Assembly (NCBI GenBank): GCA_022729235.1
Contig: JALDAJ010000001.1
Location: 638,442-702,441 of the forward strand
Length of the DNA stretch: 64,000 nucleotides
Reading direction: 5' to 3'
Origin: Candidatus Nanohalarchaeota archaeon
Lineage (GTDB): Archaea > Nanohalarchaeota > Nanosalinia > Nanosalinales > Nanosalinaceae
Within the stretch, counting starts at the first letter, position 1. Each line of letters begins with the position of its first letter. The position numbers and the translations under genes were made by a program. Shown in pieces: positions 1 to 64,000 of this stretch. Below the pieces are notes generated by a model. The model was not told the DNA's origin. It saw only the letters and a program-made list of their open reading frames with translations, and ran no database searches.

Positions 1-558
1 TTTAATATGGGTGAGGAAGAGATCGAAGTAGAATTTGAGGTGTCGGGTCTGGAGAGAGCAGACTACTCCGGTCTAGAGAACATTCTGGTCGGACCTTCTA
101 ACGTCAGCGAAGAGCCGAGGGAAGGATGGAGCTACATCGATGGGAGGTACGTTGAGCCTGCAGAGGAAAGCTTTACGGTCCAGATGGATAGACAACGGGA
201 AAATAGTTCGATGGACTTCCAGCTTGAGGTGACGGCACGCCTCCCGGATGACGCGGAGAGAACTATTCGCCAGGAAATAGTGCATGAACGCGTGCATGAC
301 CTCCGGATGGAGACCCGGACCGTGATAATAGACCCAGAGGATGAAGAGGAGCAGGAGCTGTGGAGAGAGGTTAACGCTACAGAAAGAGAGGGAATGGAAG
401 AATTCCGGGGTGAGAGGGAGGAAGAAAATGGAGAACTTGTAGAGAATAATATGACAGGTGAAGACACTGAAGGTAGTGATAGAGGCTCTGTAAACACGCT
501 AACGTTTGTATTAGTCGCAGGGATACTGCTTATGTCAGCCTACCTGTTGACTGTGTAG
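1..558 (+). CDS. Membrane-anchored surface protein, C-terminal part
   Basis: The reading frame is open to the window edge; the first ATG inside the window is at 7. The protein is acidic and hydrophilic, with several N-x-S/T sites, and ends in one hydrophobic segment (about the last 20 residues, VLVAGILLMSAYLL) with almost nothing after it. That topology implies an extracytoplasmic body held by a C-terminal anchor. The visible part has no signal peptide, so the true start probably lies upstream of the window and this is a partial gene. I do not recognise a domain. The next gene is another secreted surface protein in the same orientation about 105 bases downstream, so this belongs to a surface-protein group. 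Confidence 0.6.
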   Translation, partial: FNMGEEEIEVEFEVSGLERADYSGLENILVGPSNVSEEPREGWSYIDGRYVEPAEESFTVQMDRQRENSSMDFQLEVTARLPDDAERTIRQEIVHERVHDLRMETRTVIIDPEDEEEQELWREVNATEREGMEEFRGEREEENGELVENNMTGEDTEGSDRGSVNTLTFVLVAGILLMSAYLLTV

Positions 559-664
559 TTTGGAAACATCTTTTAACCGGAAATACAAAGCATAGAGTGA
601 GGGGGAGGGAAAAATAGTAGCCGGTAGATCCTGGGAAGACTTCCGGTTCCGGAGAGGTCTAAAA

Positions 665-2791
665 ATGGAGAACAACTTATTCACGCTGGGCTTAGCCGCC
701 CTTCTACTGGTAGCTGCAGCCGCAGCTGTAGATACATTTGATGATTCAGAGATCCATGTGAACGTTAATGATTCCTGCCAGGTCTCCCTTTACAACTTTG
801 AACAACCCGGTTTCGGGTTTGAACACCACCGGAAGATAGGTTTCGGAGGTAACGGGACATGGGGAAATGATGGTCCGGTAACTGTCGTAAACACCGGGAA
901 CCAGAACGCGAGCTACCTTTTTAACCTGTCGATATATCCTTCCACAAAACCGGAGATAGAAACTATTGCTCCGGAGCAGAACGATACCTTCAGCATCGAG
1001 GACGGGGAGGAGACAGAGGTGACCTTTGAATACAGGTTTGAGGCATTCTCGGGAGAAGAGGCGGTTGCGGATTTGCTGATAAAGGAGGACTCTGAGGAAG
1101 AATACTCTACCATAGATACACAGAACCAGACAGCGAGCGATGGCTCCGTCCTGTACGAACAAACACAGGATCTGCCGGAGGGGGAGCACTTTTACATGGT
1201 AGAGGTGGAGTCAGCCCACGGAAAGGTGTATCACACAGAGCCGGTTGGTTTCGCGGTTGGAGACGATAATAACGCGTCTATGCCTGATAAAGGTGCGGAC
1301 ATGGATTTCAAACCAATGGATATCAACGTGCAGCCAAATCCTGAAGAGTACACTGACAACACGACATTATCCGCTAACTGGGCGGCAAACGAGTCTATCC
1401 CCGGGGATTTCCCTCCCCGTGAAAATCTGGGTATAGACTTCACGGCTAACTACCCGCCCGCGAACTACACAGGAAACGCGACTGTTGAATACGTATGCGG
1501 AGACTTGGCAGAACTGGAGGATGACAGGCAGAATGATACCATAACTTATGACTACAGTTTCGAGAGGATGACAGGGATACTTGAGATAGTTGAGATAGAG
1601 GAGGATGGTGAGGCGCCTGACGAGGCGGGTGAAGAAGATGAAACTGACTACGAACTACCTCCTGAGCTGGAGTCGATACTGGAGGATGCAGAGATAGACC
1701 TGGATGATCCAGATGTAGAGGAGGATGTCGAGTTAAACCTGAGCGCTGTCGTCGAATACCTGAATGAGACGGGTGAAATAGACATAGATGACCCGGACAG
1801 GGAGGAAGACGCTAGACTGGAACTGGACGCCATACTTGAACACTTCGAAGAGGATGCTGAACCGAGGGAGGGAGACGACCCGGAATTCCCGGGAGAAACA
1901 CCAGTACCTGACCCGTCTCCTGAACTCGTCGTGGAGATGACGCCTGTAGAAAGCAGTTACAACGCCACGCCGGGACAGTTTGCGCCCATGGAGCTCAGTG
2001 TGCAGAATGTTGGAGGAACGGATGTTGATGATATCGATATAGATCCCAGGATAGATGAAATTATGCCTGGCTGGGAGGTGGAGGGCTCGCAGATTTCTTC
2101 GTTACCGCAGGGCGCAAATATCACGAGAACGGTCTTTGTTCAACCAGCAGAGACCGCGCAACCTGGCGAGTACCTAGTCCCTGTCGATGCCTATGACGGG
2201 AATAACACAAGAATCGATCTGGAGTACGTAAATCTGGAGGTGGAGGACGTACCCGCGTTCTTTAACCGGATGAGATTCACCGATGTCCCTAGGACAATCG
2301 CGATTGAGGAAGGAGACGAGCAGACATATCCGGTCATGATAGAGAATATAGGTCGGGAAGACCTTGAGAATATAGAGTTTGAGGCGCAGAACATCGATGA
2401 CTGCGGAACTTTCTCCGCGCCAGTGGTTGATGAGCTTCAAGAGGGCGAGTCAGTATCCGCCAGTCTAGAGATCGCCGCGACTGATTCGACGGGAGAATGC
2501 GAGATAAATGTGATAGCCTCATCGGATGAGGGTGCTTACACCTTCGCTGATATGACGGTAACGGTTATCCCGGAGGATGCGTTGATACCTCCTGAGCAGA
2601 GAGTGCCGTTGATAGCCTTTGTATGGACGTTCCTCCTAGCAGGCTACGGTGTATCCGTCCGGAAGTTTGACCTGCAGTCCTTTGGTCTGAAGCTTCCGCT
2701 GGTTTTACTGGTGATAGGGCAGACCGTGATTATACTCTACCTTGCGACTAACACTTATGGTGTGCTTCCCTCGGAGATATTCCCGTTCTGA
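665..2791 (+). CDS. Large secreted/membrane surface protein with CARDB/NEW3-like repeats
   Basis: 708 residues. The N-terminus is a signal peptide (hydrophobic LGLAALLLVAAAAAV at about residues 8-22). The body is rich in Asp/Glu and N-x-S/T sites. A very acidic central segment (about 310-420) separates an N-terminal beta-rich region from two Ig-like modules (about 420-630) of the type '...LSVQNVGGTDV...' and '...MIENIGREDL...', which resemble CARDB or NEW3 domains. Two C-terminal hydrophobic segments (about 645-665 and 675-700) anchor it. The body should lie outside the cell; function is unknown beyond adhesion or envelope architecture. Its 3' end overlaps the convergent gene at 2755-3306 by 37 bases. 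Confidence 0.75.
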   Translation: MENNLFTLGLAALLLVAAAAAVDTFDDSEIHVNVNDSCQVSLYNFEQPGFGFEHHRKIGFGGNGTWGNDGPVTVVNTGNQNASYLFNLSIYPSTKPEIETIAPEQNDTFSIEDGEETEVTFEYRFEAFSGEEAVADLLIKEDSEEEYSTIDTQNQTASDGSVLYEQTQDLPEGEHFYMVEVESAHGKVYHTEPVGFAVGDDNNASMPDKGADMDFKPMDINVQPNPEEYTDNTTLSANWAANESIPGDFPPRENLGIDFTANYPPANYTGNATVEYVCGDLAELEDDRQNDTITYDYSFERMTGILEIVEIEEDGEAPDEAGEEDETDYELPPELESILEDAEIDLDDPDVEEDVELNLSAVVEYLNETGEIDIDDPDREEDARLELDAILEHFEEDAEPREGDDPEFPGETPVPDPSPELVVEMTPVESSYNATPGQFAPMELSVQNVGGTDVDDIDIDPRIDEIMPGWEVEGSQISSLPQGANITRTVFVQPAETAQPGEYLVPVDAYDGNNTRIDLEYVNLEVEDVPAFFNRMRFTDVPRTIAIEEGDEQTYPVMIENIGREDLENIEFEAQNIDDCGTFSAPVVDELQEGESVSASLEIAATDSTGECEINVIASSDEGAYTFADMTVTVIPEDALIPPEQRVPLIAFVWTFLLAGYGVSVRKFDLQSFGLKLPLVLLVIGQTVIILYLATNTYGVLPSEIFPF

Positions 2792-3306
2792 TTCTCTATA
2801 ACCATTTCCAGTGACAGGATAACACCGACTGCTACTATAAGTAGTACCGAGGCTGTCATCGAGGATACACCTGCTTCTATTATCTCCGAAACTGCAGCTA
2901 AATCACCTTTACCCAGTCCAAGAGTCACTGACAGGAACATCCCTGCCGAAACCATCCCGGCGAGTTTCTCCCTGAAATCTCCTGCCCTGAGACCGGCCAG
3001 GAGCGTTAAAGCACCAGCAGTTATAGTGGCAGCGTAGCCTGAAAGATAAAAGGCAAGAAGTTCGGTGTTACCGAGACCGCAGTAAGGGGAAACAGTTCCA
3101 TGCAGACCGGAAAGAAATGAAAACCCCAGGCTGAACCCGTAGTTACATCCTGTGTATTCGAGCACGGATATGTGACCTAGTTCGTGTATGAGCGGACCAA
3201 TAATGAGGAAGCAGGTAAAGAATGCTCCTGAAATCACCAGATTTTCCAGCAGTTTTTCTCTCCTCTCAGAGCTTTCCAGGTCTTTCAAGTGTTTATCTGG
3301 ATACAT
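2755..3306 (-). CDS. Small integral membrane M50-like metalloprotease
   Basis: 183 residues with about four to five hydrophobic segments. A zinc-protease motif HELGH (residues 41-45) lies inside the first membrane segment, as in site-2 protease (M50) family members. A later G-K-G-D-L stretch could supply the third metal ligand. Family knowledge suggests intramembrane cleavage; the substrate is unknown. The protein is shorter than typical M50 proteins and has no PDZ or CBS domain. Its ATG overlaps the stop of the upstream coiled-coil gene, so it is probably the last gene of the MoxR-DUF58-VWA operon. Convergent overlap with the surface gene at 665-2791. Confidence 0.65.
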   Translation of the reverse strand: MYPDKHLKDLESSERREKLLENLVISGAFFTCFLIIGPLIHELGHISVLEYTGCNYGFSLGFSFLSGLHGTVSPYCGLGNTELLAFYLSGYAATITAGALTLLAGLRAGDFREKLAGMVSAGMFLSVTLGLGKGDLAAVSEIIEAGVSSMTASVLLIVAVGVILSLEMVIENQNGNISEGSTP

Positions 3307-4931
3307 CAGTATCCCTTGACTACCTTTCTCGAGGCATTTATTATCTCGTCTATGTCGGAGACGTCAAGATCGCCAGTGTACTGGTCGACATGCATCCCGT
3401 CGAAGAACTCTCTTAACGTCTCCACGTTCTTACCTCTCTTATCCCGGATCTTGTCCGCTAGTTCCCTGTAAGTAAGTTCTCTCTCGATTCCCTCTTTGTA
3501 TTCAAGGTAGCCTTTCATGATTTGAGCAGTCTTTATAGCGGCTTCTTCCTCATTTTCCAGGTCCTTGTACTTCTCAAGCAGCTCCAGTACTTTCCTATCC
3601 CGCGCGCCGTTATCGTTGTCGCTTTCGTCACCGCCGCGTTTAAGGATGTCGCGTACACTGTTCCGGAAATCCCGGATATCATCGAGCTGATCTCTGAAAC
3701 TACTGCTTTCTTCCTCTTCTTCCTCATGTCCTACAGCACCCATGAGCATCTCAAGTTCCTCTTCCGCCTCTTCTCTCATCTCCTCCATTTCCTCCTCTTC
3801 AACTTCATGGTCTTCAGACTTGCTGCCGGCACCAATAACTTCTACCTCTCCGCTATCTTCCTCCATCGACTGCTTTATCTTCTTGAGGTCGTCGATGCTA
3901 GCCTTCCTGAGAACTTCCCTGTCAAAATCGTCTTCAAGTTCCTCTATAAGTTCTTCTCTCTCCGTTTTATCATCTCTCAGTTTCTTAAGCTCGTCAAGGG
4001 TTAACTCTTCCAGCTGCTCATCGCTCATGTCAACGTCCAGTTCTTCAAGTATCTCTTTCTTCTCCTCCAGTTCAGGATTGGTTTCATCCTCGTCTTCCTG
4101 CTCTTCTATGTCTTCTCCAGGGTCTTCTTCCCAGTCTTCTATGTCTTCATCCTCTATTTCTTCCAGTTCCTCGTTTTCGTCTTCTCCAGCCTCCTCTTCT
4201 TCATCTAGTTCCCCTGAATCTTCGGCATCATCTTCATCATCGAGTTCCTCACCTTCTTCTCCTGTTTCTTGATCTTCTAATGATTCTTCGTTTTGTATAG
4301 ACTTCATAGCCTCGGCGATATCTCCTGTAGAAGAGTCTATACTGTCCGCGAGCCTGTCCACTTTTTCTTCCGGCTCAAGTTTCTCCATATCTCTTTCCAG
4401 CTGTTCGAGGTCTTCCTCCAGCTCTTCGACGTCTTCCTCGACGTTCTGGATGTCTGAGGCAGCCTGTATCTCTGCTATCTCCTTTTTTATAAGCTCGATA
4501 GCGGTTTTCCGGTTCTTCAATGACTCCTCGGCTTCAAGGAGTTCCTCCAGCGCCTCTGTAGAGAGTGATCGTGCCTCGATGAATGCCTGGAGTTCATCCA
4601 CGGTCCCGCTCGTAACTTCTATCAGGCGCTCTACTTCGATGTGGTCTGTGTTAACGGCGTTTGAGAAGTCCTCTTGGTTGTCCACCTGCTCTATTATACT
4701 CTTTATCTTCCTGACATCTTCCCTGGCTTCCTCAAGCAGACCGTCATCCTCTTCTTCCAGTCTCTTACCCAGTATCTTTTTCGCCGACTTCCTGTCCTTA
4801 CCCGCTTTCTCCGCCTCAAGAAGGGTCATGACCTGCTCATCTGACAGGTCACGCATCTCGACGTATCTCTCCAGCTCTTCTACTGTACCGCTAAGGGCTT
4901 CTACAACTTCGACTGTGCCGAGTTCTTCCAT
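3306..4931 (-). CDS. Acidic coiled-coil protein with an internal duplicated module
   Basis: 541 residues, with no signal peptide or membrane segment, so probably cytoplasmic. Two related modules of about 37 residues occur at 14-50 and 108-144; both read SGTV-[ED]-EL then LLEAE and RK-[ST]-A. A long, extremely Glu/Asp-rich coiled coil follows (about 160-410). The C-terminal domain (about 430-541) is more globular. I do not recognise the family. It lies between the VWA protein (36 bases upstream) and the M50-like protease (overlapping stop/start), so it probably belongs to the MoxR-linked assembly. A scaffold or substrate role is inference from position only. Confidence 0.6.
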   Translation of the reverse strand: MEELGTVEVVEALSGTVEELERYVEMRDLSDEQVMTLLEAEKAGKDRKSAKKILGKRLEEEDDGLLEEAREDVRKIKSIIEQVDNQEDFSNAVNTDHIEVERLIEVTSGTVDELQAFIEARSLSTEALEELLEAEESLKNRKTAIELIKKEIAEIQAASDIQNVEEDVEELEEDLEQLERDMEKLEPEEKVDRLADSIDSSTGDIAEAMKSIQNEESLEDQETGEEGEELDDEDDAEDSGELDEEEEAGEDENEELEEIEDEDIEDWEEDPGEDIEEQEDEDETNPELEEKKEILEELDVDMSDEQLEELTLDELKKLRDDKTEREELIEELEDDFDREVLRKASIDDLKKIKQSMEEDSGEVEVIGAGSKSEDHEVEEEEMEEMREEAEEELEMLMGAVGHEEEEEESSSFRDQLDDIRDFRNSVRDILKRGGDESDNDNGARDRKVLELLEKYKDLENEEEAAIKTAQIMKGYLEYKEGIERELTYRELADKIRDKRGKNVETLREFFDGMHVDQYTGDLDVSDIDEIINASRKVVKGY

Positions 4932-4966
4932 CTCTGGGAACTATTTGAAATTGGTTAAATAAGGGT

Positions 4967-5917
4967 TTATGGAAGGATGCTGTAACGAGTGGAACCTAGT
5001 ACCCACTCAAGGAGCAGGAGAATCAGTGTGGCGTAGATAAAGTAAATTGAAACGCTGGTCTCTACCTCTCGCTCCTCAAGCTCCATGATTTCCTCCCGGA
5101 GCTCCGTACCGTTGTTTACTGTGCTGAACTCTCCACCGGTCTGTTCTGCCACGCGCCTTAATTCGTTCTCGTTGATGTTCGGGTAGACAGCTCTCGTGGC
5201 GTTCTCCCCACCTATTATCTCGTACTCTGTCCGCACCTCGCTTTCATCACCTATACCGACTGTATGCACTGTTGTATTATGGGTCTGGGCGAACCGGATG
5301 GATTCGTTTACAGGTGTTCCGGCGCTGCTCTCACTGCCGGTGATGACGATAACAGTCCCGGAACGGTTAGTTTCCAGGAGCATCGAGGTCGAGGTGTGGA
5401 CCGCATCTCCCAGTGCCGAACCTGCTATTTCTCCTACATCTACCGTGTTGACCTGTAACGATGCGCTCTCGTAGTCAGAGGTCATGTCTACGTCTCTTGA
5501 AATATCTCCGGCGAAGGAGACTACTCCTACCTCAGAGTCTCCTTCCATCTGTGATATAAACTCCGAGGTCATCTGCTTGGATGCCTCGAGCCGTGTCGGT
5601 TCTATATCGTCGGTAAGCATGGAACTGGACGAGTCTATCGCGAAGACGACGTCGGTATCCGGTGCCTGCACCTCTTCCACCAGTGCAGGCGATGAAAGAC
5701 CGATAATCAGGAGAGTCAGCGCCCCTATCCTTGTCAGGAGCACGATATTGCTTGACTTGAGAAAGTTCTTCCCGGCCACTTTCTGCAGGGTCTCATAGTT
5801 CCCGAACTTCATCGCTCTCTGCCTGTTCTTCTTCGTTGCCCCGATGTAAAGCACGATAGCAAGCCCGTTCACAAGCAAGAGCAGCCACGCGTACTCGTTG
5901 GTCAGTACCAGACGCAT
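4967..5917 (-). CDS. VWA-domain membrane protein (BatA-like)
   Basis: 316 residues. Two N-terminal hydrophobic segments (about 10-28 and 58-76) are followed by a von Willebrand A domain opening with the MIDAS motif DSSSS (in VVFAIDSSSSML, about residue 93) and a final C-terminal membrane segment. This is the BatA/BatB layout found beside MoxR and DUF58 genes, where the VWA protein is thought to bind partners via a metal site. The usual late MIDAS Asp (T-D-G) is replaced here by T-G-S in VITGSESS, so metal binding may be altered. A good ribosome binding site (ggaggagg) supports the start. DUF58 lies 107 bases upstream. Confidence 0.8.
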   Translation of the reverse strand: MRLVLTNEYAWLLLLVNGLAIVLYIGATKKNRQRAMKFGNYETLQKVAGKNFLKSSNIVLLTRIGALTLLIIGLSSPALVEEVQAPDTDVVFAIDSSSSMLTDDIEPTRLEASKQMTSEFISQMEGDSEVGVVSFAGDISRDVDMTSDYESASLQVNTVDVGEIAGSALGDAVHTSTSMLLETNRSGTVIVITGSESSAGTPVNESIRFAQTHNTTVHTVGIGDESEVRTEYEIIGGENATRAVYPNINENELRRVAEQTGGEFSTVNNGTELREEIMELEEREVETSVSIYFIYATLILLLLEWVLGSTRYSILP

Positions 5918-6024
5918 GTGAAAACCTCCTCCGCTCGTTTTCTATAATATGATTTTCTTCCAGAAAACACGGTCTGAAACTCGCTCCGCTCATTTCTTGA
6001 GATCTCTTCTAACGAAGACATCTT

Positions 6025-6954
6025 CTACCATCCTCCTCCTTCCTGGTCGAAGTAGGATGCGAAAGCCTTTGCGAATTCATCCCTGGTATCGATTTTAAGG
6101 AAACTGGCGCCTCCCCCGGTCAGCTTCTCTTTCATCCTTTGCTCCTCTATATCAGCCTCCCGGTCGAACTCCTCCTTGATCTTCGTGGTGTCGACCACCA
6201 TCTGACCGCCGCCACTTGAAGAAGACTCGAACCGGAAGTTACCGGCTTCAGGCATCCGGTAGTCTCTCAGATCCCGGACCATGACGGCCATCTGGTGCCT
6301 GAACTTCTCGTTCGCCAGCTGCATCTTAGCCTTCCAGTCTCCCTCGACCTCAAGGAAGTCGGATATGATGAATATCGAAGTATTACCCTTTATCTGCCCG
6401 ATCACATCGTTCATCGCCTCTTCAAGATCGAACTTCCCCCCGTAGATATCGTAGTCTGTAACCTCGTGGAGCACCCGCTGGTACTGGTCTGTACCGCCCT
6501 GCGGCGTGACTATACGAGACTCCTCGCCCCACATACCTATCCCGACGTCTATACCTGCATCAACGGAGGCGTAGGTAAGTGCAGAGGCGACGACAGCAGC
6601 GTATTCCGATTTCAGCTTGTCTGCGGTACCGAACAGCATCGTGTCCGATACGTCCATTATTATGAATACGTCCATGTCCCGCTCCTCATCGAACTCCTTG
6701 ACGTAGAGCTCTGGTTTACCCGCCGAAATCTTCCAGTCTATGCGCGAGGCATCGTCCGCCGGCAGGTACTGTCTCAGCCCTGAGAACTCGACACCGGATG
6801 GCTGGAAGTGCTCCTTGTATTTGAGTATGAACCGGAAAAGGTCGGATACACGTTTGACCTCGACATCAACCTGTTTCCTCAGTTTCTCTGGCGGTATAAG
6901 ATCGTTTTTGTTCACTCCTTCGCTGTTGTCTCCCTTCATGTTATCGAGAAACAT
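6025..6954 (-). CDS. DUF58 family protein (MoxR partner)
   Basis: 309 residues. The DUF58 signature is clear: an N-terminal G-x-E-F-x-G-L-R-x-Y-x-P-x-D-D segment with R-x-I-D-W-K, then a VWA-like fold starting DVFIIMDVSDTM. DUF58 proteins are encoded beside MoxR ATPases and are presumed partners in metal-cofactor insertion or complex assembly; the direct activity is not established. No membrane segment is visible, unlike many longer DUF58 proteins, so it is probably soluble or peripheral. It begins two bases after the MoxR stop, with a gaggt-type ribosome binding site inside the end of that gene, so the two are cotranscribed and probably coupled. Confidence 0.85.
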   Translation of the reverse strand: MFLDNMKGDNSEGVNKNDLIPPEKLRKQVDVEVKRVSDLFRFILKYKEHFQPSGVEFSGLRQYLPADDASRIDWKISAGKPELYVKEFDEERDMDVFIIMDVSDTMLFGTADKLKSEYAAVVASALTYASVDAGIDVGIGMWGEESRIVTPQGGTDQYQRVLHEVTDYDIYGGKFDLEEAMNDVIGQIKGNTSIFIISDFLEVEGDWKAKMQLANEKFRHQMAVMVRDLRDYRMPEAGNFRFESSSSGGGQMVVDTTKIKEEFDREADIEEQRMKEKLTGGGASFLKIDTRDEFAKAFASYFDQEGGGW

Positions 6955-6956
6955 CT

Positions 6957-9737
6957 CTACCTCACCGGTACATTATCGACGATGTCCTGTATGATATCCT
7001 CGACCTCAAGCCCTTCTGCCTCACCCTCGTAGTTCAGTATTATCCTGTGGATGAAGACATCCCTGATGACCTCTCTTATATCCTCGGGAGTGACGTAAGT
7101 TCTCTCGTTGTATAGCGCGTTAGCTCTCGCGGCTAACGCCAGGTTAATGGAAGCTCTCGGTGTGCAACCCCAGTCGATGTAATCCGAGTACTCCAGTCCG
7201 TAGTCTTCAGGGTTTCTTGACGCGTCCACCAGGTCGACGATGTAAGCCTTGATCTCCTGCGACACGTTGACAACCTTTGAGAACTCCTGCATGTCAAGGA
7301 CGTCCTGTTTTTCGACAGCGGTCTGGATGTTGAAGTCTTCTTCCATATCCATGATGTTGGCGTTCAGGTCGATAATCTTCTGCTCGCTCTTCTTCTTCGG
7401 GTAGGGCAGGTATATCTTGAACAGGAAACGGTCGATCTGCGCCTCAGGTAACGGGTAGGTATTGTGGTTGATACCGCACGCTCCTAGTCCTGCCACGTAG
7501 TTATGGCTTTTAGGGACGCTGAGTCCTATGACTGGGCCTTCATATTCTTCGGATTTGATTTCCTGAACAGGGTCGTAGAATACATCGCTTTCAACAAGTT
7601 TTTTGAGATATGATATGATTTGCTCGGCTTTCTTCAACCTTTTTTCCCTCTCCTGTTTCACGAACTGTTCTACCTCTGCCGTATCGTCTTCGTTCTTGTA
7701 CGTCTGCCATACCATATGCTTTGAAAGCTCTGTTTCCTCTACTATCTCTGTAATCGCGATACCGCAGCTCTGAGCTTTCTTCTGGACTGAATTGTGTTCC
7801 TGGATTTTCCTCTCCTCAACTGTATCTTCCATTAAATCTACGAAATTCTTGAGTTCGTGCTCTGAAACTCTGCCTCTCTGTTTCGCCATGTGATAGAGAG
7901 AGTACCAGTCACGTTCTGTCATATCTCCAGAGTACTTGAATCCTAGTATACTGACAAGCTCGTCTATCATCTCGCTCTCTACAGGTAGAACTCTGTAAGC
8001 AGAGGGTCCCTCGACTACCTCTGGTTCTTCTCCCGGCCACGTAAACCTATCCATGTAAGGTTTCAGGTCTTTACCGGAGACCCTGAGACGGTAAACCCGT
8101 TCTTGGTCGTATATCGCCGGTCTGATACCGAAATCGATTAGCATGTGAGATATCAGATTGATTGTTTCTCTGTCGTTCTGAGTCATCGTGATCCGGATAT
8201 TGTCCTCTTCCTTATCATTTTCGAAGTATGACTCTGCCTGCATGAACGCATCGATGAACTCTTTCTTGAATTCTTCTGGTGCATTCAGCAAAGTTTCCGG
8301 CTTATCAATCCTGTACCTCTCTTCCAGGTACCGGATAAACGGCTTGGAACGTACCTTAGCATGCTTTACACCGTCTTTCATCCTCGTGTTTACTTCCAGC
8401 CCTGCCTTTTCAGCCAGAGATATCCATCTCTCAATAAGTTCCGGATAATTTTTCTGGGAGACCTCGACAGAATTATTATTGATGTTTCCTTCTGCAAGCG
8501 TGAATCCTAGGAAGAAGCCTGCATCTCCAGCGTTCCAAGAATCCGATATCTGGTGGGTCTTGTGGCTCTCAATGTAGCTACTTGGTTCGATATTCTCCTG
8601 TTTAAGGACCTCCGCCAATTCTTCTCCGATCCCGTTTGAAGTTCCACTAAGGTAGTTGAGGGTTCTATCATAACTTATCCCTGATTTCTCTGCAAGCTCT
8701 TTCTTGGTCAAGTGAGATGCTATACGTAGAGCATCCACATCTTCATAGGAGAAGTCTCTCTCTTCGATACTTCTCTTGGCGTCTTCTACATCGTCTGCTG
8801 TAACAGTTCTGAACTCTTCATCCAGTTTTTCGATAGTTTCTTTATGCGAAGGAAAACCTTCCTCAGGAAGGTCTAAGACTTCTGGACATACTAGGAAGTC
8901 ACCTTCCTGTATCTCCTCAGCTCTCTTCCAGACAAGTCTGCCGCTCTCGTTCACGAGGAACGGATGATCGCCGTTGACCTTGATACGTCTACCGGTTCTC
9001 GTGGTTACAGTATAGGCTTTTCCGCTGTAATCCTTCTCGTATACCATGCAGGAAGTCTCCTCAATTTCTCCATTCACTGAAAGGTTGTTGGTAAAGTCTC
9101 CCGCATCATAAATTCTCTTGTCATTGTCTTCATGGATAAGTTCTCCTTCCTGCTTAGCATGTTTCAGAGCATTTTCCGCCTTCCAGAGTTCACCGTTCAT
9201 GTAAAGAGTTTCCTCAGGATGTAGGCTTCCTCCCTGTTCGACAGGGTTATGCGTCGCCATAGTGAAGAACGGCTCGGGCAGGTGGAAGGTTTCGTCACCG
9301 ATAGATACTTTATGCTCCTGCATAGCCTCAAGCATAGCAGACTGGACTTTCGGCGGTGCACGGTTAATCTCATCTGCCAGGATAAAGTTCGCGAATATAG
9401 GTCCTTTCTCAACGTAGAAACCCTTGTCCTCGTTATACGCCTCGACACCTACGATATCGCTCGGCAGTTTGTCCGGCGTGAACTGGATACGGTTGAACTC
9501 CGAGCCCTCAACGATCTGACCGAGAAGCTCGACAAGCAAGGATTTCCCTAGTCCTGGTACTCCTTCCAGCAGGATGTTACCTCCCGCAACTACTGTAAGC
9601 ATGATTTTGTGGATGACATCTTCCTGCCCGACGAATCCCTTGTGGACCTCGTTCTCCATATCCTTGATCTTGGCAGCCAGCTCCTCTGCCTTCTCCTGCT
9701 TTTTCTGGTCAGAAAGATCTGCGAACTTACTTGCCAT
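6957..9737 (-). CDS. MoxR-family AAA+ ATPase interrupted by an intein
   Basis: 926 residues as translated; about 337 after intein removal, the normal MoxR length. The N-extein (1-170) has Walker A (GVPGLGKS, about 59-66) and Walker B (ILADEINRAPP, about 119-129). The sensor-1 Asn lies in MATHNPVEQ, and the C-extein (760-926) resumes with TYPLPEAQIDRF, the expected continuation. MoxR ATPases act as chaperones that remodel or activate protein complexes with VWA and DUF58 partners. It is the first gene of a five-gene minus-strand operon. Spliced product is required for function, because the insertion lies directly after the sensor-1 region. The intein itself is described separately. Confidence 0.92.
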   Translation of the reverse strand: MASKFADLSDQKKQEKAEELAAKIKDMENEVHKGFVGQEDVIHKIMLTVVAGGNILLEGVPGLGKSLLVELLGQIVEGSEFNRIQFTPDKLPSDIVGVEAYNEDKGFYVEKGPIFANFILADEINRAPPKVQSAMLEAMQEHKVSIGDETFHLPEPFFTMATHNPVEQGGSLHPEETLYMNGELWKAENALKHAKQEGELIHEDNDKRIYDAGDFTNNLSVNGEIEETSCMVYEKDYSGKAYTVTTRTGRRIKVNGDHPFLVNESGRLVWKRAEEIQEGDFLVCPEVLDLPEEGFPSHKETIEKLDEEFRTVTADDVEDAKRSIEERDFSYEDVDALRIASHLTKKELAEKSGISYDRTLNYLSGTSNGIGEELAEVLKQENIEPSSYIESHKTHQISDSWNAGDAGFFLGFTLAEGNINNNSVEVSQKNYPELIERWISLAEKAGLEVNTRMKDGVKHAKVRSKPFIRYLEERYRIDKPETLLNAPEEFKKEFIDAFMQAESYFENDKEEDNIRITMTQNDRETINLISHMLIDFGIRPAIYDQERVYRLRVSGKDLKPYMDRFTWPGEEPEVVEGPSAYRVLPVESEMIDELVSILGFKYSGDMTERDWYSLYHMAKQRGRVSEHELKNFVDLMEDTVEERKIQEHNSVQKKAQSCGIAITEIVEETELSKHMVWQTYKNEDDTAEVEQFVKQEREKRLKKAEQIISYLKKLVESDVFYDPVQEIKSEEYEGPVIGLSVPKSHNYVAGLGACGINHNTYPLPEAQIDRFLFKIYLPYPKKKSEQKIIDLNANIMDMEEDFNIQTAVEKQDVLDMQEFSKVVNVSQEIKAYIVDLVDASRNPEDYGLEYSDYIDWGCTPRASINLALAARANALYNERTYVTPEDIREVIRDVFIHRIILNYEGEAEGLEVEDIIQDIVDNVPVR
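7461..9227 (-). mobile_element. Intein with LAGLIDADG homing endonuclease inside MoxR
   Basis: 589 residues (171-759 of the host protein). It starts with Ser (SLHPEETLYMNG), has a block-B-like NGDHPFL (about 255-261), and ends GINHN before Thr760, so the splice chemistry would be Ser1 / His-Asn / Thr+1. Two dodecapeptide-like endonuclease motifs are visible: FLGFTLAEGN (about 409-418) and FIDAFMQAES (about 494-503). A helix-turn-helix-like stretch (about 342-366, LTKKELAEKSGIS) lies between the splicing and nuclease parts. Removing it restores uninterrupted MoxR at a conserved site. Both nuclease motifs keep an acidic residue (Glu at 416, Glu at 502 or Asp at 496), so it may be active; this is inference. 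Confidence 0.92.
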
Positions 9738-9780
9738 CGCACTAAATGATTCCGCAAGCCTGAATAAAAAACCTTCAAGA

Positions 9781-10056
9781 CTACAGCTGGTGATATCCTT
9801 CGTCTCTGTGAATTACTGTTAGGATGATGATCTCGCTGTCCTGTATGTCAAATATTGCTCTGTGGTCGAGTTTACCGTTCCTCTCGCCTATTTTCAACCG
9901 GAAAAGAGATTCTTGATTAACCTGTATCAATTTGACTTTTTCATGGGATGTCGGCCCGTCTTCTAGCTTTTCTATCTCTTCCCTTAATCTCTGTTCAATT
10001 TCTTCGTCGATCGAGTTAAGCTTTTTCTCCGCCTCGCCAGAGTATCTGATTTTCAT
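9781..10056 (-). CDS. RelE/ParE-family toxin
   Basis: 91 residues from the ATG at 10056 (MKIRYSGEAEKKL); the frame stays open 12 codons further upstream, but the internal ATG matches the usual RelE start. The pattern is that of the RelE/StbE fold: a helical N-terminus, then strands with LFRLKIGERNGKLDHRAIFD and a C-terminal IILTVIHRDEGYHQL, a basic/His tail typical of ribosome-dependent mRNA interferases. It is divergent from a ribbon-helix-helix antitoxin gene at 10170, with a shared AT-rich region carrying an inverted repeat. Divergent arrangement is unusual for toxin-antitoxin pairs, so the pairing is inference. Confidence 0.7.
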   Translation of the reverse strand: MKIRYSGEAEKKLNSIDEEIEQRLREEIEKLEDGPTSHEKVKLIQVNQESLFRLKIGERNGKLDHRAIFDIQDSEIIILTVIHRDEGYHQL

Positions 10057-10081
10057 GTCTGAATCTTCTGACCGATTTTTT

Positions 10082-10102
10082 ATAAATATCACTAATATTT
10101 AT
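10082..10102. promoter_or_regulatory. Inverted repeat between divergent toxin and antitoxin genes
   Basis: ATAAATAT (10082-10089), a 5-base spacer and ATATTTAT (10095-10102) form a perfect 8-base inverted repeat in the 113-base gap between the RelE-like gene (starts 10056) and the RHH gene (starts 10170). It lies at the expected TATA position of the toxin promoter. Ribbon-helix-helix antitoxins usually bind such repeats to autoregulate, so this is a candidate operator. AT-rich composition makes chance palindromes likelier. Confidence 0.4.
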
Positions 10103-10169
10103 GGTTATTTCATCAAATCTCATAATATTTTATAAAGCTTAAGACCTATACACTGGTTAGTTGATTGAA

Positions 10170-10421
10170 ATGCCTGTAAGCGTTGACCTACCTGAAGATA
10201 TGAGAAGGGATCTTGAGAAGAAGAAAGAGGAGGAGTACTACAGCTCGATGAGTGAAGTTATCCGGACAGCCATCAGACAGTTTCTAGAGAAAGATGAGAC
10301 ACAGCTTACCAGGAAGGACGAAGCGATTCTCGAACTGATCAAGCAGGGCAAAGTAGAGGAGGTCCATCTGGAAGGAGAAGCGCTGGAAAGCCTGCAGAAA
10401 GGCATGGAAGAACTAGACTGA
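10170..10421 (+). CDS. Ribbon-helix-helix (CopG/Arc-type) antitoxin or regulator
   Basis: 83 residues from the ATG at 10170; a TTG three codons earlier is also in frame. The N-terminus MPVSVDLPEDM is a DNA-binding beta strand, followed by two helices with YYSSMSEVIRTAIRQFLE, the standard RHH motif; the C-terminal part (about 47-83) is an acidic toxin-binding type tail. A TATA-like tttataaag lies around 10128-10136. The gene is followed 5 bases later by a short ORF (10427) and is divergent from a RelE-like gene. It may neutralise one of the two RelE-like toxins here; which one cannot be told from sequence. Confidence 0.7.
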   Translation: MPVSVDLPEDMRRDLEKKKEEEYYSSMSEVIRTAIRQFLEKDETQLTRKDEAILELIKQGKVEEVHLEGEALESLQKGMEELD

Positions 10422-10426
10422 GTGAT

Positions 10427-10618
10427 GTGTGGCGCATTACGGTAAATGATAAAAAGTTGGAGATAACGGTTCTAGGTATGGCTGAAACAGTCGAGAAACC
10501 GGATGACAGAAGTGTCGATGAACTTCTTGCAGGTCTAAAGAAGAGTATCAAGCAGGCGAAGGAAGGTAAGACCCGGTCCTGGAAGGAAGTTAAGGAAGGT
10601 TTTCAGCAAAAGCAGTAA
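10427..10618 (+). CDS. Small hypothetical protein, possible antitoxin
   Basis: 63 residues from a GTG at 10427, or 46 residues from an ATG at 10478 (MAETVEKPDDRS). The C-terminal part is charged and helical (VDELLAGLKKSIKQAKEGKTRSWKEVKEGF), resembling the short toxin-wrapping helices of RelE/HigB antitoxins, but no DNA-binding motif is visible. It follows the RHH gene by 5 bases and overlaps the convergent RelE-like gene at 10590-10928 by 29 bases. Its position between two TA genes supports an antitoxin role; no family is recognised. Confidence 0.4.
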   Translation: MWRITVNDKKLEITVLGMAETVEKPDDRSVDELLAGLKKSIKQAKEGKTRSWKEVKEGFQQKQ

Positions 10619-10928
10619 AGTCAGATATCTTGCCAGCTAATTTTTGAGCCTCTTTCTTAGTCAGGACCCTGATACAGTAAACCTTGTCGTCCCCGTATTT
10701 TTCCAGATACTTTCCCTCTAGAAACCAGGCTCTGTAATCTCTACCAAGGTTCATCTGCAAGGCAGGGTGCATGTTACCGGATAGATACTTATCAAAGGCC
10801 TGTCTCGGGGAAGCCCCGATTCCCAGGTTCTTCTCTGTGGCGTCCAACTTACTGAATAAAGTGTCTCTGACAGTCTCCGGAAGCCGTTCAAGATCGCCTT
10901 CTGCCCTATGAGTTAAATCTATCTCCAT
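10590..10928 (-). CDS. Second RelE-like toxin
   Basis: 112 residues. It has the RelE-type order: N-terminal strand and helices (HRAEGDLERLPETVRDTLFSK) then strands with RDYRAWFLEGKYLEKYGDDKVYCIRVLTKKEAQKL. Length and pattern match RelE-superfamily proteins, but identity is not close enough to name a subgroup. It starts at ATG 10928 and converges, with 29 bases of overlap, on the small ORF at 10427-10618. Such convergent overlap would allow antisense effects between the two transcripts; this is inference. Confidence 0.55.
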   Translation of the reverse strand: MEIDLTHRAEGDLERLPETVRDTLFSKLDATEKNLGIGASPRQAFDKYLSGNMHPALQMNLGRDYRAWFLEGKYLEKYGDDKVYCIRVLTKKEAQKLAGKISDFTAFAENLP

Positions 10929-11205
10929 AAACCAAATTATAGAACCTCTTTTTACAAATATTCTGGTCTAAAAACAGACTTAGAACCTCTAAAACTCATA
11001 TAAGCTGGTTAGAAATACTTTAGCATGATGAAAGGAGCCATTTTATGGTTTAAACGTGTAAGAACTGTATTTATCTGCACTATCTGGCACTCCTACATAA
11101 CACTGTGAACCACGACCGAACACTCATCGCCACAGCCCTCCGGTTTCTCTTAAGATAATAGAAGAAAAGAAAAAAGGTGGATGTGGGTGTAGGAGACTAG
11201 ATCGC
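10929..11205. other. Intergenic stretch with a possible tiny leaderless ORF
   Basis: 277 bases between the RelE-like gene and the 3' end of the surface gene. A TATA-like catataag (10998-11005) lies about 26 bases before an ATG at 11025 that opens a 27-codon frame (to 11108), encoding a short hydrophobic peptide (MMKGAILWFKRVRTVFICTI...). The spacing fits a leaderless transcript, but there is no other support. The 3' part (11160-11176) is the A-rich complement of a terminator for the minus-strand surface gene. Nothing else is seen. Confidence 0.25.
11160..11176 (-). terminator. T-rich terminator of the secreted-protein gene
   Basis: On the minus strand this reads CCTTTTTTCTTTTCTTC, starting 30 bases after the stop codon of the gene ending at 11206. 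Archaeal RNA polymerase terminates at such U-rich tracts without needing a hairpin. Support is composition and position only. Confidence 0.5.
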
Positions 11206-12348
11206 TTACGTCACAACTGACTCGACGTTGATAATCAGGTCTCCTTCCTCGATCATACCTGCTGCAACACCTAGTGGCAGGTTCAGATGTGTGCCGAACT
11301 CGAAGTGTTCCCCTGGCTGTAGTGGGTCTTCGGTGATGTACCTGATTGCTCCAGATGCATCTCCATCTCCCTCACCACCGCCATCGTCGAAGGGATGGTC
11401 GGTTGTGTCTCCGTATTCAGCTGCTTCTAAATCCTCGTTGATATCTAGAGAATCAGAGTGAGCTCCAGGCGGAATAAATCCGTCACCCAGTAATGGGTCC
11501 CATTTGGACCACATTACGAATGTGTGTTCACGTTGGCTAGGAGTGTCGTGAGCTTCTACGTCGCAGTAAGTCACAACGTCAAAGTTCCTCTCTTCTACTT
11601 CTTGATCTCCGTCACCGCTACCAGTGGTTGTGACATTGACATCTGGGACATAACCGTAGTCTCCGCTAATCGGTTCGATAGGATACTCTGTGTACTCAGA
11701 AGGATCTGTAAAGTCCACTGATCCAATCTGGTCGATTGTCTGTGCTTCGTTTCCTAAGAGAAGCGTGTCTGCTCCGTCTTCTCCATCACAGATGTTGTTC
11801 GCTGAGTTTGCAGTGCCATCGGCTTGAATTAGCCAGAAGAACTCGTCTTCTCCCATCCGGATTCTTCCGTAGTGGTACTCACTTCCAGATCCTGTAGATG
11901 GAACTACGTATCCGAGATCGTTGTCAGCGAACTCTACTCTGCTGACTGCTGCTAGACCTCCCTGTGATACAGGCTGTTCTGAGTCTACTTCACCCATGAT
12001 GAAGTTCCCTGTATCGTAGGCGCCTGAGTCTCCGGTACCGAATGGTCTCTCAGATGGCTTTGTGGTTGTTGCCCAGATTCGTTCCAGCTGTACTGATCCT
12101 GCGTTCTCTATCTCTACTCCTGTGAATTGCTCTGTGTCAGAAGATTGCTCGTGCTCACTTCCTGGGAAGATGTCATCATCGAAGGTCAGCTGTGAAGGGT
12201 TGACCTTGACCGCTGTCTGTTCGCTTACCGTGACGTTGAAGTCTGAGTCGTCTTCTGAGTCTGGGGCAGGCTGTGCTGTTGTCATTGCTGCCATTCCTAC
12301 TGCGAATGCTACTGCTACTAGAGCTACTGTTGCTTTGTGTTTTCTCAT
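11206..12348 (-). CDS. Secreted, probably abundant surface or filament protein
   Basis: 380 residues from the ATG at 12348. The frame is open further upstream, but a perfect ribosome binding site (aaggaggtgaaatcaaa) precedes this ATG and it opens a clean signal peptide (MRKHKATVALVAVAFAVGMAAMTTAQ). The mature protein is very acidic, Gly/Thr/Ser-rich, without a C-terminal membrane segment, and contains only four Cys. The N-terminal mature part (VKVNPSQLTFDDDIFPGSE... then VEIENAGSVQLERIWATT) has the beta-sandwich look of TasA/camelysin-like filament proteins; that link is tentative. The strong ribosome binding site and a long structured upstream region suggest a highly expressed, regulated extracellular protein. 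Confidence 0.7.
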   Translation of the reverse strand: MRKHKATVALVAVAFAVGMAAMTTAQPAPDSEDDSDFNVTVSEQTAVKVNPSQLTFDDDIFPGSEHEQSSDTEQFTGVEIENAGSVQLERIWATTTKPSERPFGTGDSGAYDTGNFIMGEVDSEQPVSQGGLAAVSRVEFADNDLGYVVPSTGSGSEYHYGRIRMGEDEFFWLIQADGTANSANNICDGEDGADTLLLGNEAQTIDQIGSVDFTDPSEYTEYPIEPISGDYGYVPDVNVTTTGSGDGDQEVEERNFDVVTYCDVEAHDTPSQREHTFVMWSKWDPLLGDGFIPPGAHSDSLDINEDLEAAEYGDTTDHPFDDGGGEGDGDASGAIRYITEDPLQPGEHFEFGTHLNLPLGVAAGMIEEGDLIINVESVVT

Positions 12349-12605
12349 TTTGATTTCACCTCCTTGTCTTGTTGGTTTTTGTAGGTTTTGAAAGAGTAAA
12401 TCGGTCACTAACCGATAAGAATGAATTACTGATTGTAAAGGTCTCTGTACAACTACGTCCAAAAGGATTAGTAGAACTATGGTTACGGGTTAAACTTCCC
12501 GCGGATGGACTAACAACGTCCGTGTGTTTGTTGCCTTGCATTAAGGGAATCACGCGTGTTCGTGTCCCCTCTCCCCCTTGAAACCCAATTCAGAGAGCTT
12601 GTTTA
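12349..12605 (-). promoter_or_regulatory. Candidate long structured 5' leader of the secreted-protein gene
   Basis: The minus strand has a TATA-like tttataaac near 12601-12609, about 250 bases upstream of the ATG. Between them, in transcript order, lie four inverted repeats: GGGA/CACG pairing with CGTG/TCCC (12543-12566), GGAC-7-GTCC (12508-12522), CGGG-8-CCCG (12487-12502) and ATCGGT-5-ACCGAT (12400-12416). A run of separate short hairpins before a strong ribosome binding site suggests a structured leader. No known riboswitch class is recognised. A second promoter nearer the gene cannot be excluded. Confidence 0.35.
12400..12416. promoter_or_regulatory. Perfect 6-base inverted repeat upstream of the secreted-protein gene
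   Basis: ATCGGT (12400-12405), spacer CACTA, ACCGAT (12411-12416), centred 60 bases upstream of the ATG at 12348. It could be an operator or an mRNA hairpin. Nothing else in the region shares the motif. Confidence 0.3.
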
Positions 12606-12664
12606 TAAAATTAAACCGGGTGTGTTGGCTCCGGGTGAACTTTGCGGTCACAAGGCTCGATAAC

Positions 12665-12674
12665 TGTTTAAAGA
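12665..12674 (+). promoter_or_regulatory. TATA box of the surface gene at 12700
   Basis: TGTTTAAAGA is centred 30 bases upstream of the ATG at 12700, the spacing for a very short leader or leaderless transcript. There is no purine-rich ribosome binding site before the ATG, which agrees with leaderless translation. Confidence 0.5.
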
Positions 12675-12699
12675 ATCGGATATTTCACTATTCTATAAT

Positions 12700-13797
12700 A
12701 TGGTATCTGCAAGAAAGCTGGCGCCGGCGATTTTCCTCGTGATGTTCATGTCGACAGTATACGCGTTCAACGTAGGCGTTTCCCCGAATAATATACACTT
12801 AGGAGAGGTCGAGGCTGGTGAAACAGTTGAGTTAGAGATATACGTATGGTCGGACGCTGACGGCGCTGTAATAGTTGACCCGGAGTACAGGAGAGGTGTA
12901 GGTCGTTATATCCACAGGGAGGACGAGATGCCTTTTGAGGTCTCCGGTCTTTCCGAGCAGGATACTTCTGAATGGGTGACATGGACAGAGGACGAGTACG
13001 AGGTCGACCCTGAGACAGAAGTAACAGCTGACGACGGCTCGACCTACGAGGAGGTGATGCCTTTCGAAATCGATATTCCTTCAAATGCGGAGCCGGGCTA
13101 CAGGCTTGCCTTCGTGGACATCGACCTTGAGACAGGGGCGGGAGGACAGGGCTCTCAGCTAGGTATTTACTCTGTACCTGTGATACCTATAACGTATGAA
13201 GTGACTGGTGCTGGGACTGTTGACAGGTCGCTGGACGTCAATGAGGTCCGTTCGGTCCGCGCCGGCGCGGATGTGGTCCGTGTAGATTACCTGGTTGAGA
13301 ACACCGGTACCGTCACGACGTCTCTGCGCGACTCAGATCTTTCGATAATGGATGATAGAGGGTTTGAGAGAGCGGATGATTCTCTTTCCCGTGTGAGGAT
13401 AGCGCCCGGCGAAACTGAGGTGGTGACGAGGTGGTGGCGCGACGATTCGGAGATTGAGGCAGGTGAGTACCGTGTGAGCGGTGAGCTGGACTACATGACC
13501 GGTCAGTCGTTCTTTGAATCGACGATTGATATCGGAGACATAATAGAGATCAGGGAGGGACAGGAACCGGACGACCCTGATGATCCTTCACAAGGTCAAC
13601 CGCCTTACTTCCTGATACTTATGGTGCTCCTGGTTTTAGGAGTCCTGATGTACTCGTTTGAGGTTGATCCTCTGTACATCATATCGTTCCTGGGTGTCAT
13701 AGGTATCTCCGCGTTCGTTGTAACTTCAGGTCTACCGGTCTATCTAGCCGGACTAGTTATAATAATGACTCTCATACTACTTTACTACGGAGGCTGA
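12700..13797 (+). CDS. Secreted Ig-like surface protein with C-terminal membrane segments
   Basis: 365 residues. Signal peptide (about 1-22, ending near VYA). The mature N-terminus (VGVSPNNIHLGEVEAGETVELEIYVWS) is a beta-sandwich of the kind seen in DUF916 and NEW3-like envelope proteins; a second Ig-like module follows (about 160-280). After a Pro/Asp linker come three hydrophobic segments (about 300-318, 322-342, 344-362). It opens a same-strand series of four surface genes (12700-18008) with gaps of 7 and 14 bases and one overlap, so this is probably one operon. Role is unknown; an envelope or adhesion module is inferred. Confidence 0.7.
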   Translation: MVSARKLAPAIFLVMFMSTVYAFNVGVSPNNIHLGEVEAGETVELEIYVWSDADGAVIVDPEYRRGVGRYIHREDEMPFEVSGLSEQDTSEWVTWTEDEYEVDPETEVTADDGSTYEEVMPFEIDIPSNAEPGYRLAFVDIDLETGAGGQGSQLGIYSVPVIPITYEVTGAGTVDRSLDVNEVRSVRAGADVVRVDYLVENTGTVTTSLRDSDLSIMDDRGFERADDSLSRVRIAPGETEVVTRWWRDDSEIEAGEYRVSGELDYMTGQSFFESTIDIGDIIEIREGQEPDDPDDPSQGQPPYFLILMVLLVLGVLMYSFEVDPLYIISFLGVIGISAFVVTSGLPVYLAGLVIIMTLILLYYGG

Positions 13798-13804
13798 AAA
13801 ACAG

Positions 13805-14266
13805 ATGGACAAGATACCTATTTTTGTCGTGGGCTTCAGCATCGCCCTCGGTCTGGCACCTTTCATTCTTGATGATCAACTGCTTGAAACCTATGAAAAC
13901 GAGTTCTACGTCAACGGTTCGGTTTACACACCGGATGACATTGACAACGCGACTGTAAGAGGCGACTTTGACCCTCACCTTGCGTTCGGTGAAGTCCCGA
14001 AAGAGTTCGAGTTGGTGAAGAGTTTGAACCTGCAGACTGACAGACCGACTCTTTCAGTCTTCAGTACAGAGGGAAACGTCTCTGAGGTCGTTGATTACCC
14101 TCGGTACAAGTACTACAGTCAGCCCGACGAGGCGGAAATCGCCTTCAACGGAACTGAACCAAGCCTTTACGAAGGAAAGCTTCAGATGAAAACCTGGAGA
14201 GCTGAGGAAGGAGTTGCCGAGAGATGGCTGGACGTCCGGCACTGGTACTACTCGTTACGTTACTAG
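13805..14266 (+). CDS. Small exported protein of the surface operon
   Basis: 153 residues. A hydrophobic N-terminus (IPIFVVGFSIALGLAPFIL) serves as signal peptide or anchor; the rest is an acidic domain with N-x-S/T sites and no further membrane segment. It starts 7 bases after the preceding gene and its last 43 bases overlap the next gene in another frame, a sign of tight translational coupling. No family is recognised. Likely an extracytoplasmic partner of the neighbouring Ig-like proteins, from context only. Confidence 0.6.
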   Translation: MDKIPIFVVGFSIALGLAPFILDDQLLETYENEFYVNGSVYTPDDIDNATVRGDFDPHLAFGEVPKEFELVKSLNLQTDRPTLSVFSTEGNVSEVVDYPRYKYYSQPDEAEIAFNGTEPSLYEGKLQMKTWRAEEGVAERWLDVRHWYYSLRY

Positions 14267-15027
14267 CGCTTCCTCTTGTATCCGCCCTGACCTTTGAGGT
14301 AAGTGTGGATAACGAGGTTTCCAGCGGTGAGTACGACCTGAACTACTCCAGCGAAGTGGAAACACTCCAGTCTATCAACGTCACCTTTGATAATAAGGGA
14401 TCAATCGGCTGCCAGTACAGGTTAAAAGGAGAGTTCAGCCAGGGTAACGATACTATAACCAGATTCTCACCGGCTTACCCTCTCTTTCCCGGCTCGCACA
14501 CCACTGCAGAACTCCAGTATATACCTTTCAACTACACCGGGCAGGTAAACACCACGGTATACTCCCACTACTGCGAGAGAGAAGAAGAGATCGACAGCTT
14601 CACGTTCAACGTGACTGAGAAAACTATCTTCAACGGCACGGTCGACACCCGGACAGTAGACGTCGGTGACCGGCAGACCAGGGTAGAGATGGATATCGGG
14701 AACGGCACCATGATACCGGAAGAGGCGCCAACGTTCTGGAAAGTTTCCGGTACAGAAGTAGAGAACGGGGAGGCTATCATAACTTATGATCCACCGATTT
14801 TCCAGGAAGGAAGGACCATCTCCTACACAGTCCTGGATGAGAACCGTTCCGTTGTAGGTACTGCAGACGTGTTACTGGAGGAGCAGCCGACGGCGTGGGA
14901 AGAATTCAGGAATAACCTGGAGGAGAACTCGTTAAAGCTGCTGGCTATGCTGGTCGTCGCAAATATATTCATCTTGACGGTGAAACCGGCTCGAAGGAAG
15001 ATTAAAAGCTTTAAAGCTCCGGAATAG
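14224..15027 (+). CDS. Membrane-anchored exported protein of the surface operon
   Basis: 267 residues from the ATG at 14224, inside the end of the preceding gene. The N-terminus (PALVLLVTLLALPLVSA) is a clear signal peptide, which supports this start despite the 43-base overlap. The body is beta-rich with many N-x-S/T sites (possible N-glycosylation) and a Cys pair. One membrane segment near the C-terminus (LKLLAMLVVANIFILTV) is followed by a short basic tail, so the body is outside. Family not recognised; it resembles the other CARDB-like anchored proteins here. Confidence 0.65.
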   Translation: MAGRPALVLLVTLLALPLVSALTFEVSVDNEVSSGEYDLNYSSEVETLQSINVTFDNKGSIGCQYRLKGEFSQGNDTITRFSPAYPLFPGSHTTAELQYIPFNYTGQVNTTVYSHYCEREEEIDSFTFNVTEKTIFNGTVDTRTVDVGDRQTRVEMDIGNGTMIPEEAPTFWKVSGTEVENGEAIITYDPPIFQEGRTISYTVLDENRSVVGTADVLLEEQPTAWEEFRNNLEENSLKLLAMLVVANIFILTVKPARRKIKSFKAPE

Positions 15028-15041
15028 AACTTACATTATAA

Positions 15042-18008
15042 ATGAGCCAGAAAACCCGTTTTCTGCACAAGATACTGGTTGTTTCCCTGTTCTCTATAGC
15101 ACTCATGTCATTCTCCGCGGCGGATTCTCCGGATCACGAAATCGATATCACATATTCCGGAGACGACAGCGAGATTTGGCTGCAGGCAGACAGCTCAAGT
15201 GAGACGACTCTGCAAGCACGCCTGGTATGTGAAGAAGACTATGAAGTGGATAGTATATGGATAGAAGAGATAGGTTACGGTGAGGTAGAGGGAAGTGAGG
15301 TGACTGATAGTGATACTATATCATACACTTTCGAGCGTGGTGAAGATGAGCCGGGTGATTACCAGGTTGAAGGAGTATGTGATGACAGTGGTACTACTGA
15401 GGCTGCAGAGCCTACCTCTTTCCAGGTCATAGAGATGGCTCCTGAGATTGTGAGACCTGGAGCTACTACTCCGGGTTACAGAGGATACTTCATGGGCGAT
15501 GATAGTGAGGGAGAGATTTACAAGGGAACTCCTGTTGTTATAGATCTGAACGTTGAAGGACTGGATAGGGACTTTGAAAGATCGGAAGTCGATATCGGGG
15601 CATGGTTCTCAGGTTATAGCGATGAGTTAAGTACGAACTACGAGATCAGCGAGGATAACGAGGTTCTCACCGTCCATCCTTTCGTACCGAATGATATAGA
15701 AGGAGATAAGCACGATATAACTGTTGACTTCAGGTTTAACTCTGCAAGAGATGATACAACCTTCGCTGTCAGCTCCGAAACTCACGGTCAACCATTATAC
15801 ATAACTTCGGTAAGAGTAGAGGAGCAGAAACCTGGTCGAAACATCCTCTTGAATGAGATAGGTGATATCGAGCTTGATCTCTACGTTGAGGAAAACTACA
15901 GGAACTTTGGTATATCTGCGGACGATTTCCGGCTGAATGAGGAGACCGGTCTTTTCCGGCTTGAACCTAGAGATGGTTCTGGAGAATATACGTTAGAACT
16001 TGACACGGTCCCCGAGATAGATGAAGACGATGATTTCGAGGCAGTGATAGATTTCAAGGATGTCCTGTACGGTTCGAACTATGTTGAGGTAGCGGAGTTT
16101 AACGTGGAGAACAAGGTCTGGTTTGAGGGCCACCTGCGGAATGTCGCCGACCATCCTATCCAGGGCGAGTTTGTGGCATATAAGGATGGTGAGAGGATTA
16201 CCTTTGACACGGATGAAGGATACTATTCCAGGATGTTTGAGCCGGGTGAATACGATTTCAGAACTGACTTTTTCGAAAACAATGTACTAAGAGGTGGCGT
16301 ATACCTACAGGACGTTGAGCTCAGTGAGGAGTTCGATACGAGCGTCAGGTTCAATTATTATGAGAACCCGGACGGACTTGGTACTGAGGGATTCGAACCG
16401 ATTAACATGATGTCTGTCATCTTCGGTCATCCGTTCGATGGCGATGGAAGCGATGCTTGGATAAGATTCGACCCTCACGGAGTTGAGGTCAGTGATGTCA
16501 GTGTCTACGAATGCAGGAACTGGAACTTCTTCTCACAGGAATGCATGGGACAGTGGAGCCAGATACCGGACTCGGAAGTTTCACCTGATCCTGTGAACTA
16601 CGAGATGCGGTTCCCCGTCGAACCTCTTGAAACACGGTACTTTGAAACGGACAGGAAGATTTTGATGAGTGCTTACGCAGCTGGTACGCCTGCAGGACTG
16701 GAGCTTGATTCACCACTCGAGATCTCTGGAGTCAGTGATGGGATGGCTCCTGTAGGTGAGGAGCTGGAGTTCTCCGGCGGTATAGTATCTTCTGAAGGAA
16801 ACTCTGTGAGAGGCGCTAATGTTACTGTTAAGCTTATGGATGGTCAGGAAGAGGTGGTGTCCGGAGAAGATGTCTCACGGACTGACGGGAGTTTCTCGAT
16901 AGAGATGGATGCACCAGCTGAGCAGGATATATATACGATAATGATAGAAGCGGAAGATGGTTCCCACGAACCCTACTTCGCGGAGAGTGACAGGATGCTG
17001 GAGACGTTTGTGATGGAAGGCTTGGAGCTTTCCGCGGTTGCGGACGGAACCCGGGATATAACGGCTGGTGAGACATCAACGCTTGAGTTCCAGCTGGAGA
17101 ACACGGGGCAGACAGAGCTGAATGGTGTCGGTCTGGATGTCTCTTCTGACAGTTCTGATTTCACGGAGTACGTGGAGCTTGAGCAGGAAAGTATCGATGC
17201 TCTTGAATCAGGGGAGATAGTCACGGTAAATGTTAACGTCGATATACCTGCTGACTACTTCGAGGATACGCCTGCAGAGTACCCGACGATAGAGGTCGAG
17301 GCGTGGGCTGAAGGACAGGAAGGAGAACCTGTTAACGCGGAGTCATCCCTGATGACTGCGGTAAGCGCTTCTACAGGAGAGACAGGTGAAAATGATACTG
17401 GAACTGAAGAAACCACGACGCCGGACGACGGCTTCGAGTTCGATGGTACGATGACTATCTCGCCCTCGGAGATGAGGGAGGTTACAGGCGCGTTCATCGC
17501 AAGCCAGAGCGCGCTGAATATCGCGCTTGGACTGATATTCGTGTTTATGATGGTGCTCGCCGGCGCCCTAAAGAAGAAGGACGGGGGTGGCAGAGATGTC
17601 CGCAGGGACGTTGTGCCTGGTAACTCGCACGGGCGGACAGGTGTACGTCCTCCGAAGGTATCCCCGGCTGAAGAGGAGGAGCAAAAAGAGGAAGAAACGG
17701 ATGGCGTGAGTGCTGGAGAAGATGATGAAGAAGAGGAGATAGAGGAAAGTGTTGATGAGACAGAAGATACCAGTGAAGAGGTCAACAGGTTTGCGGATGC
17801 GATGGATGACGAAGAACAGGTGGGAGAGGATAGCAGTGAAGAGGAGGAAGATAAAGAAGAGAAGGAAAGAAGTGACGTTGAAGAACAGGAAGGCAAGGAT
17901 GAATCAGTTGATGAGGATAAAGATGTTTCCGGGGCGAAATGTGATATCTGCGGTGAAGAGTTCGATACCGAGGCAGGCGTGAAGCTCCACAAAGAGACTG
18001 CTCACTGA
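15042..18008 (+). CDS. Giant anchored surface protein with cytosolic acidic tail and C2H2 zinc finger
   Basis: 988 residues. Signal peptide (about 10-27, ending FSAA), then some 800 residues of beta-rich, acidic extracellular repeats including carboxypeptidase-regulatory-like (GSFSIEMDAPAEQ region, about 590-640) and CARDB-like (about 680-750) modules. One membrane segment lies at about 825-843 (LNIALGLIFVFMMVLAGAL) followed by KKK, so the last 145 residues face the cytosol. That tail is an extremely acidic linker ending in a single C2H2 finger: Cys967, Cys970, His983, His988. A zinc finger on the inside end of a surface protein could link envelope and cytoplasm. It is the last gene of the surface operon. 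Confidence 0.78.
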   Translation: MSQKTRFLHKILVVSLFSIALMSFSAADSPDHEIDITYSGDDSEIWLQADSSSETTLQARLVCEEDYEVDSIWIEEIGYGEVEGSEVTDSDTISYTFERGEDEPGDYQVEGVCDDSGTTEAAEPTSFQVIEMAPEIVRPGATTPGYRGYFMGDDSEGEIYKGTPVVIDLNVEGLDRDFERSEVDIGAWFSGYSDELSTNYEISEDNEVLTVHPFVPNDIEGDKHDITVDFRFNSARDDTTFAVSSETHGQPLYITSVRVEEQKPGRNILLNEIGDIELDLYVEENYRNFGISADDFRLNEETGLFRLEPRDGSGEYTLELDTVPEIDEDDDFEAVIDFKDVLYGSNYVEVAEFNVENKVWFEGHLRNVADHPIQGEFVAYKDGERITFDTDEGYYSRMFEPGEYDFRTDFFENNVLRGGVYLQDVELSEEFDTSVRFNYYENPDGLGTEGFEPINMMSVIFGHPFDGDGSDAWIRFDPHGVEVSDVSVYECRNWNFFSQECMGQWSQIPDSEVSPDPVNYEMRFPVEPLETRYFETDRKILMSAYAAGTPAGLELDSPLEISGVSDGMAPVGEELEFSGGIVSSEGNSVRGANVTVKLMDGQEEVVSGEDVSRTDGSFSIEMDAPAEQDIYTIMIEAEDGSHEPYFAESDRMLETFVMEGLELSAVADGTRDITAGETSTLEFQLENTGQTELNGVGLDVSSDSSDFTEYVELEQESIDALESGEIVTVNVNVDIPADYFEDTPAEYPTIEVEAWAEGQEGEPVNAESSLMTAVSASTGETGENDTGTEETTTPDDGFEFDGTMTISPSEMREVTGAFIASQSALNIALGLIFVFMMVLAGALKKKDGGGRDVRRDVVPGNSHGRTGVRPPKVSPAEEEEQKEEETDGVSAGEDDEEEEIEESVDETEDTSEEVNRFADAMDDEEQVGEDSSEEEEDKEEKERSDVEEQEGKDESVDEDKDVSGAKCDICGEEFDTEAGVKLHKETAH

Positions 18009-18038
18009 TAGTTCTGGTTAAGAAAAAGTCTAGTAGAG

Positions 18039-18821
18039 TTACCGTGTCACGTTCTGTTTCAGTTTCTTGAATCCGCGCTTGAGTTTCGCGAACCTGGGTC
18101 TTTCGAACCGTTGTCCTTCCAGTCGGTGTGCAAGTTCCTGTATCTCGAGTGATGCCTCGGAGAGAGGTTCTTTGTTGACAAGAGGTGTGTTTTCGAACAG
18201 CGACTTCTTCATCTCGATGTCGTACGGTACCTTTGCCATTATGTGTGACTCGGTCATCATCTCTACCTCGCGTTCGATCATCTCCATTTCTGGGTCGTTC
18301 TTAGCCATGTTGATTACTGTTCCGAGGATGGGTATACGCATATCTTTCGCCTTCTCTATTATCTGGGCTGCGTTGATGCCTGAGGTCTGGGTGGGCATCG
18401 TCACTATCATAAGTTCGTCGCACGCGTGCATTATGTTCTCCACGGTTGAGTCCAGTCCAGGTGGGCAGTCAACGATTACGTAATCCGATACTTCGCGCGC
18501 GTGTTCCACCGCGTCCCTGATATCTGAAGGATCGGGTTCTACCATGTCGATTTCGTTGGAGGCGACCATCGCCTTTACCCCGGTTGGATGTCTGAAGATC
18601 GCGGATGACGGGTGGTCGTTTCCTTCTAGAATGTGCTGTATCTTTACAGGGTGATCGTAGCGTCCTAGGTGTACTCCCAGGTTTGACGCGGAGAAATCAG
18701 TGTCTATTACGGTTACCTCTCTTCCGAGTTCGCTCAGGGAGATACCGAGGTTTACGGAGAGGCTGGTCTTTCCTACGCCTCCCTTTCCCGATATCATACC
18801 TATGACTCGTCCGCCGCTCAT
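18039..18821 (-). CDS. MinD/ParA-family ATPase
   Basis: 260 residues from the ATG at 18821 (a TTG precedes it). It has the deviant Walker A GKGGVGKTS near the N-terminus, the switch I region VTVIDTDFSASNLG, and the DCPPG motif of MinD/ParA/Mrp ATPases. These proteins dimerise on ATP and position other proteins at membranes or on DNA. The C-terminus is basic (RFERPRFAKLKRGFKKLKQNVTR) and could be a membrane-binding amphipathic helix like that of MinD; this is inference. It is convergent with the giant surface gene (30 bases apart), so it may serve positioning of surface or pilus machinery. Confidence 0.85.
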   Translation of the reverse strand: MSGGRVIGMISGKGGVGKTSLSVNLGISLSELGREVTVIDTDFSASNLGVHLGRYDHPVKIQHILEGNDHPSSAIFRHPTGVKAMVASNEIDMVEPDPSDIRDAVEHAREVSDYVIVDCPPGLDSTVENIMHACDELMIVTMPTQTSGINAAQIIEKAKDMRIPILGTVINMAKNDPEMEMIEREVEMMTESHIMAKVPYDIEMKKSLFENTPLVNKEPLSEASLEIQELAHRLEGQRFERPRFAKLKRGFKKLKQNVTR

Positions 18822-18898
18822 CAATAACGGAGAATTTGGCTGTTATGTTAATAAACTTGATGAAAGAAGCGCGTGTGTTACGGGCAGGTTTTCCGGTT

Positions 18899-21412
18899 TT
18901 ACTTCTTAAGCCTGTAGCTCATCGACCCGTTTTTGTTCTCCGCCTTGACTTTGTTCTCCTTTGCGAGCCAGCCTAATGCCTGGTGCAGAGTATGGTTGTC
19001 GATAGTTCCTGGTGTGTGGTCAAGAAGTTTCTGCGCTGTCGCATGACTGTGCTCCTCCAGGACCTGGTATACCTTTCCTGCGGGCTCGCCTATCATGGAT
19101 TCGATGCTGAACTCCATGCTTCCGCCGCTGTCTTTACCTTCCTCTGCTTCCGCGACTTTTACGAGAGTCTCCAGCGCGACGTCGGGTGAGACAGAGATAG
19201 CGTCTATACCTGCGTCGACCAGGAGGTCCGCGTAGCCTTCGTGAGTGGAAGGTGCGTCTCCGCAGATGCCTACGTGGCAGTCCTTGGCGTGCGCCTGGTT
19301 CACGAGTTTTCTTATCGACTCCTTTACTGCAGGGTCTCTCTCGTCGAACAGCTCCTTGAGCCTATCGCTGTTCCGGTCGACTCCTAGAGTTAACTGTGTG
19401 AGGTCGTTGGTTCCGATTGAGAAGCCGTCGAATACCTCTGCGAACTCTTTTGCTCTTATTATGTTGGCAGGTATCTCAGCCATCACGTAGATGTCTATGT
19501 CTCCCTCGTCGAGCCCGTATTCCTTCATCTTCGCCCGGACATTCTTTCCTTCTTCCACTGTACGGCAGAACGGTACCATGATGGTAAGGTTGTCAAGTTC
19601 CAGCTCGTCGATGCAACGCCTCAGTGCCTTGCATTCAAGTTCGAACGCCTTGGAGAACTGGTCGTCGTAGTATCTTGAGGCGCCTCTCCACCCGAGCATA
19701 GGGTTAGCCTCGTCGGGTTCGTAGTCCTCGCCACCTCTCAGCTGTGCGTACTCGTCCGACTTGAAGTCTGAAAGGCGTACAACGACCTGGTCAGGGTAGA
19801 AAGCAGCCCCGATCTTCCCGATACCGCTTCTCAGCGCTTCCACGTACTCGTCCTCTCTGTCTTCTTCTATCAGTTTCAGTGGGTGTGCGCCAACGTGTGA
19901 GGAGATTATGAACTCTTCTCTCGCGAGTCCAACACCTTCTACAGGTAGTTGCGCGACCTTGAACGCCTCGCTAGGCTCCCCTACGTTTACCTGTACCTCT
20001 GTATCTGTCTCGGGTATCTCATCGAGGTGGTGTTCTTCAACTTCGAACTCGAGTTCTCCTTTCCATATCTTTCCTGTCGAGGCTGAGCCGTCAACGGTCA
20101 CTTCTTGACCGTCTTTCAGCTGTGATGTCGCGTTCTCCGTCCCGATAACGGCAGGAACACCGAGTTCTCGTGAGACGATAGCGGCGTGACTGGTTCTCCC
20201 GCCTTTATTTGTTATTATGGCGCCTGCCTTCTTCATGATAGGTTCCCAGTCAGGGTCGGTCATGTCGGTTACCAGTACCTCGCCTTCTTCGAACTGGTCT
20301 ATCTGTTTCGGTGACTCCAGCACGTGTGCTTTTCCGGTACCGATCTTCGAGCCGATAGCGCTCCCTTCTAGGAGGACCTCGGATTTCTCCGCCATCTTGT
20401 ATTCTTCTATTACATTTTCGTCCTTCTCGCTCTGCACTGTCTCCGGTCTGGCTTGAACGATGTACATCTCCTTGGTCTGACCGTCGAGCACCCACTCGAT
20501 ATCCATCGGCTTTTCATAGTGGTCCTCTATTTTTTCGCCGTACTTCGCGAGTTCTTTCACCTGGTTTTCCGTGATGCAGAACTTGTCCCGTTCGTCCTGA
20601 GGTACTTTTACAGTTTCGACTTCTTTGTCAGGGTCGTCGCTCCTGATCTCCTTTATCTCTTTCTCGCCGAGTTTCTTTTCGATTATCCCGAAGTTACGCT
20701 TGTATACAGTGAACTCGTCCGGGTTGACCTCGCCCGCGACGACCATGTCTCCCAGACCGTACGAGCCGTTGATGGTTATAACATCCTCAAAACCTGAGTC
20801 AGGGTCGATGGTGAACATGACGCCCGCGGCGCCTATGTCGGATCGACCCATCTTCTGGACCACCGCGGAGAGTTTCACGTCGAAGTGTGAGAAATCTTTG
20901 TCCTCCCTGTAGGAGATGGCGCGGTTGGTGAAGAGTGATGCGAAGCAGTCCTTGATACGTTTTATCAGATCCTGTTTCCCGGAAACGCTGAGGTACGTGT
21001 CCTGCTGACCTGCGAATGATGCGCCGGGAAGGTCTTCTGCGGTCGCCGATGAGCGTACCGCGACCTCTGGTTCGTCAACGCCCAGTTTTTCTGCGAGCTC
21101 TTCATAGGCTTCTATAAAGTCGTTGCGGAGGTCTTCAGGTATATCTGCCTCTTTGATATGCGCTCTTATCTGTTCTCCCCGTCTCTGTAAGTCATTCACG
21201 TCGTCCGTATCTAGTCCATCGAGCAGGGTCTCTATCTTGTCTCTAAGGTCTGTCTCCTCTATAAAATGGTCGTATGCGTCTGCAGTAGTCGCGAAACCGG
21301 GTAGGACAGGTACGTCGATTTCATTCTGTAGTTCTCCCAGGTTTGCGCTTTTGCCACCTACTCTGTCAGTATCGTTGGAATCTATATCGTTGAACCAGAG
21401 GAAGTTTGTCAT
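18899..21412 (-). CDS. ppsA: Phosphoenolpyruvate synthase with C-terminal winged helix
   Basis: 837 residues from the ATG at 21412 (a TTG two codons earlier is in frame). The order is standard: N-terminal ATP-binding domain (GGKSANLGEL, RSSATAEDLPGASFAGQQDT), the swivelling His domain (GGRTSHAAIVSRELGVPAV, catalytic His), and the PEP/pyruvate barrel ending HVGICGDAPS with the catalytic Cys. It converts pyruvate and ATP to PEP, AMP and phosphate, or runs toward pyruvate in sugar-poor lineages. About 70 extra residues (766-837; IGEPAGKVYQVLEEH, LHQALGWLAKENKV) resemble a DUF2582-type winged helix, an unusual fusion. A TATA-like tttttaaat around 21437-21445 fits a leaderless start. Confidence 0.93.
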   Translation of the reverse strand: MTNFLWFNDIDSNDTDRVGGKSANLGELQNEIDVPVLPGFATTADAYDHFIEETDLRDKIETLLDGLDTDDVNDLQRRGEQIRAHIKEADIPEDLRNDFIEAYEELAEKLGVDEPEVAVRSSATAEDLPGASFAGQQDTYLSVSGKQDLIKRIKDCFASLFTNRAISYREDKDFSHFDVKLSAVVQKMGRSDIGAAGVMFTIDPDSGFEDVITINGSYGLGDMVVAGEVNPDEFTVYKRNFGIIEKKLGEKEIKEIRSDDPDKEVETVKVPQDERDKFCITENQVKELAKYGEKIEDHYEKPMDIEWVLDGQTKEMYIVQARPETVQSEKDENVIEEYKMAEKSEVLLEGSAIGSKIGTGKAHVLESPKQIDQFEEGEVLVTDMTDPDWEPIMKKAGAIITNKGGRTSHAAIVSRELGVPAVIGTENATSQLKDGQEVTVDGSASTGKIWKGELEFEVEEHHLDEIPETDTEVQVNVGEPSEAFKVAQLPVEGVGLAREEFIISSHVGAHPLKLIEEDREDEYVEALRSGIGKIGAAFYPDQVVVRLSDFKSDEYAQLRGGEDYEPDEANPMLGWRGASRYYDDQFSKAFELECKALRRCIDELELDNLTIMVPFCRTVEEGKNVRAKMKEYGLDEGDIDIYVMAEIPANIIRAKEFAEVFDGFSIGTNDLTQLTLGVDRNSDRLKELFDERDPAVKESIRKLVNQAHAKDCHVGICGDAPSTHEGYADLLVDAGIDAISVSPDVALETLVKVAEAEEGKDSGGSMEFSIESMIGEPAGKVYQVLEEHSHATAQKLLDHTPGTIDNHTLHQALGWLAKENKVKAENKNGSMSYRLKK

Positions 21413-21520
21413 TGCCAAAGGATTGGCAACCTCTGCATTTAAAAAGAGCGTTGTGAGTGGTAGGTGGAAATAGGTTTTCCAGTGGAAGAGGATTTTAACG
21501 AGCGTCCAGAATTTTTGGTT

Positions 21521-21940
21521 GTGACGAGGAAAGGTCAGGCGGCGATAGAGTACCTTGCGGTTTTCGGGATAGCTCTTGCGCTATCCGCGCCGTTCATAAT
21601 CCAGGCACAGGAGACGATGGTGGAGCTGAAGACAGGTTCCGAGGCGATGCAGCTCCATAACTCTCTTGAAAAGCTGGAGACGTCGGTGAAAGTGGTTTCC
21701 GCCTCCGGAGAGCCCGCAAGGAGGACTTTTGAGATGGAGGTGCCTTCCAACGTGGTGTCTGCGGAGATACAGGGTACAGGAGTGGTTTACAGAGTGGACA
21801 GCCCCTCTGGGGAGTCTGATATAATCGTTGATACCGGGACCGAGTTCCACGAGGACAGTGAGGTGCCTGAGAGCCAGGGAAGCCATACTATGAGGGCTTA
21901 CATGGACGGTGATGAGGCGGTGCTCGAGGTGGTATCCTAG
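21521..21940 (+). CDS. Type IV pilin-like protein (class III signal peptide)
   Basis: 139 residues from the GTG at 21521; a GTG at 21464 would give 158. The later start is chosen because it puts RKGQAAIEYLAVFG at the very N-terminus, the archaeal class III (prepilin) signal: cleavage after Gly and a Q-x-x-x-E-Y-L mature start, followed by a hydrophobic helix. The rest is a small beta-rich head. It should be cleaved by the prepilin peptidase encoded at 31347-32291 and assembled into a pilus. It opens a same-strand series of pilin-like genes with overlapping ends. Confidence 0.75.
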   Translation: MTRKGQAAIEYLAVFGIALALSAPFIIQAQETMVELKTGSEAMQLHNSLEKLETSVKVVSASGEPARRTFEMEVPSNVVSAEIQGTGVVYRVDSPSGESDIIVDTGTEFHEDSEVPESQGSHTMRAYMDGDEAVLEVVS

Positions 21941-22341
21941 TGATTAAGGGTCAGAGTTCGCTGGAGTTCCTGAGTTATGTTGCGATTTCCGGGCTTATAC
22001 TGGCTATCTTGCATGGTGTGATGGTGGACCGGCAGGGAGATGCTGCCCAGTACCAGGTGGAAAGGAATGCTGATCAGGTGCTTGAGAAAGTTTCCTTTGA
22101 AGTGGAAATGGCTCTCGTGCAGGGAGAAGGATATTCCCGTGTATTCACACTGCCGGACAGTATAGCTGGTCATGACTACGAGGTCAGGCTAGCCGACGGG
22201 ATGGCTGTACTTGAGTATGGGGGGGAAACAGTGCGGGGTTCGAGCCGTTACAGCGGGGAGGAGATAGGTGTACAGACTGATGATACAAACGTTTTCCGGG
22301 TGGTTAATGATGAGGGTGAGATCAGTCTTGAGGAAGGGTAA
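21940..22341 (+). CDS. Pilin-like protein
   Basis: 133 residues. It starts with GTG at 21940, overlapping the TAG of the preceding gene by one base. The N-terminus KGQSSLEFLSYVAISGLIL is a class III prepilin signal with the conserved Gln and Glu near the cleavage site. The head is acidic and beta-rich. It overlaps the next pilin-like gene, and both are presumably minor pilins or pseudopilins of the system. Only position and signal peptide support this role. Confidence 0.7.
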   Translation: MIKGQSSLEFLSYVAISGLILAILHGVMVDRQGDAAQYQVERNADQVLEKVSFEVEMALVQGEGYSRVFTLPDSIAGHDYEVRLADGMAVLEYGGETVRGSSRYSGEEIGVQTDDTNVFRVVNDEGEISLEEG

Positions 22342-22837
22342 AGGTCAGAGCTTCATGCCTGATTTCCTGGCGAGCATAGTTATTTTCAGCCTGGTTATCA
22401 CTATTTTTCTCTCGTCATGGAGCAGTGTGGTTTCTCATCACGGGGAGGCGGAGGTGGAGTCCCTGTTGATGCAGGCAGACCACACGTCAACTTTCCTGGT
22501 TACAACGCCGGGTTACCCGGAGGACTGGGATAGAGATAACGTTGAGATAGTAGGTTTTGCTGAGGAGGAAAATATACTGGATTTAGAGAAGATACAGGAG
22601 TTCGGGGAGATAGACTACGGGGAGCAGAGGCGTTTGATGCGGGCAAGGGATTTTTATCTTGAGTTCGAGAACAGCTCCTCGGAGGAAAGGGAGATCCTGG
22701 AGATTAACGGCGAAGAACTCTTTTACGGCGAAGACTTTGACGACCCTGATTTTGTTTATCCTGTGAAGAGAACTGTTAAAATCGATGATTCCGGTGACCT
22801 GTACGAGGCGGAGATGAACTACGTGATTTACCGATGA
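22310..22837 (+). CDS. Pilin-like/pseudopilin protein
   Basis: 175 residues from the ATG at 22310; the frame is open upstream inside the preceding gene. The N-terminus RKGKGQSFMPDFLASIVIFSLVITIFL carries a class III-like signal, but the usual Glu is replaced by Asp in MPDFL, a deviation that may make it a minor or non-cleaved subunit. The remaining domain is acidic. It overlaps the preceding gene by about 32 bases and the following gene by 4, so all are translationally coupled. Confidence 0.65.
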   Translation: MRVRSVLRKGKGQSFMPDFLASIVIFSLVITIFLSSWSSVVSHHGEAEVESLLMQADHTSTFLVTTPGYPEDWDRDNVEIVGFAEEENILDLEKIQEFGEIDYGEQRRLMRARDFYLEFENSSSEEREILEINGEELFYGEDFDDPDFVYPVKRTVKIDDSGDLYEAEMNYVIYR

Positions 22838-24747
22838 AAAAGGGATTCTACTTTTCATTTGATGCATTGATGGCGTTGACAGTGCTGAGCATATCTCTTG
22901 TCGTTGTGACTCAGTCCGGCAGTATCACGTTTGATGATTACAGGGCAGGGGAGGTTGCTTACCACCAGTCCTCAACCTCAGGACAGGACGCGATGAGGCT
23001 TGCCTCCCGCGAAAGCTTCCAGGTCTACAATGAAAGTTTCCAGCAGGAGCTTGTAGCGGAAACAGTTATGGAGGAGGAAGACCTCGACAGGACTGTGCTG
23101 GACGGAGTCTCCCTTCTCTGGGCAGCGAGAAACATAACACACGCGAGGACCGCTGCTAAGACATATTTCTCGGACAAACTTGACTCAGAGTTCCGGCTGG
23201 AAGTGACTGAAGGAGTTAACGCGACCGAGATATACCAGACGTCGGAAGATCTTGAAGATGCGGAGACAGTTTCAAGTTCGACTCGCTTGGTTTCAGGTCA
23301 CAGTATCGACCGGCCGAGCGAGGGTTTCCAGGCGCGCGCCAGGGCGGTTGAGGCAGTTACCAATCAGACCAAGATAGTTGACATCCCGATGATGGGTAGC
23401 GGTGGCTACACTAACACGCTAGAGGTTGACAGGGATTTCTATGTGCCTGCGCAGGAAGGTAAGATCGACGAAGCTGAGATGTATATATCGATGCAGTGGG
23501 GGGAGAGCCACTTCAACTCGGCGACCTTGGAAATAAACGGTGAGACTGCGATAGAGGAAGATGATATGTCAGTGGAGGATGATGATAAGGCTCACTACGG
23601 TTTCGGTAAAGTCGATGTGACTGATTACGTGGAGGAAGGCTGGAACCATTTCAATCTCGTCTTCCCAAACCAGGACTCCCAAAACGATTACCACGCACAC
23701 ATACAGCCGGGGACAAGGATAGAGGTGGTCTACACCCAGGATACCGAAAAGGTCAAGTCGCGTGACTGGGAATACCTTACAGATGTTCGGGGGGAGGCAA
23801 CTAATGTTAATCATAAAGGAGGAGTGTGGTACAACTATCCGCTACAGGTTCCCGGGGATGGGGATGTAGGAGAGGCGGTACTTGAACTTGATATAAGGAA
23901 TCTTCAGGACCAGAGCGACGATGATCTGCAGGTCTTCGTGAATGATGAGCAGATCGTTGAAAAATCAGCTGAAGAGGTAGATGATGTTGAGGTAATAGAG
24001 TTTCAGGATTACCTGGAGCCGAAGACAAATGTTCTATCAATCTACGGGAATGTAGAGCTTGAAGACGGCAGGATAGAAGACTTCACTCATGAAGGAGATG
24101 AAGACCCGAGGATTTACTCTGATCCGATAGAGGAAGAAGGATCTAGAGTAAAAGTTGACTTTGAGTCGCCCGGTGAGGAGCTGGAGTTCGGTCTTATAGA
24201 TATACGTTGGACGGAGGAGATAGGAGGCGAAATAGAGGAACCGATATCCTTCGGGCAGAACCCGGCATATTTCAACCAGACATATGATGAAGAGTTCGAG
24301 ATAATCAACTCGTTCCTGAACGTGGCGCAGCTCAACAGTATCAATGTCACCCACACCGCGGGTATAGACGAGCATGAAACGATATTCGAATCTCCGCGGA
24401 CTTACGCCACCCCTTCAAGAATCGAGACCGGAGAGGAACTGGTGGCAGGCGGTGAAACCACGGAGTACTGGTTCCAGGATGAATGCTTCGATGGGGAGCA
24501 GAGAGACCACTGCGATATTCTTCCGGAGTCAGGTCTGGAGGTCGAGATAGGTTTGCCTTCACAGGTCGGCTACGGCAGACTGTTCGATAACAGATCTTCG
24601 GCAGTTGACGATGCAGAAAGAAGGCTTGAGGAACAGCTCGGGCAGTTCGCAGAGGCGACTGACATCGAGGACGACACATTGTCCACCGGGGGACAGCCGT
24701 ACCTATGGGGTCCTGCAACGGTAAGGCTGGTGATATGGGATGAGTAG
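22834..24747 (+). CDS. Large pilin-like tip or adhesin protein
   Basis: 637 residues. The N-terminus MKKGFYFSFDALMALTVLSISLVVV is a type IV pilin-like basic stretch plus hydrophobic helix, with F-D-A-L in place of the usual -E-x-L. A long beta-rich ectodomain follows, including a jelly-roll-like part (about 185-310) and an NEW3-like part (about 330-470), with the last 150 residues containing a Cys pair (DECFDGEQRDHCDI). Size and place at the end of the pilin run suggest a tip adhesin or pseudopilin. It starts in a 4-base overlap with the preceding gene. No homolog family is named with confidence. Confidence 0.65.
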   Translation: MKKGFYFSFDALMALTVLSISLVVVTQSGSITFDDYRAGEVAYHQSSTSGQDAMRLASRESFQVYNESFQQELVAETVMEEEDLDRTVLDGVSLLWAARNITHARTAAKTYFSDKLDSEFRLEVTEGVNATEIYQTSEDLEDAETVSSSTRLVSGHSIDRPSEGFQARARAVEAVTNQTKIVDIPMMGSGGYTNTLEVDRDFYVPAQEGKIDEAEMYISMQWGESHFNSATLEINGETAIEEDDMSVEDDDKAHYGFGKVDVTDYVEEGWNHFNLVFPNQDSQNDYHAHIQPGTRIEVVYTQDTEKVKSRDWEYLTDVRGEATNVNHKGGVWYNYPLQVPGDGDVGEAVLELDIRNLQDQSDDDLQVFVNDEQIVEKSAEEVDDVEVIEFQDYLEPKTNVLSIYGNVELEDGRIEDFTHEGDEDPRIYSDPIEEEGSRVKVDFESPGEELEFGLIDIRWTEEIGGEIEEPISFGQNPAYFNQTYDEEFEIINSFLNVAQLNSINVTHTAGIDEHETIFESPRTYATPSRIETGEELVAGGETTEYWFQDECFDGEQRDHCDILPESGLEVEIGLPSQVGYGRLFDNRSSAVDDAERRLEEQLGQFAEATDIEDDTLSTGGQPYLWGPATVRLVIWDE

Positions 24748-24771
24748 GTTTGCGCACCAAAGCTATTTGCA

Positions 24772-24793
24772 GAAATCACCTGTAGGTGATTTC
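24772..24793 (+). promoter_or_regulatory. Perfect 10-base inverted repeat over the ribosome binding site
   Basis: GAAATCACCT (24772-24781), a GT spacer, AGGTGATTTC (24784-24793); the ATG of the next gene is at 24796. The right arm holds the ribosome binding site (aggtgat). As RNA the arms would pair, with a strained two-base loop opening to four or more bases, and hide the site; as DNA it is a near-perfect 22-base operator. Either way it sits where it could switch translation or transcription of the 24796 gene. Confidence 0.6.
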
Positions 24794-24795
24794 AA

Positions 24796-25977
24796 ATGAA
24801 AGGAATGATTTACACGACGTTTGCGATTCTCGCTGCCTCACTGATTTTCTTTATGGCAGCGCTTCCTATGACGTCCACGGTTGACATAGATACTTCGGAG
24901 GCGATAAGGATAGGAGAGGCTTCCTTCTACCTGGACAGTGTACTGGAAGATGTGGAGAGGAGTACAGGGATAGCTGTTCGTAGAGGTTTGACGGGAGCGT
25001 CCAACTATATAATCGGGACTGGGGAGCCGTTGGATGATGCAGAAGATGATCTTACCGAGGCTATAGTGAACGGTTCCATAAACGGTGTGGAGCTTAATGC
25101 TACGGAGAACGCATCTCTTGGGGAATGGGGTGACAGAGTTGAGAACATGACAGAGGAGGCAGGATACCGGCTTGAGATGAGGGTTTCTGATTACAGCTTT
25201 GATTCCTCCGGGTTCCATGTCGAGACATCGAAGCAGCTTGAGGCTAGGCTGGAGGATCCTGTGACCCTGGCATCTTTCAACAGGTCAGTGTCTGTCGATG
25301 TGGATGCGGAGGTCAAAGGAGTTGAAGACCCGATGCTGCTTCTGCGGTCTGCAGGCAGGTATACTACGTCTATTAACTACTGTGGATTTGATGAACCGGC
25401 GAACTATCTAGATACTGGCAGCAGTCATAACTCTCCGTCGGTTCTTGGTGAAGCTGTGGTGGAACCGGGTAGTAGCCTTGAAGAGGTCGAGGACAGGAAT
25501 GACAAGATTCTCGTAGTTGAGGATGTAGACGGGGAGGACGAGAGCGAGGTCGAAGAGTTCAGGGGCGTGGTTTCGTACCAGTCCGCTGATCCTGTGGACA
25601 CGGGATACGTATATGGTATAGATGACCTGGGTATCGGGACAGGACAGGATCTTATCCTTTACGGTAACGAGGTATGGGAGTCGAACTTCAGGCAGATGAT
25701 TTTCCAGGACTGCTACGTACCTGCAGACGCCCCTGGTCTCATGGAGAGGTATGAGAACGATCTTACCGAGGTTAATGATGGGATGCTTACTTTTGTGGAT
25801 GTCGGGTCTTTACCCGATGCTTTGAGGCACGAAGAAACTGCTGTTGGCTACAAGTACTTCCCGGGCGACGGCGGGGAAGAGCTCAATAATATAGCAGGTG
25901 TGACTGACAGGTACAGCTGGTTCCGGCTTGATAATGAGGATGCGGAAAGACTTGGGGTGCAGGAACTGGTCAAGTGA
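24796..25977 (+). CDS. Exported protein of the pilus cluster
   Basis: 393 residues. The N-terminal hydrophobic segment (IYTTFAILAASLIFFMAALPM) is an uncleaved anchor or signal; no class III motif is visible. The ectodomain contains N-x-S/T sites (NGS, NAT, NAS, NMT) and two Cys (INYCGFDE, FQDCYVPAD). It follows the large pilin-like gene by 48 bases, with a perfect inverted repeat over its ribosome binding site. No family recognised. Likely an accessory extracellular pilus component, from context. Confidence 0.6.
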   Translation: MKGMIYTTFAILAASLIFFMAALPMTSTVDIDTSEAIRIGEASFYLDSVLEDVERSTGIAVRRGLTGASNYIIGTGEPLDDAEDDLTEAIVNGSINGVELNATENASLGEWGDRVENMTEEAGYRLEMRVSDYSFDSSGFHVETSKQLEARLEDPVTLASFNRSVSVDVDAEVKGVEDPMLLLRSAGRYTTSINYCGFDEPANYLDTGSSHNSPSVLGEAVVEPGSSLEEVEDRNDKILVVEDVDGEDESEVEEFRGVVSYQSADPVDTGYVYGIDDLGIGTGQDLILYGNEVWESNFRQMIFQDCYVPADAPGLMERYENDLTEVNDGMLTFVDVGSLPDALRHEETAVGYKYFPGDGGEELNNIAGVTDRYSWFRLDNEDAERLGVQELVK

Positions 25978-26012
25978 TGAGAAGAAAAAGTAAGGAGGGG
26001 AAAGAAACGGCT

Positions 26013-26447
26013 TTATGCCATTTCTCCTGTCAGCGTACCTGTCGAGTTAGCTGAATCGAATTCGCCTCTCTCATACTGGACTGATATATCGAAGTCGTTA
26101 CAGGTTCCTTCCTGTGCAGAAAGGTCTGTGATGTCAAACACAGTTGATTCGCCGTTTCCGAGTTCTTCGTCAAACGTAGTTACTGTATCTCCGACGTAGA
26201 TGTCCTCTACCATGACCTGTTCACCGGCGTTGTTGGTGACCTCTAGCTGTAGGTATTCTCCAACTTCAAAGTCGGTTACTGCGACTTCGGTTGCTTCGAA
26301 TCCGGATGTACCTTCTAGACACTGTCCCTGTACCGTCATGAAGATCGCTCCTCCGACGATAGCGACTACTAGAAGCATCCATCCGTAGGTCATCAGGTAC
26401 TCGATCGCTGACTGTCCTTTTCTTGTGTTGAATGTTTGTTTGCTCAT
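26013..26447 (-). CDS. Probable major type IV pilin
   Basis: 144 residues. The N-terminus is a textbook archaeal class III signal: MSKQTFNTRKGQSAIEYLMTYGWMLLVVAIVGGAIF, cleaved between Gly and Gln, with Glu at mature position 5 and a long hydrophobic helix for filament packing. The short beta-rich head has two Cys (GQCLEG, EGTCNDF) likely to form a disulfide. It is the last gene of a minus-strand unit with two platform proteins (26517-28348), which supports its role as the main subunit. It faces the exported protein gene at 24796, 35 bases away. Confidence 0.85.
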   Translation of the reverse strand: MSKQTFNTRKGQSAIEYLMTYGWMLLVVAIVGGAIFMTVQGQCLEGTSGFEATEVAVTDFEVGEYLQLEVTNNAGEQVMVEDIYVGDTVTTFDEELGNGESTVFDITDLSAQEGTCNDFDISVQYERGEFDSANSTGTLTGEMA

Positions 26448-26516
26448 CAGGTTTTACACCTGGGAATCTATGCGATAATTGGCTTGTCCGTTATAAAAAG
26501 CCTTTTATCAGGGTTT

Positions 26517-27497
26517 TCAGGTGAAACCTCCCATAAGCGATGCTATACCGCCCTTTATGATGAAGAAGAGTATCAGTGAGACTGTAATCATGACTGGTAT
26601 GTACTTCGCTCCTTCTTTGACGTTCGCGTTCTTTATCTCGGAGATAATCAGCGCTGCAAAGAAGTTGATGACTATTATAGCTATTATAGAGAACTGTTCG
26701 AAGAACGCAGTTTCTACCTGCGGTTCCTGGAATGTGAGCCCGAGTTCTCCGCCTGTCTGCATCTCGCCGATATCGGTGTCGTCCCACATATCTGCGGTTG
26801 TTTCTGACATGTAGACGCTGATTGAGAAGAGTAGTGGTGCTCCGACTACTGCAGCCATCAGTATGAACATGACGTACATCTTGATGTTCGAGTTGATTTC
26901 CTGCCGGAGTTCCATAGAGTTTCTTATGTCGTCCGCACTTGATTCCAGGAGTTTAGCTGTGTTCCCTCCTGATTCCAGCCCGTCGACCAGGAGTTTGATG
27001 GTTTCCTTGAACAGTCCGGATTTGACCCGTGACTCCATTTCTCCCAGCGCTTCTTCCACTGGTTTACCCCCGAACATCTCCATCGCGGTCTGCCTGAGTT
27101 CCTCTGCTAGAGGTCCGAACTCGTCTCTTGCGCTTAAAAGGAATGCTTTTTCGATGTTCAGCCCGGATTTCATGTTGGCGCTTATCAGCAGTAACGCATC
27201 GGGTAGGACATTTTCCATTTCTTTTTTACGGCGTTCAGCGGCGATAGATATTATCACGTACGGTATCAGTGGTGGGGCGGTTACCAGGGAGAGTACCAGG
27301 AGAACTGACCTCCATACAAGGCTGTAAGGCAGAAGTAAAGCAGTTAGTATCACGGCTACGGAAACTGCTGCCATCCCGTTTATCACTAATTTTTCCGGGT
27401 TCTGAATGTCTGCGTATACCGCCTCCTGTTCTACTTTTTCTCGGTATACCTCTGGCAGTTTTTCGTACAACCCTTTGATACTTATGGCGGTTTTCAT
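26517..27497 (-). CDS. Type IV pilus platform protein (TadC/T2SF family), copy 1
   Basis: 326 residues with hydrophobic segments near 45-65, 70-85, 205-225 and 265-320. The cytoplasmic T2SF domain is recognisable (ALLLISANMKSGLNIEKAFLLSA... and LLVDGLESGGNTAKLLES). In archaeal pili these proteins form the membrane platform driven by the secretion ATPase. Its start overlaps the stop of a second T2SF protein (27494-28348) by 4 bases; paired TadB/TadC-like proteins are common in Tad-type systems. The pilin gene lies 70 bases downstream. Confidence 0.85.
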   Translation of the reverse strand: MKTAISIKGLYEKLPEVYREKVEQEAVYADIQNPEKLVINGMAAVSVAVILTALLLPYSLVWRSVLLVLSLVTAPPLIPYVIISIAAERRKKEMENVLPDALLLISANMKSGLNIEKAFLLSARDEFGPLAEELRQTAMEMFGGKPVEEALGEMESRVKSGLFKETIKLLVDGLESGGNTAKLLESSADDIRNSMELRQEINSNIKMYVMFILMAAVVGAPLLFSISVYMSETTADMWDDTDIGEMQTGGELGLTFQEPQVETAFFEQFSIIAIIVINFFAALIISEIKNANVKEGAKYIPVMITVSLILFFIIKGGIASLMGGFT

Positions 27498-28348
27498 GTC
27501 TTAACCTCCGGTCTTTTCGATTTAACGAAGTTCAGGAAAACTAGCTGGAAGAGTATAAGCCCTCCTATTATCTGGTAGAATGTGAACTTGCCGAGTCCTA
27601 CGCCTGTGAATGTTGAGAGGACTATCAGGAAGGTAACACCCAGTGAAGGGACGATTACTGCTACCATGAGGTATACGAGTACGTAGGGATTTAGCTCCTT
27701 CCCGTATCTTTTGACATCCAGCTTCTGCTGTTTCACCATCGAGTCTACCAGCGACTCCAGTGTATTCGAGATATCGGTACCGGATTTAAGTGCGTTGATC
27801 ATCTGCCACATCGCCCTGCGGTACTGCTGGGAGGGGTTCCTGACTATTGAGTCTTCCAGCGCCTGTATCTGTGGCTTTCCGCCGTTGATGTCTTTTACGA
27901 TGAGGTTGAACTCTTTCGATGCTTCCCCGTAGTCTTCACTGACAGATACCATCGCCTCGTAAAGTGATATACCGGATCGTACCTCTATCAGCATGTGCCT
28001 CAGTGCGTAGGGAAGGTCTTTTTCGAGCTCCCTTGATCGGCGTTTCGCCTTGATTTTAGGGTAGTTAGCGAATGTCAGGAATCCGAAGAAGCTTACCAGT
28101 GGAAACCCTGCGATGGACAGGAATGCTATCTGGAGTTCTTCAGTTACGATGCCGAAGAGAGCCATAGATAGTGATAAAACCAGTCCGACCTGCATACCCC
28201 GGAGTACGGCAGAAGCCAGGAACCTGTCCGGGTCTGTATCCATCCTGGCGCGTGTCAAATCCCGCTGTATGTTTGGGACAAGCTTTTTCGCCTTCTCTGC
28301 AACCGGTAGCAGTGGCTTTAAAACTCTCTCTGAGGTTTCGAACCTCAT
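27494..28348 (-). CDS. Type IV pilus platform protein (TadB/T2SF family), copy 2
   Basis: 284 residues from the ATG at 28348 (MRFETSERVLKPLLPVA); the frame is open further up, but a TATA-like attaaataaa sits 25 bases before this ATG, so leaderless translation from here is likely. The T2SF domain (LPYALRHMLIEVRSGISLYEAM... and MINALKSGTDISNTLESL) is flanked by pairs of membrane segments. It pairs with the T2SF protein immediately downstream to form the inner-membrane platform. Divergent from a small membrane protein gene at 28428. Confidence 0.85.
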   Translation of the reverse strand: MRFETSERVLKPLLPVAEKAKKLVPNIQRDLTRARMDTDPDRFLASAVLRGMQVGLVLSLSMALFGIVTEELQIAFLSIAGFPLVSFFGFLTFANYPKIKAKRRSRELEKDLPYALRHMLIEVRSGISLYEAMVSVSEDYGEASKEFNLIVKDINGGKPQIQALEDSIVRNPSQQYRRAMWQMINALKSGTDISNTLESLVDSMVKQQKLDVKRYGKELNPYVLVYLMVAVIVPSLGVTFLIVLSTFTGVGLGKFTFYQIIGGLILFQLVFLNFVKSKRPEVKT

Positions 28349-28366
28349 GCCTAGGGTTTTCGCGGG

Positions 28367-28378
28367 ATTAAATAAAAA
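28367..28378 (-). promoter_or_regulatory. TATA box of the pilus platform operon
   Basis: The minus strand reads TTTTTATTTAAT, centred about 25 bases upstream of the ATG at 28348. This spacing fits a leaderless transcript covering both T2SF genes and probably the pilin. Confidence 0.5.
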
Positions 28379-28427
28379 GGGAAAAGTCGCCGTGCTATTT
28401 TTATAGAGGAAGAACAAGAGTTTACCT

Positions 28428-28748
28428 ATGGAAACATTTGGACTGTTCCTGAACTTTCTGACCCTTCTGCTATCGCTTTCATGTTTGGTTTTGATTTACC
28501 TGGCGATAGACCGGTGCAGGGAGTCTGAATTTGTCCCGCTTTACTATTTCATAGCCTTGAGCGCGGGTGGTGTAATGGCGCTGTCGGTTGCGAGGGTAGA
28601 AGCAATTTTCTGGGGTAATGGAATAGTTCTCTCGTCATCGCTTCTACAGGATCTTTTGATATCGTACGTGGCGCTTTTCATCTTCGGTTCGATATGGCAG
28701 AGCCATGAGGCAGAGCTGTGTATGATCCCTCTTTTAGGGGAAGAATAA
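28428..28748 (+). CDS. Small three-helix membrane protein in the pilus region
   Basis: 106 residues with three hydrophobic segments (about 5-27, 40-57 and 70-92). A TATA-like tttttatag (28397-28405) lies 27 bases before the ATG, so it is probably leaderless. It lies alone on the plus strand between the platform operon and the secretion ATPase and ends one base before the ATPase stop codon. I do not recognise the family; a role in pilus function or regulation is only positional. Confidence 0.6.
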   Translation: METFGLFLNFLTLLLSLSCLVLIYLAIDRCRESEFVPLYYFIALSAGGVMALSVARVEAIFWGNGIVLSSSLLQDLLISYVALFIFGSIWQSHEAELCMIPLLGEE

Positions 28749-30413
28749 CTACTCTTCAAGGATGTGATCCGGGTCTTCGTCGTTTTCCGAGGCAGAAACT
28801 ACCTTATCCGGGTTGGAGTAGTATTCGGCGATGATTTTTCCGACGCCGTGAACCGTGTTCACTCCTCTTTCCTCCATCCATTCAAGCACTCTTTTCTTCT
28901 CCTCCAGGTTCTCCTCCAGTTCTTTCCGTGTCATTCCTGTGTGCAGGTTAAGTGTCTCGAATATCGCCTGTGATTCCTGTTTCTTCTCGACCTCGTCTTC
29001 CTTGGATTTCCACTCGTATATCACGTCGGCAGTGACCTCGTTTTCCTTGGTTGTTACCTCTGCTACTTCCATGCACCGCCGGAAGTTCCTCCGTCTATCT
29101 CTAAACATGACAACGTTGACATCGACCGCGTCCACCATCGTCTTCGGGACGTCGATAGGAGGGTTGACCAGGCGGCGGACGGTCTGCTGTGCGGTATCTG
29201 CGTGCAGTGTCGAGTAAACCGAGTGACCTGTGTGCATCGCCTCGAACAGTACTTCCGCCTGCTGCTTCTTCCTTATCTCTCCTACAAGGATGCGGTCGGG
29301 ACGCATACGGAGTGCGTTGACGAGCAGGTCAAGCATCGATACGCCTCCTTTACCTTCCGGGTTGGGTTCTCTTGTCGTAAGTGGAACCCAGTGCAGGAAC
29401 TCTGGTAGCGAGACCTCTCGGGTATCCTCTATAGAAAGGACGCGCTGGTTCGGTGGGATGAAAGGCATCAACACGTTTAGGAGCGAGGTCTTACCTGCTC
29501 CGGTACCCCCGGAAACTATCAGGTTGAGCTCATACTGCAGGCACAGCCAGAGAAAGGCTGCGACATCTCTGCTTATAGTCCCGTTCTCTATGAAATCGGT
29601 TATTGTCCACGGGTCCCGCGCGAATTTTCTTATCGTTATAGTGTTTCCCTGGGTTGATATAGGATAAAGTGTTGCATTTGTACGGTCGCCCGAGGGAAGG
29701 TGTGCGTCCAGAAGCGGGTGCAGTGAGGAGATGTTTTTTCCTACACGCCGACCTATCTCGGACGCGTAATTGTAAATCTGGTCTTCGTCCTGGAAGGTGA
29801 CATCGGTCTTCATCCATCCGAGTTCTTTGTGGTATACCCAGGCAGGTTCATCGCTGGAGTTGATAACTATCTCTTCCAGGTGCTGGTCGTTGAGAAGTAT
29901 CTCTATGTCTCCCAGCCCAAGCATCTCGTGGATCAGGTTGCCTATAAGTATTTTTTTCGCTCTTTCCCGGGTCTCTGGAAGCTCTTCCTCGAGCTGTTCC
30001 ATTGCCTGGTCCCGGAACTTCTTTTTCACGTTCTGAAGCTCTTTCGCGTTTACAAACTCTTCTGTTGAAAGGTCTACTTCTTTTACAACCTGTTCCTTCA
30101 GGTCGCTGAGGACTGCCTCTGTCGCGGTCCGTATCTCTGGTCTCTCAACCTCGTAAATAAGTACGTAATCCTCTTCGGTTTCACTGATTTCTACGTGGGC
30201 AGGGATGCCGTCCGCCTCTACCTTGTACTCCTCTTTAAGCTCTTTTTTACCCGGTCCTTCTTGCTCTTCTCGCGGTACGTCAATTTCTTCTTCATCTATT
30301 CCGGAATCTTCCTGTTCTACAGGTTCTTCTACTATTTCTTCTTCCTGTCCCTCCTCCTCTTCTTCTTCGACCGGTACCGAGTCTATCTCAACTTCCTCTT
30401 CGTCCTCACTCAT
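28749..30413 (-). CDS. Type IV pilus secretion ATPase (TadA/VirB11 family)
   Basis: 554 residues. About 50 N-terminal residues form an acidic tail. The catalytic domain has Walker A (SGGTGAGKTSLL, about 303-315), the Asp box (LSIEDTREVSLP), Walker B region (RPDRILVGEIR) and the His box (AMHTGHSVYSTLHADTAQQTVRR). These are hallmarks of the ATPases that drive pilin assembly from the cytoplasm by acting on T2SF platform proteins. It overlaps the upstream winged-helix/coiled-coil gene by 8 bases and so is coexpressed with it. Confidence 0.93.
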   Translation of the reverse strand: MSEDEEEVEIDSVPVEEEEEEGQEEEIVEEPVEQEDSGIDEEEIDVPREEQEGPGKKELKEEYKVEADGIPAHVEISETEEDYVLIYEVERPEIRTATEAVLSDLKEQVVKEVDLSTEEFVNAKELQNVKKKFRDQAMEQLEEELPETRERAKKILIGNLIHEMLGLGDIEILLNDQHLEEIVINSSDEPAWVYHKELGWMKTDVTFQDEDQIYNYASEIGRRVGKNISSLHPLLDAHLPSGDRTNATLYPISTQGNTITIRKFARDPWTITDFIENGTISRDVAAFLWLCLQYELNLIVSGGTGAGKTSLLNVLMPFIPPNQRVLSIEDTREVSLPEFLHWVPLTTREPNPEGKGGVSMLDLLVNALRMRPDRILVGEIRKKQQAEVLFEAMHTGHSVYSTLHADTAQQTVRRLVNPPIDVPKTMVDAVDVNVVMFRDRRRNFRRCMEVAEVTTKENEVTADVIYEWKSKEDEVEKKQESQAIFETLNLHTGMTRKELEENLEEKKRVLEWMEERGVNTVHGVGKIIAEYYSNPDKVVSASENDEDPDHILEE

Positions 30414-31302
30414 TTTTCTTCGATTCGAGCCATCTCAGAAGTGTTTCACGGTTTTTACCGGATTTTTCAAGCGATATTATTTTTTCATAGTTGGGCGAAT
30501 CCATGTCAACTATCTGCTGCTTTGCCTCGTCTACTGTACCGTTTAAGGCTTTCTTGTAGCCGTTTGAACCTACAAGGTTTGAAATCTTCTGTGTGAATGA
30601 CTTGAATAATCCTCTCGCTTCTTTCTGCCCTTTTTCCAGATCTTCAAGTTTGTCCTCCACTTCTTTTGCGGTTTCCGCGTGTTTTTCCAGTTTCTTCAGG
30701 GCTTTCACTTTTTTCCTTATCTCGTCTTTTTTCTCCTCGAACTCTTCTGCCTTGCTCTCTGCCTCCTCTATTTTCTCCATCTTGGAGTCTATCTTTGAAA
30801 GCAGCTCTATTGAACTTGAGTGAATTTTTTCCTCTTCCTGTTTGTTCTTTTCCAGCCGTTGCTCCAGTTCTTCTTCCATCTCTTCAAGCTCAACCAGCTG
30901 TTCTTTCAGTTCCTCTTCTTTTTTCCTATTATCTTCCAGGTTTTCAGCCAGTTTCTTGAGTTCCTTTCTTGCTTCCTTGACTTTTTTCTGCCGGGACTTC
31001 AGCTCGTTTTCTACATCTTCTGTCTTCTCTTCTACTTCTTCTTTCAGTTCCTCGAGTTTGTCCTCTGCAGCTTCCTTGTTCTGTTTGGTGTACTTGAGAA
31101 CCATACCTTTCCGTGCGGAGTAACTTTTCTCTACGAACCCGTTTTCGTCGAGGGCTTTTGCCCACTCCTTGATTCTTTTCTCTGAGACGCCAAGGTCTTC
31201 TGATATCTGGGATACGTTAGCCTTCTGGTTTTCAGCCAGGTAGTTAAGTAGTGTGTCGACCCCGGTTTCTATGACCACATTTTCCCATTTATCTTCTGCC
31301 AT
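30406..31302 (-). CDS. Winged-helix plus coiled-coil protein upstream of the pilus ATPase
   Basis: 298 residues. The N-terminal 70 residues form a winged helix-turn-helix (VDTLLNYLAENQKANVSQISEDLGVSEKRIKEWAKALDENGFVEK) like PilW-type or MarR-like archaeal regulators. A long charged coiled coil follows (about 75-240) and a short conserved C-terminal domain (about 245-298) that recalls segments found in the other coiled-coil protein here. It overlaps the secretion ATPase by 8 bases. A DNA-binding regulator or a cytoplasmic scaffold of the pilus motor are both possible; sequence does not decide. Confidence 0.6.
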   Translation of the reverse strand: MAEDKWENVVIETGVDTLLNYLAENQKANVSQISEDLGVSEKRIKEWAKALDENGFVEKSYSARKGMVLKYTKQNKEAAEDKLEELKEEVEEKTEDVENELKSRQKKVKEARKELKKLAENLEDNRKKEEELKEQLVELEEMEEELEQRLEKNKQEEEKIHSSSIELLSKIDSKMEKIEEAESKAEEFEEKKDEIRKKVKALKKLEKHAETAKEVEDKLEDLEKGQKEARGLFKSFTQKISNLVGSNGYKKALNGTVDEAKQQIVDMDSPNYEKIISLEKSGKNRETLLRWLESKKNE

Positions 31303-31346
31303 CAGAACATTACTGTTTTAATTTCACTTGGTTTTAAAGACTAGTT

Positions 31347-32291
31347 ATGCTCATAGTTTTCTCCCACGTACTGGCGTTCTCCGTGCTATTCATTGCTGCT
31401 ATCTGGGACCTTTACACGACCGATGTCCCGGATTTCCTCGGTGTAATCGGAGTTATCGGCGGTATATCTCTTCACGGGGCTCATGCGTTTGTTACAGGTT
31501 CTATAGACCCTATAATGTGGAGTCTTGGGGCAGGACTTGTTTTCTCTGTATTCGGTTGGGGAATGTACCTGCTCGGTCTGTGGGGAGGTGCCGACGCGTT
31601 TGCGATGAGTGTCCTCGGTTTTGCAGCGCCTTACGGGATAGGAAGTATAAGTGCTCTGCACGGCGTTAACCTGTTTGTGAATATAATGATAGTAGGGTTT
31701 GTCTACTCCCTGCTTTTCGCGTTCTACCGCGCGCTCAGGTCCGGGACGGTTTTCCGGAAGACTCTATCCCGGATAAAAGAGGATGAGCGCAAGATATCCG
31801 CTGAGATTTTGCTGGGAGCTGTTCTTGCTGTGGCAGCGGAGTTTACAGGGTTGAATGGTATTGTTTACTTTACTGCTATCGTGTCCCTGGTCTTCCTCTT
31901 CCGCTTCTTGAAAGTTCTTGAGGAGGAAGAGATGAAGTTCGACAAGAGCATAGAAGATATTGAACCGGGAGATGTTGTTTCCCTGGAGAACCTGGATATA
32001 GGGGTTGCGAGAGAGAAGAACATGACTGGCAGGTATCTGGAGCTACTGAGGGTGAAGTCTGGCGAAATAGGATTTTCTTCTATAGGTGATAGACTTGAAC
32101 CGCTTGAGAACAGGATAGGTTACCCGGCGGTCGTGGGTATAACCGAGGACGAAATAGAAGAGCTAGTGAACGAGGGCGTTGAAAGCGTTGAAGTCCAGAC
32201 CGGGGCGCGTTTCGTACCTGTATTCCCTGTTGCGTTACTCATCACGAGCGCTTACGGCGGCGGAATAGTTTTTCTGCTCCAGGTATTCTAG
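31347..32291 (+). CDS. Archaeal prepilin peptidase (A24B, PibD/FlaK-like)
   Basis: 314 residues with about eight hydrophobic segments. Both catalytic aspartates are visible: Asp21 in AIWDLYTTDVPDF and Asp83 in the GGADAFAMSV motif (GxGD-type aspartic protease family A24). It cleaves class III signal peptides after Gly, so it should process the pilins at 21521, 21940, 26447 and others. The C-terminal soluble part (about 190-300) is longer than the usual peptidase tail. Divergent from the winged-helix gene; the last 4 bases overlap the convergent coiled-coil gene. Confidence 0.9.
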   Translation: MLIVFSHVLAFSVLFIAAIWDLYTTDVPDFLGVIGVIGGISLHGAHAFVTGSIDPIMWSLGAGLVFSVFGWGMYLLGLWGGADAFAMSVLGFAAPYGIGSISALHGVNLFVNIMIVGFVYSLLFAFYRALRSGTVFRKTLSRIKEDERKISAEILLGAVLAVAAEFTGLNGIVYFTAIVSLVFLFRFLKVLEEEEMKFDKSIEDIEPGDVVSLENLDIGVAREKNMTGRYLELLRVKSGEIGFSSIGDRLEPLENRIGYPAVVGITEDEIEELVNEGVESVEVQTGARFVPVFPVALLITSAYGGGIVFLLQVF

Positions 32292-33994
32292 CTTATGATA
32301 GTTATATCTTCCGATTCTGAGCCAGGCTCTGACATCTCCTGAGCCCGGAGTTTCTGCTCAAGTTCGTGTATCTTCTCCTGGTTCGAGAGCACGTGCTCCG
32401 CCAGGTTGTCAATCTTTCTCTCAAGGGAGGAAAGGTCGGCTCCGCCTGTGTTTTCTTGACCGGTCGCGACGGGCTGAGGCAGCTGTTCCTGCCTGTCCGC
32501 CCGGTCTTTCAGCTCTTCTACATCTTCGACGCGTCTCTCGACATTGTCTATCTTGGTATTGACAAGTTCCTCCATATCTTCAAGCTTCTGGTCGAGTCTC
32601 TCGACCTGTGCCTTGAGACGGTTCTCGTTCCTGTTCACACTCTGACCGATTTCCTGTACCTTGGAGCTTACCTGTTTCTGACCTTTTTCTGTCTCGTCTC
32701 TTATTTTTTCCAGCCTTTTCTCGGTCTGTTTCGCATTTTTTGCTATCTGCGCATCGAGCTTCTCCAGCTCAGTTTCAAGGTTCTCAACGTAGCCCTGGTT
32801 GTTTTTCACGAGTTCGACGATGCGGTCGATACGCTCCGCGAAGTCCTGGTGGCTGCCCTGTACCTGTTCTAGTACTTCTTCCTGCACAGTTTCTTCCAGG
32901 CTACCTATTCTCTGTTCTCCTTCCCTAACTGCACGGTCTACTTCTGAGCCTAGCTGTCTTAACCTGTCCTCTACTTCGCCGTGTAGTTCTTCAAGCTCCT
33001 CGTCTAGGTCCTCTGTCTTGACAGTGTTCTCCAGTCTTCTCTCTATATCCTCCTTGAATGCTTCAAGTTGCTGGCTCTCCTGCTCTTCTACATTTCTTTC
33101 CAGTTTCTTTAACCGTCTCCTGATATCTCTTACCTGTGTCTGGTCAAGTTTCTGGGATAGCCCGTCTTTTTCGAGCGAGGCTAGCCGGGACTTTATCGCG
33201 TTCAGGTCGAACTGTACTGCCCCGAGGCTTTCCGTGTCTGCGTCAACTTCTCCGGTGTCTAAGCTGGTTCTTTCGGTGTTGAGTTCTCGCTCAGGTCTGC
33301 GGTCCTGGAGCCGTGAGACCTCTGATTCCAGATCTATTATACGGTCTTCAAGTCTTTCCTCGATACCTCTTGCTCTCTCAACTTTTTTCTCCAGGTTCTC
33401 CATTTTTTTGAGAGGTTCATCGAGCTTCTGTATATCTTCCTCGCTGAGTCCTGATTCCTCGGATCCGGATTTCTCTATCTTTTTCAGCTCTTTCCTGAGC
33501 TTCTTCACTTCTTTAGTAACTTTCTTGAGTTGTTTGTAGTTGGATTTGACGGCGTTCTTGTACTTGCCGCTCATCTCTTCCCCAGAATTTTTTGCGTCTT
33601 TACTACTATCCTCCAGCTGTTCTTCCAGGCTCCGGATTCTTTCCTCCAGCTGCTGATCTCTTTCTGAACTTTCTAAATCAACGCTTTCCCGGATGTCCTT
33701 GATCTGCCTGTACAGGTATTCCAGCTTCTCATGTACTTTTCCTTCCTGGTACTCCTCCTTTATCTGCTCAACCATCTTGAGCCGTTTCTCAAGCTCTTCC
33801 TTGGTCATGTAGCTTAGAAGCTCTTCTATCTCCTGGACTTCGTCCTGGAGTGAAAGGGTCTCCAGTTCAGCCATCAAGTCCTGGTCCTCCAGGTCTTGAA
33901 CTCTCTCCTCGATTTCGAGTATGCTGTCTTCTATACCCTGTAACTCGTCTTCAAGCTTCTCCTTACTGATATCCTCTGAGGAGTCTTCTGGCAT
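32288..33994 (-). CDS. Long acidic coiled-coil protein
   Basis: 568 residues, almost entirely heptad-rich coiled coil, Glu/Lys/Gln/Arg-rich, without signal peptide or membrane segment. It contains several breaks (about 150-185, 230-260, 500-520). No enzymatic motif is visible. It lies convergent to the prepilin peptidase and 44 bases upstream of its neighbour pilin on the same strand. A structural or motor-associated role is possible. It resembles SMC-like or tropomyosin-like proteins only in composition; no globular ATPase ends are present. Confidence 0.6.
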   Translation of the reverse strand: MPEDSSEDISKEKLEDELQGIEDSILEIEERVQDLEDQDLMAELETLSLQDEVQEIEELLSYMTKEELEKRLKMVEQIKEEYQEGKVHEKLEYLYRQIKDIRESVDLESSERDQQLEERIRSLEEQLEDSSKDAKNSGEEMSGKYKNAVKSNYKQLKKVTKEVKKLRKELKKIEKSGSEESGLSEEDIQKLDEPLKKMENLEKKVERARGIEERLEDRIIDLESEVSRLQDRRPERELNTERTSLDTGEVDADTESLGAVQFDLNAIKSRLASLEKDGLSQKLDQTQVRDIRRRLKKLERNVEEQESQQLEAFKEDIERRLENTVKTEDLDEELEELHGEVEDRLRQLGSEVDRAVREGEQRIGSLEETVQEEVLEQVQGSHQDFAERIDRIVELVKNNQGYVENLETELEKLDAQIAKNAKQTEKRLEKIRDETEKGQKQVSSKVQEIGQSVNRNENRLKAQVERLDQKLEDMEELVNTKIDNVERRVEDVEELKDRADRQEQLPQPVATGQENTGGADLSSLERKIDNLAEHVLSNQEKIHELEQKLRAQEMSEPGSESEDITIIS

Positions 33995-34038
33995 AAATAG
34001 AAAATATGATGGCTGGTATAAAAAGCAAGGGAGAAGAG

Positions 34039-34464
34039 TTAGTTCTCTGTGGCTACCTGGACTTCACCGCATTCGTCGGAAACTACCGAGATACTGTCCC
34101 ATTCTTCTCCAGGGGTGAACTCTTCGTCGTCAACGTGTATCGTGTCGATTCCGTACTGGCTGTCAATGTTCCCGTATCCCTGGGCAGGGTCTGCATCATC
34201 GTACTGCCATGTAGCTGTCAGGTCTCCTATGCCATCAGGACCAGCGCGTTGTTGTATAGTAACGTTTTCTGCTTCCTCGCTGCCGTCCAGTATGTCTATG
34301 CGGTATTCGGCGCAGTCAGCCAGTCTCTCACCTTCGTCACCGGCGTCTCCCATAGCCTGTTGCATAACTTCTGGCGCCCACTGTGCGAAAAGGGATGCGA
34401 TAGCCATCGTGAACGCGATTAAAAGCACGGCAGCGATAAGAGGCGAGATACCTTTTCTCCTCAT
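34039..34464 (-). CDS. Archaeal type IV pilin (DUF1628/PilA-like N-terminus)
   Basis: 141 residues. The N-terminus MRRKGISPLIAAVLLIAFTMAIASLF is the archaeal pilin/flagellin-like form found in haloarchaea (RKG-[IV]-SPLIA). It is a cleavable class III signal plus a filament helix. The head carries two Cys and acidic residues. It differs from the Q-S-A-I-E-Y-L type pilins in the main cluster, so it may belong to a second pilus or be a minor subunit. Its stop lies 6 bases from the archaeosortase-like gene upstream on the same strand, so both are probably one transcript. Confidence 0.8.
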   Translation of the reverse strand: MRRKGISPLIAAVLLIAFTMAIASLFAQWAPEVMQQAMGDAGDEGERLADCAEYRIDILDGSEEAENVTIQQRAGPDGIGDLTATWQYDDADPAQGYGNIDSQYGIDTIHVDDEEFTPGEEWDSISVVSDECGEVQVATEN

Positions 34465-34469
34465 ACTCT

Positions 34470-35033
34470 TTATTTCAGTACCCTCTTATTTAAAACGTTT
34501 CCAAGGAGGAGAGGTTCCGTTCCTGCACCGGTCTCTTGAAACCAGTAAAGCCACAGTGCGAGGACTACAACTGTCAGTCCCCATCGCCAGAGTGTGCCAT
34601 GTATAACCTCGAATGATACTATCCCAAGGTGGCTTAGGTAGATAGTGGTGAAGACTCTGATAATGTTCGCGAGGAATATCGCCACGAGACCTGATATCAT
34701 GAACCGGTAGTGTTTTCTCAGGGATGAAGAGGCGAACATGAGTCCTACAAATACGGCTTTTGACTTCCAGCCCAGGCAGTCCTGTATCATCCTGTAGACT
34801 CCGGTGTCCAGGAGGATGAGGATGCCTTCATGTACTGCTTCTACTCCTGCCAGGTTCAGTAGAAGAGTTATCATCGCTGCGAACCAGACCTGAAGGGAAT
34901 AAGTGTCGGGATTCAGGTAGATAATCGCCTGGAAAACGATGCCTGCTATCAGGAGCTTTCCGAGGAATACGGATGTGGAGAAGAGTTTTCTCTGCCGTTT
35001 ATTCATATCCTCGAGATCGATTTTGATTTCCAT
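34470..35033 (-). CDS. Archaeosortase/exosortase family transpeptidase
   Basis: 187 residues with about six membrane segments. The family triad is visible: Cys86 (RMIQDCLGWKS), Arg126 (LANIIRVFTT) and His145 (FEVIHGTLWRW). Exosortases and archaeosortases recognise a C-terminal signal of a motif, membrane helix and basic tail, cleave it and anchor the protein to lipid. No surface protein in this window ends in an evident PGF-CTERM-like signal, so the target is unknown. It sits between a DUF460 gene (1 base upstream) and a pilin gene (5 bases downstream), an unusual neighbourhood. Confidence 0.8.
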   Translation of the reverse strand: MEIKIDLEDMNKRQRKLFSTSVFLGKLLIAGIVFQAIIYLNPDTYSLQVWFAAMITLLLNLAGVEAVHEGILILLDTGVYRMIQDCLGWKSKAVFVGLMFASSSLRKHYRFMISGLVAIFLANIIRVFTTIYLSHLGIVSFEVIHGTLWRWGLTVVVLALWLYWFQETGAGTEPLLLGNVLNKRVLK

Positions 35034-35034
35034 G

Positions 35035-35484
35035 TCAGACGCTCTGTTTTACAGCTTCTGGGTTACGGGAGAAATAGGTCTCGGCTACAGTATCAAGGTC
35101 TTCTTCACTTTCCTCCGTCAGTTTCTTGATCTTCCGGATGTTCCTGTGCAGGTTCTTGTACGCGTGTCTGGCGGAGGCGACCGCGTCTTTCTCGTGAGAG
35201 TTGTTCCCTTCCCCAAGTTCTTTCTTTCTTCGTCGGTCCAGGTCTTCCTCTGGTATGAACTTGGTCGCACCGAGAGAGGTCGCTACTTTTTCCACTGTTG
35301 ACGGCATCTTTTCTGTATCACATGCTACAACCACTGGTTTTCCCTCGTCGATGAGAATCCTGATTATGTCCCGGGGTGGTAGTTCGCGTTCGCTCTTGAG
35401 TAGTTTGAGCTCTCCTTCAAGGTTGACCGCTGCAACGGCTGAAGTGTTGCCGGGGTCTATCCCTACTATCAGTGGTTCAGGCAT
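35035..35484 (-). CDS. DUF460 family RNase H-like protein
   Basis: 149 residues. The start IVGIDPGNTSAVAAVNLEGEL is an RNase H-like fold (Asp in GIDPG) and the C-terminal NNSHEKDAVASARHAYK carries the second acidic motif (HEKDA). DUF460 proteins of archaea are usually much longer with extra domains; this is the short nuclease-like core only. A predicted role is RNA or DNA processing. It overlaps the hef gene by 8 bases, which suggests that they act together or at least are coexpressed. Confidence 0.65.
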   Translation of the reverse strand: MPEPLIVGIDPGNTSAVAAVNLEGELKLLKSERELPPRDIIRILIDEGKPVVVACDTEKMPSTVEKVATSLGATKFIPEEDLDRRRKKELGEGNNSHEKDAVASARHAYKNLHRNIRKIKKLTEESEEDLDTVAETYFSRNPEAVKQSV

Positions 35485-37624
35485 TGTAATCCTCCTCCAC
35501 GAGTTCTCTTATGTTATCCGCGGTTTTCTGTCCTATCCCTTTCACGTCCATGAGTTCTGTTTTCGATGCTGTAAATACTTTCTCTATACTTCCGAACTCT
35601 TCGAGTAACCGTTCTGCTATCTTCGTGTTGACGTCGGGAAGCCCGGCGACCACGAACTCTTTCATCTCTTCCCGTTTTTTCGGTGCTCTCTCACCTCGTA
35701 TCGCGAGCTCCCGGTCGTTTTCCTCCTGCTCTCTCTTCGCCAGCGATTTCAGTAGTTCGGCGGTCTCTTTCTCTGAGGAGCTCCAGAGCAGGGGTACCTG
35801 GTACTCGATGCTGATGGAGGATAGAGCTCCCCTTATCGCGTTCGGGTGGACGTTTCTGTGCCTGTAAAGGTCGTCTCCCTCGATTATCAGCACAGGGTTT
35901 TCAAACTGTTTGAGTTCTTCGAGCTGTTTGAACACGCGCTGGTCGAGTATCGAGTCCACGAAGTCTTCCGCCGATTTTCTCTCTATAGCTGTTCTGTCCG
36001 AAACCAGGAAGTCTCCGACTTCCAGCCGTTTTTTCCTGACTGTGACCTCCATCTTCGACAGCTTTTTCGCAACCGAGTTCTCGCGGTCGTCCGCGTAGAT
36101 GATGAGTCCTTTGTCGCTATCGCTGAACCCGTCCAGCGTCTTCTGTTTCCCACGGTCGCGGGTCTCGTCCTTGAGTTCCTCCAGGACGCGCTGCATGTTC
36201 TTCTTTTTGTGGTGGGAGCTCCAGTAGTTACCCTCGTCGCGCGTGTCTTCCGCTATCAGGACGTATACCTCGCCTGATTCCTGTCTCCCTGTCCTTCCTG
36301 CTCGCTGTATGTCGCGTATGCCGGATGCGACAGGTTCGTAGAATATCACGTAGTCAACTGCCGGGATGTCGAGTCCCTCCTCTCCTATAGATGTGGAGAC
36401 CAGGGCGTTGTATTTACCCTGGTCGAACGCTTCAAGCACCTCTATCTGTTTGTTCTGTGTCATCCCTTTCTCTCCCTGCTGTCCTATAAACATCACCGCG
36501 TTATGACCTTCGGTGTTAAGTTCCTCGGATATTTTTTCTGCGGAGGCACGGTACTCTGTAAACACCATCGCCTTCTCGTCTTCTTCCATCCCGGATAGTA
36601 TGTCTCTGAGCGCGTCCAGCTTTGGGTGTTCCTCACCTTTCTTTTTCAGGTATTCTATCATGCTCCTTGCGCCCTGCATGTCCTCGCTGTTTAGAGCTCG
36701 GGAGGCAGCCTTTGAATCATCGGTTTTCAGACCTTCTAGGTAGTCGTAGCACTGGGAGACGCCCTGTGTTTCCAGTAACTCGATAGCCTGTGATATCTTC
36801 AACGCGGTCGCGACCCGTGAGATCGCCTGGTAGAGTTTGGGATCGTCCTCGGTTGACAGCTTGGAACTTATCTCGCCCCTCAGTTTCAGCAGGTCTTTCT
36901 TGTAGACATTGGAGGTGGAATTGATGACCCCCAGTGATTTCAGGTTTTTCAGCTGTTCTCGCCTGGCGTTTTCCATCTTCTTTTTTGCTTCCTCGAACCG
37001 GTTGTCGAGGGAGACGTGTTTCCAGTTTACCTGTCTGTCCTGGATGTAAGGTTTTACGTCAGGATCGTCTTCTGTCCGGACTTCAAAGTTATCTATCTCA
37101 AGGTTGTCCGCGACATCCATGATCTTCTCCTTGTCGCCGCCGGGTGACGCGGTCAGTGCGAGTTTTTGTGACCTGAATTTTTCGCTTATGAAGACGTAGC
37201 TGTAGTCGCCTGTCGCGCGGTGCGCCTCGTCGAATATGACGAGAGAGAACTCTTCCCGGGGGATTTCGTTGGCGATTAAATCGTTTTCCACTACCTGTGG
37301 TGTGGAGAAGAATACGCGTTTCTCGTCCCATAGCTCGTACCGTTTCTCAGGTCTTGTCTTTCCGGTTAGTACGGTCATCTCGCTGTTTTCAATCTCGAGG
37401 ATGTCCTGGAACGTGTCGAGGTGCTGTTCCACGAGAGGTTTTGTTGGTGCGAGAAAGAGCAGTTTCCCGTCCTCAAGTTTCTGGGAGGCGACCATCGCGG
37501 CGATAACTGTTTTTCCCAACCCTGTTGGGAGGACTACGAGTGTGTTCGAGTTAACTGCTGATGCGGCTATTACTTCTTGATACGTACGGGACTCGAGTTT
37601 ATCCTGTTTGAGCAGCTGGCTCAT
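35477..37624 (-). CDS. hef: Hef helicase-nuclease (FANCM/XPF family)
   Basis: 715 residues. The SF2 helicase part has motif I LPTGLGKTVIAAM, DEAH box (VIFDEAHRATGD) and motif VI (QRAGRTGRQ). A linker leads to the ERCC4 nuclease (about 506-635) with GDFLVSDRTAIERKSAEDF, containing the catalytic ERK (548-550). Two C-terminal helix-hairpin-helix motifs follow (about 650-710; GLPDVNTKIAERLL and VKGIGQKTADNI). Hef opens and cleaves stalled replication forks. The upstream region carries five palindromic repeats (37645-37764). The downstream DUF460 gene overlaps by 8 bases. Confidence 0.95.
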   Translation of the reverse strand: MSQLLKQDKLESRTYQEVIAASAVNSNTLVVLPTGLGKTVIAAMVASQKLEDGKLLFLAPTKPLVEQHLDTFQDILEIENSEMTVLTGKTRPEKRYELWDEKRVFFSTPQVVENDLIANEIPREEFSLVIFDEAHRATGDYSYVFISEKFRSQKLALTASPGGDKEKIMDVADNLEIDNFEVRTEDDPDVKPYIQDRQVNWKHVSLDNRFEEAKKKMENARREQLKNLKSLGVINSTSNVYKKDLLKLRGEISSKLSTEDDPKLYQAISRVATALKISQAIELLETQGVSQCYDYLEGLKTDDSKAASRALNSEDMQGARSMIEYLKKKGEEHPKLDALRDILSGMEEDEKAMVFTEYRASAEKISEELNTEGHNAVMFIGQQGEKGMTQNKQIEVLEAFDQGKYNALVSTSIGEEGLDIPAVDYVIFYEPVASGIRDIQRAGRTGRQESGEVYVLIAEDTRDEGNYWSSHHKKKNMQRVLEELKDETRDRGKQKTLDGFSDSDKGLIIYADDRENSVAKKLSKMEVTVRKKRLEVGDFLVSDRTAIERKSAEDFVDSILDQRVFKQLEELKQFENPVLIIEGDDLYRHRNVHPNAIRGALSSISIEYQVPLLWSSSEKETAELLKSLAKREQEENDRELAIRGERAPKKREEMKEFVVAGLPDVNTKIAERLLEEFGSIEKVFTASKTELMDVKGIGQKTADNIRELVEEDYNA

Positions 37625-37644
37625 GTTGGTTTAATTGTCCGCGA

Positions 37645-37764
37645 ATTTTGATAAAATGACTATCTATTAGTCGTTTGATAAAACGATTATCAGTGATCGT
37701 TTGTTAAAACGGTTCTGTGTTCAATCGTTTGGTAAAGTGGTTATCGGTTAGTTTGGTAAAACGG
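37645..37764. repeat. Five palindromic repeats (CGTTT-4-AAACG type) upstream of hef
   Basis: Copies lie at 37645-37659, 37672-37686, 37698-37712, 37726-37740 and 37750-37764, spaced 27, 26, 28 and 24 bases. The consensus is CGTTTGRTAAAACGG; copies 2 and 3 are near-perfect palindromes, the outer copies are degenerate. The array fills the gap between the stop of the membrane-protein gene and the start of hef. Regular phasing of about 2.5 helical turns suggests a protein-binding array. It is too short and too uniform in spacing to be CRISPR. Confidence 0.65.
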
Positions 37765-37765
37765 T

Positions 37766-38281
37766 TTATTTTGGTAGCGAGAAGCTGTCCCTGGCTGGTG
37801 TTTCCATCATTCTTACGGCGCGGAACGCGATTATCGAGCCTATCACGAATAGACCAGATGCCTTGAGAACAGTCTCGTTTACGGGCATATCTGTCTTGAC
37901 TATTACTGCTGTTACGTATGCTAGGGGGTATATAACGTCGACGGAGGATATCCTGTATGCTACCTCTGGAGACCATTTGTGGTAGAAGTCCATGTAGCCC
38001 ACGAAGACTCCCGAGATGATGAGAAGGTATGCGGCGTTTCTTTCGAGTACGGTGTCTATCTGTCCTGTTATGAGGAGGTTAGTGCCTGTTGCTATCCAGA
38101 GTACAGCGTTTCCTACGGAGGTGTTCCACCCAAGTTTTTCGTTCTCGTGTTTCCCGAAGTAGAGTTCTATTATAAACCATCCGAGTACCAGTGGTAGAAC
38201 CGTGGGAAGTATCTCGGGACTGTTTACGGGCGCAAGGGTTATCTCTTCCATCCTTGCAATTATCTCCGGGTCCAGTTCCAT
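37766..38281 (-). CDS. Integral membrane protein of unknown function
   Basis: 171 residues with about five hydrophobic segments (about 25-42, 58-72, 82-98, 113-125, 138-155). No motif I recognise. It starts one base after the stop of a HerA-like ATPase gene upstream, so it may be coexpressed. Downstream lies the palindromic repeat array and then hef. Confidence 0.6.
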   Translation of the reverse strand: MELDPEIIARMEEITLAPVNSPEILPTVLPLVLGWFIIELYFGKHENEKLGWNTSVGNAVLWIATGTNLLITGQIDTVLERNAAYLLIISGVFVGYMDFYHKWSPEVAYRISSVDVIYPLAYVTAVIVKTDMPVNETVLKASGLFVIGSIIAFRAVRMMETPARDSFSLPK

Positions 38282-38282
38282 A

Positions 38283-39542
38283 TTAATCCTCGAAGGCGTC
38301 AGGTGTTCCTCCTGCGTGCCACGATTTTCGAGGTCTTACCTGCAGCGGGTAGATGCGTTCCGAGTTGTCGTCAAGTATGAGTCCGGTTCCGACCCTGTCG
38401 GGTAGAGCGTCTATGTAGTGGTCGATATCGTGACGCATGTAGGTGTGCATGATGTTGCCCAGCGCGTCTATGTCCTGTTTCGCGGTTAATCTGTGGGAAA
38501 GTATGATGTCTGCCTGTGAAAGGGCGTCAGGGTGTAGCTTGTATGGTTGTTGTGTTGCTAGCGCAAGGGATACTCCGGGCTCTCTACCTATTTTGACCCA
38601 TCTCAGTAGTGGATGGGATGCCGCGGTTTCTCCGTCCCTTGGTAGGAACTCGTGCGCCTCGTCTATCAGCATCCATACGATAGGCATCTCGTTTTCACTG
38701 AGACCTTCCATCTCATCGATTTCTTCTATCCTGCGGGCAGTCATTCTCTGTCTCAGTACTTTTTTGGCGAGCAGTGCGACTACAAGCGACCTTATTGACC
38801 ATCCTGACCCCATCTCTCCGAATACTGACACGTCAACGATAGAAAGTTCTTCCCGCTCGGTTAGTTTGTCCAGTGTTGATTTCTCGCCGAAAATTCCCCA
38901 GTCCTGTGCGTTCATAAACCTGTTTTCGAGCCTGTTTTTGACTTCTTCCGGGAAGTCGAACCTGTCCATCAGGTTTAGTATGTCCTCGATTCTGTAGTTA
39001 TCTCGTGATTCGTCTAGCTTTGATATCACACGCTCCAGTAGTATTCCTGCCTCGGAGTTCGCCTCCAGGTTGAACGCCATCGACCATTCCTGTGCGGATA
39101 GCTCCGAAGGGTCCAGTGTAAACGTGTCATCGTAAGGCATCTCCCGTTCCTCGAAGTTTCGGACTTTTCCTTCGGGTATGTAGACTTTTGCATCAAAAGC
39201 TTCGGGTGTTAGATCCCATTCCTCCAGAGCCCCTGCCGCCCTATCGTTTGGGCGTTTCATCGACCAGTAGATGCCCATGGGGTCGATGAGAATAGTGGAC
39301 AGGTTCTGCGATATATCTGTGTTCTGTATTTCCTCCGCTAGAACTCCCAGCGAATACGATTTACCCGTACCCCTCTTCCCGAACACCCCCATAACGTGAG
39401 GTCTCGCGAGGTCGAAGTGTATAGAGTTCGCCTTGTGCGCCTCTTCTTTTTCACCTACCAGGTGCTTGCCAATTATTCCTGTCCCTTTGAGTCCGTGTTC
39501 TTCGCGGTCTTCATCATCGCGTCCGACAGAAATCTTGGGCAT
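38283..39542 (-). CDS. HerA/VirB4-like DUF87 ATPase
   Basis: 419 residues. Walker A GKRGTGKSYSLG lies about residues 55-65, after an N-terminal strand-rich part; Walker B is VWMLIDEAHEFLP. The arginine/Gln-containing LALATQQPYKLHP and ILSHRLTAKQDIDAL segments are typical of HerA-like DNA-pumping ATPases. HerA cooperates with NurA and Mre11-Rad50 in DNA end resection; no nurA is adjacent, so this may be a paralog (for example a membrane-linked DUF87 ATPase). The downstream partner is a membrane protein. Confidence 0.85.
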   Translation of the reverse strand: MPKISVGRDDEDREEHGLKGTGIIGKHLVGEKEEAHKANSIHFDLARPHVMGVFGKRGTGKSYSLGVLAEEIQNTDISQNLSTILIDPMGIYWSMKRPNDRAAGALEEWDLTPEAFDAKVYIPEGKVRNFEEREMPYDDTFTLDPSELSAQEWSMAFNLEANSEAGILLERVISKLDESRDNYRIEDILNLMDRFDFPEEVKNRLENRFMNAQDWGIFGEKSTLDKLTEREELSIVDVSVFGEMGSGWSIRSLVVALLAKKVLRQRMTARRIEEIDEMEGLSENEMPIVWMLIDEAHEFLPRDGETAASHPLLRWVKIGREPGVSLALATQQPYKLHPDALSQADIILSHRLTAKQDIDALGNIMHTYMRHDIDHYIDALPDRVGTGLILDDNSERIYPLQVRPRKSWHAGGTPDAFED

Positions 39543-39575
39543 GTTTGCAAGTTCCTTCTACGGGAATATAAAGTC

Positions 39576-40184
39576 TTAGAGCGTCAGGACGAGTCCTATA
39601 ATTGCTATACTTATTGTGATCAGCCAGTATGCGCCGCTCCACCGGAGTACGTATGCGCCGTCAAGACATCCTGTCGGAATATTCTTGTAGTCGAACGGCA
39701 TGAGCTGGAAGAATGTGAAAAGTATGAAAGCCTCCGCCATCATTACCCATCCAAGGGAGTAGGTTACAAGCCAGCCTGTGAAAAGCGCTACTAGTCCTCC
39801 GGCGACCATCCAGAACTGGCGTTTCATCCATATCGCATCGATGCTTCTACCCCAGTGCTCGTAACGCTTACCTGAAAAGCTGTTGGTAACAGGAAAGACA
39901 AGTATTATCGGTAACTGTGTGAGAAAAGCCATGATAGCGCCCAGAATGGTCAGTGCGGAACCGTCTTTTGAGAGTTCAAGCTCCACGTAGGCATCCATCC
40001 ATTCTGCAACTGTCCTCTGACCGAATTCCCTGGTGAGTATTACTAGACCTGCTGTAACAGTCCACATGGCGGCGGTCTGCACTGAGGAAACGCTGTTGTA
40101 TGCGGCGAGCGCCGCACCTAGTACAAGCGTGGAGAGCAGGACGTACTTGATTTCTTCCTCTGACATGCTGTAGCTTGACGCCAT
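39576..40184 (-). CDS. M50-like membrane protein without the zinc motif
   Basis: 202 residues from the ATG at 40184 (MASSYSMSEEE); the frame extends upstream over the next gene, which is unlikely. It has five or six membrane segments. The pattern TREFGQRTVAEWMDAYVELEL aligns with the archaeal membrane M50 (site-2 protease) motif HEFGH, but both histidines are replaced (R, Q). A later LMPFDYKNIPTGCLDGAYVL aligns with the second M50 motif (N-x-x-P-x-x-x-L-D-G). It therefore looks like a catalytically dead relative. It is the last gene of a four-gene minus-strand unit. Confidence 0.55.
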   Translation of the reverse strand: MASSYSMSEEEIKYVLLSTLVLGAALAAYNSVSSVQTAAMWTVTAGLVILTREFGQRTVAEWMDAYVELELSKDGSALTILGAIMAFLTQLPIILVFPVTNSFSGKRYEHWGRSIDAIWMKRQFWMVAGGLVALFTGWLVTYSLGWVMMAEAFILFTFFQLMPFDYKNIPTGCLDGAYVLRWSGAYWLITISIAIIGLVLTL

Positions 40185-40218
40185 GTTGGAAGATTGAATG
40201 CGGATGTTAAAAAACCGA

Positions 40219-40698
40219 CTAGATGTCCATGTCCATTGCGATTTCAGCAACGGAGTAGCTCTCACTCGACCGCAGGATTTCTGGATGCTCACGTATTTCA
40301 TCCAGGTGAAGTCCGGGTTCGCCGTTTTCAAATCTCTCTTTTACGATTTGCCAGGGTACGGCGTACGCCTGCCGGGGGCGTCCTCTACCCCGTTTTATCT
40401 CCACCGCCAGAATACCTTTGCGCCCGGATTTATCCAGGAAATCGCTTATACGGTCAACCTGGTGGCCGTTATCGCTCTCGGAGAAGTGCTGGGAGAAGTA
40501 AAGCTTGTTAGTCGAGCTCTCCTTGACTGACTTGTTTTCGATAGCCAGGTAGAACATCTCGTGCTCCGAGTCCACGAGAACATCACACAACTGCGAACTG
40601 AACCGGTGCTGTTTCTTCCGGTGCGCGATACCGTTGATTTCCTCCTCATCGAAAAAGTTGTTGAACGCGTTGACAAGCTCCCGCTCGAACTCGGTCAT
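40219..40698 (-). CDS. PD-(D/E)XK-type nuclease-like protein
   Basis: 159 residues from the ATG at 40698; a TTG two codons earlier is also in frame. The motif D-V-L-V-(12)-A-I-E-N-K-S (QLCDVLVDSEHEMFYLAIENKS) matches the PD-(D/E)XK core of Hjc-type resolvases and related nucleases, with a following VEIKRGRGRPRQAYAV. Substrate unknown; Holliday junction or damaged DNA is a guess. It lies 34 bases downstream of the DUF2797 gene. Confidence 0.6.
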   Translation of the reverse strand: MTEFERELVNAFNNFFDEEEINGIAHRKKQHRFSSQLCDVLVDSEHEMFYLAIENKSVKESSTNKLYFSQHFSESDNGHQVDRISDFLDKSGRKGILAVEIKRGRGRPRQAYAVPWQIVKERFENGEPGLHLDEIREHPEILRSSESYSVAEIAMDMDI

Positions 40699-40731
40699 AA
40701 GCAAAGATTACCTCAGAACGTTAAAAGTTCT

Positions 40732-41466
40732 TCAGTACTCTTCAAGTCCTCGCTGTACTCGCTCCCCGAGGACTTTTCCAGAGGTCAGGGCCAGCCCGAC
40801 GGACCCGTTCGACACTATCTGCCCCTTAACGTGTTTTACCGGTGTGGGAAACCTGCCTGTCCTTGTAAGTTTTCTGCAGTTTATTTTGGGTGATACTTTC
40901 TGGGTCTCGACGTTGTACCCTAGTTCCTCTATTTTGCTCTCCAGCAACTGAGAATCCGTCTCCTTGATCTTGTGTTCCTTCCTTATCCTCTCGGTTATGC
41001 CTTTCCCGGACAGTTCTTTCTCCTTTTCCAGCGCATCTTCCGCTGTCAATCCACTGTGGATCTCTGAGGTGTAGTCGGCTCCCTGTTCCAGCCATCGTTT
41101 CTCTAGTCTCGAGGTTCTCGCTACGCCTACTTTCACGTGATCTCCGCACTGCGCCAGGTATACGCTGTAGTTCGCTTCTCCTTCCATGCCATCAGGTGCG
41201 CCGTTGCCGGTTCTCCAGCCGGTGTAGATATCTTTTCTCCGGCATTCCGGACACTGGTCGCCCGAGTCTATCTCCCGGAAATCTGTACAGGATTCCATTT
41301 TTCCTCTCTCCGAGTGATAACCCACGCATCTCCTCTCGTCCATGACCTCGTAGTCCAGCTCCAGTCCTGGTTCAAGCACTATATCTTTGTAACCGTCTTC
41401 TGTCGCCACCCTGAGGACAGGGGTCTCGTTTCTACCGCTCCAGACAACTTTGACTATCGATTTCAT
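40732..41466 (-). CDS. DUF2797 protein
   Basis: 244 residues from the ATG at 41466 (MKSIVKVVWSG). Family hallmarks: RRCVGYH then C-x-D-F and a CPECRR zinc ribbon-like pair, and YLAQCGDHVKVGVARTSRLEKRWLEQGA, the central conserved stretch. DUF2797 proteins occur in archaea and some bacteria with no established function. It has 26 bases to the upstream TraB gene and 34 to the downstream nuclease, so it is coexpressed with both. Confidence 0.75.
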   Translation of the reverse strand: MKSIVKVVWSGRNETPVLRVATEDGYKDIVLEPGLELDYEVMDERRCVGYHSERGKMESCTDFREIDSGDQCPECRRKDIYTGWRTGNGAPDGMEGEANYSVYLAQCGDHVKVGVARTSRLEKRWLEQGADYTSEIHSGLTAEDALEKEKELSGKGITERIRKEHKIKETDSQLLESKIEELGYNVETQKVSPKINCRKLTRTGRFPTPVKHVKGQIVSNGSVGLALTSGKVLGERVQRGLEEY

Positions 41467-41491
41467 CCTAGATCTCAGTAGTTGTTGAGAA

Positions 41492-42112
41492 TTAAGTCTC
41501 CTCGGTTTCAAGAAGCTCTTCCACCGATTTCTTGTGAGCGGCGCCGACGAACGCGACTATCTCCGCGTCCGGCTCGTCCTCCTGTAACTGCTGCAGGTAA
41601 TCAGCCATGACGCGGTCCCGTTCTTCTACGAGAACCTGGTAAAGCTCGGGATAACGCTCCCGTACCTCCTGCAGAAGCTCCTGTATCATCTCCTCGTCCG
41701 GTATCCTGGAGACATCGAACTTCGCTGCCCCGGGAATCAAAAGACCTACTACTGTCTCGGCGAACGCCTTTACTTTTTCCTTGCGTGATACTTGCTTGAC
41801 TCTTTCAATGGTTATCCGGATATCCTGGTCGATCAAAGCTACTTCTCGGTCTTCCTGCATCGATTTTTCGTAGGCGTAGAGCATCTCCTCTCCCGGCATA
41901 ACACCGGTCTTTGACCCTATATAGTCCTGGAACTTCTTTACAATCTTCAGGAACACAGGTCCGCCGCCGTACTCTTCGCCAGTCACCAGCGAGTTCAATC
42001 TCAGCGGGTCGAGTTCTATAGCGACTATATCCGGGTCATGCTCCTCGATAGCACGGTCGATAAGCTTGAGCGATTCCTCCGAGACGTGGGAGGTTCCGTA
42101 GATGTGTGGCAT
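41492..42112 (-). CDS. TraB/PrgY family protein (short)
   Basis: 206 residues. The N-terminus MPHIYGTSHVSEESLKLI plus VAIELDPLRL is the TraB family signature (conserved G-T-x-H and E-x-D/E). The C-terminal VAFVGAAHKKSVEELL carries the second conserved G-x-x-H. Full TraB/PrgY proteins have C-terminal membrane segments and are about 390 residues; this one is the soluble core only. Members are thought to act as peptide-processing or metal-binding hydrolases. It begins a four-gene minus-strand unit; upstream lie GTAATAC repeats and SRP RNA. Confidence 0.75.
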   Translation of the reverse strand: MPHIYGTSHVSEESLKLIDRAIEEHDPDIVAIELDPLRLNSLVTGEEYGGGPVFLKIVKKFQDYIGSKTGVMPGEEMLYAYEKSMQEDREVALIDQDIRITIERVKQVSRKEKVKAFAETVVGLLIPGAAKFDVSRIPDEEMIQELLQEVRERYPELYQVLVEERDRVMADYLQQLQEDEPDAEIVAFVGAAHKKSVEELLETEET

Positions 42113-42171
42113 GGGTATCTATTCGTGCCAAGAGTTGTAAACCATCTGTTCGCACCGACGACTATGTCTAT

Positions 42172-42280
42172 GTAATACAAGACTTGCTATATGCTCGATA
42201 AATCTGGTATATGTAATACATAGTCTTTTTTCGTAATACGAAATAAGTTATTTAGGAGGTTATAGCCTGAAATGTATTAC
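42172..42280. repeat. GTAATAC repeats between traB-like gene and SRP RNA
   Basis: GTAATAC occurs at 42172-42178, 42213-42219 and 42233-42239, with its reverse complement GTATTAC at 42274-42280, in a region of 175 bases without a gene. The first two share a longer TATGTAATACA. They lie upstream of the TraB-like gene and downstream of the SRP RNA terminator. Possible regulatory sites; AT-rich context lowers weight. Confidence 0.35.
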
Positions 42281-42286
42281 AAAAAA
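42281..42286 (-). terminator. U-run terminator of SRP RNA
   Basis: The minus strand has six T residues directly after the last GC-rich stem of the SRP RNA (CCCGGGAACCACTAG then TTTTTT). This is a standard archaeal terminator at the expected 3' end. Confidence 0.6.
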
Positions 42287-42287
42287 C

Positions 42288-42552
42288 TAGTGGTTCCCGG
42301 GGGTGGACGCCTCTCCGCGACCGGTTTTCCCGGCACGACCTCGGGTCCGCCACCCTCCGAACATCCGCCACGACGCTTAGGGCTGCTCCCGCCAGGGTCT
42401 GACCCGGTTCACGCCACGACGCATCCCGGAGGACGGACCGTCGACAGCCGAAGTCCAGGAATCGTGCCACGGGGAGAACACCGCTCCCCGGTTTTCGGCT
42501 CCTGCATGGAGAGGATTTCAGGTTACAGGCGACCCCGAACCGCCCAGCCTAC
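42288..42552 (-). ncRNA. Signal recognition particle RNA (7S RNA)
   Basis: About 265 nucleotides, GC-rich, minus strand. The 5' part reads GGGCGGTTCGGGG then CCTGTAACC, typical of archaeal SRP RNA helices 2-4. Helix 5 arms are seen as GGCACGA (42462-42468, complement) and TCGTGCC (42332-42338, complement). The SRP54-binding helix 8 is present as GGGTCAG ... GGGAGCAGCCC, the universal asymmetric-loop signature, near 42381-42405. The tip tetraloop is TGGC instead of the usual GGAA type. A TATA-like cttttaaca about 26 bases upstream (about 42575-42582) supports the 5' end. Ends are estimates within a few bases. It targets membrane and secreted proteins in translation. Confidence 0.85.
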
Positions 42553-42665
42553 CATTCAGGAATTACTTCTGGAAATGTTAAAAGGAGAGGTGGTTAATTC
42601 GATTGTTAGGCAGGTTTCGAACAGAATAAACTGGTTTTTAAAGTGAATCTTTTCGAAAATGATGT

Positions 42666-43334
42666 ATGGCTAGCCTAAAGTCGATGATCAGTCGGTTAGG
42701 AGTTTTCGTTGACAGGAAGAGAATCCAGTTGCACCTGAAGAAGACGGAGCAGGATTTGAGAAGTAAAGATGTTCAAGACCTGTCAGAGGAAGAAGTTGAG
42801 AATAGAAAAGAGAATATTGAAAGACTGAGGGAGTACCGTGAGGCAGGAGAGTTTCCAGTGAATCCTAAGTTTGCGACTCGAGAGCCATACTTTGTTGATG
42901 ATTCGGGAACTCCTTGCGCTATGGCTTATCTGATCCAGGAGAGTGGTTACAGTTCCCTGGTTGAAGAGGTTGCAGAGCATAATAATCATGTTTACCTAGA
43001 AGAACTGTCTGGAGGACCGGTAGTTGACTGGATAGAGAGTTCCGGGCTGTCGAAGGAAGAGGCTGAGAGGATTCAGCCAAATTACGGCAGTTACTCACAT
43101 GTCGCTGCTTTAGCAACAAATTGTGGATCGTTTTCCTGTTCTCTAGCCCTTGCGACTTTAAGTCTTGTAGGAGGTCTGGCTTTCCTGGGTCTTGAATGGT
43201 TAAGCTACAGGTATGCCCGGTCGTTCTATCCCGATAAGCCTTTGAAGAGTTCAGGTTCGTTTATCGGGTTCTCGATAATTAATGTGATGATAACAACTCT
43301 AGGGGTAATGGTGTTCTATGCTTTCCTTCCTTGA
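42666..43334 (+). CDS. Hypothetical protein of a bacterial-type family with two membrane segments
   Basis: 222 residues. A helical N-terminus is followed by a conserved-looking block: EFPVNPKF, REPYFVDDSGTPCAMAYLI, NNHVYLEEL and SSGLSKEEAERIQPNYGSY. I recall this block from bacterial uncharacterised proteins, not from archaea. Two hydrophobic segments follow (about 155-175, 200-220). Lysine/leucine usage and AT-richer third positions differ from most neighbours. It overlaps the next membrane gene by 17 bases. Transfer into this genome beside SRP RNA is an inference that a search could settle. Confidence 0.6.
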   Translation: MASLKSMISRLGVFVDRKRIQLHLKKTEQDLRSKDVQDLSEEEVENRKENIERLREYREAGEFPVNPKFATREPYFVDDSGTPCAMAYLIQESGYSSLVEEVAEHNNHVYLEELSGGPVVDWIESSGLSKEEAERIQPNYGSYSHVAALATNCGSFSCSLALATLSLVGGLAFLGLEWLSYRYARSFYPDKPLKSSGSFIGFSIINVMITTLGVMVFYAFLP

Positions 43335-44046
43335 AAACAAGTGGTCTAAGTTGAGCGGGCATGTAAGGTTTTCTGTAAAGCTATCGCTATGCTTAGGTAT
43401 TCTGTTAGGTCTATTCTTGAGCATGATGGGGGATGCCACTAAGCTAGAAGGAGACATGCTCTCTTCAGTATTTCTTGTACTGTCCTTAACGTCGGTAGCT
43501 GCTTACGTAACCTGGCTGGCATTTCCTCTGTTCAGTGGTATCTACGAAATAGTTAGTTCAAGGAATATAGATTTGAAGACGGTACTTTCGTCCATTTTCG
43601 GGTTATCGATATCTGGTTTATCCGTTTACCTGTTTCTCGAAATAACTTCAACCGGTTTTGTAATGTATAGCTCCAGTCCAACTTTTGGTCAATACCTGTT
43701 TATCATGTATCCCAGTGTTCTAGGAGCTCTTGTCCTCTCGGTATACTATCTGGTTAGGCGAGATAGCGAACCATTAAGAATGAATATTCACCTCCTTCTC
43801 GGCGCTATAGTGGTTCTATCTGCTGTTTTCACCAGTTTTTCTACAGGTGATATCCTAGATGATAGAGTGGATGTAGAGAGAAGAGGCGGAATGCTACTTC
43901 CAGAATCCGGATGTATGCTTGAAATTCAGCAAAAATGCATAAGGCAGGATACCATCGAGGATGTTCCTGAACGCTGTATGGAGGGAGAAGTCCTCGAAGA
44001 GGTAGAAGAGACATACGAAATAGAAAACGGCCAGATCACCTGCTGA
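43318..44046 (+). CDS. Membrane protein paired with the preceding gene
   Basis: 242 residues with six hydrophobic segments (about 20-37, 48-66, 80-100, 120-145, 150-165) and an extracellular-type C-terminal tail holding four Cys (GCMLEIQQKCI, ERCMEG, QITC) after residue 195. It overlaps the upstream gene by 17 bases, so both are translated from one transcript. No family is recognised. Composition is AT-richer than the surrounding housekeeping genes, like its partner. Confidence 0.55.
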   Translation: MLSFLENKWSKLSGHVRFSVKLSLCLGILLGLFLSMMGDATKLEGDMLSSVFLVLSLTSVAAYVTWLAFPLFSGIYEIVSSRNIDLKTVLSSIFGLSISGLSVYLFLEITSTGFVMYSSSPTFGQYLFIMYPSVLGALVLSVYYLVRRDSEPLRMNIHLLLGAIVVLSAVFTSFSTGDILDDRVDVERRGGMLLPESGCMLEIQQKCIRQDTIEDVPERCMEGEVLEEVEETYEIENGQITC

Positions 44047-44063
44047 GTTGTGGTCAAACCACT

Positions 44064-44687
44064 TCACTCCAGCACCCATCTGTCGAGTGCTCCGCCGGCG
44101 ATGAAGGTGCCGGTGATGGCGAGGATGACGTGGGTGAGTTCGACTGTCTGTCCCGTGGATGTGCTCCACGCCGCGACTGTGGCGATGAAGACGAAGAGGC
44201 TGATGCCGAATGAGATGGCGAGGTTCTTGCTGTCGGCGGAAATCGACTGTTTCAGGTCTTCTGTCTTGAGGTCTTTGAGTTCTTTCAGGTAGTTCTTGAG
44301 GTCGGTGACGCTGTACCTGAAGTAGGTGGGCCAGAACTGTCTCTCCGGCAGTAGCCCGATGCTGACTATGTAGCCCGCGGATAGTAGGAAGAGTACTGCT
44401 ATCGGTAGTGCGTTTGCGGTGTACGCAGGTCTTAAGGATAGCACCAGTATCCCTGCGAAGGCGAACCCGACGGTCATGGTCTCTGATATGTTTTCGGGTA
44501 GTCTGCCGTTGATTACCTGGGAGTACAGCAGTAGCCCGAAGATGGCGAACGCGACTGCGGTACCAAGTAAGTAGCCGTCGATGGCGCTGGGTCCGAAGGC
44601 TATCAGTAGTACGGTTATAAGAAACAGTAGTTCGAGGAACCGCGCCTTGAATTTCAGGTCTTTCTCCAGGCTGAGTCTTTTCTCCAT
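44064..44687 (-). CDS. Six-segment membrane protein
   Basis: 207 residues with membrane segments at about 18-34, 38-54, 70-84, 90-108, 155-172 and 182-200. A charged loop (DLKNYLKELKDLKTEDLKQS, about 125-150) lies between segments 4 and 5. No motif identifies a function. It is convergent to the 43318 gene (17 bases apart). Confidence 0.55.
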   Translation of the reverse strand: MEKRLSLEKDLKFKARFLELLFLITVLLIAFGPSAIDGYLLGTAVAFAIFGLLLYSQVINGRLPENISETMTVGFAFAGILVLSLRPAYTANALPIAVLFLLSAGYIVSIGLLPERQFWPTYFRYSVTDLKNYLKELKDLKTEDLKQSISADSKNLAISFGISLFVFIATVAAWSTSTGQTVELTHVILAITGTFIAGGALDRWVLE

Positions 44688-44727
44688 GTTGTAGGTTTTT
44701 GGGCTGCCGCTTTTTTAGCTACTCGGG

Positions 44728-45105
44728 TTATTCTTCAAGTAATTTCTCTGGATCTTCGTCTCCGGGTACTAGCTCCTCTGTTGCCTCAGTATTAGAAATC
44801 TCAGAAGAACGTTCGCCGGGGTCTGCTCCCTTATATCTCCCTGCTTTGTATCCTGCTGATGCGGTTATTGCTGCGGTTAGGAGGGACACAGATCCTGTTT
44901 TTGCTACGTATTCTATAAGTTCGGTTTGTGTTGCTGTTTGTTTCTCAGCTGTGCCTGGTGTTGCACCTGCAACTAAAGTTCCTGCGAGAGTTGATGTTGA
45001 GCGAGGGGGTATCGATTCGAAATGAGTACTTTCTTCGAGGTACCCTAAGCAGTATCCGAGCGTGGCTCCGGCAGTTCCTGCGACTCCTGCTACCTCATAT
45101 TCCAT
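44728..45105 (-). CDS. Small membrane protein with glycine-rich segments
   Basis: 125 residues. Two Gly/Ala-rich hydrophobic stretches (about 5-22, GVAGTAGATLGYCLGYL, and 70-90) and a charged C-terminal tail ending PEKLLEE. It resembles in layout the small protein at 54791-55123 (short acidic tail after hydrophobic segments). Function unknown. It starts 58 bases upstream of the convergent-facing PqqB-like gene's 3' end, both on the minus strand. Confidence 0.5.
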   Translation of the reverse strand: MEYEVAGVAGTAGATLGYCLGYLEESTHFESIPPRSTSTLAGTLVAGATPGTAEKQTATQTELIEYVAKTGSVSLLTAAITASAGYKAGRYKGADPGERSSEISNTEATEELVPGDEDPEKLLEE

Positions 45106-45163
45106 ATGTTATTACCTAGTAGCAAAACTTAAGTATTTTGGGTTGGGAGAATAACGATTGGGT

Positions 45164-45970
45164 TTATATCTCGAAAGTATCTCCTCTTTCAACGATATCA
45201 AACCCGCGTTCCTGCATCTCTTTCCTCTCCTCGCTGCCCTCTAGAAGTACGGGGTTGGTGTGGTTCATGTGGATGAAGTAGATATCCGTGTCCAAGTCCT
45301 CGAATTGAACCATGGCGTCCTGGATTGTGGGGTGAGGTACGTCTTCGTAACGACCGATTTCTTCTTTACTCCAGAACGTTCCGTCGACGATGGCGATGTC
45401 AGCATCCTCCATAAGTTCGATGATCTCGTCTGTCCACCGGTCTATATCAGCCAGGTAGAAAAGCTTCTTCTCATCTCCCTCGATTATGTACGCGGTTGTA
45501 GGATGGTTGAGGAGCGAGTGTTCAAAGTAGCGAGCCTTTATCTCGCCTCCTTGCAGTTCCATGCCGTTATTGTTCTCAAGATTATGTATTTCGATATTTC
45601 CTCTATCGACGAGGAACCTGTAAGGATCGTTCTGCATCAGGAATTTTTCCACACCGTCATGACCGTAAACGTTCAGTCCTGTGGCGTCTGGTCCTTCCTG
45701 TCCGAAGTAAAGCAGACCTGTAACATGTCCCAGTTCACTGTGGGTTATGAAGACGCCATCTATGTACTTTCCTCTGAGCTGGTAGCGGATATCTGGGGTG
45801 GCGTCGATGAGGTATCTTACAGTGTCATCATCGGAGTTCTCTTTGAGGAGGATAGAACCTACGTGCATCTGTCTGCCAGGATCGTTCCTGACCTCTTTGC
45901 ACAGGTCACAGTCACATCCGAGATGGGGTACTCCCCCGTCCTGTGTGTTTCCAAGAACTTCTACTTTCAT
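45164..45970 (-). CDS. PqqB/PhnP-like metallo-beta-lactamase-fold hydrolase
   Basis: 268 residues. The N-terminus (VEVLGNTQDGGVPHLGCDCDLC) is the PqqB-type signature with a CxCxxC zinc-like cluster. The metallo-beta-lactamase motif reads THSELGH rather than HxHxDH, as in PqqB where the active-site signature is degenerate. A later DATPDIRYQL and HMNHTNP segment are also family-like. Substrate unknown in an organism without PQQ synthesis genes in view. A ggggagg ribosome binding site precedes the ATG, and a TATA-like ctttataaag lies at 46016-46025. Confidence 0.7.
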   Translation of the reverse strand: MKVEVLGNTQDGGVPHLGCDCDLCKEVRNDPGRQMHVGSILLKENSDDDTVRYLIDATPDIRYQLRGKYIDGVFITHSELGHVTGLLYFGQEGPDATGLNVYGHDGVEKFLMQNDPYRFLVDRGNIEIHNLENNNGMELQGGEIKARYFEHSLLNHPTTAYIIEGDEKKLFYLADIDRWTDEIIELMEDADIAIVDGTFWSKEEIGRYEDVPHPTIQDAMVQFEDLDTDIYFIHMNHTNPVLLEGSEERKEMQERGFDIVERGDTFEI

Positions 45971-46044
45971 GCTTTACCCTCCCCTTAATATGCGTGACAT
46001 GACAGTTCTATCTAAGCTTTATAAAGGACTTCCTGCTGGTACAG

Positions 46045-46054
46045 GTATATATAA
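46045..46054 (+). promoter_or_regulatory. TATA box of the Cys-rich peptide gene
   Basis: GTATATATAA is centred 37 bases upstream of the ATG at 46087, giving a leader of about 10 bases. It probably also serves the tRNA-Cys gene downstream. Confidence 0.45.
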
Positions 46055-46086
46055 CAAATAAAAGCGTTGTCTATGTGCTCTAGTAC

Positions 46087-46164
46087 ATGAGTTGTAACTG
46101 TTCTAGAGAGGATGATGAGGACAAGAAAGGCTGTGGTTGTGGCGACGACTGCGGTTGTAACTGA
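46087..46164 (+). CDS. Tiny Cys-rich (metallothionein-like) peptide
   Basis: 25 residues: MSCNCSRE, an acidic DDEDKK core, then GCGCGDDCGCN. Six Cys occur as C-x-C pairs (3/5, 16/18, 22/24), the pattern used by metallothioneins and other metal-binding peptides. It starts at ATG 46087, shortly after a TATA box, and ends 45 bases before tRNA-Cys on the same strand. No database match is claimed. Possible roles are metal buffering or a cysteine-sensing leader; its six Cys codons would make translation sensitive to charged tRNA-Cys. Confidence 0.6.
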   Translation: MSCNCSREDDEDKKGCGCGDDCGCN

Positions 46165-46209
46165 TTCAGTTTTTCAATCTTCGGTCTAAAACTTTCTTAG
46201 GCACCAGCT

Positions 46210-46280
46210 GCCGGGATGGCAGAGTAGTTATGCGTCCGCCTGCAGAGCGGACGACCTGGGTGCAAATCCCAGTCCCGGCT
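46210..46280 (+). tRNA. tRNA-Cys (anticodon GCA)
   Basis: 71 nucleotides. Acceptor arms GCCGGGA (46210-46216) and TCCCGGC (46273-46279) pair fully, with U73 at 46280, the cysteine discriminator. Anticodon stem GTCCGC...GCGGAC encloses CTGCAGA with anticodon GCA. T stem CTGGG/CCCAG holds a TGCAAAT loop, in which the usual TTC is TGC. No intron. A T-run follows directly. CCA is not encoded. Confidence 0.95.
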
Positions 46281-46331
46281 TTTTCCCCAGGAGAAGGACA
46301 GAAAAAGGCTGGTGAGTAATATACGTGTAAG

Positions 46332-46763
46332 ATGACGGAATACTTTGAGGACACCACCGATGTCGCTGTCCTGGTCATAAGGAACCGGACGGATGACGGC
46401 GACTACTACCTTATCGCCCGGCACAGGGGAAACGATTTCTGGGAGTTCGTTGGTGGTAAAAGAAAGAAAGATGAAAGTATCGAACACGCAGTCTACAGGG
46501 AGCTTTCAGAGGAGATAGAAATTGACTGGGATTCCGATGAAGTCGATATTGTTAAGACAGGAGACTCGTTTGAGAGCCCTATAAATCCGGTTTATGAACT
46601 CTATCCTGTGCTTGTTGATATACCTGAGGAGGTCGCATGGGAGCTTGGAGACGAGGATTTGTCCTCCTCACATACCAGTCTGAAATGGATAAAAATCGAG
46701 GAACTAGAAAACTTTGAAACCTATGGAGAGAGGGAGGCGCTGGAGAGTCTTGGTGTCTTATGA
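46332..46763 (+). CDS. Nudix hydrolase
   Basis: 143 residues. The Nudix box G-x5-E-x7-R-E-x-x-E-E is present as GKRKKDESIEHAVYRELSEE, with the following G-U replaced by I-E-I. Nudix enzymes hydrolyse nucleoside diphosphate derivatives; the substrate is unknown. It begins 51 bases after tRNA-Cys and its TGA overlaps the ATG of a 20-codon remnant (ATGA). It opens an array of Nudix domains. Confidence 0.85.
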   Translation: MTEYFEDTTDVAVLVIRNRTDDGDYYLIARHRGNDFWEFVGGKRKKDESIEHAVYRELSEEIEIDWDSDEVDIVKTGDSFESPINPVYELYPVLVDIPEEVAWELGDEDLSSSHTSLKWIKIEELENFETYGEREALESLGVL

Positions 46764-46822
46764 GTGAATACGAGACCGTTGGTGATCATAAAGGTTTGAA
46801 GAAGCTGGGTTTGATTGAGTGA
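46760..46822 (+). pseudogene. 20-codon remnant of a Nudix gene
   Basis: The frame MSEYETVGDHKGLKKLGLIE starts at the ATG overlapping the previous stop and ends at 46822. Its beginning looks like the start of a Nudix gene of this array (compare MSEEEF at 47598), and its end LKKLGLIE looks like their common C-terminus (LKAAEKLGVV; ALESLGVL). The middle is missing, so it is probably what is left after an internal deletion. Alternatively it is a chance micro-ORF. Confidence 0.4.
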
Positions 46823-46843
46823 TATCCTGTTATCTTAACAATA

Positions 46844-47605
46844 TTGGCTAAGCATTACGTGTATATGGGAGAGTCTGAGAACCTAATTGTCTGCGTGGCT
46901 AGATCAGTATCTGATGAAGAACATTACTTATTACAGAGTTCTGATGAGGGATGGGAATTTCCGGTAGGGCATATTGGTGCAGAGGAAGTGCCTGAGGAGG
47001 CTGCAATAAGAATGTTGGAGCAGGAATTTGGTCTAACTGGAGAGATAGAACGGGCTGGTGATTTGAAAGAGAATATTTATCCGGTTCTAGTTAACATTGA
47101 CTTCAAGCAGGTAGAAAGATGGGAGGAGTCTGGCTACCGATGGTTTACGCCTCTTGAAATGACCGATCTCGACATTCAGGACTCTTTTATGATTCTAGAG
47201 GAGCTAGATCTCGTGAACGGTGATGTGGTTACTGTGCTGGTTGAAGAAGGAGGAGCGTTCTTGATAATGAAGCGTTCAGAAGAGAAATCAAGTTCTGGTT
47301 ACTGGAACTTCATAGGCGGTAGAATTGAAGAGGACGAAACCGTAGGAGACGCTGCATTGAGAGAAGCTAGTGAAGAAGCAGGTTTAACAGGAGCGGTTAT
47401 AGAGATTGGTGAACCATATCTTAGTTCGGGCGAGCTAGGTTTCTGGAGAATACATCCTGTTCTAGTTGAGACAGAGGATAAAACTGTCGAGCTTAACTGG
47501 GAACATTCTGAACATAGGTGGATTAAACTAGAGGAAATAGAAGACATGAAAACACTTAGTTCACTTAAAGCAGCTGAAAAGCTAGGAGTGGTAGACTATG
47601 AGTGA
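46844..47605 (+). CDS. Double-Nudix-domain protein
   Basis: 253 residues from a TTG at 46844; an ATG at 46865 would give 246. The N-terminal Nudix domain is degenerate (GHIGAEEVPEEAAIRMLEQEFG), lacking the R-E of the box. The C-terminal domain has an intact box GGRIEEDETVGDAALREASEEAG. Such tandem copies with one dead domain suggest duplication and use as dimer-like unit. It overlaps the next Nudix gene by 8 bases, so they are cotranscribed. Composition is AT-richer than cysS downstream. Confidence 0.8.
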   Translation: MAKHYVYMGESENLIVCVARSVSDEEHYLLQSSDEGWEFPVGHIGAEEVPEEAAIRMLEQEFGLTGEIERAGDLKENIYPVLVNIDFKQVERWEESGYRWFTPLEMTDLDIQDSFMILEELDLVNGDVVTVLVEEGGAFLIMKRSEEKSSSGYWNFIGGRIEEDETVGDAALREASEEAGLTGAVIEIGEPYLSSGELGFWRIHPVLVETEDKTVELNWEHSEHRWIKLEEIEDMKTLSSLKAAEKLGVVDYE

Positions 47606-48026
47606 AGAAGAGTTTCCTGTTATTGTAGCTGCGTTGGTTACTAGCCAGAGAGATGTTCTGATTGGTAAGAAAGAGTCTGGAGAGAATCCTGTTTCAGAAC
47701 AATGGCATTTGCCGGGAGGTCATTTAGAAGAAGATGAGGATCTGAGAGAAGCTGTTAAAAGAGAAATTAGCGAAGAGACGGATTTGGATGTTGAAATTCA
47801 TCATATAGTAGATGTTTACAAAGGAGAAATAGGTGCGGTAAGAATAATTTTCCACTGTGAAGCAAGTGATCGAGATATAGATGCTGGAGACGATCTTGTT
47901 GACATTAAATGGGTTTCTCCAGAGAACTTAGAAGAAGAGCTTGGAGATTATGATTCGGAGATAGTATCTGAGAGAGACAATATCAGAAATTTTGTTGAGA
48001 AACTGCAGAAGATGCCGTCATTCTAG
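47598..48026 (+). CDS. Nudix hydrolase
   Basis: 142 residues. The box is GGHLEEDEDLREAVKREISEET, with G-x5-E, R-E-I and E-E; the terminal G of the box is D. WHLPGGHL precedes it as in MutT/ADP-ribose pyrophosphatase-like enzymes. It starts inside the end of the double-Nudix gene (8-base overlap). Fourth Nudix domain in 1.7 kb. Substrate not determinable. Confidence 0.85.
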   Translation: MSEEEFPVIVAALVTSQRDVLIGKKESGENPVSEQWHLPGGHLEEDEDLREAVKREISEETDLDVEIHHIVDVYKGEIGAVRIIFHCEASDRDIDAGDDLVDIKWVSPENLEEELGDYDSEIVSERDNIRNFVEKLQKMPSF

Positions 48027-48079
48027 ATTTCTAGGCCGTACGATTTTTTTCTGCAGTATCTTCTCTTCTGATTGGATTT

Positions 48080-48095
48080 TTGATCATATGATCAA
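48080..48095. promoter_or_regulatory. Perfect 16-base palindrome upstream of the cysS leader
   Basis: TTGATCATATGATCAA is its own reverse complement. It lies 42-57 bases upstream of the TATA-like box at 48137, in the 141-base gap after the Nudix array. A dimeric regulator could bind here, activating or repressing the downstream leader-cysS unit. Confidence 0.45.
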
Positions 48096-48136
48096 TATTC
48101 TAACCCTCTCATTGGGCTTTTCTGCTCCGACCTACA

Positions 48137-48145
48137 TTTTTAATT
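48137..48145 (+). promoter_or_regulatory. TATA box of the cysS leader transcript
   Basis: TTTTTAATT is centred 27 bases upstream of the ATG at 48168, so the transcript would begin at that ATG (leaderless). A second possible TATA (gttttaact, about 48243-48251) lies closer to cysS and could drive a leader-free transcript. Confidence 0.45.
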
Positions 48146-48167
48146 GTTTAGGCGTTAGTTCAAAGTT

Positions 48168-48206
48168 ATGATTATGAGCAGTGATCGTTTTTGTCCGTGT
48201 CACTGA
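48168..48206 (+). CDS. Candidate leader peptide of cysS
   Basis: Twelve codons: MIMSSDRFCPCH. Two of the last four sense codons are Cys (TGT). It starts 27 bases after a TATA-like box and ends 76 bases before cysS. The coding sequence overlaps an inverted repeat: GAGCAGTGA (48176-48184) can pair with TCACTG at the stop (48200-48205) or, more strongly, with TCACTGCTC (48223-48231). Ribosome position at the Cys codons could choose between them. This is the logic of an attenuator; there is no experimental support. Confidence 0.4.
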   Translation: MIMSSDRFCPCH

Positions 48207-48231
48207 ATTGTTTCTGTTAGATTCACTGCTC
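48176..48231 (+). promoter_or_regulatory. Alternative hairpins between leader peptide and cysS
   Basis: Strand 1 GAGCAGTGA (48176-48184) is complementary to strand 2 TCACTG (48200-48205; 6 pairs, 15-base loop) and to strand 3 TCACTGCTC (48223-48231; 9 pairs, 38-base loop). The two pairings exclude each other, so they could form a switch. Strand 2 covers the leader stop codon. Confidence 0.45.
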
Positions 48232-48282
48232 TACCTGAAAAACCGTTTTAACTCTGCGCCCCGTTCTTCGTGATAGGGCTCC

Positions 48283-49767
48283 ATGGCACTGAAACTCTAC
48301 AATACACTGACGCGGGAAAAAGAAGAGTTTGAACCGAAGGAAGAAGGAAAGGTCAAGTTCTACAGCTGTGGACAGACGATTTACGACGATCTGCACATCG
48401 GTAATGCGCGTCCCTATGTTTACTGGGACACACTGAGACGTTACCTTGAATGGAAGGGTTACACGGTCCGGCATGTCCAGAACATAACTGATGTCGGCCA
48501 CCTGACCGACGACGGCGACCAGGGAGAGGATAAGGTGGAGAAACGCGCCTCCGAGCTGGGTGTGGAGCCGATGGAGCTGGTAGAGTCGCAGATTGAACGA
48601 TATTTCGAGGATACAAAGGCGTTGAACATCGAAAGACAGGACATCGTCCCGCGCGCCACCGGACATGTCAACGAGATGATAAACTATGTCCAGGAGATAA
48701 TAGATAACGGCTACGCGTACGAACGCGACGGCAATATTTACTTCGACATGGATGCCTACCTGGAAGACTACGAGTACGGTGAGATGGCGAAGAAGGATAT
48801 CGAACAGTTAAAGGAGGAGGCGGAATCGAGAGTGGAGCCAGACGAGAAGAAAAAGAACCAGTACGACTTCGCTCTCTGGCTGAACGCGGAAGGCACGGGA
48901 CATCTTATGAGGTGGGGTGCCACGTTCCAGGTCGACGGTGAAGCAGTTAAGGTCGAGGGCTATCCAGGCTGGCACCTCGAATGCTCGGTTATGAGTCAGA
49001 AATACCTGGGAGACGAGTTCGATATACACGCCGGCGGTAAGGACCATATCTTCCCGCACCACCCGAATGAACGGGCTCAATCCTTCGCGGCGACGGGAGA
49101 AGGTCAGGCACGTTACTGGCTGCACAACGAGTTCATAACCATCGAGGGCGAGAAGATGTCCAAGTCCGAGGGCAACTTCTACACCGTCCGGGATTTACTT
49201 GACGAGGGCTACTCCGGCGACGCCATACGTCTTTATCTCGTCTCCTCTCACTACAGGAGCGAGACCGACTTCTCGAAGGAAGGATTGGAGAAGGCGGAGA
49301 AGGAGTTGAGGAAGATCCGGAAAGTAGTACAGAAGATAGGCTGGGATGAGGACTACAGGGGTAAGAATCAGTTCGGAGAACCTGGAGAAGATGAAGAAGG
49401 TTATGTTGAAGAGTTCGAGAAGCGGATAGACGATGATTTTAACACGGCTAAGGCCAAGCAGTTCTTGATGAAACTTGTCTCTGAAGCCAACGAGACCCTG
49501 GAAAAGAATCCGGAGGAGGGAGAAAGTCTGTACGCTGTAGGCTATGGAAACTTCCTGATTGAGGCATTTGAGATACTAGGGATTGATGTCCGGCCAGAAG
49601 TGTCGGAGGGAGAGGCTGAGATGGCGGACACGCTTCTTGAGGTTCGTGAAGAGTACCGTGAACGTGGAGACTACGATGAGGCGGACCGTATCCGCGATGT
49701 CCTTGAGGAGAACGGTTTCGAGGTCGAGGACACGGAAGACGGTGCCCGCTGGTTCAAGGTGGGATGA
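48283..49767 (+). CDS. cysS: Cysteinyl-tRNA synthetase
   Basis: 494 residues. Class I signatures: zinc Cys in FYSCGQTIYD, HIGH as HIGNARPY, the zinc/selectivity block GWHLECSVMSQ...HAGGKDHIFPHHPNE, and KMSKSEGNF. The C-terminal helical anticodon-binding region ends in a recognisable R-x-x-x-G-D-Y-x-E-A-D-R-I-R-D stretch. It charges tRNA-Cys, encoded 2 kb upstream. A gene-specific promoter (gttttaact) and a leader ORF with alternative hairpins precede it. The stop overlaps the next ATG by 4 bases. Confidence 0.96.
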   Translation: MALKLYNTLTREKEEFEPKEEGKVKFYSCGQTIYDDLHIGNARPYVYWDTLRRYLEWKGYTVRHVQNITDVGHLTDDGDQGEDKVEKRASELGVEPMELVESQIERYFEDTKALNIERQDIVPRATGHVNEMINYVQEIIDNGYAYERDGNIYFDMDAYLEDYEYGEMAKKDIEQLKEEAESRVEPDEKKKNQYDFALWLNAEGTGHLMRWGATFQVDGEAVKVEGYPGWHLECSVMSQKYLGDEFDIHAGGKDHIFPHHPNERAQSFAATGEGQARYWLHNEFITIEGEKMSKSEGNFYTVRDLLDEGYSGDAIRLYLVSSHYRSETDFSKEGLEKAEKELRKIRKVVQKIGWDEDYRGKNQFGEPGEDEEGYVEEFEKRIDDDFNTAKAKQFLMKLVSEANETLEKNPEEGESLYAVGYGNFLIEAFEILGIDVRPEVSEGEAEMADTLLEVREEYRERGDYDEADRIRDVLEENGFEVEDTEDGARWFKVG

Positions 49768-50138
49768 TGAAGATTTACGTCGGGCATCCGACCGATATCG
49801 ATTTCAGGGAGGAGCTGTATGAACCCCTGAGAAAGAGTAAGCTGGGCGAAGAACACGAGCTGGTATTTCCCCATGAAGACTCTGATGAAGTATTTGACTC
49901 GAAAAGTTTCCTGCGTGACGAGTGCCATCTGTTTGTAGCGGAAGTGTCTGCTCCCTCGACAGGCCTGGGTATAGAGCTGGGCTGGGCGGACGAATTTGGG
50001 GTTCCGATTGTCTGTGTACATAAAGAAGGTTCAGAGCCTTCAAGCTCCTTGAAAGCAGTGACCAGTGAATTCAGAGATTACAGTGATGTTGGAGATCTTA
50101 TCGAATCGGTCAGGAGAGGTATCAAGGATGTCGGCTGA
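49764..50138 (+). CDS. Nucleoside 2-deoxyribosyltransferase-like protein
   Basis: 124 residues. It has IYVGHPTD at the N-terminus and ECHLFVAEVSAPSTGLGIELGWADEFGVPIVCVH, which matches the NDT family core with the catalytic Glu in the S-x-x-x-x-G-x-G-x-E-L-G motif. These enzymes cut or exchange the glycosidic bond of (deoxy)nucleosides or nucleotides. The start overlaps the cysS stop by 4 bases. It fits nucleotide clean-up together with the nearby Nudix enzymes. Confidence 0.75.
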   Translation: MMKIYVGHPTDIDFREELYEPLRKSKLGEEHELVFPHEDSDEVFDSKSFLRDECHLFVAEVSAPSTGLGIELGWADEFGVPIVCVHKEGSEPSSSLKAVTSEFRDYSDVGDLIESVRRGIKDVG

Positions 50139-50229
50139 AGAAACGAAGTCTCTAGTGGAGTATCTTAAGCAGAAAGCAGGATACAGTTACGATATGGTTC
50201 CTGAAGAACAGGTTTATAGAGAAAAATAA
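50128..50229 (+). CDS. 33-residue hypothetical protein
   Basis: MSAEETKSLVEYLKQKAGYS... ends YREK. It starts at ATG 50128, overlapping the last codons of the previous gene by 11 bases in another frame, and runs to 50229. Charged and helical, no motif. Support is the overlap typical for coupled genes here and the halophile-like acidic composition; it may be a chance frame. Confidence 0.35.
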   Translation: MSAEETKSLVEYLKQKAGYSYDMVPEEQVYREK

Positions 50230-50243
50230 TCTGTAGGGAAAAG

Positions 50244-50570
50244 TCAGTGCTTGTGGCTCTTGTGGACGTTCATTCCTCTTGAGGAGTCGAACTCATCGCC
50301 GCATTCAGGGCATTCGTGTAGTTCAACTTCTTCCTTGTCCTGTGCGTCGTCGTCTTCTGTTTCCGTCTCTTCCTGCTGTTCCTCGACACTTTCAGGTTCT
50401 TCCTTGACGCTTTTCTCAGTCTGCTCCAGCGTTCCTTCTTCCTCCATTTTCTTTCTCTTCTGCTGTTTCCGGTCAGGTTGCTCCTCGAAGATCTCCTTCG
50501 CCCGGTCGTCAGAAATTCCAAGCATTTCCTTCGCCTTTTGCTTCTGCTTCTCCGCCTTTTCTCTTACCAT
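50244..50570 (-). CDS. Acidic coiled-coil protein with C-terminal C2H2 finger
   Basis: 108 residues. The first 50 are basic and helical (REKAEKQKQKAKEMLGIS, a UBA-like or helix-loop stretch), followed by an acidic linker (about 45-84) and a single zinc finger ECPECGDEFDSSRGMNVHKSHKH with Cys87, Cys90, His103, His108. The finger spacing (C-x2-C-x12-H-x4-H) is the same as at the ends of two other proteins in this window. A nucleic-acid or protein contact role is likely; no family name. Confidence 0.65.
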   Translation of the reverse strand: MVREKAEKQKQKAKEMLGISDDRAKEIFEEQPDRKQQKRKKMEEEGTLEQTEKSVKEEPESVEEQQEETETEDDDAQDKEEVELHECPECGDEFDSSRGMNVHKSHKH

Positions 50571-50610
50571 AGTTATCTATTACAAGCTTGGTAGGAATGT
50601 TTTAAACCGG

Positions 50611-51708
50611 TTAGGGTACAAGCTCCGTGAAGTTCTCCTTGAACTCCTCGTAGTACTCGGGTTTCATTGATGCGCCCGCCGCTTTCTGGTGTCCACCTGC
50701 CTCCGCGTTCTCCTCTTTGGCTTCTTCAGGCAGTGCCTGTTGCATGAGTTCGCCGAGGTCGACCCGTCCTGATTGGCATCTCGCAGAGATATTGATCTCG
50801 TCCTCGCTTCTCTGGATGACGAGGTGGATCCATTCCGGTGTCTTGGTGGATTTGTTGGTCGCGATTGAGCTGGTGATGTGGAAGTCGCTCTCCAGTTCGA
50901 AGAAGATTATCATCTTGTCCCTGTCGATTTCGCGGTCTTCCTCGTAGTCTTCCACCGCCACGTTGAACTCGTCCTGCATCTCGAGGTAGACCTCGTACAC
51001 CTTGCGGTAGGCTTCCTGCGCCTCCAGTTCCTTGAGGTCGTCTGACTCCATCAGCGCCTCGTACGCCAGCTTTGCGAAGTGCGCGGAGTCGCGGTACGGT
51101 TTGATGTTCAGGACTGAAGAGTAGCGCCCGTATTCGCAGTTTTTCGCGAGATTCTGTTGGTTGAGTTCTTCCGGAAGGTAGCGGTCGTATTTTTCGTTTA
51201 ATTTTTCAAAGAGTTCCGGGCATGAGTCAACCCCGAAATCCTGTATGACGCCGAGACCTGCTATCCAGCGTGTCTCGTCTTCCAGTTCGTACTGTGTGGC
51301 GATGTCCAGGCAGACTTTGCTGCATGGTACATAGGTGTCTCTGTTACCAAGTCTTGGATTCACGAAGGGGATGTCAGGTTCTCTATCAAATGTATGATGG
51401 TCGATTACGAGGACATCAAGCCCGAACTCACTGTCTAGTTCTTCCAGTTCGTCCGCGCCGAGGTTGAAGTCGAGTACTATCAGTTTGTCCGTGTCTTCCA
51501 GTATCTCGTGGTCTTTTTCTCCGAGGTGGTACGCCCGGGTGTGAGGTATGGTGATCTCGTCCGCGGGTTTTCCTCTCGTTTCCTCAAGTATCTTCGATAT
51601 TATAACCGAACTTGATGTCCCATCCATATCCCAGTGGTGGATGATGGTGACTTTTTCTTCAGGTTTAATCTGGTCTAGAAATTCTGTTGCTGGTTCTAAG
51701 TTTGTCAT
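50611..51708 (-). CDS. DHH-family phosphoesterase (RecJ/GAN-like)
   Basis: 365 residues. Motif I reads HHWDMDGTSSS, motif III the DHH itself in VLVIDHHTFDREP, and the DHHA1-type C-terminal motif is GGHQKAAGASM. These are the manganese sites of RecJ/NrnA-like nucleases or phosphodiesterases. In archaea such proteins associate with replisome (GAN) or degrade oligonucleotides; which one cannot be told. Its start lies 12 bases after the ileS stop, both on the minus strand. Confidence 0.88.
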   Translation of the reverse strand: MTNLEPATEFLDQIKPEEKVTIIHHWDMDGTSSSVIISKILEETRGKPADEITIPHTRAYHLGEKDHEILEDTDKLIVLDFNLGADELEELDSEFGLDVLVIDHHTFDREPDIPFVNPRLGNRDTYVPCSKVCLDIATQYELEDETRWIAGLGVIQDFGVDSCPELFEKLNEKYDRYLPEELNQQNLAKNCEYGRYSSVLNIKPYRDSAHFAKLAYEALMESDDLKELEAQEAYRKVYEVYLEMQDEFNVAVEDYEEDREIDRDKMIIFFELESDFHITSSIATNKSTKTPEWIHLVIQRSEDEINISARCQSGRVDLGELMQQALPEEAKEENAEAGGHQKAAGASMKPEYYEEFKENFTELVP

Positions 51709-51720
51709 TGATAGTCACCT

Positions 51721-54700
51721 CTATGCTGGGTTGGAGAAACTGAAACTTATTCTCCTACCCTCGAATTCTACTTCTCCCTTGTGTTCAAAGTGTTCGTCTG
51801 TGTAGCTTATCTCGTTGACGTTCACGCGCTGTCGTAATCTGTCCTCGAAGCTCTCTACTGCTTCAGCGTTCCCTGAAAGTGCAAGATCAACCTCGTCTTC
51901 TACTTCCAGTCCTGCTTCTTTTCGCTTCTGCTGGACTGCGCGGATAACCTCGTTTACAAATGCTTCGTCTAACAGTTCCTCTGTTCTCTCTGTATCAATC
52001 CTGACAACTCCCCGGGAAAATTCTTCGCCAGACATCCCTTCAGGTACGTGGGTTCTGACCTCAAACATCTCTTCTCCCAGTTCGTGTCCGGCTAGCTCTA
52101 CTCCTCCTTCAATTTCTTCTGCGAGTTCCTGGTGGTTCGTATCTGCCAGGGCTTTCTCTACTTTCTTCACATCGCCCCCGAGTTCTGGTCCTGCCTTCTG
52201 GTAGTCAAGCTTGACCTCGTAATCAAGTTCCATCTCTTCAAACTCTACCTTCTTCGCATTCAGTCTATGCTCCATCACGTCCTGGAGTCTGCTGACTGCA
52301 GTCTCTACTCCTTCCTGACCGCTGATAGTGACCTTCCTTACTGGGTGTCTAAGGCTGATACCGTTTTCCTGCCTGAGTCTTGCGACCGCCTCTTCTAAAT
52401 CCTGGTATATGGACATCGCTTCCTCAAGCTCTCCGTCTATTACCTCTTCATCTACCATAGGATAGTCTTCGAGGTGAATCGATTTTTCGCCGTTCCAGTG
52501 GTAGTCTGCGAAGTACGGTGTAAACGGTGCCAGCGTTTTCAGCAGCTGATCGGTTACGGTTCTGAGCGTCCATTCCGCGGCTTTTCTATCGTCTCCCTCG
52601 TATCCTGGTCTCAGCCGGTCGCGTATCATCTTGATGTAGCTCCGGGACAGGTCGTTAGCTGCGAATTCTTCGATATGATTCACCGCTCTGAATGCTGTGA
52701 ACTCTGGTTCTGAAGAGTACTTCTTGACATTCTCTATCATCGTGTTAAGGCGTGACAGTATCCATCTGTCCTCGAGTTCAAGCTCTTCAGGTCTCTCTAC
52801 TTCTGAGGTGTAAGTGTCCTTGTAGCTGTAGGTGTTCCAGAGCAGGTTCATGAAGTCGAATGATTCCTCTACCTCGTCCCACTCCCAGCTCCAGTCCTCG
52901 GAGACGTCTTTCGTCAGTATGTAGTACCGGAGCAGGTCTCGCCCGTATCTCTCTATGACTTCTTCCGGCTCGACGATTATGCCTTTCGACTTGGACATCT
53001 CTTTTCCTTCGAGCTTGACTTTGCCGTGATAGATAACGTTGTTGAAAGGTCTTACATCGTGTGTCATGATGGATGTGATGAACTGGCTGTTCCACCACCC
53101 TCTTATCTGGTCGAACCCTTCTTCTTCAAGGTCTACAGGTCCTTCTTCCTCGAATGTGAAGTCGACCTCCGGGTGTTTCAGTGATGCCCATGGCGCAACC
53201 CCTGAATCAAACCATACGTCGAGTACGTCAGGTATACGGGTCATGTCTCCGTTGCATTCATCGCATTCCAGTTTGACCTCGTCGATGTAAGGTCGGTGGA
53301 GGTCATCCAGGTCTTCTGGTAGTTCGTCTCGTGAACCGACGACCTCGGTGTTGTCGCATCCTTCGCACTCCCAGATGGGTAGTGGGATTCCCCAGTAGCG
53401 CTGCCGGGATACAGGCCAGTCACCGAGCTGTTCCAACCATTCCCGGAACTTGTCGCCTGACCAGTCAGGAACCCAGTTGACCTTTTCGTTTTCTTCTACC
53501 AGTTTATCGCGGAACTTGGTGGCTCCGAAGAACCACTGCGGTACCGCTAATTGTAGAAGCGGGGTGTCACATCTCCAGCACTTCGGATACTCGTGGTGTA
53601 AAGTTCCCTGGTGCAGGAGCGCGTCTTTCTCTTCTAGGTCTTTCATTATCTGGTCGTCCGCGTCCTTGACATGCATACCCTCGTACTTTCCAGCATCCTC
53701 AGTGTATTCTCCTTTCAGGTTGACAGGGTTGAGCAGCGGCAGGTCCTCTTCCTGCCCGACTTCGTAGTCCTCGCTACCGTGTCCCGGTGCTGTGTGGACA
53801 AGACCTGTACCTTCTTCAAGTGTTACGTAACGCTCCGAGAGAACTACTTTACCTGTTATATCTTCCTGTTGAGTTACTTCTTCCTTTAGCGGGTTCTGGT
53901 ACGTCTTTCCTTCAAGCCGGTCACCGCTAACTTTCTTCCCGATCTCGTAGTCTTCTACTCCAAACTTTGCCATCAGGTCGTCTACAAGTTCCGATGCTAT
54001 CCAGACCTTCCTGTTGTTGAAGCTGACAAGCGCGTAGTCGAAGTCTGGGTTGACCATGACTCCTGTATTTGATGGGATTGTCCACGGCGTCGTAGTATAG
54101 ATCAGTAGTTCCTCATTCGAATCTTCAACCGGTAGAGCAACGTAAACAGTCGGATCGGTCAGCTTGGTGTACTCTACCTCGTTGTAGGCTACTGCTGTTT
54201 CACACCTTGAACATACATGGACGCTGTACGAGTCCTTGTAGAGGAAACCCTTTTCGTAAGCCTTCTTGAAGGTCTCCCACGCACCTTCGATATAGTAGTT
54301 GTGGAGAGTGAGGTAAGGGTTCTCCCAGTCCATCCAGACACCCATCTCCTTGAAGTCATTGTTCATGTCCTCGATGTACTCTGTCGCGAAATCCTTGCAT
54401 TCATGGATAAAGTTCTCCACGCCGAAGTCCTCGATGTCCTGCTTCTTGGTGAATCCTTCCTGTTCCTCCACCTTGTTCTCGATAGGAAGACCGTGGGTGT
54501 CGTATCCTGGCTGGGCGTGGACGTAGTAACCGTTCATACGGTGGAAACGGATGAAGTAGTCCTTGAGAATCTTACCCATCGCGGTTCCCATGTGCATGGA
54601 ACCTGTCGGGTACGGAGGACCGTCAAGGAAGTAGAATATCTCTCCGTCCTCCTCGTTTTTCTCCAGTGCTTTCCGCCTTGTATCGTTTTCACTCCATACC

Positions 54701-54744
54701 TGTTTAACCCGTTTTTCTACCTTATCAGGATTGTATTCAGTCAT
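51721..54744 (-). CDS. ileS: Isoleucyl-tRNA synthetase
   Basis: 1007 residues. HIGH motif as DGPPYPTGSMHMGTAMGKILKD; GLPIENKVE is the IleRS editing-related stretch, and the KMSKS loop is KEMSKSKG. The WDWE-like catalytic patch reads WSWEWDEVEESFDF. Length fits full IleRS of the archaeal type with the CP1 editing domain and C-terminal anticodon and zinc-lacking tail. It precedes the DHH phosphoesterase by 12 bases. A TATA-like sequence is not obvious upstream. Confidence 0.95.
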   Translation of the reverse strand: MTEYNPDKVEKRVKQVWSENDTRRKALEKNEEDGEIFYFLDGPPYPTGSMHMGTAMGKILKDYFIRFHRMNGYYVHAQPGYDTHGLPIENKVEEQEGFTKKQDIEDFGVENFIHECKDFATEYIEDMNNDFKEMGVWMDWENPYLTLHNYYIEGAWETFKKAYEKGFLYKDSYSVHVCSRCETAVAYNEVEYTKLTDPTVYVALPVEDSNEELLIYTTTPWTIPSNTGVMVNPDFDYALVSFNNRKVWIASELVDDLMAKFGVEDYEIGKKVSGDRLEGKTYQNPLKEEVTQQEDITGKVVLSERYVTLEEGTGLVHTAPGHGSEDYEVGQEEDLPLLNPVNLKGEYTEDAGKYEGMHVKDADDQIMKDLEEKDALLHQGTLHHEYPKCWRCDTPLLQLAVPQWFFGATKFRDKLVEENEKVNWVPDWSGDKFREWLEQLGDWPVSRQRYWGIPLPIWECEGCDNTEVVGSRDELPEDLDDLHRPYIDEVKLECDECNGDMTRIPDVLDVWFDSGVAPWASLKHPEVDFTFEEEGPVDLEEEGFDQIRGWWNSQFITSIMTHDVRPFNNVIYHGKVKLEGKEMSKSKGIIVEPEEVIERYGRDLLRYYILTKDVSEDWSWEWDEVEESFDFMNLLWNTYSYKDTYTSEVERPEELELEDRWILSRLNTMIENVKKYSSEPEFTAFRAVNHIEEFAANDLSRSYIKMIRDRLRPGYEGDDRKAAEWTLRTVTDQLLKTLAPFTPYFADYHWNGEKSIHLEDYPMVDEEVIDGELEEAMSIYQDLEEAVARLRQENGISLRHPVRKVTISGQEGVETAVSRLQDVMEHRLNAKKVEFEEMELDYEVKLDYQKAGPELGGDVKKVEKALADTNHQELAEEIEGGVELAGHELGEEMFEVRTHVPEGMSGEEFSRGVVRIDTERTEELLDEAFVNEVIRAVQQKRKEAGLEVEDEVDLALSGNAEAVESFEDRLRQRVNVNEISYTDEHFEHKGEVEFEGRRISFSFSNPA

Positions 54745-54790
54745 AATCTACAGAAAGCAACTGAAAGTTAAAAGGATTGTCTTGACCTTT

Positions 54791-55123
54791 TCAGAGGTCG
54801 TATTCTTCTGGATCTTCCTCTGTGTTATGGTAGATCGGCTCATCAACAGACGCTATATCTTCATCTGTATCTCCTCTAAGATACAGGAGTGCTGTGCCGG
54901 CTAATGCTAACGGCGCTAGTACAAGAGCGCCAAAACCGGGACCATATTCTGGGTTGCCTGCTGCTTCCTGAGTGGCAGTGTTGTTGGCGAGCAGGTATGC
55001 CGCGTCTGCAACGGCGGCAGGATCATAGACGTCATCAGTTGCTTTCGGGATTGAATCAATAGCACCTCCAAGACTGTCTCTGAGATTGTTCCAAGATGAG
55101 TCTGCGCCTTCTAAAGTTCCCAT
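54791..55123 (-). CDS. Small single-pass membrane protein
   Basis: 110 residues from the ATG at 55123 (MGTLEGADSSW); a TTG six codons earlier is in frame. A TATA-like ataaaaagt about 27 bases upstream supports the ATG. One membrane segment (GALVLAPLALAGTALLYL, about 70-88) is followed by an acidic tail ending PEEYDL. It is a neighbour of ileS and the HIT protein. Layout resembles the small protein at 44728-45105, but I see no clear homology. Function unknown. Confidence 0.5.
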   Translation of the reverse strand: MGTLEGADSSWNNLRDSLGGAIDSIPKATDDVYDPAAVADAAYLLANNTATQEAAGNPEYGPGFGALVLAPLALAGTALLYLRGDTDEDIASVDEPIYHNTEEDPEEYDL

Positions 55124-55157
55124 AATGTTTATTTCTCTCAAAACTTTTTATCTCTGG

Positions 55158-55865
55158 TTACCGCCACTCGAAGCTCTTGCCGTCCCAGTGACCTTCTCCT
55201 TCCAGCTCGTCTTCCGCATCTTCGTCTTCTGGCTCGGAGCTACTGTCTGCATCTGGAGAGGCTGACTCTGCTGGAGGCTCCGGTGAATTGCTTTCTTCTT
55301 CCCGGGTCTGCTTCTCTTTTTTATTCTGTTTCTGGGTGGCGCTCCTTGCGGCTTTGCTGACCGCTGACTCTTCAAGGTGGCGCTTGCTCTCCTCGTGAGG
55401 TTCCCGCGTTTCCGCTTCAAAGTCAACGCTTACAGAGGACATCGACTCCTGTATATCTTCTAACTCTGGTTGAAGCTCCTCCCTCTGCGGGAAGATAGCC
55501 CCGGTTGGTGTCCCTGCGTTCTCCTCGTCCTCGAATCTCGGGAACACGATTATGTAGGCGTGCGGAAGCATCTGTCCGCCCGCTTCCTCGATGTTCACCG
55601 CGACTGATGCCCCGTCAGCTCCAAGCCCTTTCTTTGCTTTCTCGACAACCATCCTCGTCAGTTTCATCGCTTCCTGCCATTCACCCGGCGACAGTTCAAG
55701 GAGGTTCTCCTTGTGCTCCTTGGGTACAATCATGGTGTGACCTTTTGCTCGCGGGTTGATCTCCAGCCAGGCGTAGAAATTCTCGGTTTCCCCGACCGTT
55801 AAGAGCTGGTCAGGGTTCTCGATTAGCTGGCAGAACGGGCACTGTCCTCCCTGTTGTGGTGGCAT
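55158..55865 (-). CDS. HIT-superfamily protein with altered active site and disordered tail
   Basis: 235 residues. The HIT fold is visible: Cys9/Cys12 zinc pair (QCPFCQ), KGHTMIVPKEHKENL (His51), and a C-terminal motif Q-M-L-P-H-A-Y-I-I-V-F-P-R. The usual H-x-H-x-H is reduced to His102; the nucleophile position is Tyr104 and the third His is Ile106. The zinc ligands (Cys9, Cys12, His51, His102) remain, so it may keep structure but not nucleotide hydrolase activity. Residues about 130-235 form an acidic/Ser/Pro disordered tail. It may bind nucleotides as a regulator. Confidence 0.75.
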   Translation of the reverse strand: MPPQQGGQCPFCQLIENPDQLLTVGETENFYAWLEINPRAKGHTMIVPKEHKENLLELSPGEWQEAMKLTRMVVEKAKKGLGADGASVAVNIEEAGGQMLPHAYIIVFPRFEDEENAGTPTGAIFPQREELQPELEDIQESMSSVSVDFEAETREPHEESKRHLEESAVSKAARSATQKQNKKEKQTREEESNSPEPPAESASPDADSSSEPEDEDAEDELEGEGHWDGKSFEWR

Positions 55866-56005
55866 AACTGGAATTAGTCAGCGGTTTTTACATTCTTTTG
55901 TTCTGGGAGAGAACATCTGCTTCGAGAGTTACTTCTGGGAGTGACAAGAGGTTTATAAAGATAGCTGGCTATTTCAAGCATACACTTACACAGGTGCATT
56001 TGCCT

Positions 56006-56371
56006 ATGAACGATTTTGACGACCAGTTTGACGACGATTTCGACGAAGATTTTGAAAACGAAGAAGAACTTGACGAAGGCTTTGACGACCAGGTCGGAGA
56101 AGACGAAGACTTCGATGAAGGAGCTGACGAGGAACCGGTTGAAGACGAGGGAGGTTACGAAGATGAAGATGATGAAGAGGATTTCGATAAGCCGGTCTCG
56201 GAAGGAGAAGTAGTTGAAGTAGAGATCGATGACCTCGGTAGCAAGGGCGACGGTATCGCCCGCGTAGAAGGCTTCGTTGTTTTCGTTCCAGGAGGAGAAG
56301 TAGGGGAGACCTACGAAGTGGAAGTTACCTCTGTCGGACGGAAGTTCGCCTTCGCGGAGATTGTTGAGTAA
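56006..56371 (+). CDS. TRAM-domain protein with acidic N-terminal tail
   Basis: 121 residues from the ATG at 56006. The first 65 are Asp/Glu/Phe-rich ([13 protein letters not shown] and more). The rest is a TRAM domain ([31 protein letters not shown]..., with the typical G-x-G-I-A-R and V-F-V-P-G). TRAM is an RNA-binding fold that occurs in tRNA-modifying enzymes and in small stand-alone archaeal proteins proposed as RNA chaperones. A TATA-like gtttataaag about 55 bases upstream fits a short leader. The tail may mimic nucleic acid and control binding. Confidence 0.8.
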
Positions 56372-56465
56372 ACTGTCTCCTGTCGCTACGAGACTTTTTA
56401 CATTTTCTCTTTAACTTCTATTTCTATACCATGATCAGTGGAGTCTGTCAGGTACAGGTGTTAGA

Positions 56466-57614
56466 ATGAATCATGTGCTCGTAAGATACAGCAGTATAGG
56501 CACCAAGTCCAGACCGGTACAAAAGAGGATGCGCGCCGTCCTGAGGCAGCGGGTCCAGGACAGGATGGAGTATGAAGACATCGACTACGAGAAGGTATCT
56601 ACTGATCACGGCAGGATAATAGTGAAAACCTCCAGCGCTGAGGAGGCAGCCGAGAATGTGTCAGAGCTTCCGGGTGTGGCGTCAGCATCTCCAGCTCTTA
56701 AGACTGGGGCGGACATGGAGTCGATTAAGGTGGCGTCGGAGGAGTTTGAGTATGGTGATACGTTCGGCATTGACGCGAACAGGGCGGGGAAGCACGATTT
56801 CTCCAGCCAGGACGTAAAGGTCGAGCTTGGCTCATATGTGGAGGATTTCACTGGTGCTACTGTAGATCTTGATAACCCTGACACACTCCTGGAGGCGGAT
56901 ATTCGGAATGACGATGCTTATCTTTTCACTGAGAGGGTAAAAGGTCCGGGAGGCTTGCCTGTCGGAAGCCAGGGATCGCTGGCTGCGTTGGTTAGTGGGG
57001 GCATAGATTCTCCAGTTGCCGCTTACCAGGTCATGAAGAAGGGTGCGGATATAGTCCCGATTTACTTCTACAACAAACCTATAGCGGCAGAAGACCACTT
57101 ATTGAGGTTCCATGCCTCACTTGAAAAACTGCGGCGTTTCAACCCTGGCAAGAACTGGGAGTACTATGTCATCGATATGGAGGAGGTCAACAAGGAACTG
57201 AGGGGTGTTGGAAAAGGCAGGATGCTGCTTCACCGTATCGTTATGTTCCGGGTCGCGGAAAAGATAGCGGAGAAAGAAGGCGTGAAAGGTATAGTTACGG
57301 GAGAGTCGCTGGGGCAGAAATCCTCCCAGACCGCGACCAACCTTGAGCTGACCTCTCAAGAGGTCGGAAAACCTATCTACCGACCGTTGCTGGGATTGGA
57401 CAAGAATGAGATTGTTGCCCGGGCAAAGAAGCTAGGGACGTTCAAGGAGGCGACCATAGACTCCGCCTGTAGCACTTTGGCTCCAGAGAAGCCCTCAACC
57501 CGTATGAATGGTGGTGTGTTGGGTGAGCTGAAGACAGAAGTGGATATAGAGGGATTAGTTGAGAAAGCGTTTGAAACCCGGGATAAGCATGTTCTTGGGA
57601 ACCGAAAAGATTAA
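56466..57614 (+). CDS. thiI: tRNA 4-thiouridine synthase ThiI
   Basis: 382 residues. The order is ferredoxin-like/THUMP domain (about 20-165, ending near GPGGLPVGSQG) and PP-loop ATPase (LVSGGIDSPVAAYQVMKKG, about 178-196). The catalytic-Cys region is IDSACSTLAPEKPS (about residue 335). No rhodanese domain is present, as usual for archaeal ThiI, so the sulfur donor must come from elsewhere. It adds sulfur to U8 of tRNA. The next gene is 26 bases downstream. Confidence 0.93.
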   Translation: MNHVLVRYSSIGTKSRPVQKRMRAVLRQRVQDRMEYEDIDYEKVSTDHGRIIVKTSSAEEAAENVSELPGVASASPALKTGADMESIKVASEEFEYGDTFGIDANRAGKHDFSSQDVKVELGSYVEDFTGATVDLDNPDTLLEADIRNDDAYLFTERVKGPGGLPVGSQGSLAALVSGGIDSPVAAYQVMKKGADIVPIYFYNKPIAAEDHLLRFHASLEKLRRFNPGKNWEYYVIDMEEVNKELRGVGKGRMLLHRIVMFRVAEKIAEKEGVKGIVTGESLGQKSSQTATNLELTSQEVGKPIYRPLLGLDKNEIVARAKKLGTFKEATIDSACSTLAPEKPSTRMNGGVLGELKTEVDIEGLVEKAFETRDKHVLGNRKD

Positions 57615-57640
57615 ATAGCCTGCGGAGTCCGTGAATCCAT

Positions 57641-57946
57641 ATGTCTATACAGGAGAGACGTGAAGAAGCCGAGGCGGTACTTGACTCCGCTGAAATGCTG
57701 CTCGAGACTTACCCGGGTGCGGGTGAAAAGAAAAGAGAGCTGGAGAGAAAAGTCAATGAACTGGAACGAGAGCTCCAGGACCCTGATTCCGAGCAATCGC
57801 TCAAGAAATTGATTGATGATATAAGAGGTCTGATGGATGACATGAAGGATGAACCTGTTGACGAGTCCATGGACGAGCCAATGATGGGTCCTGAGGACAA
57901 TATGGGTCCGGGTCCGGGCATGGAAGACGACGTACCCCCTTTCTAA
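57641..57946 (+). CDS. Small helical protein resembling the DnaK lid
   Basis: 101 residues. Residues 1-70 form a helical bundle-like pattern (QERREEAEAVLDSAEMLLETYPGAGEKKRELERKVNELERELQ and DSEQSLKKLIDDIRGLMDDM) that looks like the C-terminal alpha-helical lid of Hsp70/DnaK (R-x-x-A-E-x-x-x-x ... LExxL). A Met/Gly/Pro-rich acidic tail follows (MMGPEDNMGPGPGMEDD). No ATPase or peptide-binding part is present. It lies 26 bases after thiI. A chaperone co-factor role is inference. Confidence 0.5.
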   Translation: MSIQERREEAEAVLDSAEMLLETYPGAGEKKRELERKVNELERELQDPDSEQSLKKLIDDIRGLMDDMKDEPVDESMDEPMMGPEDNMGPGPGMEDDVPPF

Positions 57947-57979
57947 CTCTTCTTAAGTCTGCGGTAAGAATCAAGGGTT

Positions 57980-58384
57980 ATGGATAACAGGGAGCTAGTG
58001 GAACAGTCCGTGATGAATAACCTTGGTGTAAGCTTCACCGAACTGAAGGAGATTACCGGTCTGGTCAACGGAGTGGTTCAGTATCACATCCGCCGTTCTG
58101 ACAGGATTGAGAAGAAAAGAGGGGTTATACTGGAGAAAGGAGCGTGCAGCGGGTGTGGTTTAAGAGATATCTGTACGCGAAAATGCCTGATCGGCGAGTT
58201 GAGGGATTTAAGGAAACGTAGGATTCTTGAGATGAAGCATGAAGGCTTCAGCCAGAAAGAAATAGCCTCCGATCTGGGTATCGATGAGTCAACGGTGAGC
58301 TATCACGTGAACAGGATGAGAGACATGGACTTGCTGGAAGGCGAAACCCTGGTTGAAGAGGTCAGGGAGCATATCAGGGTTTGA
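57980..58384 (+). CDS. HTH regulator with a four-Cys cluster
   Basis: 134 residues. An N-terminal HTH-like part (about 10-42; VSFTELKEITGLVNGVVQYHIRRS) is followed by Cys56, Cys59, Cys65, Cys69 (ACSGCGLRDICTRKCL), the spacing C-x2-C-x5-C-x3-C, and a second HTH (about 86-112; FSQKEIASDLGIDESTVSYHV). The Cys could bind an Fe-S cluster or zinc, so this may be a redox- or metal-responsive transcription factor. No membrane segment. Neighbouring genes (thiI, dehydrogenase, Dsb pair) make redox sensing plausible. Confidence 0.65.
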   Translation: MDNRELVEQSVMNNLGVSFTELKEITGLVNGVVQYHIRRSDRIEKKRGVILEKGACSGCGLRDICTRKCLIGELRDLRKRRILEMKHEGFSQKEIASDLGIDESTVSYHVNRMRDMDLLEGETLVEEVREHIRV

Positions 58385-58441
58385 AACCTTTACTACAAGC
58401 TTTTTATCCCGACTCAAGAAATCTTTGCACGGGAAGGGGAA

Positions 58442-59431
58442 ATGAAGGTAGCTTGGTTTGACACGGAGGACTGGGAGCGAGATTACCTGGAGAAAAAGGA
58501 TCTGGAGTTCGAGATAGATTTTTTCGAACAACCCTTGACACCGGAAACCGCCGAAAAAGCGGAAGGATACGATATAGTCTCGGTTTTCGTCTCTTCTGAA
58601 GTCAGTGGAGAAGTCATAGACAGGCTGGACTGCAACCTCGTGGCGTGCCGTTCGACCGGTTATGACCACGTTGCGACCGGGAAGGCGGCTGAAAAGGGTA
58701 TACCTGTGAGTAATGTTCCGGATTATGGAGGTACCACTGTCGCGGAGCATACTTTCGGTCTTATACTCGCGCTTTCCCGCAGAATTTACGATGCTATCCG
58801 GAGAGTGGAGGAAGAAAATTTCAGCCACCAGGGGCTCCAGGGCTTCGACCTGAAGGGTAAGAAGTTAGGAGTCGTTGGAACCGGGACGATAGGAAAGAAT
58901 GTGATAAGAATCGCGAACGGATTCGACATGCACGTCATCGCGTACGATCCACAGCCAGACAGGCACGCAGAGCACGAACTCGGCTTCATGTACGTCGACC
59001 TTGATGACTTACTGGAGCAGGCACATATAGTTACGCTGCACTGCCCGTTAACTGATGCCACGGAGAATATGTTGTCGGAAAAGGAGTTCGAGAAGATGGA
59101 GGATACACTCCTCGTCAACACCGCGAGAGGAGAACTCATCGACCAGGAAGCCCTTATAGAGGCGCTGGAAGAGGACTGGGTGAAAGCAGCGGGATTAGAC
59201 GTACTGGCGGAGGAATGTTTCATCGAGGACGATATCAAGTACCTCGGAGAGCTGGAGGAGAAATGTGATCCAAGGATTATTCTACAGGATCACATCCTCA
59301 TGAAGCGAGATGATGTTCTGGTAACACCTCACAACGCCTTCAACTCGCGAGAAGCGCTGGAACGCATCGAGGACACGACCATAGAAAACATCCGCTCACA
59401 CAGCAACGTCGTCAACTCTCCGTGGAGCTAA
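58442..59431 (+). CDS. D-2-hydroxyacid dehydrogenase (D-lactate dehydrogenase-like)
   Basis: 329 residues. Rossmann motif GVVGTGTIGKNVIRIANGF and the catalytic residues are visible: Arg in CRSTGYDH, Glu in NTARGELID region, and His in TPHNAFNSREAL. The NAD-binding segment ends with YDPQP (Asp for NAD preference). It reduces a 2-keto acid, such as pyruvate to D-lactate; the substrate is not determined. This would regenerate NAD in a fermenting cell, with PEP synthase nearby in the map but not adjacent. The 3' end overlaps the DsbB-like gene by 20 bases. Confidence 0.88.
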   Translation: MKVAWFDTEDWERDYLEKKDLEFEIDFFEQPLTPETAEKAEGYDIVSVFVSSEVSGEVIDRLDCNLVACRSTGYDHVATGKAAEKGIPVSNVPDYGGTTVAEHTFGLILALSRRIYDAIRRVEEENFSHQGLQGFDLKGKKLGVVGTGTIGKNVIRIANGFDMHVIAYDPQPDRHAEHELGFMYVDLDDLLEQAHIVTLHCPLTDATENMLSEKEFEKMEDTLLVNTARGELIDQEALIEALEEDWVKAAGLDVLAEECFIEDDIKYLGELEEKCDPRIILQDHILMKRDDVLVTPHNAFNSREALERIEDTTIENIRSHSNVVNSPWS

Positions 59432-59957
59432 ATCTCCACACAAGCACGAGTATAGCTATCATCGCTGTCAGCGCCATCATCGGGATGGAGATGTAGCCGA
59501 AGTAGAACGTGTAGGTTGTCTCACAGGACACGGACAGTACCGAGCACCCGGCGTCCTGGAACTGGTCGAGTCTCTGTATCATGTAATGGTAAGCCGCTAT
59601 AGGGATTCCTATCATCGCCAGCGGCATCACGTAATCAGACACATCGTCCTTTCTAAGCACTATCGCAACGCCTAGAAGGACTACCATCGGGTAAATCAGT
59701 ATGCGCTGGTACCAGCACATGAGGCAGGGCTCCCAGCCAAGTATTTGCGACATGTAGAGGCTTCCAGAGGTCGCAACCGTTGCCACAAGAAACGCGGTCT
59801 CCCGGTACCACTGATACAGGAGTTCTTCCGCCTGTTCAAGATACCTGTTAGACAGGTCGAAACCGGCTTTACGTCCTATGAAAACTGCGAGTCCGATCAA
59901 CAGCAGGAGCTGGACCAGCAGGGTCGCGTAGGAAAGACCGGCTATAACAGCACTCAT
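59412..59957 (-). CDS. DsbB-like disulfide-forming membrane protein
   Basis: 181 residues from the ATG at 59957; an earlier ATG at 60008 would overlap the next gene. Four or more membrane segments. Two pairs of Cys fit DsbB: Cys78/Cys81 (EPCLMCWYQR) and Cys138/Cys145 (AGCSVLSVSC), the quinone-reducing and substrate-oxidising pairs. It should re-oxidise the thioredoxin-like protein at 60402. Loss of any of the Cys would break this, and all four are present. Confidence 0.8.
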   Translation of the reverse strand: MSAVIAGLSYATLLVQLLLLIGLAVFIGRKAGFDLSNRYLEQAEELLYQWYRETAFLVATVATSGSLYMSQILGWEPCLMCWYQRILIYPMVVLLGVAIVLRKDDVSDYVMPLAMIGIPIAAYHYMIQRLDQFQDAGCSVLSVSCETTYTFYFGYISIPMMALTAMIAILVLVWRFSSTES

Positions 59958-60004
59958 GTACTTCTTTTCAACTGCGGGATTCAAAACCGTTCTGGTAGAA
60001 ACGT

Positions 60005-60355
60005 TCAATCGACGCGGAGCAGGTGCGCGTTACAGTTGCAGTCACTGCATCCGAAGTCCTCTACTGGTTCACCTACTTTCGAGACCGTATCCGCCAGCAT
60101 GCACTCGAAACTCGAATTCTCAGGGACTACAAGGTAATCAACGGCTTCCGCAACGGAGGAAAAGTAGTCGATGTGCCAGTGCGTGTTCTCCACCTCGGAA
60201 AAGTGTCGCTCGATACGTTTCTCGACAGAGTTCATCGCCGAGCCCGCATAGATGTAGATTCCAGGTTCGAACTCTATCTCTCCCAGCGCACCTATCTCTA
60301 TACTTTTCTTTTCCTCCAGTCTGAAGAACACGAGGTAGACTGCTTTCACACTCAC
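60005..60355 (-). CDS. DUF123 family GIY-YIG-like protein
   Basis: 116 residues from GTG at 60355 (a second GTG at 60349 is possible). It has FEPGIYIYAGSAMNSVEKRIERHF and NTHWHIDYF, the hallmark of DUF123 proteins, a GIY-YIG-related group often fused to or near endonuclease III in archaea. It ends ESSFECMLAD and FGCSDCNCNAHL, with a Cys/His cluster that could bind metal. A DNA-repair role is inferred from the family only. It precedes the DsbB-like gene on the same strand. Confidence 0.75.
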   Translation of the reverse strand: MSVKAVYLVFFRLEEKKSIEIGALGEIEFEPGIYIYAGSAMNSVEKRIERHFSEVENTHWHIDYFSSVAEAVDYLVVPENSSFECMLADTVSKVGEPVEDFGCSDCNCNAHLLRVD

Positions 60356-60401
60356 AACTTGACCAAAAGCTTATCTAAAGCTGACTGTATAAATCCATGA
60401 T

Positions 60402-61235
60402 ATGGTCGAATGTGATTACTGTGGAGACGAGTTCGATGACGAACTTGATCTCCACCTCCACTGGGGAGAAGAACACGAGGACGAGATAAACTCCCACGAA
60501 AAAGACAAGGTCAAGAAGGCGCGTAGAAAGAAGGAAGAGCAGGAAGAAGCCCGGATGAAGGATAGGAAGAAATACGCGGGCTACGCGCTGACAGGTGTTC
60601 TAGCAGTTGTGTTCCTTGCATTTGTAGGACCCCAGGTTGTCCAGATGATAGGTGCTGGTGACGATGTGGAGATGGAAGAGCTTGAGGCAGAACTTGACCT
60701 CGAGGAAAGACCTGTACTTGGAGATAGAGATGCGGACGTAACTGTAATCGAATTCGGAGACTACCTGTGTCCCGCCTGCCGAAGCTTCGAACACCGTACT
60801 AAAGAACCGCTTAAGAACACAGGTTACTTCCAGGAGGGTAGTGGAGTCAGCTTCTACTACGTACATCTACCAGTAGTTGACCCGACAGGTTCTACAAACG
60901 CAGCGGCAGCAGCGGAATGCGTCGCGGAGCAGGACCAGGAACAGTACTGGGACTACCACGGCGCGCTGTTCCAGAACCAGCAAAATATCAACTACAACAC
61001 GCAGGGACTGGTTAACCTTGCAGAGCAGTCAACAGAAGGACTGGACTACGAACAGCTTGAAGCCTGCATCAGCAACGGCGACACGCGCGAAAGAGTAAGT
61101 GACGACCAGAGCTTCGCCCACAACAACGGGTTCAGGAGCACACCAACAGTACTCGTGAACGGACAGGTAGTACACGACAGGAGCTACGACAACATGGTAC
61201 AGCTCATAGAAGGAGAGCTTGACCAAGCAGAGTAG
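60402..61235 (+). CDS. DsbA-like thioredoxin with cytosolic C2H2 finger
   Basis: 277 residues. The N-terminus is a C2H2 zinc finger (Cys4, Cys7, His20, His25), then a basic/acidic linker, one membrane segment (about 60-80), and an extracytoplasmic thioredoxin fold with C-P-A-C (123-126; GDYLCPACRSFEH) and cis-Pro loop RSTPTVLVNGQ. This is a DsbA-type oxidoreductase that makes or shuffles disulfides in exported proteins. The finger with C-x2-C-x12-H-x4-H spacing matches two other proteins in the window. It is divergent from DUF123, beside dsbB-like. Confidence 0.88.
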   Translation: MVECDYCGDEFDDELDLHLHWGEEHEDEINSHEKDKVKKARRKKEEQEEARMKDRKKYAGYALTGVLAVVFLAFVGPQVVQMIGAGDDVEMEELEAELDLEERPVLGDRDADVTVIEFGDYLCPACRSFEHRTKEPLKNTGYFQEGSGVSFYYVHLPVVDPTGSTNAAAAAECVAEQDQEQYWDYHGALFQNQQNINYNTQGLVNLAEQSTEGLDYEQLEACISNGDTRERVSDDQSFAHNNGFRSTPTVLVNGQVVHDRSYDNMVQLIEGELDQAE

Positions 61236-61255
61236 GTCTCAATGACCTCTCTAAC

Positions 61256-61519
61256 TCACCTATCTACAAACCTGTAGAACCGGCTAGTTTCACCAGCATC
61301 ATTTTTCTCCTGGTAACGCATAGCTAATCCCCGTTCCTCGAACCTCTCAAAGAACTCACTCCACGAGATACGCTCCAGGTCCTCATCAGGATCGTCCTCG
61401 AAATCAAAATGCAGAACTGTGCGCGCCACACCCTTGAAGACGGCAGGTCTACCACCTCTCTCCTCAGCCCACTCACGGATTTTCTCGTGTTCAGCGGTTT
61501 TCAAGGCTTTCTTTGGCAT
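61256..61519 (-). CDS. Small soluble protein of a conserved bacterial-type family
   Basis: 87 residues. It reads HEKIREWAEERGGRPAVFKG then LHFDFEDDPDEDLERISWSEFFERFEERGLAMRYQ, a short family I know from bacteria and haloarchaea, often misnamed as a glucan-branching enzyme. No membrane segment or enzyme motif. Charged, probably cytoplasmic. Function unknown. Convergent with the DsbA-like gene (20 bases apart). Confidence 0.65.
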   Translation of the reverse strand: MPKKALKTAEHEKIREWAEERGGRPAVFKGVARTVLHFDFEDDPDEDLERISWSEFFERFEERGLAMRYQEKNDAGETSRFYRFVDR

Positions 61520-61615
61520 GGGAACAAAAACATGGAGCTCTCAGCCAGTTTAAACAAATCCTCACTCGACCACACCAGAAAACCCGGAACAGAATGTTCG
61601 CCGGCGCTGACATCT

Positions 61616-61978
61616 CTAGCCTGTCTCGTCTGGAGAGAGTCCGACGTTTTCGGTCTTACAGTACCCGTCTTCCAGTTGAAGTCCGTAATTTTCGCAGTTA
61701 TACTGTGCCATACAGTAGTTAGCTCCTGTGACTGTTGAACCGAGGTTTATCAGAGAATTCCTTAGATTCCAGATTCCTGTAAACCGTTCGTTAAGCGCCA
61801 CCATCGTCCCGCCCATCGCGCAGCTGCAACCAGGTGTGTCAACCAGTTCACACTCGGTAACATCATCTGCTGATTGCATGAAGCTCATCATAACCGACGG
61901 CGCCAACAAAACTGCTATCAATCCAAGAAGACAAGAAGCCAGTATGATTCCGCCATACTTCAGGTATCTGTTACGCAC
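61616..61978 (-). CDS. Exported Cys-rich small protein with N-terminal anchor
   Basis: 120 residues from a GTG at 61978. The frame extends upstream over the tRNA-Ser gene, which cannot be coding, so I chose the GTG that lies 27 bases after a TATA-like ttaattaaa (62001-62009), as in a leaderless gene. It starts MRNRYLKYGG then a membrane segment (IILASCLLGLIAVLLAP). The exported part has eight Cys (ECELVDTPGCSCAMG, YCMAQYNCENYG, GYCKT), likely disulfides made by the Dsb-like pair. No family recognised. Confidence 0.55.
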   Translation of the reverse strand: MRNRYLKYGGIILASCLLGLIAVLLAPSVMMSFMQSADDVTECELVDTPGCSCAMGGTMVALNERFTGIWNLRNSLINLGSTVTGANYCMAQYNCENYGLQLEDGYCKTENVGLSPDETG

Positions 61979-62000
61979 AGGAACTTTTAGCTTCAGATTG

Positions 62001-62009
62001 TTAATTAAA
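62001..62009 (-). promoter_or_regulatory. TATA box for the Cys-rich exported protein
   Basis: The minus strand reads TTTAATTAA centred 27 bases before the chosen GTG start at 61978, the standard leaderless spacing. Confidence 0.4.
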
Positions 62010-62027
62010 GTAGTGGCGGTTAGATGC

Positions 62028-62137
62028 TGGCGCTGGGTTCGAAACTGCGAGGCAGTTTCTGTACCATAAGAAAATCTATGATTTTCGAGGATTTGAACCC
62101 GAAGCTCGCCGTATCGGGAGCTTCTCTCATCAAATCC
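62028..62137. repeat. Cluster of hairpins and tRNA 3'-end-like fragments
   Basis: Three inverted repeats follow one another: GAAACTGC-3-GCAGTTTC (62041-62059), GAAAATC-3-GATTTTC (62070-62086) and a nested one with outer GGATTTGA/TCAAATCC and inner GAAGCTC/GAGCTTC (62089-62137). The region also has tRNA-like fragments: GGCGCTGGGTTCGAA (62029-62043) resembles the tRNA-Ser 3' end GGCGCTGGG at 62159-62167, and GGATTTGAACCC (62089-62100) resembles the tRNA T arm. These look like decayed tRNA ends, possibly left by integration events. Confidence 0.45.
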
Positions 62138-62154
62138 GCAGTTTAGGCGTGAAA

Positions 62155-62243
62155 CGCCGGCGCTGGGATTTGAACCCAGGAGGGCCGTCACAGCCCAGCA
62201 GATCTCGAATCTGCCGCGTTCAACCAGACTCCGCCACGCCGGC
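62155..62243 (-). tRNA. tRNA-Ser (anticodon CGA)
   Basis: 89 nucleotides. Acceptor arms GCCGGCG and CGCCGGC pair fully, discriminator G73. Anticodon stem GCAGA/TCTGC encloses TTCGAGA with anticodon CGA (Ser). The long variable arm (TGGGCTGTGACGGCCC) is typical of tRNA-Ser. T arm CTGGG/CCCAG with loop TTCAAAT. No intron, CCA not encoded. The 5' side has a 7-pair hairpin GAAACTT-4-AAGTTTC directly upstream (62245-62262). Confidence 0.97.
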
Positions 62244-62244
62244 A

Positions 62245-62262
62245 GAAACTTCTGGAAGTTTC
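62245..62262. repeat. Hairpin directly upstream of tRNA-Ser
   Basis: GAAACTT (62245-62251), four-base loop, AAGTTTC (62256-62262), one base from the tRNA 5' end. It shares GAAACT with the hairpin at 62041-62059 downstream. It could be a processing or promoter element or part of the same hairpin cluster. Confidence 0.45.
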
Positions 62263-62359
62263 ATCACCAGAAACTGCGTTCCGACTTCGCCTCCAGCAGC
62301 TTTCAGAATTAGGAGCTGTCGTGAAGCTTTTATTTAGTTGAGTTCCCGTTATCTGGTTT

Positions 62360-63022
62360 ATGGAGTACGGTTCTGTAGTTTTTGATATGGACGGAGTGAT
62401 CCTTGACTCTATGAGGGACCATTCCTGGGTTTATGCTGCCGTTGAAAGGGTGGTGCAGGAAAAAGGTGTTGAAAGAGAGCTTGATAGAGGTGAAAAGGCG
62501 GCGATACTTGGGGAGCAGGGTTTTGACCGTTGTGTTCAGTCTTGTGAGAAAATCGGTCTTGATCCTGGTGATGTCTGGACAGAGATTTGCCGCGCCACGA
62601 CCCGTGTAAGAAAGGAGAGGATAGAAAGCGGGGAGATGACGCTTGTGGACGGTGCTGGAGAGATGATTAAAAAGATACACGCCCAGGAGAGGAAGATGGC
62701 GCTGGTGAGTAACGCGCCGGATGAAGCTGTCAGGTTCGTTGTGCGACATTTTGAACTGGAGCGTTTTTTCGACTTCTATATAGGGTTAAGAGACTTCGAA
62801 GACCTTGCCTCGAAGAAGCCTGCGCCGGACCACCTTGAGGTCGCGAAGGCAGAGCTCGGGAGAAACCCGTACCTGTACGTCGGGGATGCTGAGTCAGATG
62901 TTATAGCAGCTCACAGGGCGGATATGGACGCGGCGTGGCTGCATCCTTCTAAGGAGTCTGACGTGAAGGCGGATTACGAACTTAAAGCACTGAACGCGCT
63001 GGAAAACGTGATTGATACGTGA
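62360..63022 (+). CDS. HAD-superfamily hydrolase
   Basis: 220 residues. Motif I VVFDMDGVILDS, motif II MALVSNAPDEAVRF, Lys of motif III in SKKPAPDH and motif IV VGDAESDVIAAHRADMD. These define a Cof/phosphoglycolate-phosphatase-like HAD phosphatase with an alpha-helical C1 cap. The substrate is unknown. Its last four bases overlap the start of the next HAD gene. The two are probably paralogs from a tandem duplication that then diverged. Confidence 0.85.
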   Translation: MEYGSVVFDMDGVILDSMRDHSWVYAAVERVVQEKGVERELDRGEKAAILGEQGFDRCVQSCEKIGLDPGDVWTEICRATTRVRKERIESGEMTLVDGAGEMIKKIHAQERKMALVSNAPDEAVRFVVRHFELERFFDFYIGLRDFEDLASKKPAPDHLEVAKAELGRNPYLYVGDAESDVIAAHRADMDAAWLHPSKESDVKADYELKALNALENVIDT

Positions 63023-63672
63023 GCTACGACGGCGTGATTTTCGACTTTGACGGCGTCCTTCTAAACTCTGGAGAGGATGGCTTTAAATGGGCAGGGAAGG
63101 CGAGAGAAGAGAAATCCCGTGAATTAGGCTACGACTACAGTTGTACAGCAGGATACATTTTTGCCTCTAGTTCATTCGAGGAGATGAAGAAAAAAGTGGA
63201 GCAGAGCCCGATGAGCTGGCAAGAGTTCATGGAGGTTGAAAAAGCTGCGGCACAAAGAAAGCTGGAACTTGTGAAGAGAGGACAGATGGAGCTTTTTCCT
63301 TCCGCCAGAGATGTTCTGGAAAATATAGGGGTTCCGAAGGCGGTTGTAAGCAACGCTTACGGGGACATAGTTGACGGTATAGTGAGACAGTTCGGGATAG
63401 ACGAGCACCTCGTGTACTGGACTGCGCCGAGACTGGATGATATCAAGAGATACCACAGCCTGGCGAAACCAGAGACAGACATGCTTGACCGCGCGATGAA
63501 AGAGATTGGTTCCCGTGACGTGATAATGGTCGGGGATAAGAAGTTTGATGTTCAGGCGGCGAAAAACGCGGGTATAGAATCTATTCTGGTCAACAGTTAC
63601 GGCGAAGATATCGATGCGGATCCTACTTATAGGGTTGAAAGCCTGGAAGAAGTACTCCGGATAGTCGGTTGA
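63019..63672 (+). CDS. HAD-superfamily hydrolase (second copy)
   Basis: 217 residues from GTG at 63019, in a 4-base overlap with the upstream HAD gene. Motif I VIFDFDGVLLNS, motif II KAVVSNAYGDIVD, Lys in LAKPETDMLD, motif IV MVGDKKFDVQAAKNAG. The overlap indicates coupled translation. Substrate unknown. It resembles its neighbour in layout and length but differs in the cap. Confidence 0.82.
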   Translation: MSYDGVIFDFDGVLLNSGEDGFKWAGKAREEKSRELGYDYSCTAGYIFASSSFEEMKKKVEQSPMSWQEFMEVEKAAAQRKLELVKRGQMELFPSARDVLENIGVPKAVVSNAYGDIVDGIVRQFGIDEHLVYWTAPRLDDIKRYHSLAKPETDMLDRAMKEIGSRDVIMVGDKKFDVQAAKNAGIESILVNSYGEDIDADPTYRVESLEEVLRIVG

Positions 63673-63707
63673 CAGCGTTAAAAATTTTCGCCGACGTTTT
63701 TCAGATT

Positions 63708-64000
63708 ATGACAGACGAAATCTGTTCAAAGTGTGATGCGGACGCGGTGATTCACCGCGAATATGAGGGCCGCTCGCTCTGCAAGAAGCACTTTTCTATA
63801 GATGTGAACAAGCAGGTCAAGAAGACTATAAGAGAAGGAGACCTGGTCGAGTCAGGTGACACGATAGCGGTCGGTCTCTCCGGTGGGAAAGACTCCGCGG
63901 TTCTGCTTGAACAGCTGGTAAAGGTCTTCGGTGAGCGACCGGATATCGAAATCGTTGGTGTGTCCGTCCACGAAGGGATCGATGAGTACCGCGACGAGTC
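63708..64000 (+). CDS. ncsA: tRNA 2-thiolation protein NcsA/TtuA, partial
   Basis: The first 97 codons are in the window, the rest is beyond it. The N-terminus has the zinc finger C-x2-C (ICSKCDADAV) with partner Cys/His (LCKKHF), then a PP-loop SGGKDSAVLLEQLVK. This is the NcsA/TtuA/Ncs6 family, which thiolates U34 or U54 of tRNA, with sulfur from a ubiquitin-like carrier. A TATA-like gttaaaaatt about 28 bases before the ATG fits a leaderless gene. It complements ThiI 7 kb upstream. Confidence 0.9.
   Translation, partial: MTDEICSKCDADAVIHREYEGRSLCKKHFSIDVNKQVKKTIREGDLVESGDTIAVGLSGGKDSAVLLEQLVKVFGERPDIEIVGVSVHEGIDEYRDE

What the first reader, a model, noticed from the sequence alone, without database searches (positions are those of the whole stretch)
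48080..48283. Possible attenuator-like leader peptide ahead of cysS in an archaeon
Seen: a 12-codon ORF (48168-48206, MIMSSDRFCPCH) starts 27 bases after a TATA-like box, has two Cys codons just before its stop, and lies 76 bases before cysS. Its sequence GAGCAGTGA can pair with TCACTG at the stop (6 pairs) or with TCACTGCTC further on (9 pairs); the two exclude each other. A perfect palindrome lies upstream. Inference: ribosome stalling at Cys codons when charged tRNA-Cys is low could select a hairpin and change cysS transcription or translation. Leader-peptide control is well known in bacteria but hardly described in archaea. Chance remains possible because the ORF is short.
Basis: partly seen in the sequence, partly recalled or inferred. 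Interest (0 to 1): 0.72.

Follow-up and report, generated by a model that had tools for sequence, protein, structure and literature searches.

The report
Conserved cysteine-codon leader before archaeal cysS
A tiny gene with a conserved cysteine codon sits just before the cysteinyl-tRNA synthetase gene in many salt-loving dwarf archaea, which looks like a built-in cysteine sensor of a kind so far known from bacteria and not shown in archaea.

Summary
The window is a Nanohaloarchaeota genome. The 12-codon ORF 48168-48206 (MIMSSDRFCPCH) has counterparts directly upstream of cysS in 12 genomes of 8 genera: two nanohaloarchaeal families and one Nanoarchaeota family (there as uORF - tRNA-Cys - cysS). 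The consensus is M-x-x-x-R-[F/V/L]-C, core CGT-NTT-TGY-C. A motif search hit once per genome in six family genomes, always at cysS. Nanohaloarchaeal leaders have a TATA box placed for a leaderless start (29-32 nt before the ATG), or a TATA further up plus a Shine-Dalgarno. Indels keep the frame, and one genome uses the synonymous TGC. The 9-bp arm pairing (48176-48184 with 48223-48231) recurs in four genera, with covariation (Fisher p about 7e-6 over five genera, partly post hoc). The rival 6-bp hairpin occurs in two genomes; the palindrome is not conserved. Two facts limit the attenuator reading. A stronger TATA (48246-48252) lies between leader and cysS here, so a leader-free transcript is likely too. 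Only one Cys codon is conserved, and folding does not show that stalling frees the cysS start. Best reading: a cis-acting Cys-codon leader tuning cysS to charged tRNA-Cys, mechanism level open.

The parts
48137..48144 (+). P1: TATA box (TTTTTAAT) of the leader transcript, 31 nt before the first ATG
   Evidence: TATA at 29-32 nt before the uORF ATG in 7 of 7 leaderless nanohaloarchaeal leaders; at 43 nt plus an SD in G022/G025
48168..48206 (+). Leader ORF (uORF) MIMSSDRFCPCH*; the conserved start is the second ATG at 48174 (MSSDRFC...)
   Evidence: Conserved before cysS in 12 genomes of 8 genera; consensus M-x-x-x-R-[FVL]-C
48186..48195 (+). Core CGTTTTTGTC: Arg-Phe-Cys codons plus the following C; sensing codon TGT 48192-48194
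   Evidence: YGTNTTTGTC in 10 leaders, with Tyr (TATTTTTGTC) in G031 and synonymous TGC in G116
48176..48184 (+). 5' arm GAGCAGTGA, overlapping the conserved uORF start codon
   Evidence: Pairs with 48223-48231; equivalent helix in g1, g4, g7, g8 and a rewritten one in G024
48223..48231 (+). 3' arm TCACTGCTC (9 bp with 48176-48184)
   Evidence: p=0.001 in this genome, Fisher p=6.6e-6 over five genera; covarying positions
48200..48205 (+). Alternative 6-bp partner TCACTG at the uORF stop
   Evidence: Present only in G000 and G006; weak support
48238..48252 (+). P2: promoter-like BRE/TATA (AAAAACCGTTTTAAC) between leader and cysS
   Evidence: Best hit of 48028-48283 with a promoter motif learned from the window; score 12.5 against 2.7 for P1
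48283..49767 (+). cysS, cysteinyl-tRNA synthetase, 494 aa
   Evidence: PF01406 E 1.3e-99, DALR_2, CysS_C
48080..48095 (.). Perfect palindrome TTGATCATATGATCAA; not part of the conserved unit
   Evidence: One copy here, one unrelated copy in G008

Best explanation
This is a translated, cis-acting leader ORF that couples expression of cysteinyl-tRNA synthetase (and of tRNA-Cys in the Nanoarchaeota relatives) to the supply of charged tRNA-Cys. An upstream promoter P1 makes an RNA that begins at or just before the uORF AUG. Ribosomes start on this 5'-terminal AUG and reach the conserved Cys codon, usually codon 7. If Cys-tRNA is scarce the ribosome waits there and, being only six codons from the 5' end, covers the AUGAGCAG arm, so the arm cannot pair with its partner upstream of cysS. 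If Cys-tRNA is plentiful the ribosome passes, terminates after a few to about 20 more codons, and the arm can close on its partner, shutting the uORF start and, where the partner abuts the cysS Shine-Dalgarno (genera g7, g8, g4), probably hindering cysS initiation. A second promoter P2 in many species supplies a basal, leader-free cysS transcript. Shown: conservation of position, start signals, frame, Cys codon and (in most nanohaloarchaeal lineages) the pairing. Inferred: translation of the uORF, ribosome waiting at the Cys codon, and the direction of the effect. Open: whether control is on translation or on transcription; the tRNA-Cys-cysS arrangement in the Nanoarchaeota family would fit transcription better.
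For: (1) The same ORF precedes cysS in G000, G002, G006, G009, G010, G012 (MSS...[RC]FC), G024 MAGDRVCLR*, G022/G025 MRHRSSREGVRLCR* and f9 G031 MVGGYFCLRR*, G105 MVGGRFCPGSSWL*, G116 MAGGRFCRGGSN*. (2) Whole-genome pattern search over the 28 phylum genomes: one copy in each of six leader-bearing family genomes, always at cysS; the one other hit, in G026, is unrelated. In 156 Nanoarchaeota genomes the f9-type pattern hits only f9 cysS loci plus one chance site. (3) Initiation signals: TATA 29-32 nt before the ATG (leaderless) or TATA at 43 plus SD-like AGAGGT. (4) Frame: distances ATG to core are 12, 18 or 30 nt; the G009/G010 indels keep the same stop. G022 and G025 uORFs are 98% identical (one synonymous change) against 81% upstream and 87% downstream. 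(5) G116 has TGC for TGT. (6) The uORF start pairs with the intercistronic region: p = 0.001, 0.0005, 0.016, 0.094 in g1, g4, g7, g8, and 0.026 in G024 where both arms have changed; Fisher 6.6e-6 over five f1 genera; positions 4, 5, 6 and 9 change on both sides. Pairing implies one RNA spans uORF and partner. (7) In G006, G022, G025 no TATA lies between uORF and cysS. (8) G022/G025 carry the leader before a distant, non-orthologous cysS, so the leader is tied to the function, not to one gene lineage.
Against: Only one Cys codon is conserved; classical attenuators usually use several. Leader absent from 10 of 16 family genomes with cysS, so dispensable. P2 in this genome is stronger than P1 by motif score. 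No pairing in G002, g15 or f9. Footprint folding gave no consistent opening of the cysS start: G009 easier by 4.5 kcal/mol, G006 harder by 3.5, others within about 1. The third codon bases are nearly all T, so part of the conservation may be RNA-level. In G000 and G024 the 3' arm lies 50-78 nt from cysS, too far to block its start directly. The 11-nt arm and the start at 48174 were chosen after seeing the data. No transcript, ribosome-profiling or starvation data.
Confidence: 0.58

Rival explanations
1. The uORF is a separate micro-gene (small peptide or small RNA with its own promoter P1), and cysS is transcribed from P2; neighbourhood without cis-regulation.
For: Strong P2-like site in G000 and TATA-like sites near cysS in G002, G009, G010, G012, G024. 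In f9 G105 and G116 a TTTTAA box precedes tRNA-Cys, after the uORF.
Against: The peptide varies outside R-[FVL]-C and in length (9-30 aa), unlike a functional protein; always same strand and just upstream of cysS or tRNA-Cys-cysS; uORF-intercistronic pairing; no P2 seen in G006, G022, G025.
Confidence: 0.17
2. The conserved object is an RNA element (CGUNUUUGYC plus the start-codon helix) read by a protein such as CysRS itself or another regulator; the Cys codon is incidental.
For: Near-invariant third codon bases (CGT, TTT and TGT are minor codons here: 92/948 Arg, 203/741 Phe, 45/127 Cys), a fixed C after the Cys codon, and changes at the first base of the middle codon (F/V/L).
Against: Frame kept through indels, AUG plus start signals in frame, synonymous TGC in G116 and a synonymous Arg change in G022/G025; no Rfam family or conserved local hairpin around the core.
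Confidence: 0.17
3. Transcription attenuation or polarity rather than translation control: uORF translation state decides whether RNA polymerase from P1 continues into (tRNA-Cys and) cysS, or whether P1 transcription interferes with P2. This is a variant of the best explanation at another output level.
For: In f9 a tRNA gene lies between uORF and cysS, so the first target there is not translated; P1-uORF-P2 order recurs.
Against: No consistent T-run terminator after the uORF was seen by eye; the pairing next to the cysS Shine-Dalgarno in g7, g8, g4 fits translation control.
Confidence: 0.3
4. Chance ORF.
For: The ORF is short; random sequence gives two or more Cys codons in 11 with p about 0.06; R-[FVL]-C micro-ORFs such as MGDRLC* in G043 do turn up.
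Against: Twelve genomes, 8 genera, two phyla, same place, same kind of start signals.
Confidence: 0.01

Closest known systems
Polycysteine-encoding leaderless uORFs of mycobacteria (Shell 2015, PMC4633059; Canestrari 2020, Mol Microbiol, doi 10.1111/mmi.14498, known here through PMC9031893)
   Same: Leaderless short ORF with Cys codon(s) upstream of a Cys-related gene; cysteine-responsive control of downstream translation
   Different: Bacterial; several contiguous Cys codons near the C-terminus, upstream of cysA2 and other Cys-metabolic genes; here one conserved Cys codon, usually codon 7, before cysS or tRNA-Cys-cysS, with a start-codon helix, in archaea
Ribosome-mediated transcription attenuators (trp, his, leu, ilv leaders of bacteria)
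   Same: Short leader ORF holding codons of the cognate amino acid, mutually exclusive pairings downstream (in G000 and G006)
   Different: No intrinsic terminator after the leader seen; downstream gene is an aminoacyl-tRNA synthetase; archaeal promoter and leaderless start
erm-type translation attenuation
   Same: Short leader ORF; a ribosome waiting near the 5' end would free an RNA arm that otherwise pairs near the next gene's ribosome site
   Different: Signal would be uncharged tRNA-Cys, not a drug; pairing involves the leader's own start codon
T-box riboswitch of bacterial cysS
   Same: cysS leader responding to tRNA-Cys charging
   Different: No T-box or other Rfam match in 47500-49000; translated ORF instead of tRNA-binding RNA

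Membership tests
Ribosome-mediated amino-acid attenuator | Short translated ORF in the leader of the regulated gene | tested here: inconclusive
   ORF, frame and start signals conserved; translation itself not testable; P2 may bypass it in this genome
Ribosome-mediated amino-acid attenuator | Codon(s) of the cognate amino acid conserved in the leader ORF | tested here: met
   One Cys codon kept in all 12 leaders, TGC in G116; the second Cys codon is not conserved
Ribosome-mediated amino-acid attenuator | Two mutually exclusive RNA structures, one switching the gene off | tested here: inconclusive
   Long-range helix supported in five lineages; the competing hairpin only in G000 and G006
Ribosome-mediated amino-acid attenuator | Terminator or ribosome-site sequestration controlled by stalling | tested here: inconclusive
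   No consistent opening of the cysS start with a stalled footprint
Ribosome-mediated amino-acid attenuator | Expression responds to starvation for that amino acid | not testable with these tools
   Needs expression data
Mycobacterial polycysteine leaderless uORF | Leaderless start | tested here: met
   By TATA spacing: 29-32 nt before the ATG in seven leaders including this one; G022/G025 look SD-led and f9 has a short 5' UTR. No mapped transcript start.
Mycobacterial polycysteine leaderless uORF | Run of contiguous Cys codons | tested here: not met
   Single conserved Cys codon; G006 CFCPC and G000 FCPC are the richest
T-box | T-box covariance model match | tested here: not met
   No Rfam hit up to E 5 in 47500-49000

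The most novel reading that the evidence does not exclude
An archaeal leader-peptide attenuator: a leaderless Cys-codon uORF, shared by nanohaloarchaea and a Nanoarchaeota family and found before two unrelated cysS lineages, that senses charged tRNA-Cys and controls CysRS (and tRNA-Cys) supply.
Probability: 0.5. Interest if true: 0.82.

Novelty: new variant of a known kind. Interest (0 to 1): 0.7.

Why it matters
A 2021 study states that no transcription attenuation or antitermination mechanism was known in archaea (PMC8448881), and an M. mazei Ribo-seq study lists candidate uORFs; the passages read there describe no mechanism for them. A phylogenetically conserved Cys-codon leader before cysS gives a concrete, small, testable case of amino-acid sensing by a translating ribosome in archaea, with a natural contrast between species with and without the leader.

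Tried and rejected
Chance ORF: rejected by conservation. T-box, snoRNA or other known RNA: no Rfam hit; C/D-box-like letters (ATGATTA, CTGA) are not conserved in G006, G009, G010. Palindrome as part of the unit: rejected (the other copy overlaps the start of an HTH-nucleotidyltransferase-like gene beside a cas2-like gene, named by eye). Local hairpin around the core (ACCGT...ACGGT in G024, TCGT...ACGA in G012): not present in others. Leader in other archaea: none of 24 other archaeal, 27 further Nanoarchaeota or about 33 cysS upstream regions (mostly bacterial) has the exact core motif (a few regions are cut by contig ends); G043 MGDRLC* is at a level that chance can explain. Cognate leader before ileS in the window: none seen, ileS has a TATA at leaderless distance. 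N-terminal extension of CysS: uORF and cysS are out of frame and separated by stops.

Full report
What was checked. The window lies in a 1.03-Mb single-contig genome whose named close CysRS relatives are all Nanohaloarchaea (e.g. L039 SG9, L038 M3_22, L045 Nanosalina J07AB43).

Conservation. CysRS was found in 16 of 19 genomes of the family. Six of them carry the same small ORF directly upstream: G000 MIMSSDRFCPCH, G006 MSSECFCPCH, G012 MSSDRFCLREDSSNKRSF, G002 MSSGRFCPGYRKT, G009 MSSRGGRFCHCRNRISASKNSSLKSVSTGL, G010 MSSKGGRFCLRKQFSVSTGL. A whole-genome pattern search across the 28 phylum genomes finds the motif once in each of these six and nowhere else in them; the single other hit (G026) is unrelated. 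In a second family G024 has MAGDRVCLR and G022/G025 have MRHRSSREGVRLCR. In family f9 of another phylum G031, G105 and G116 have MVGGYFCLRR, MVGGRFCPGSSWL and MAGGRFCRGGSN, followed by tRNA-Cys (with an apparent intron in G105 and G116) and then cysS; ARAGORN calls the intronless G031 gene as tRNA-Cys GCA. A pattern for the f9 type hits only f9 cysS loci plus one chance site in 156 Nanoarchaeota genomes. The same core is missing from 27 further Nanoarchaeota, 24 other archaeal and about 33 call-10 (mostly bacterial) cysS upstream regions, some of which are cut by contig ends.

Evidence that it is read as codons. The ATG lies 29-32 nt after the start of a TATA box in all seven leaderless-type nanohaloarchaeal leaders, the spacing of a leaderless start; in G022/G025 the TATA is at 43 nt and an SD-like AGAGGT precedes the ATG. 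ATG-to-core distances of 12, 18 and 30 nt keep the frame, and the G009/G010 indels keep both frame and stop. The G022/G025 uORF differs by one synonymous base in 45 while flanks are 81-87% identical. G116 uses TGC in place of TGT. The codons CGT, TTT and TGT are minor ones for Arg, Phe and Cys in the window, which fits slow decoding but also an RNA-level constraint.

Pairing. The first 11 nt from the conserved ATG were tested against the stretch between uORF stop and cysS, with dinucleotide shuffles: G000 p=0.001, G006 0.0005, G010 0.016, G012 0.094, G002 0.87 (Fisher 6.6e-6 for five genera), G024 0.026, G025 0.27. An earlier 14-nt version including the extra ATG of G000 gave a combined p of 0.002; the 11-nt choice was made after seeing the sequences, so the smaller value is optimistic. 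Positions 4, 5 and 6 change on both sides in G024, and position 9 is U-A, U-G or C-G. The 3' arm abuts the cysS Shine-Dalgarno region in g7 and G012 (-23 to -13), is near it in G006 (-29 to -19), and is remote in G000 (-60 to -50) and G024 (-78 to -69). f9 shows no such pairing before the tRNA.

Promoters. A promoter motif learned from the window puts the best site of the region at 48238 (AAAAACCGTTTTAA, score 12.5), between uORF and cysS, and scores P1 at 2.7 although P1 has the spacing typical of leaderless genes here. TATA-like sites near cysS also occur in G002, G009, G010, G012 and G024 but not in G006, G022 or G025. Leader-less relatives such as G008 and G001 have a TATA 30 nt before cysS. 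So the likely layout is P1-uORF-P2-cysS with two transcripts, and leader loss leaves P2 or an upstream operon.

History. In a CysRS tree the leader-bearing cysS of the home family, of G024 and of f9 fall in one clade (support 1.0), with G024 grouping with f9 (0.998), which suggests exchange of cysS with its leader between phyla. G022 and G025 have a distant CysRS, yet carry the leader.

Mechanism. The most likely reading is a cis-acting leader sensing charged tRNA-Cys at the conserved codon, with the arm near the start codon uncovered only when the ribosome has moved on. A ribosome waiting with codon 7 in its A site would cover about nucleotides 1-33 (general knowledge of footprints, not measured here). 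A folding test with such footprints did not show a consistent opening of the cysS start, so the output step is unproven; transcription-level control is the main alternative, favoured by the tRNA-Cys-cysS arrangement of f9. The literature searched holds no archaeal leader-peptide attenuator that I could find; a 2021 paper states none was known for transcription attenuation, and mycobacterial Cys leaders are the closest precedent. The library lacks most subscription papers, so absence there is weak evidence.

Noticed in passing
window 46087-46164 (+): A 25-aa Cys-rich ORF (MSCNCSREDDEDKKGCGCGDDCGCN) lies 45 nt before tRNA-Cys (46210-46280). Counterparts ending CGCxxxCxC or similar sit at the same place before tRNA-Cys in G018, G002 and G016; no Pfam match. 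Either a metal-binding peptide or a Cys-rich leader of tRNA-Cys.
   Followed up: partly
L088 (G023), L100 (G031), L125 (G105), L160 (G116): tRNA-Cys directly in front of cysS, with an apparent intron in G023, G105 and G116 that ARAGORN does not call.
   Followed up: partly
window 46332-48026 (+): Three consecutive NUDIX-domain genes between tRNA-Cys and cysS; a NUDIX-like ORF also seems to precede cysS directly in several leader-less relatives, judged by eye.
   Followed up: no
L159 (G008) near 1501-1516: The palindrome TTGATCATATGATCAA overlaps the start of an HTH-nucleotidyltransferase-like gene next to a cas2-like gene.
   Followed up: no
CysRS tree: CysRS of the home order is not monophyletic: G022/G025/G026/G020 and G019/G021 carry unrelated CysRS types, pointing to repeated replacement of cysS.
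   Followed up: no
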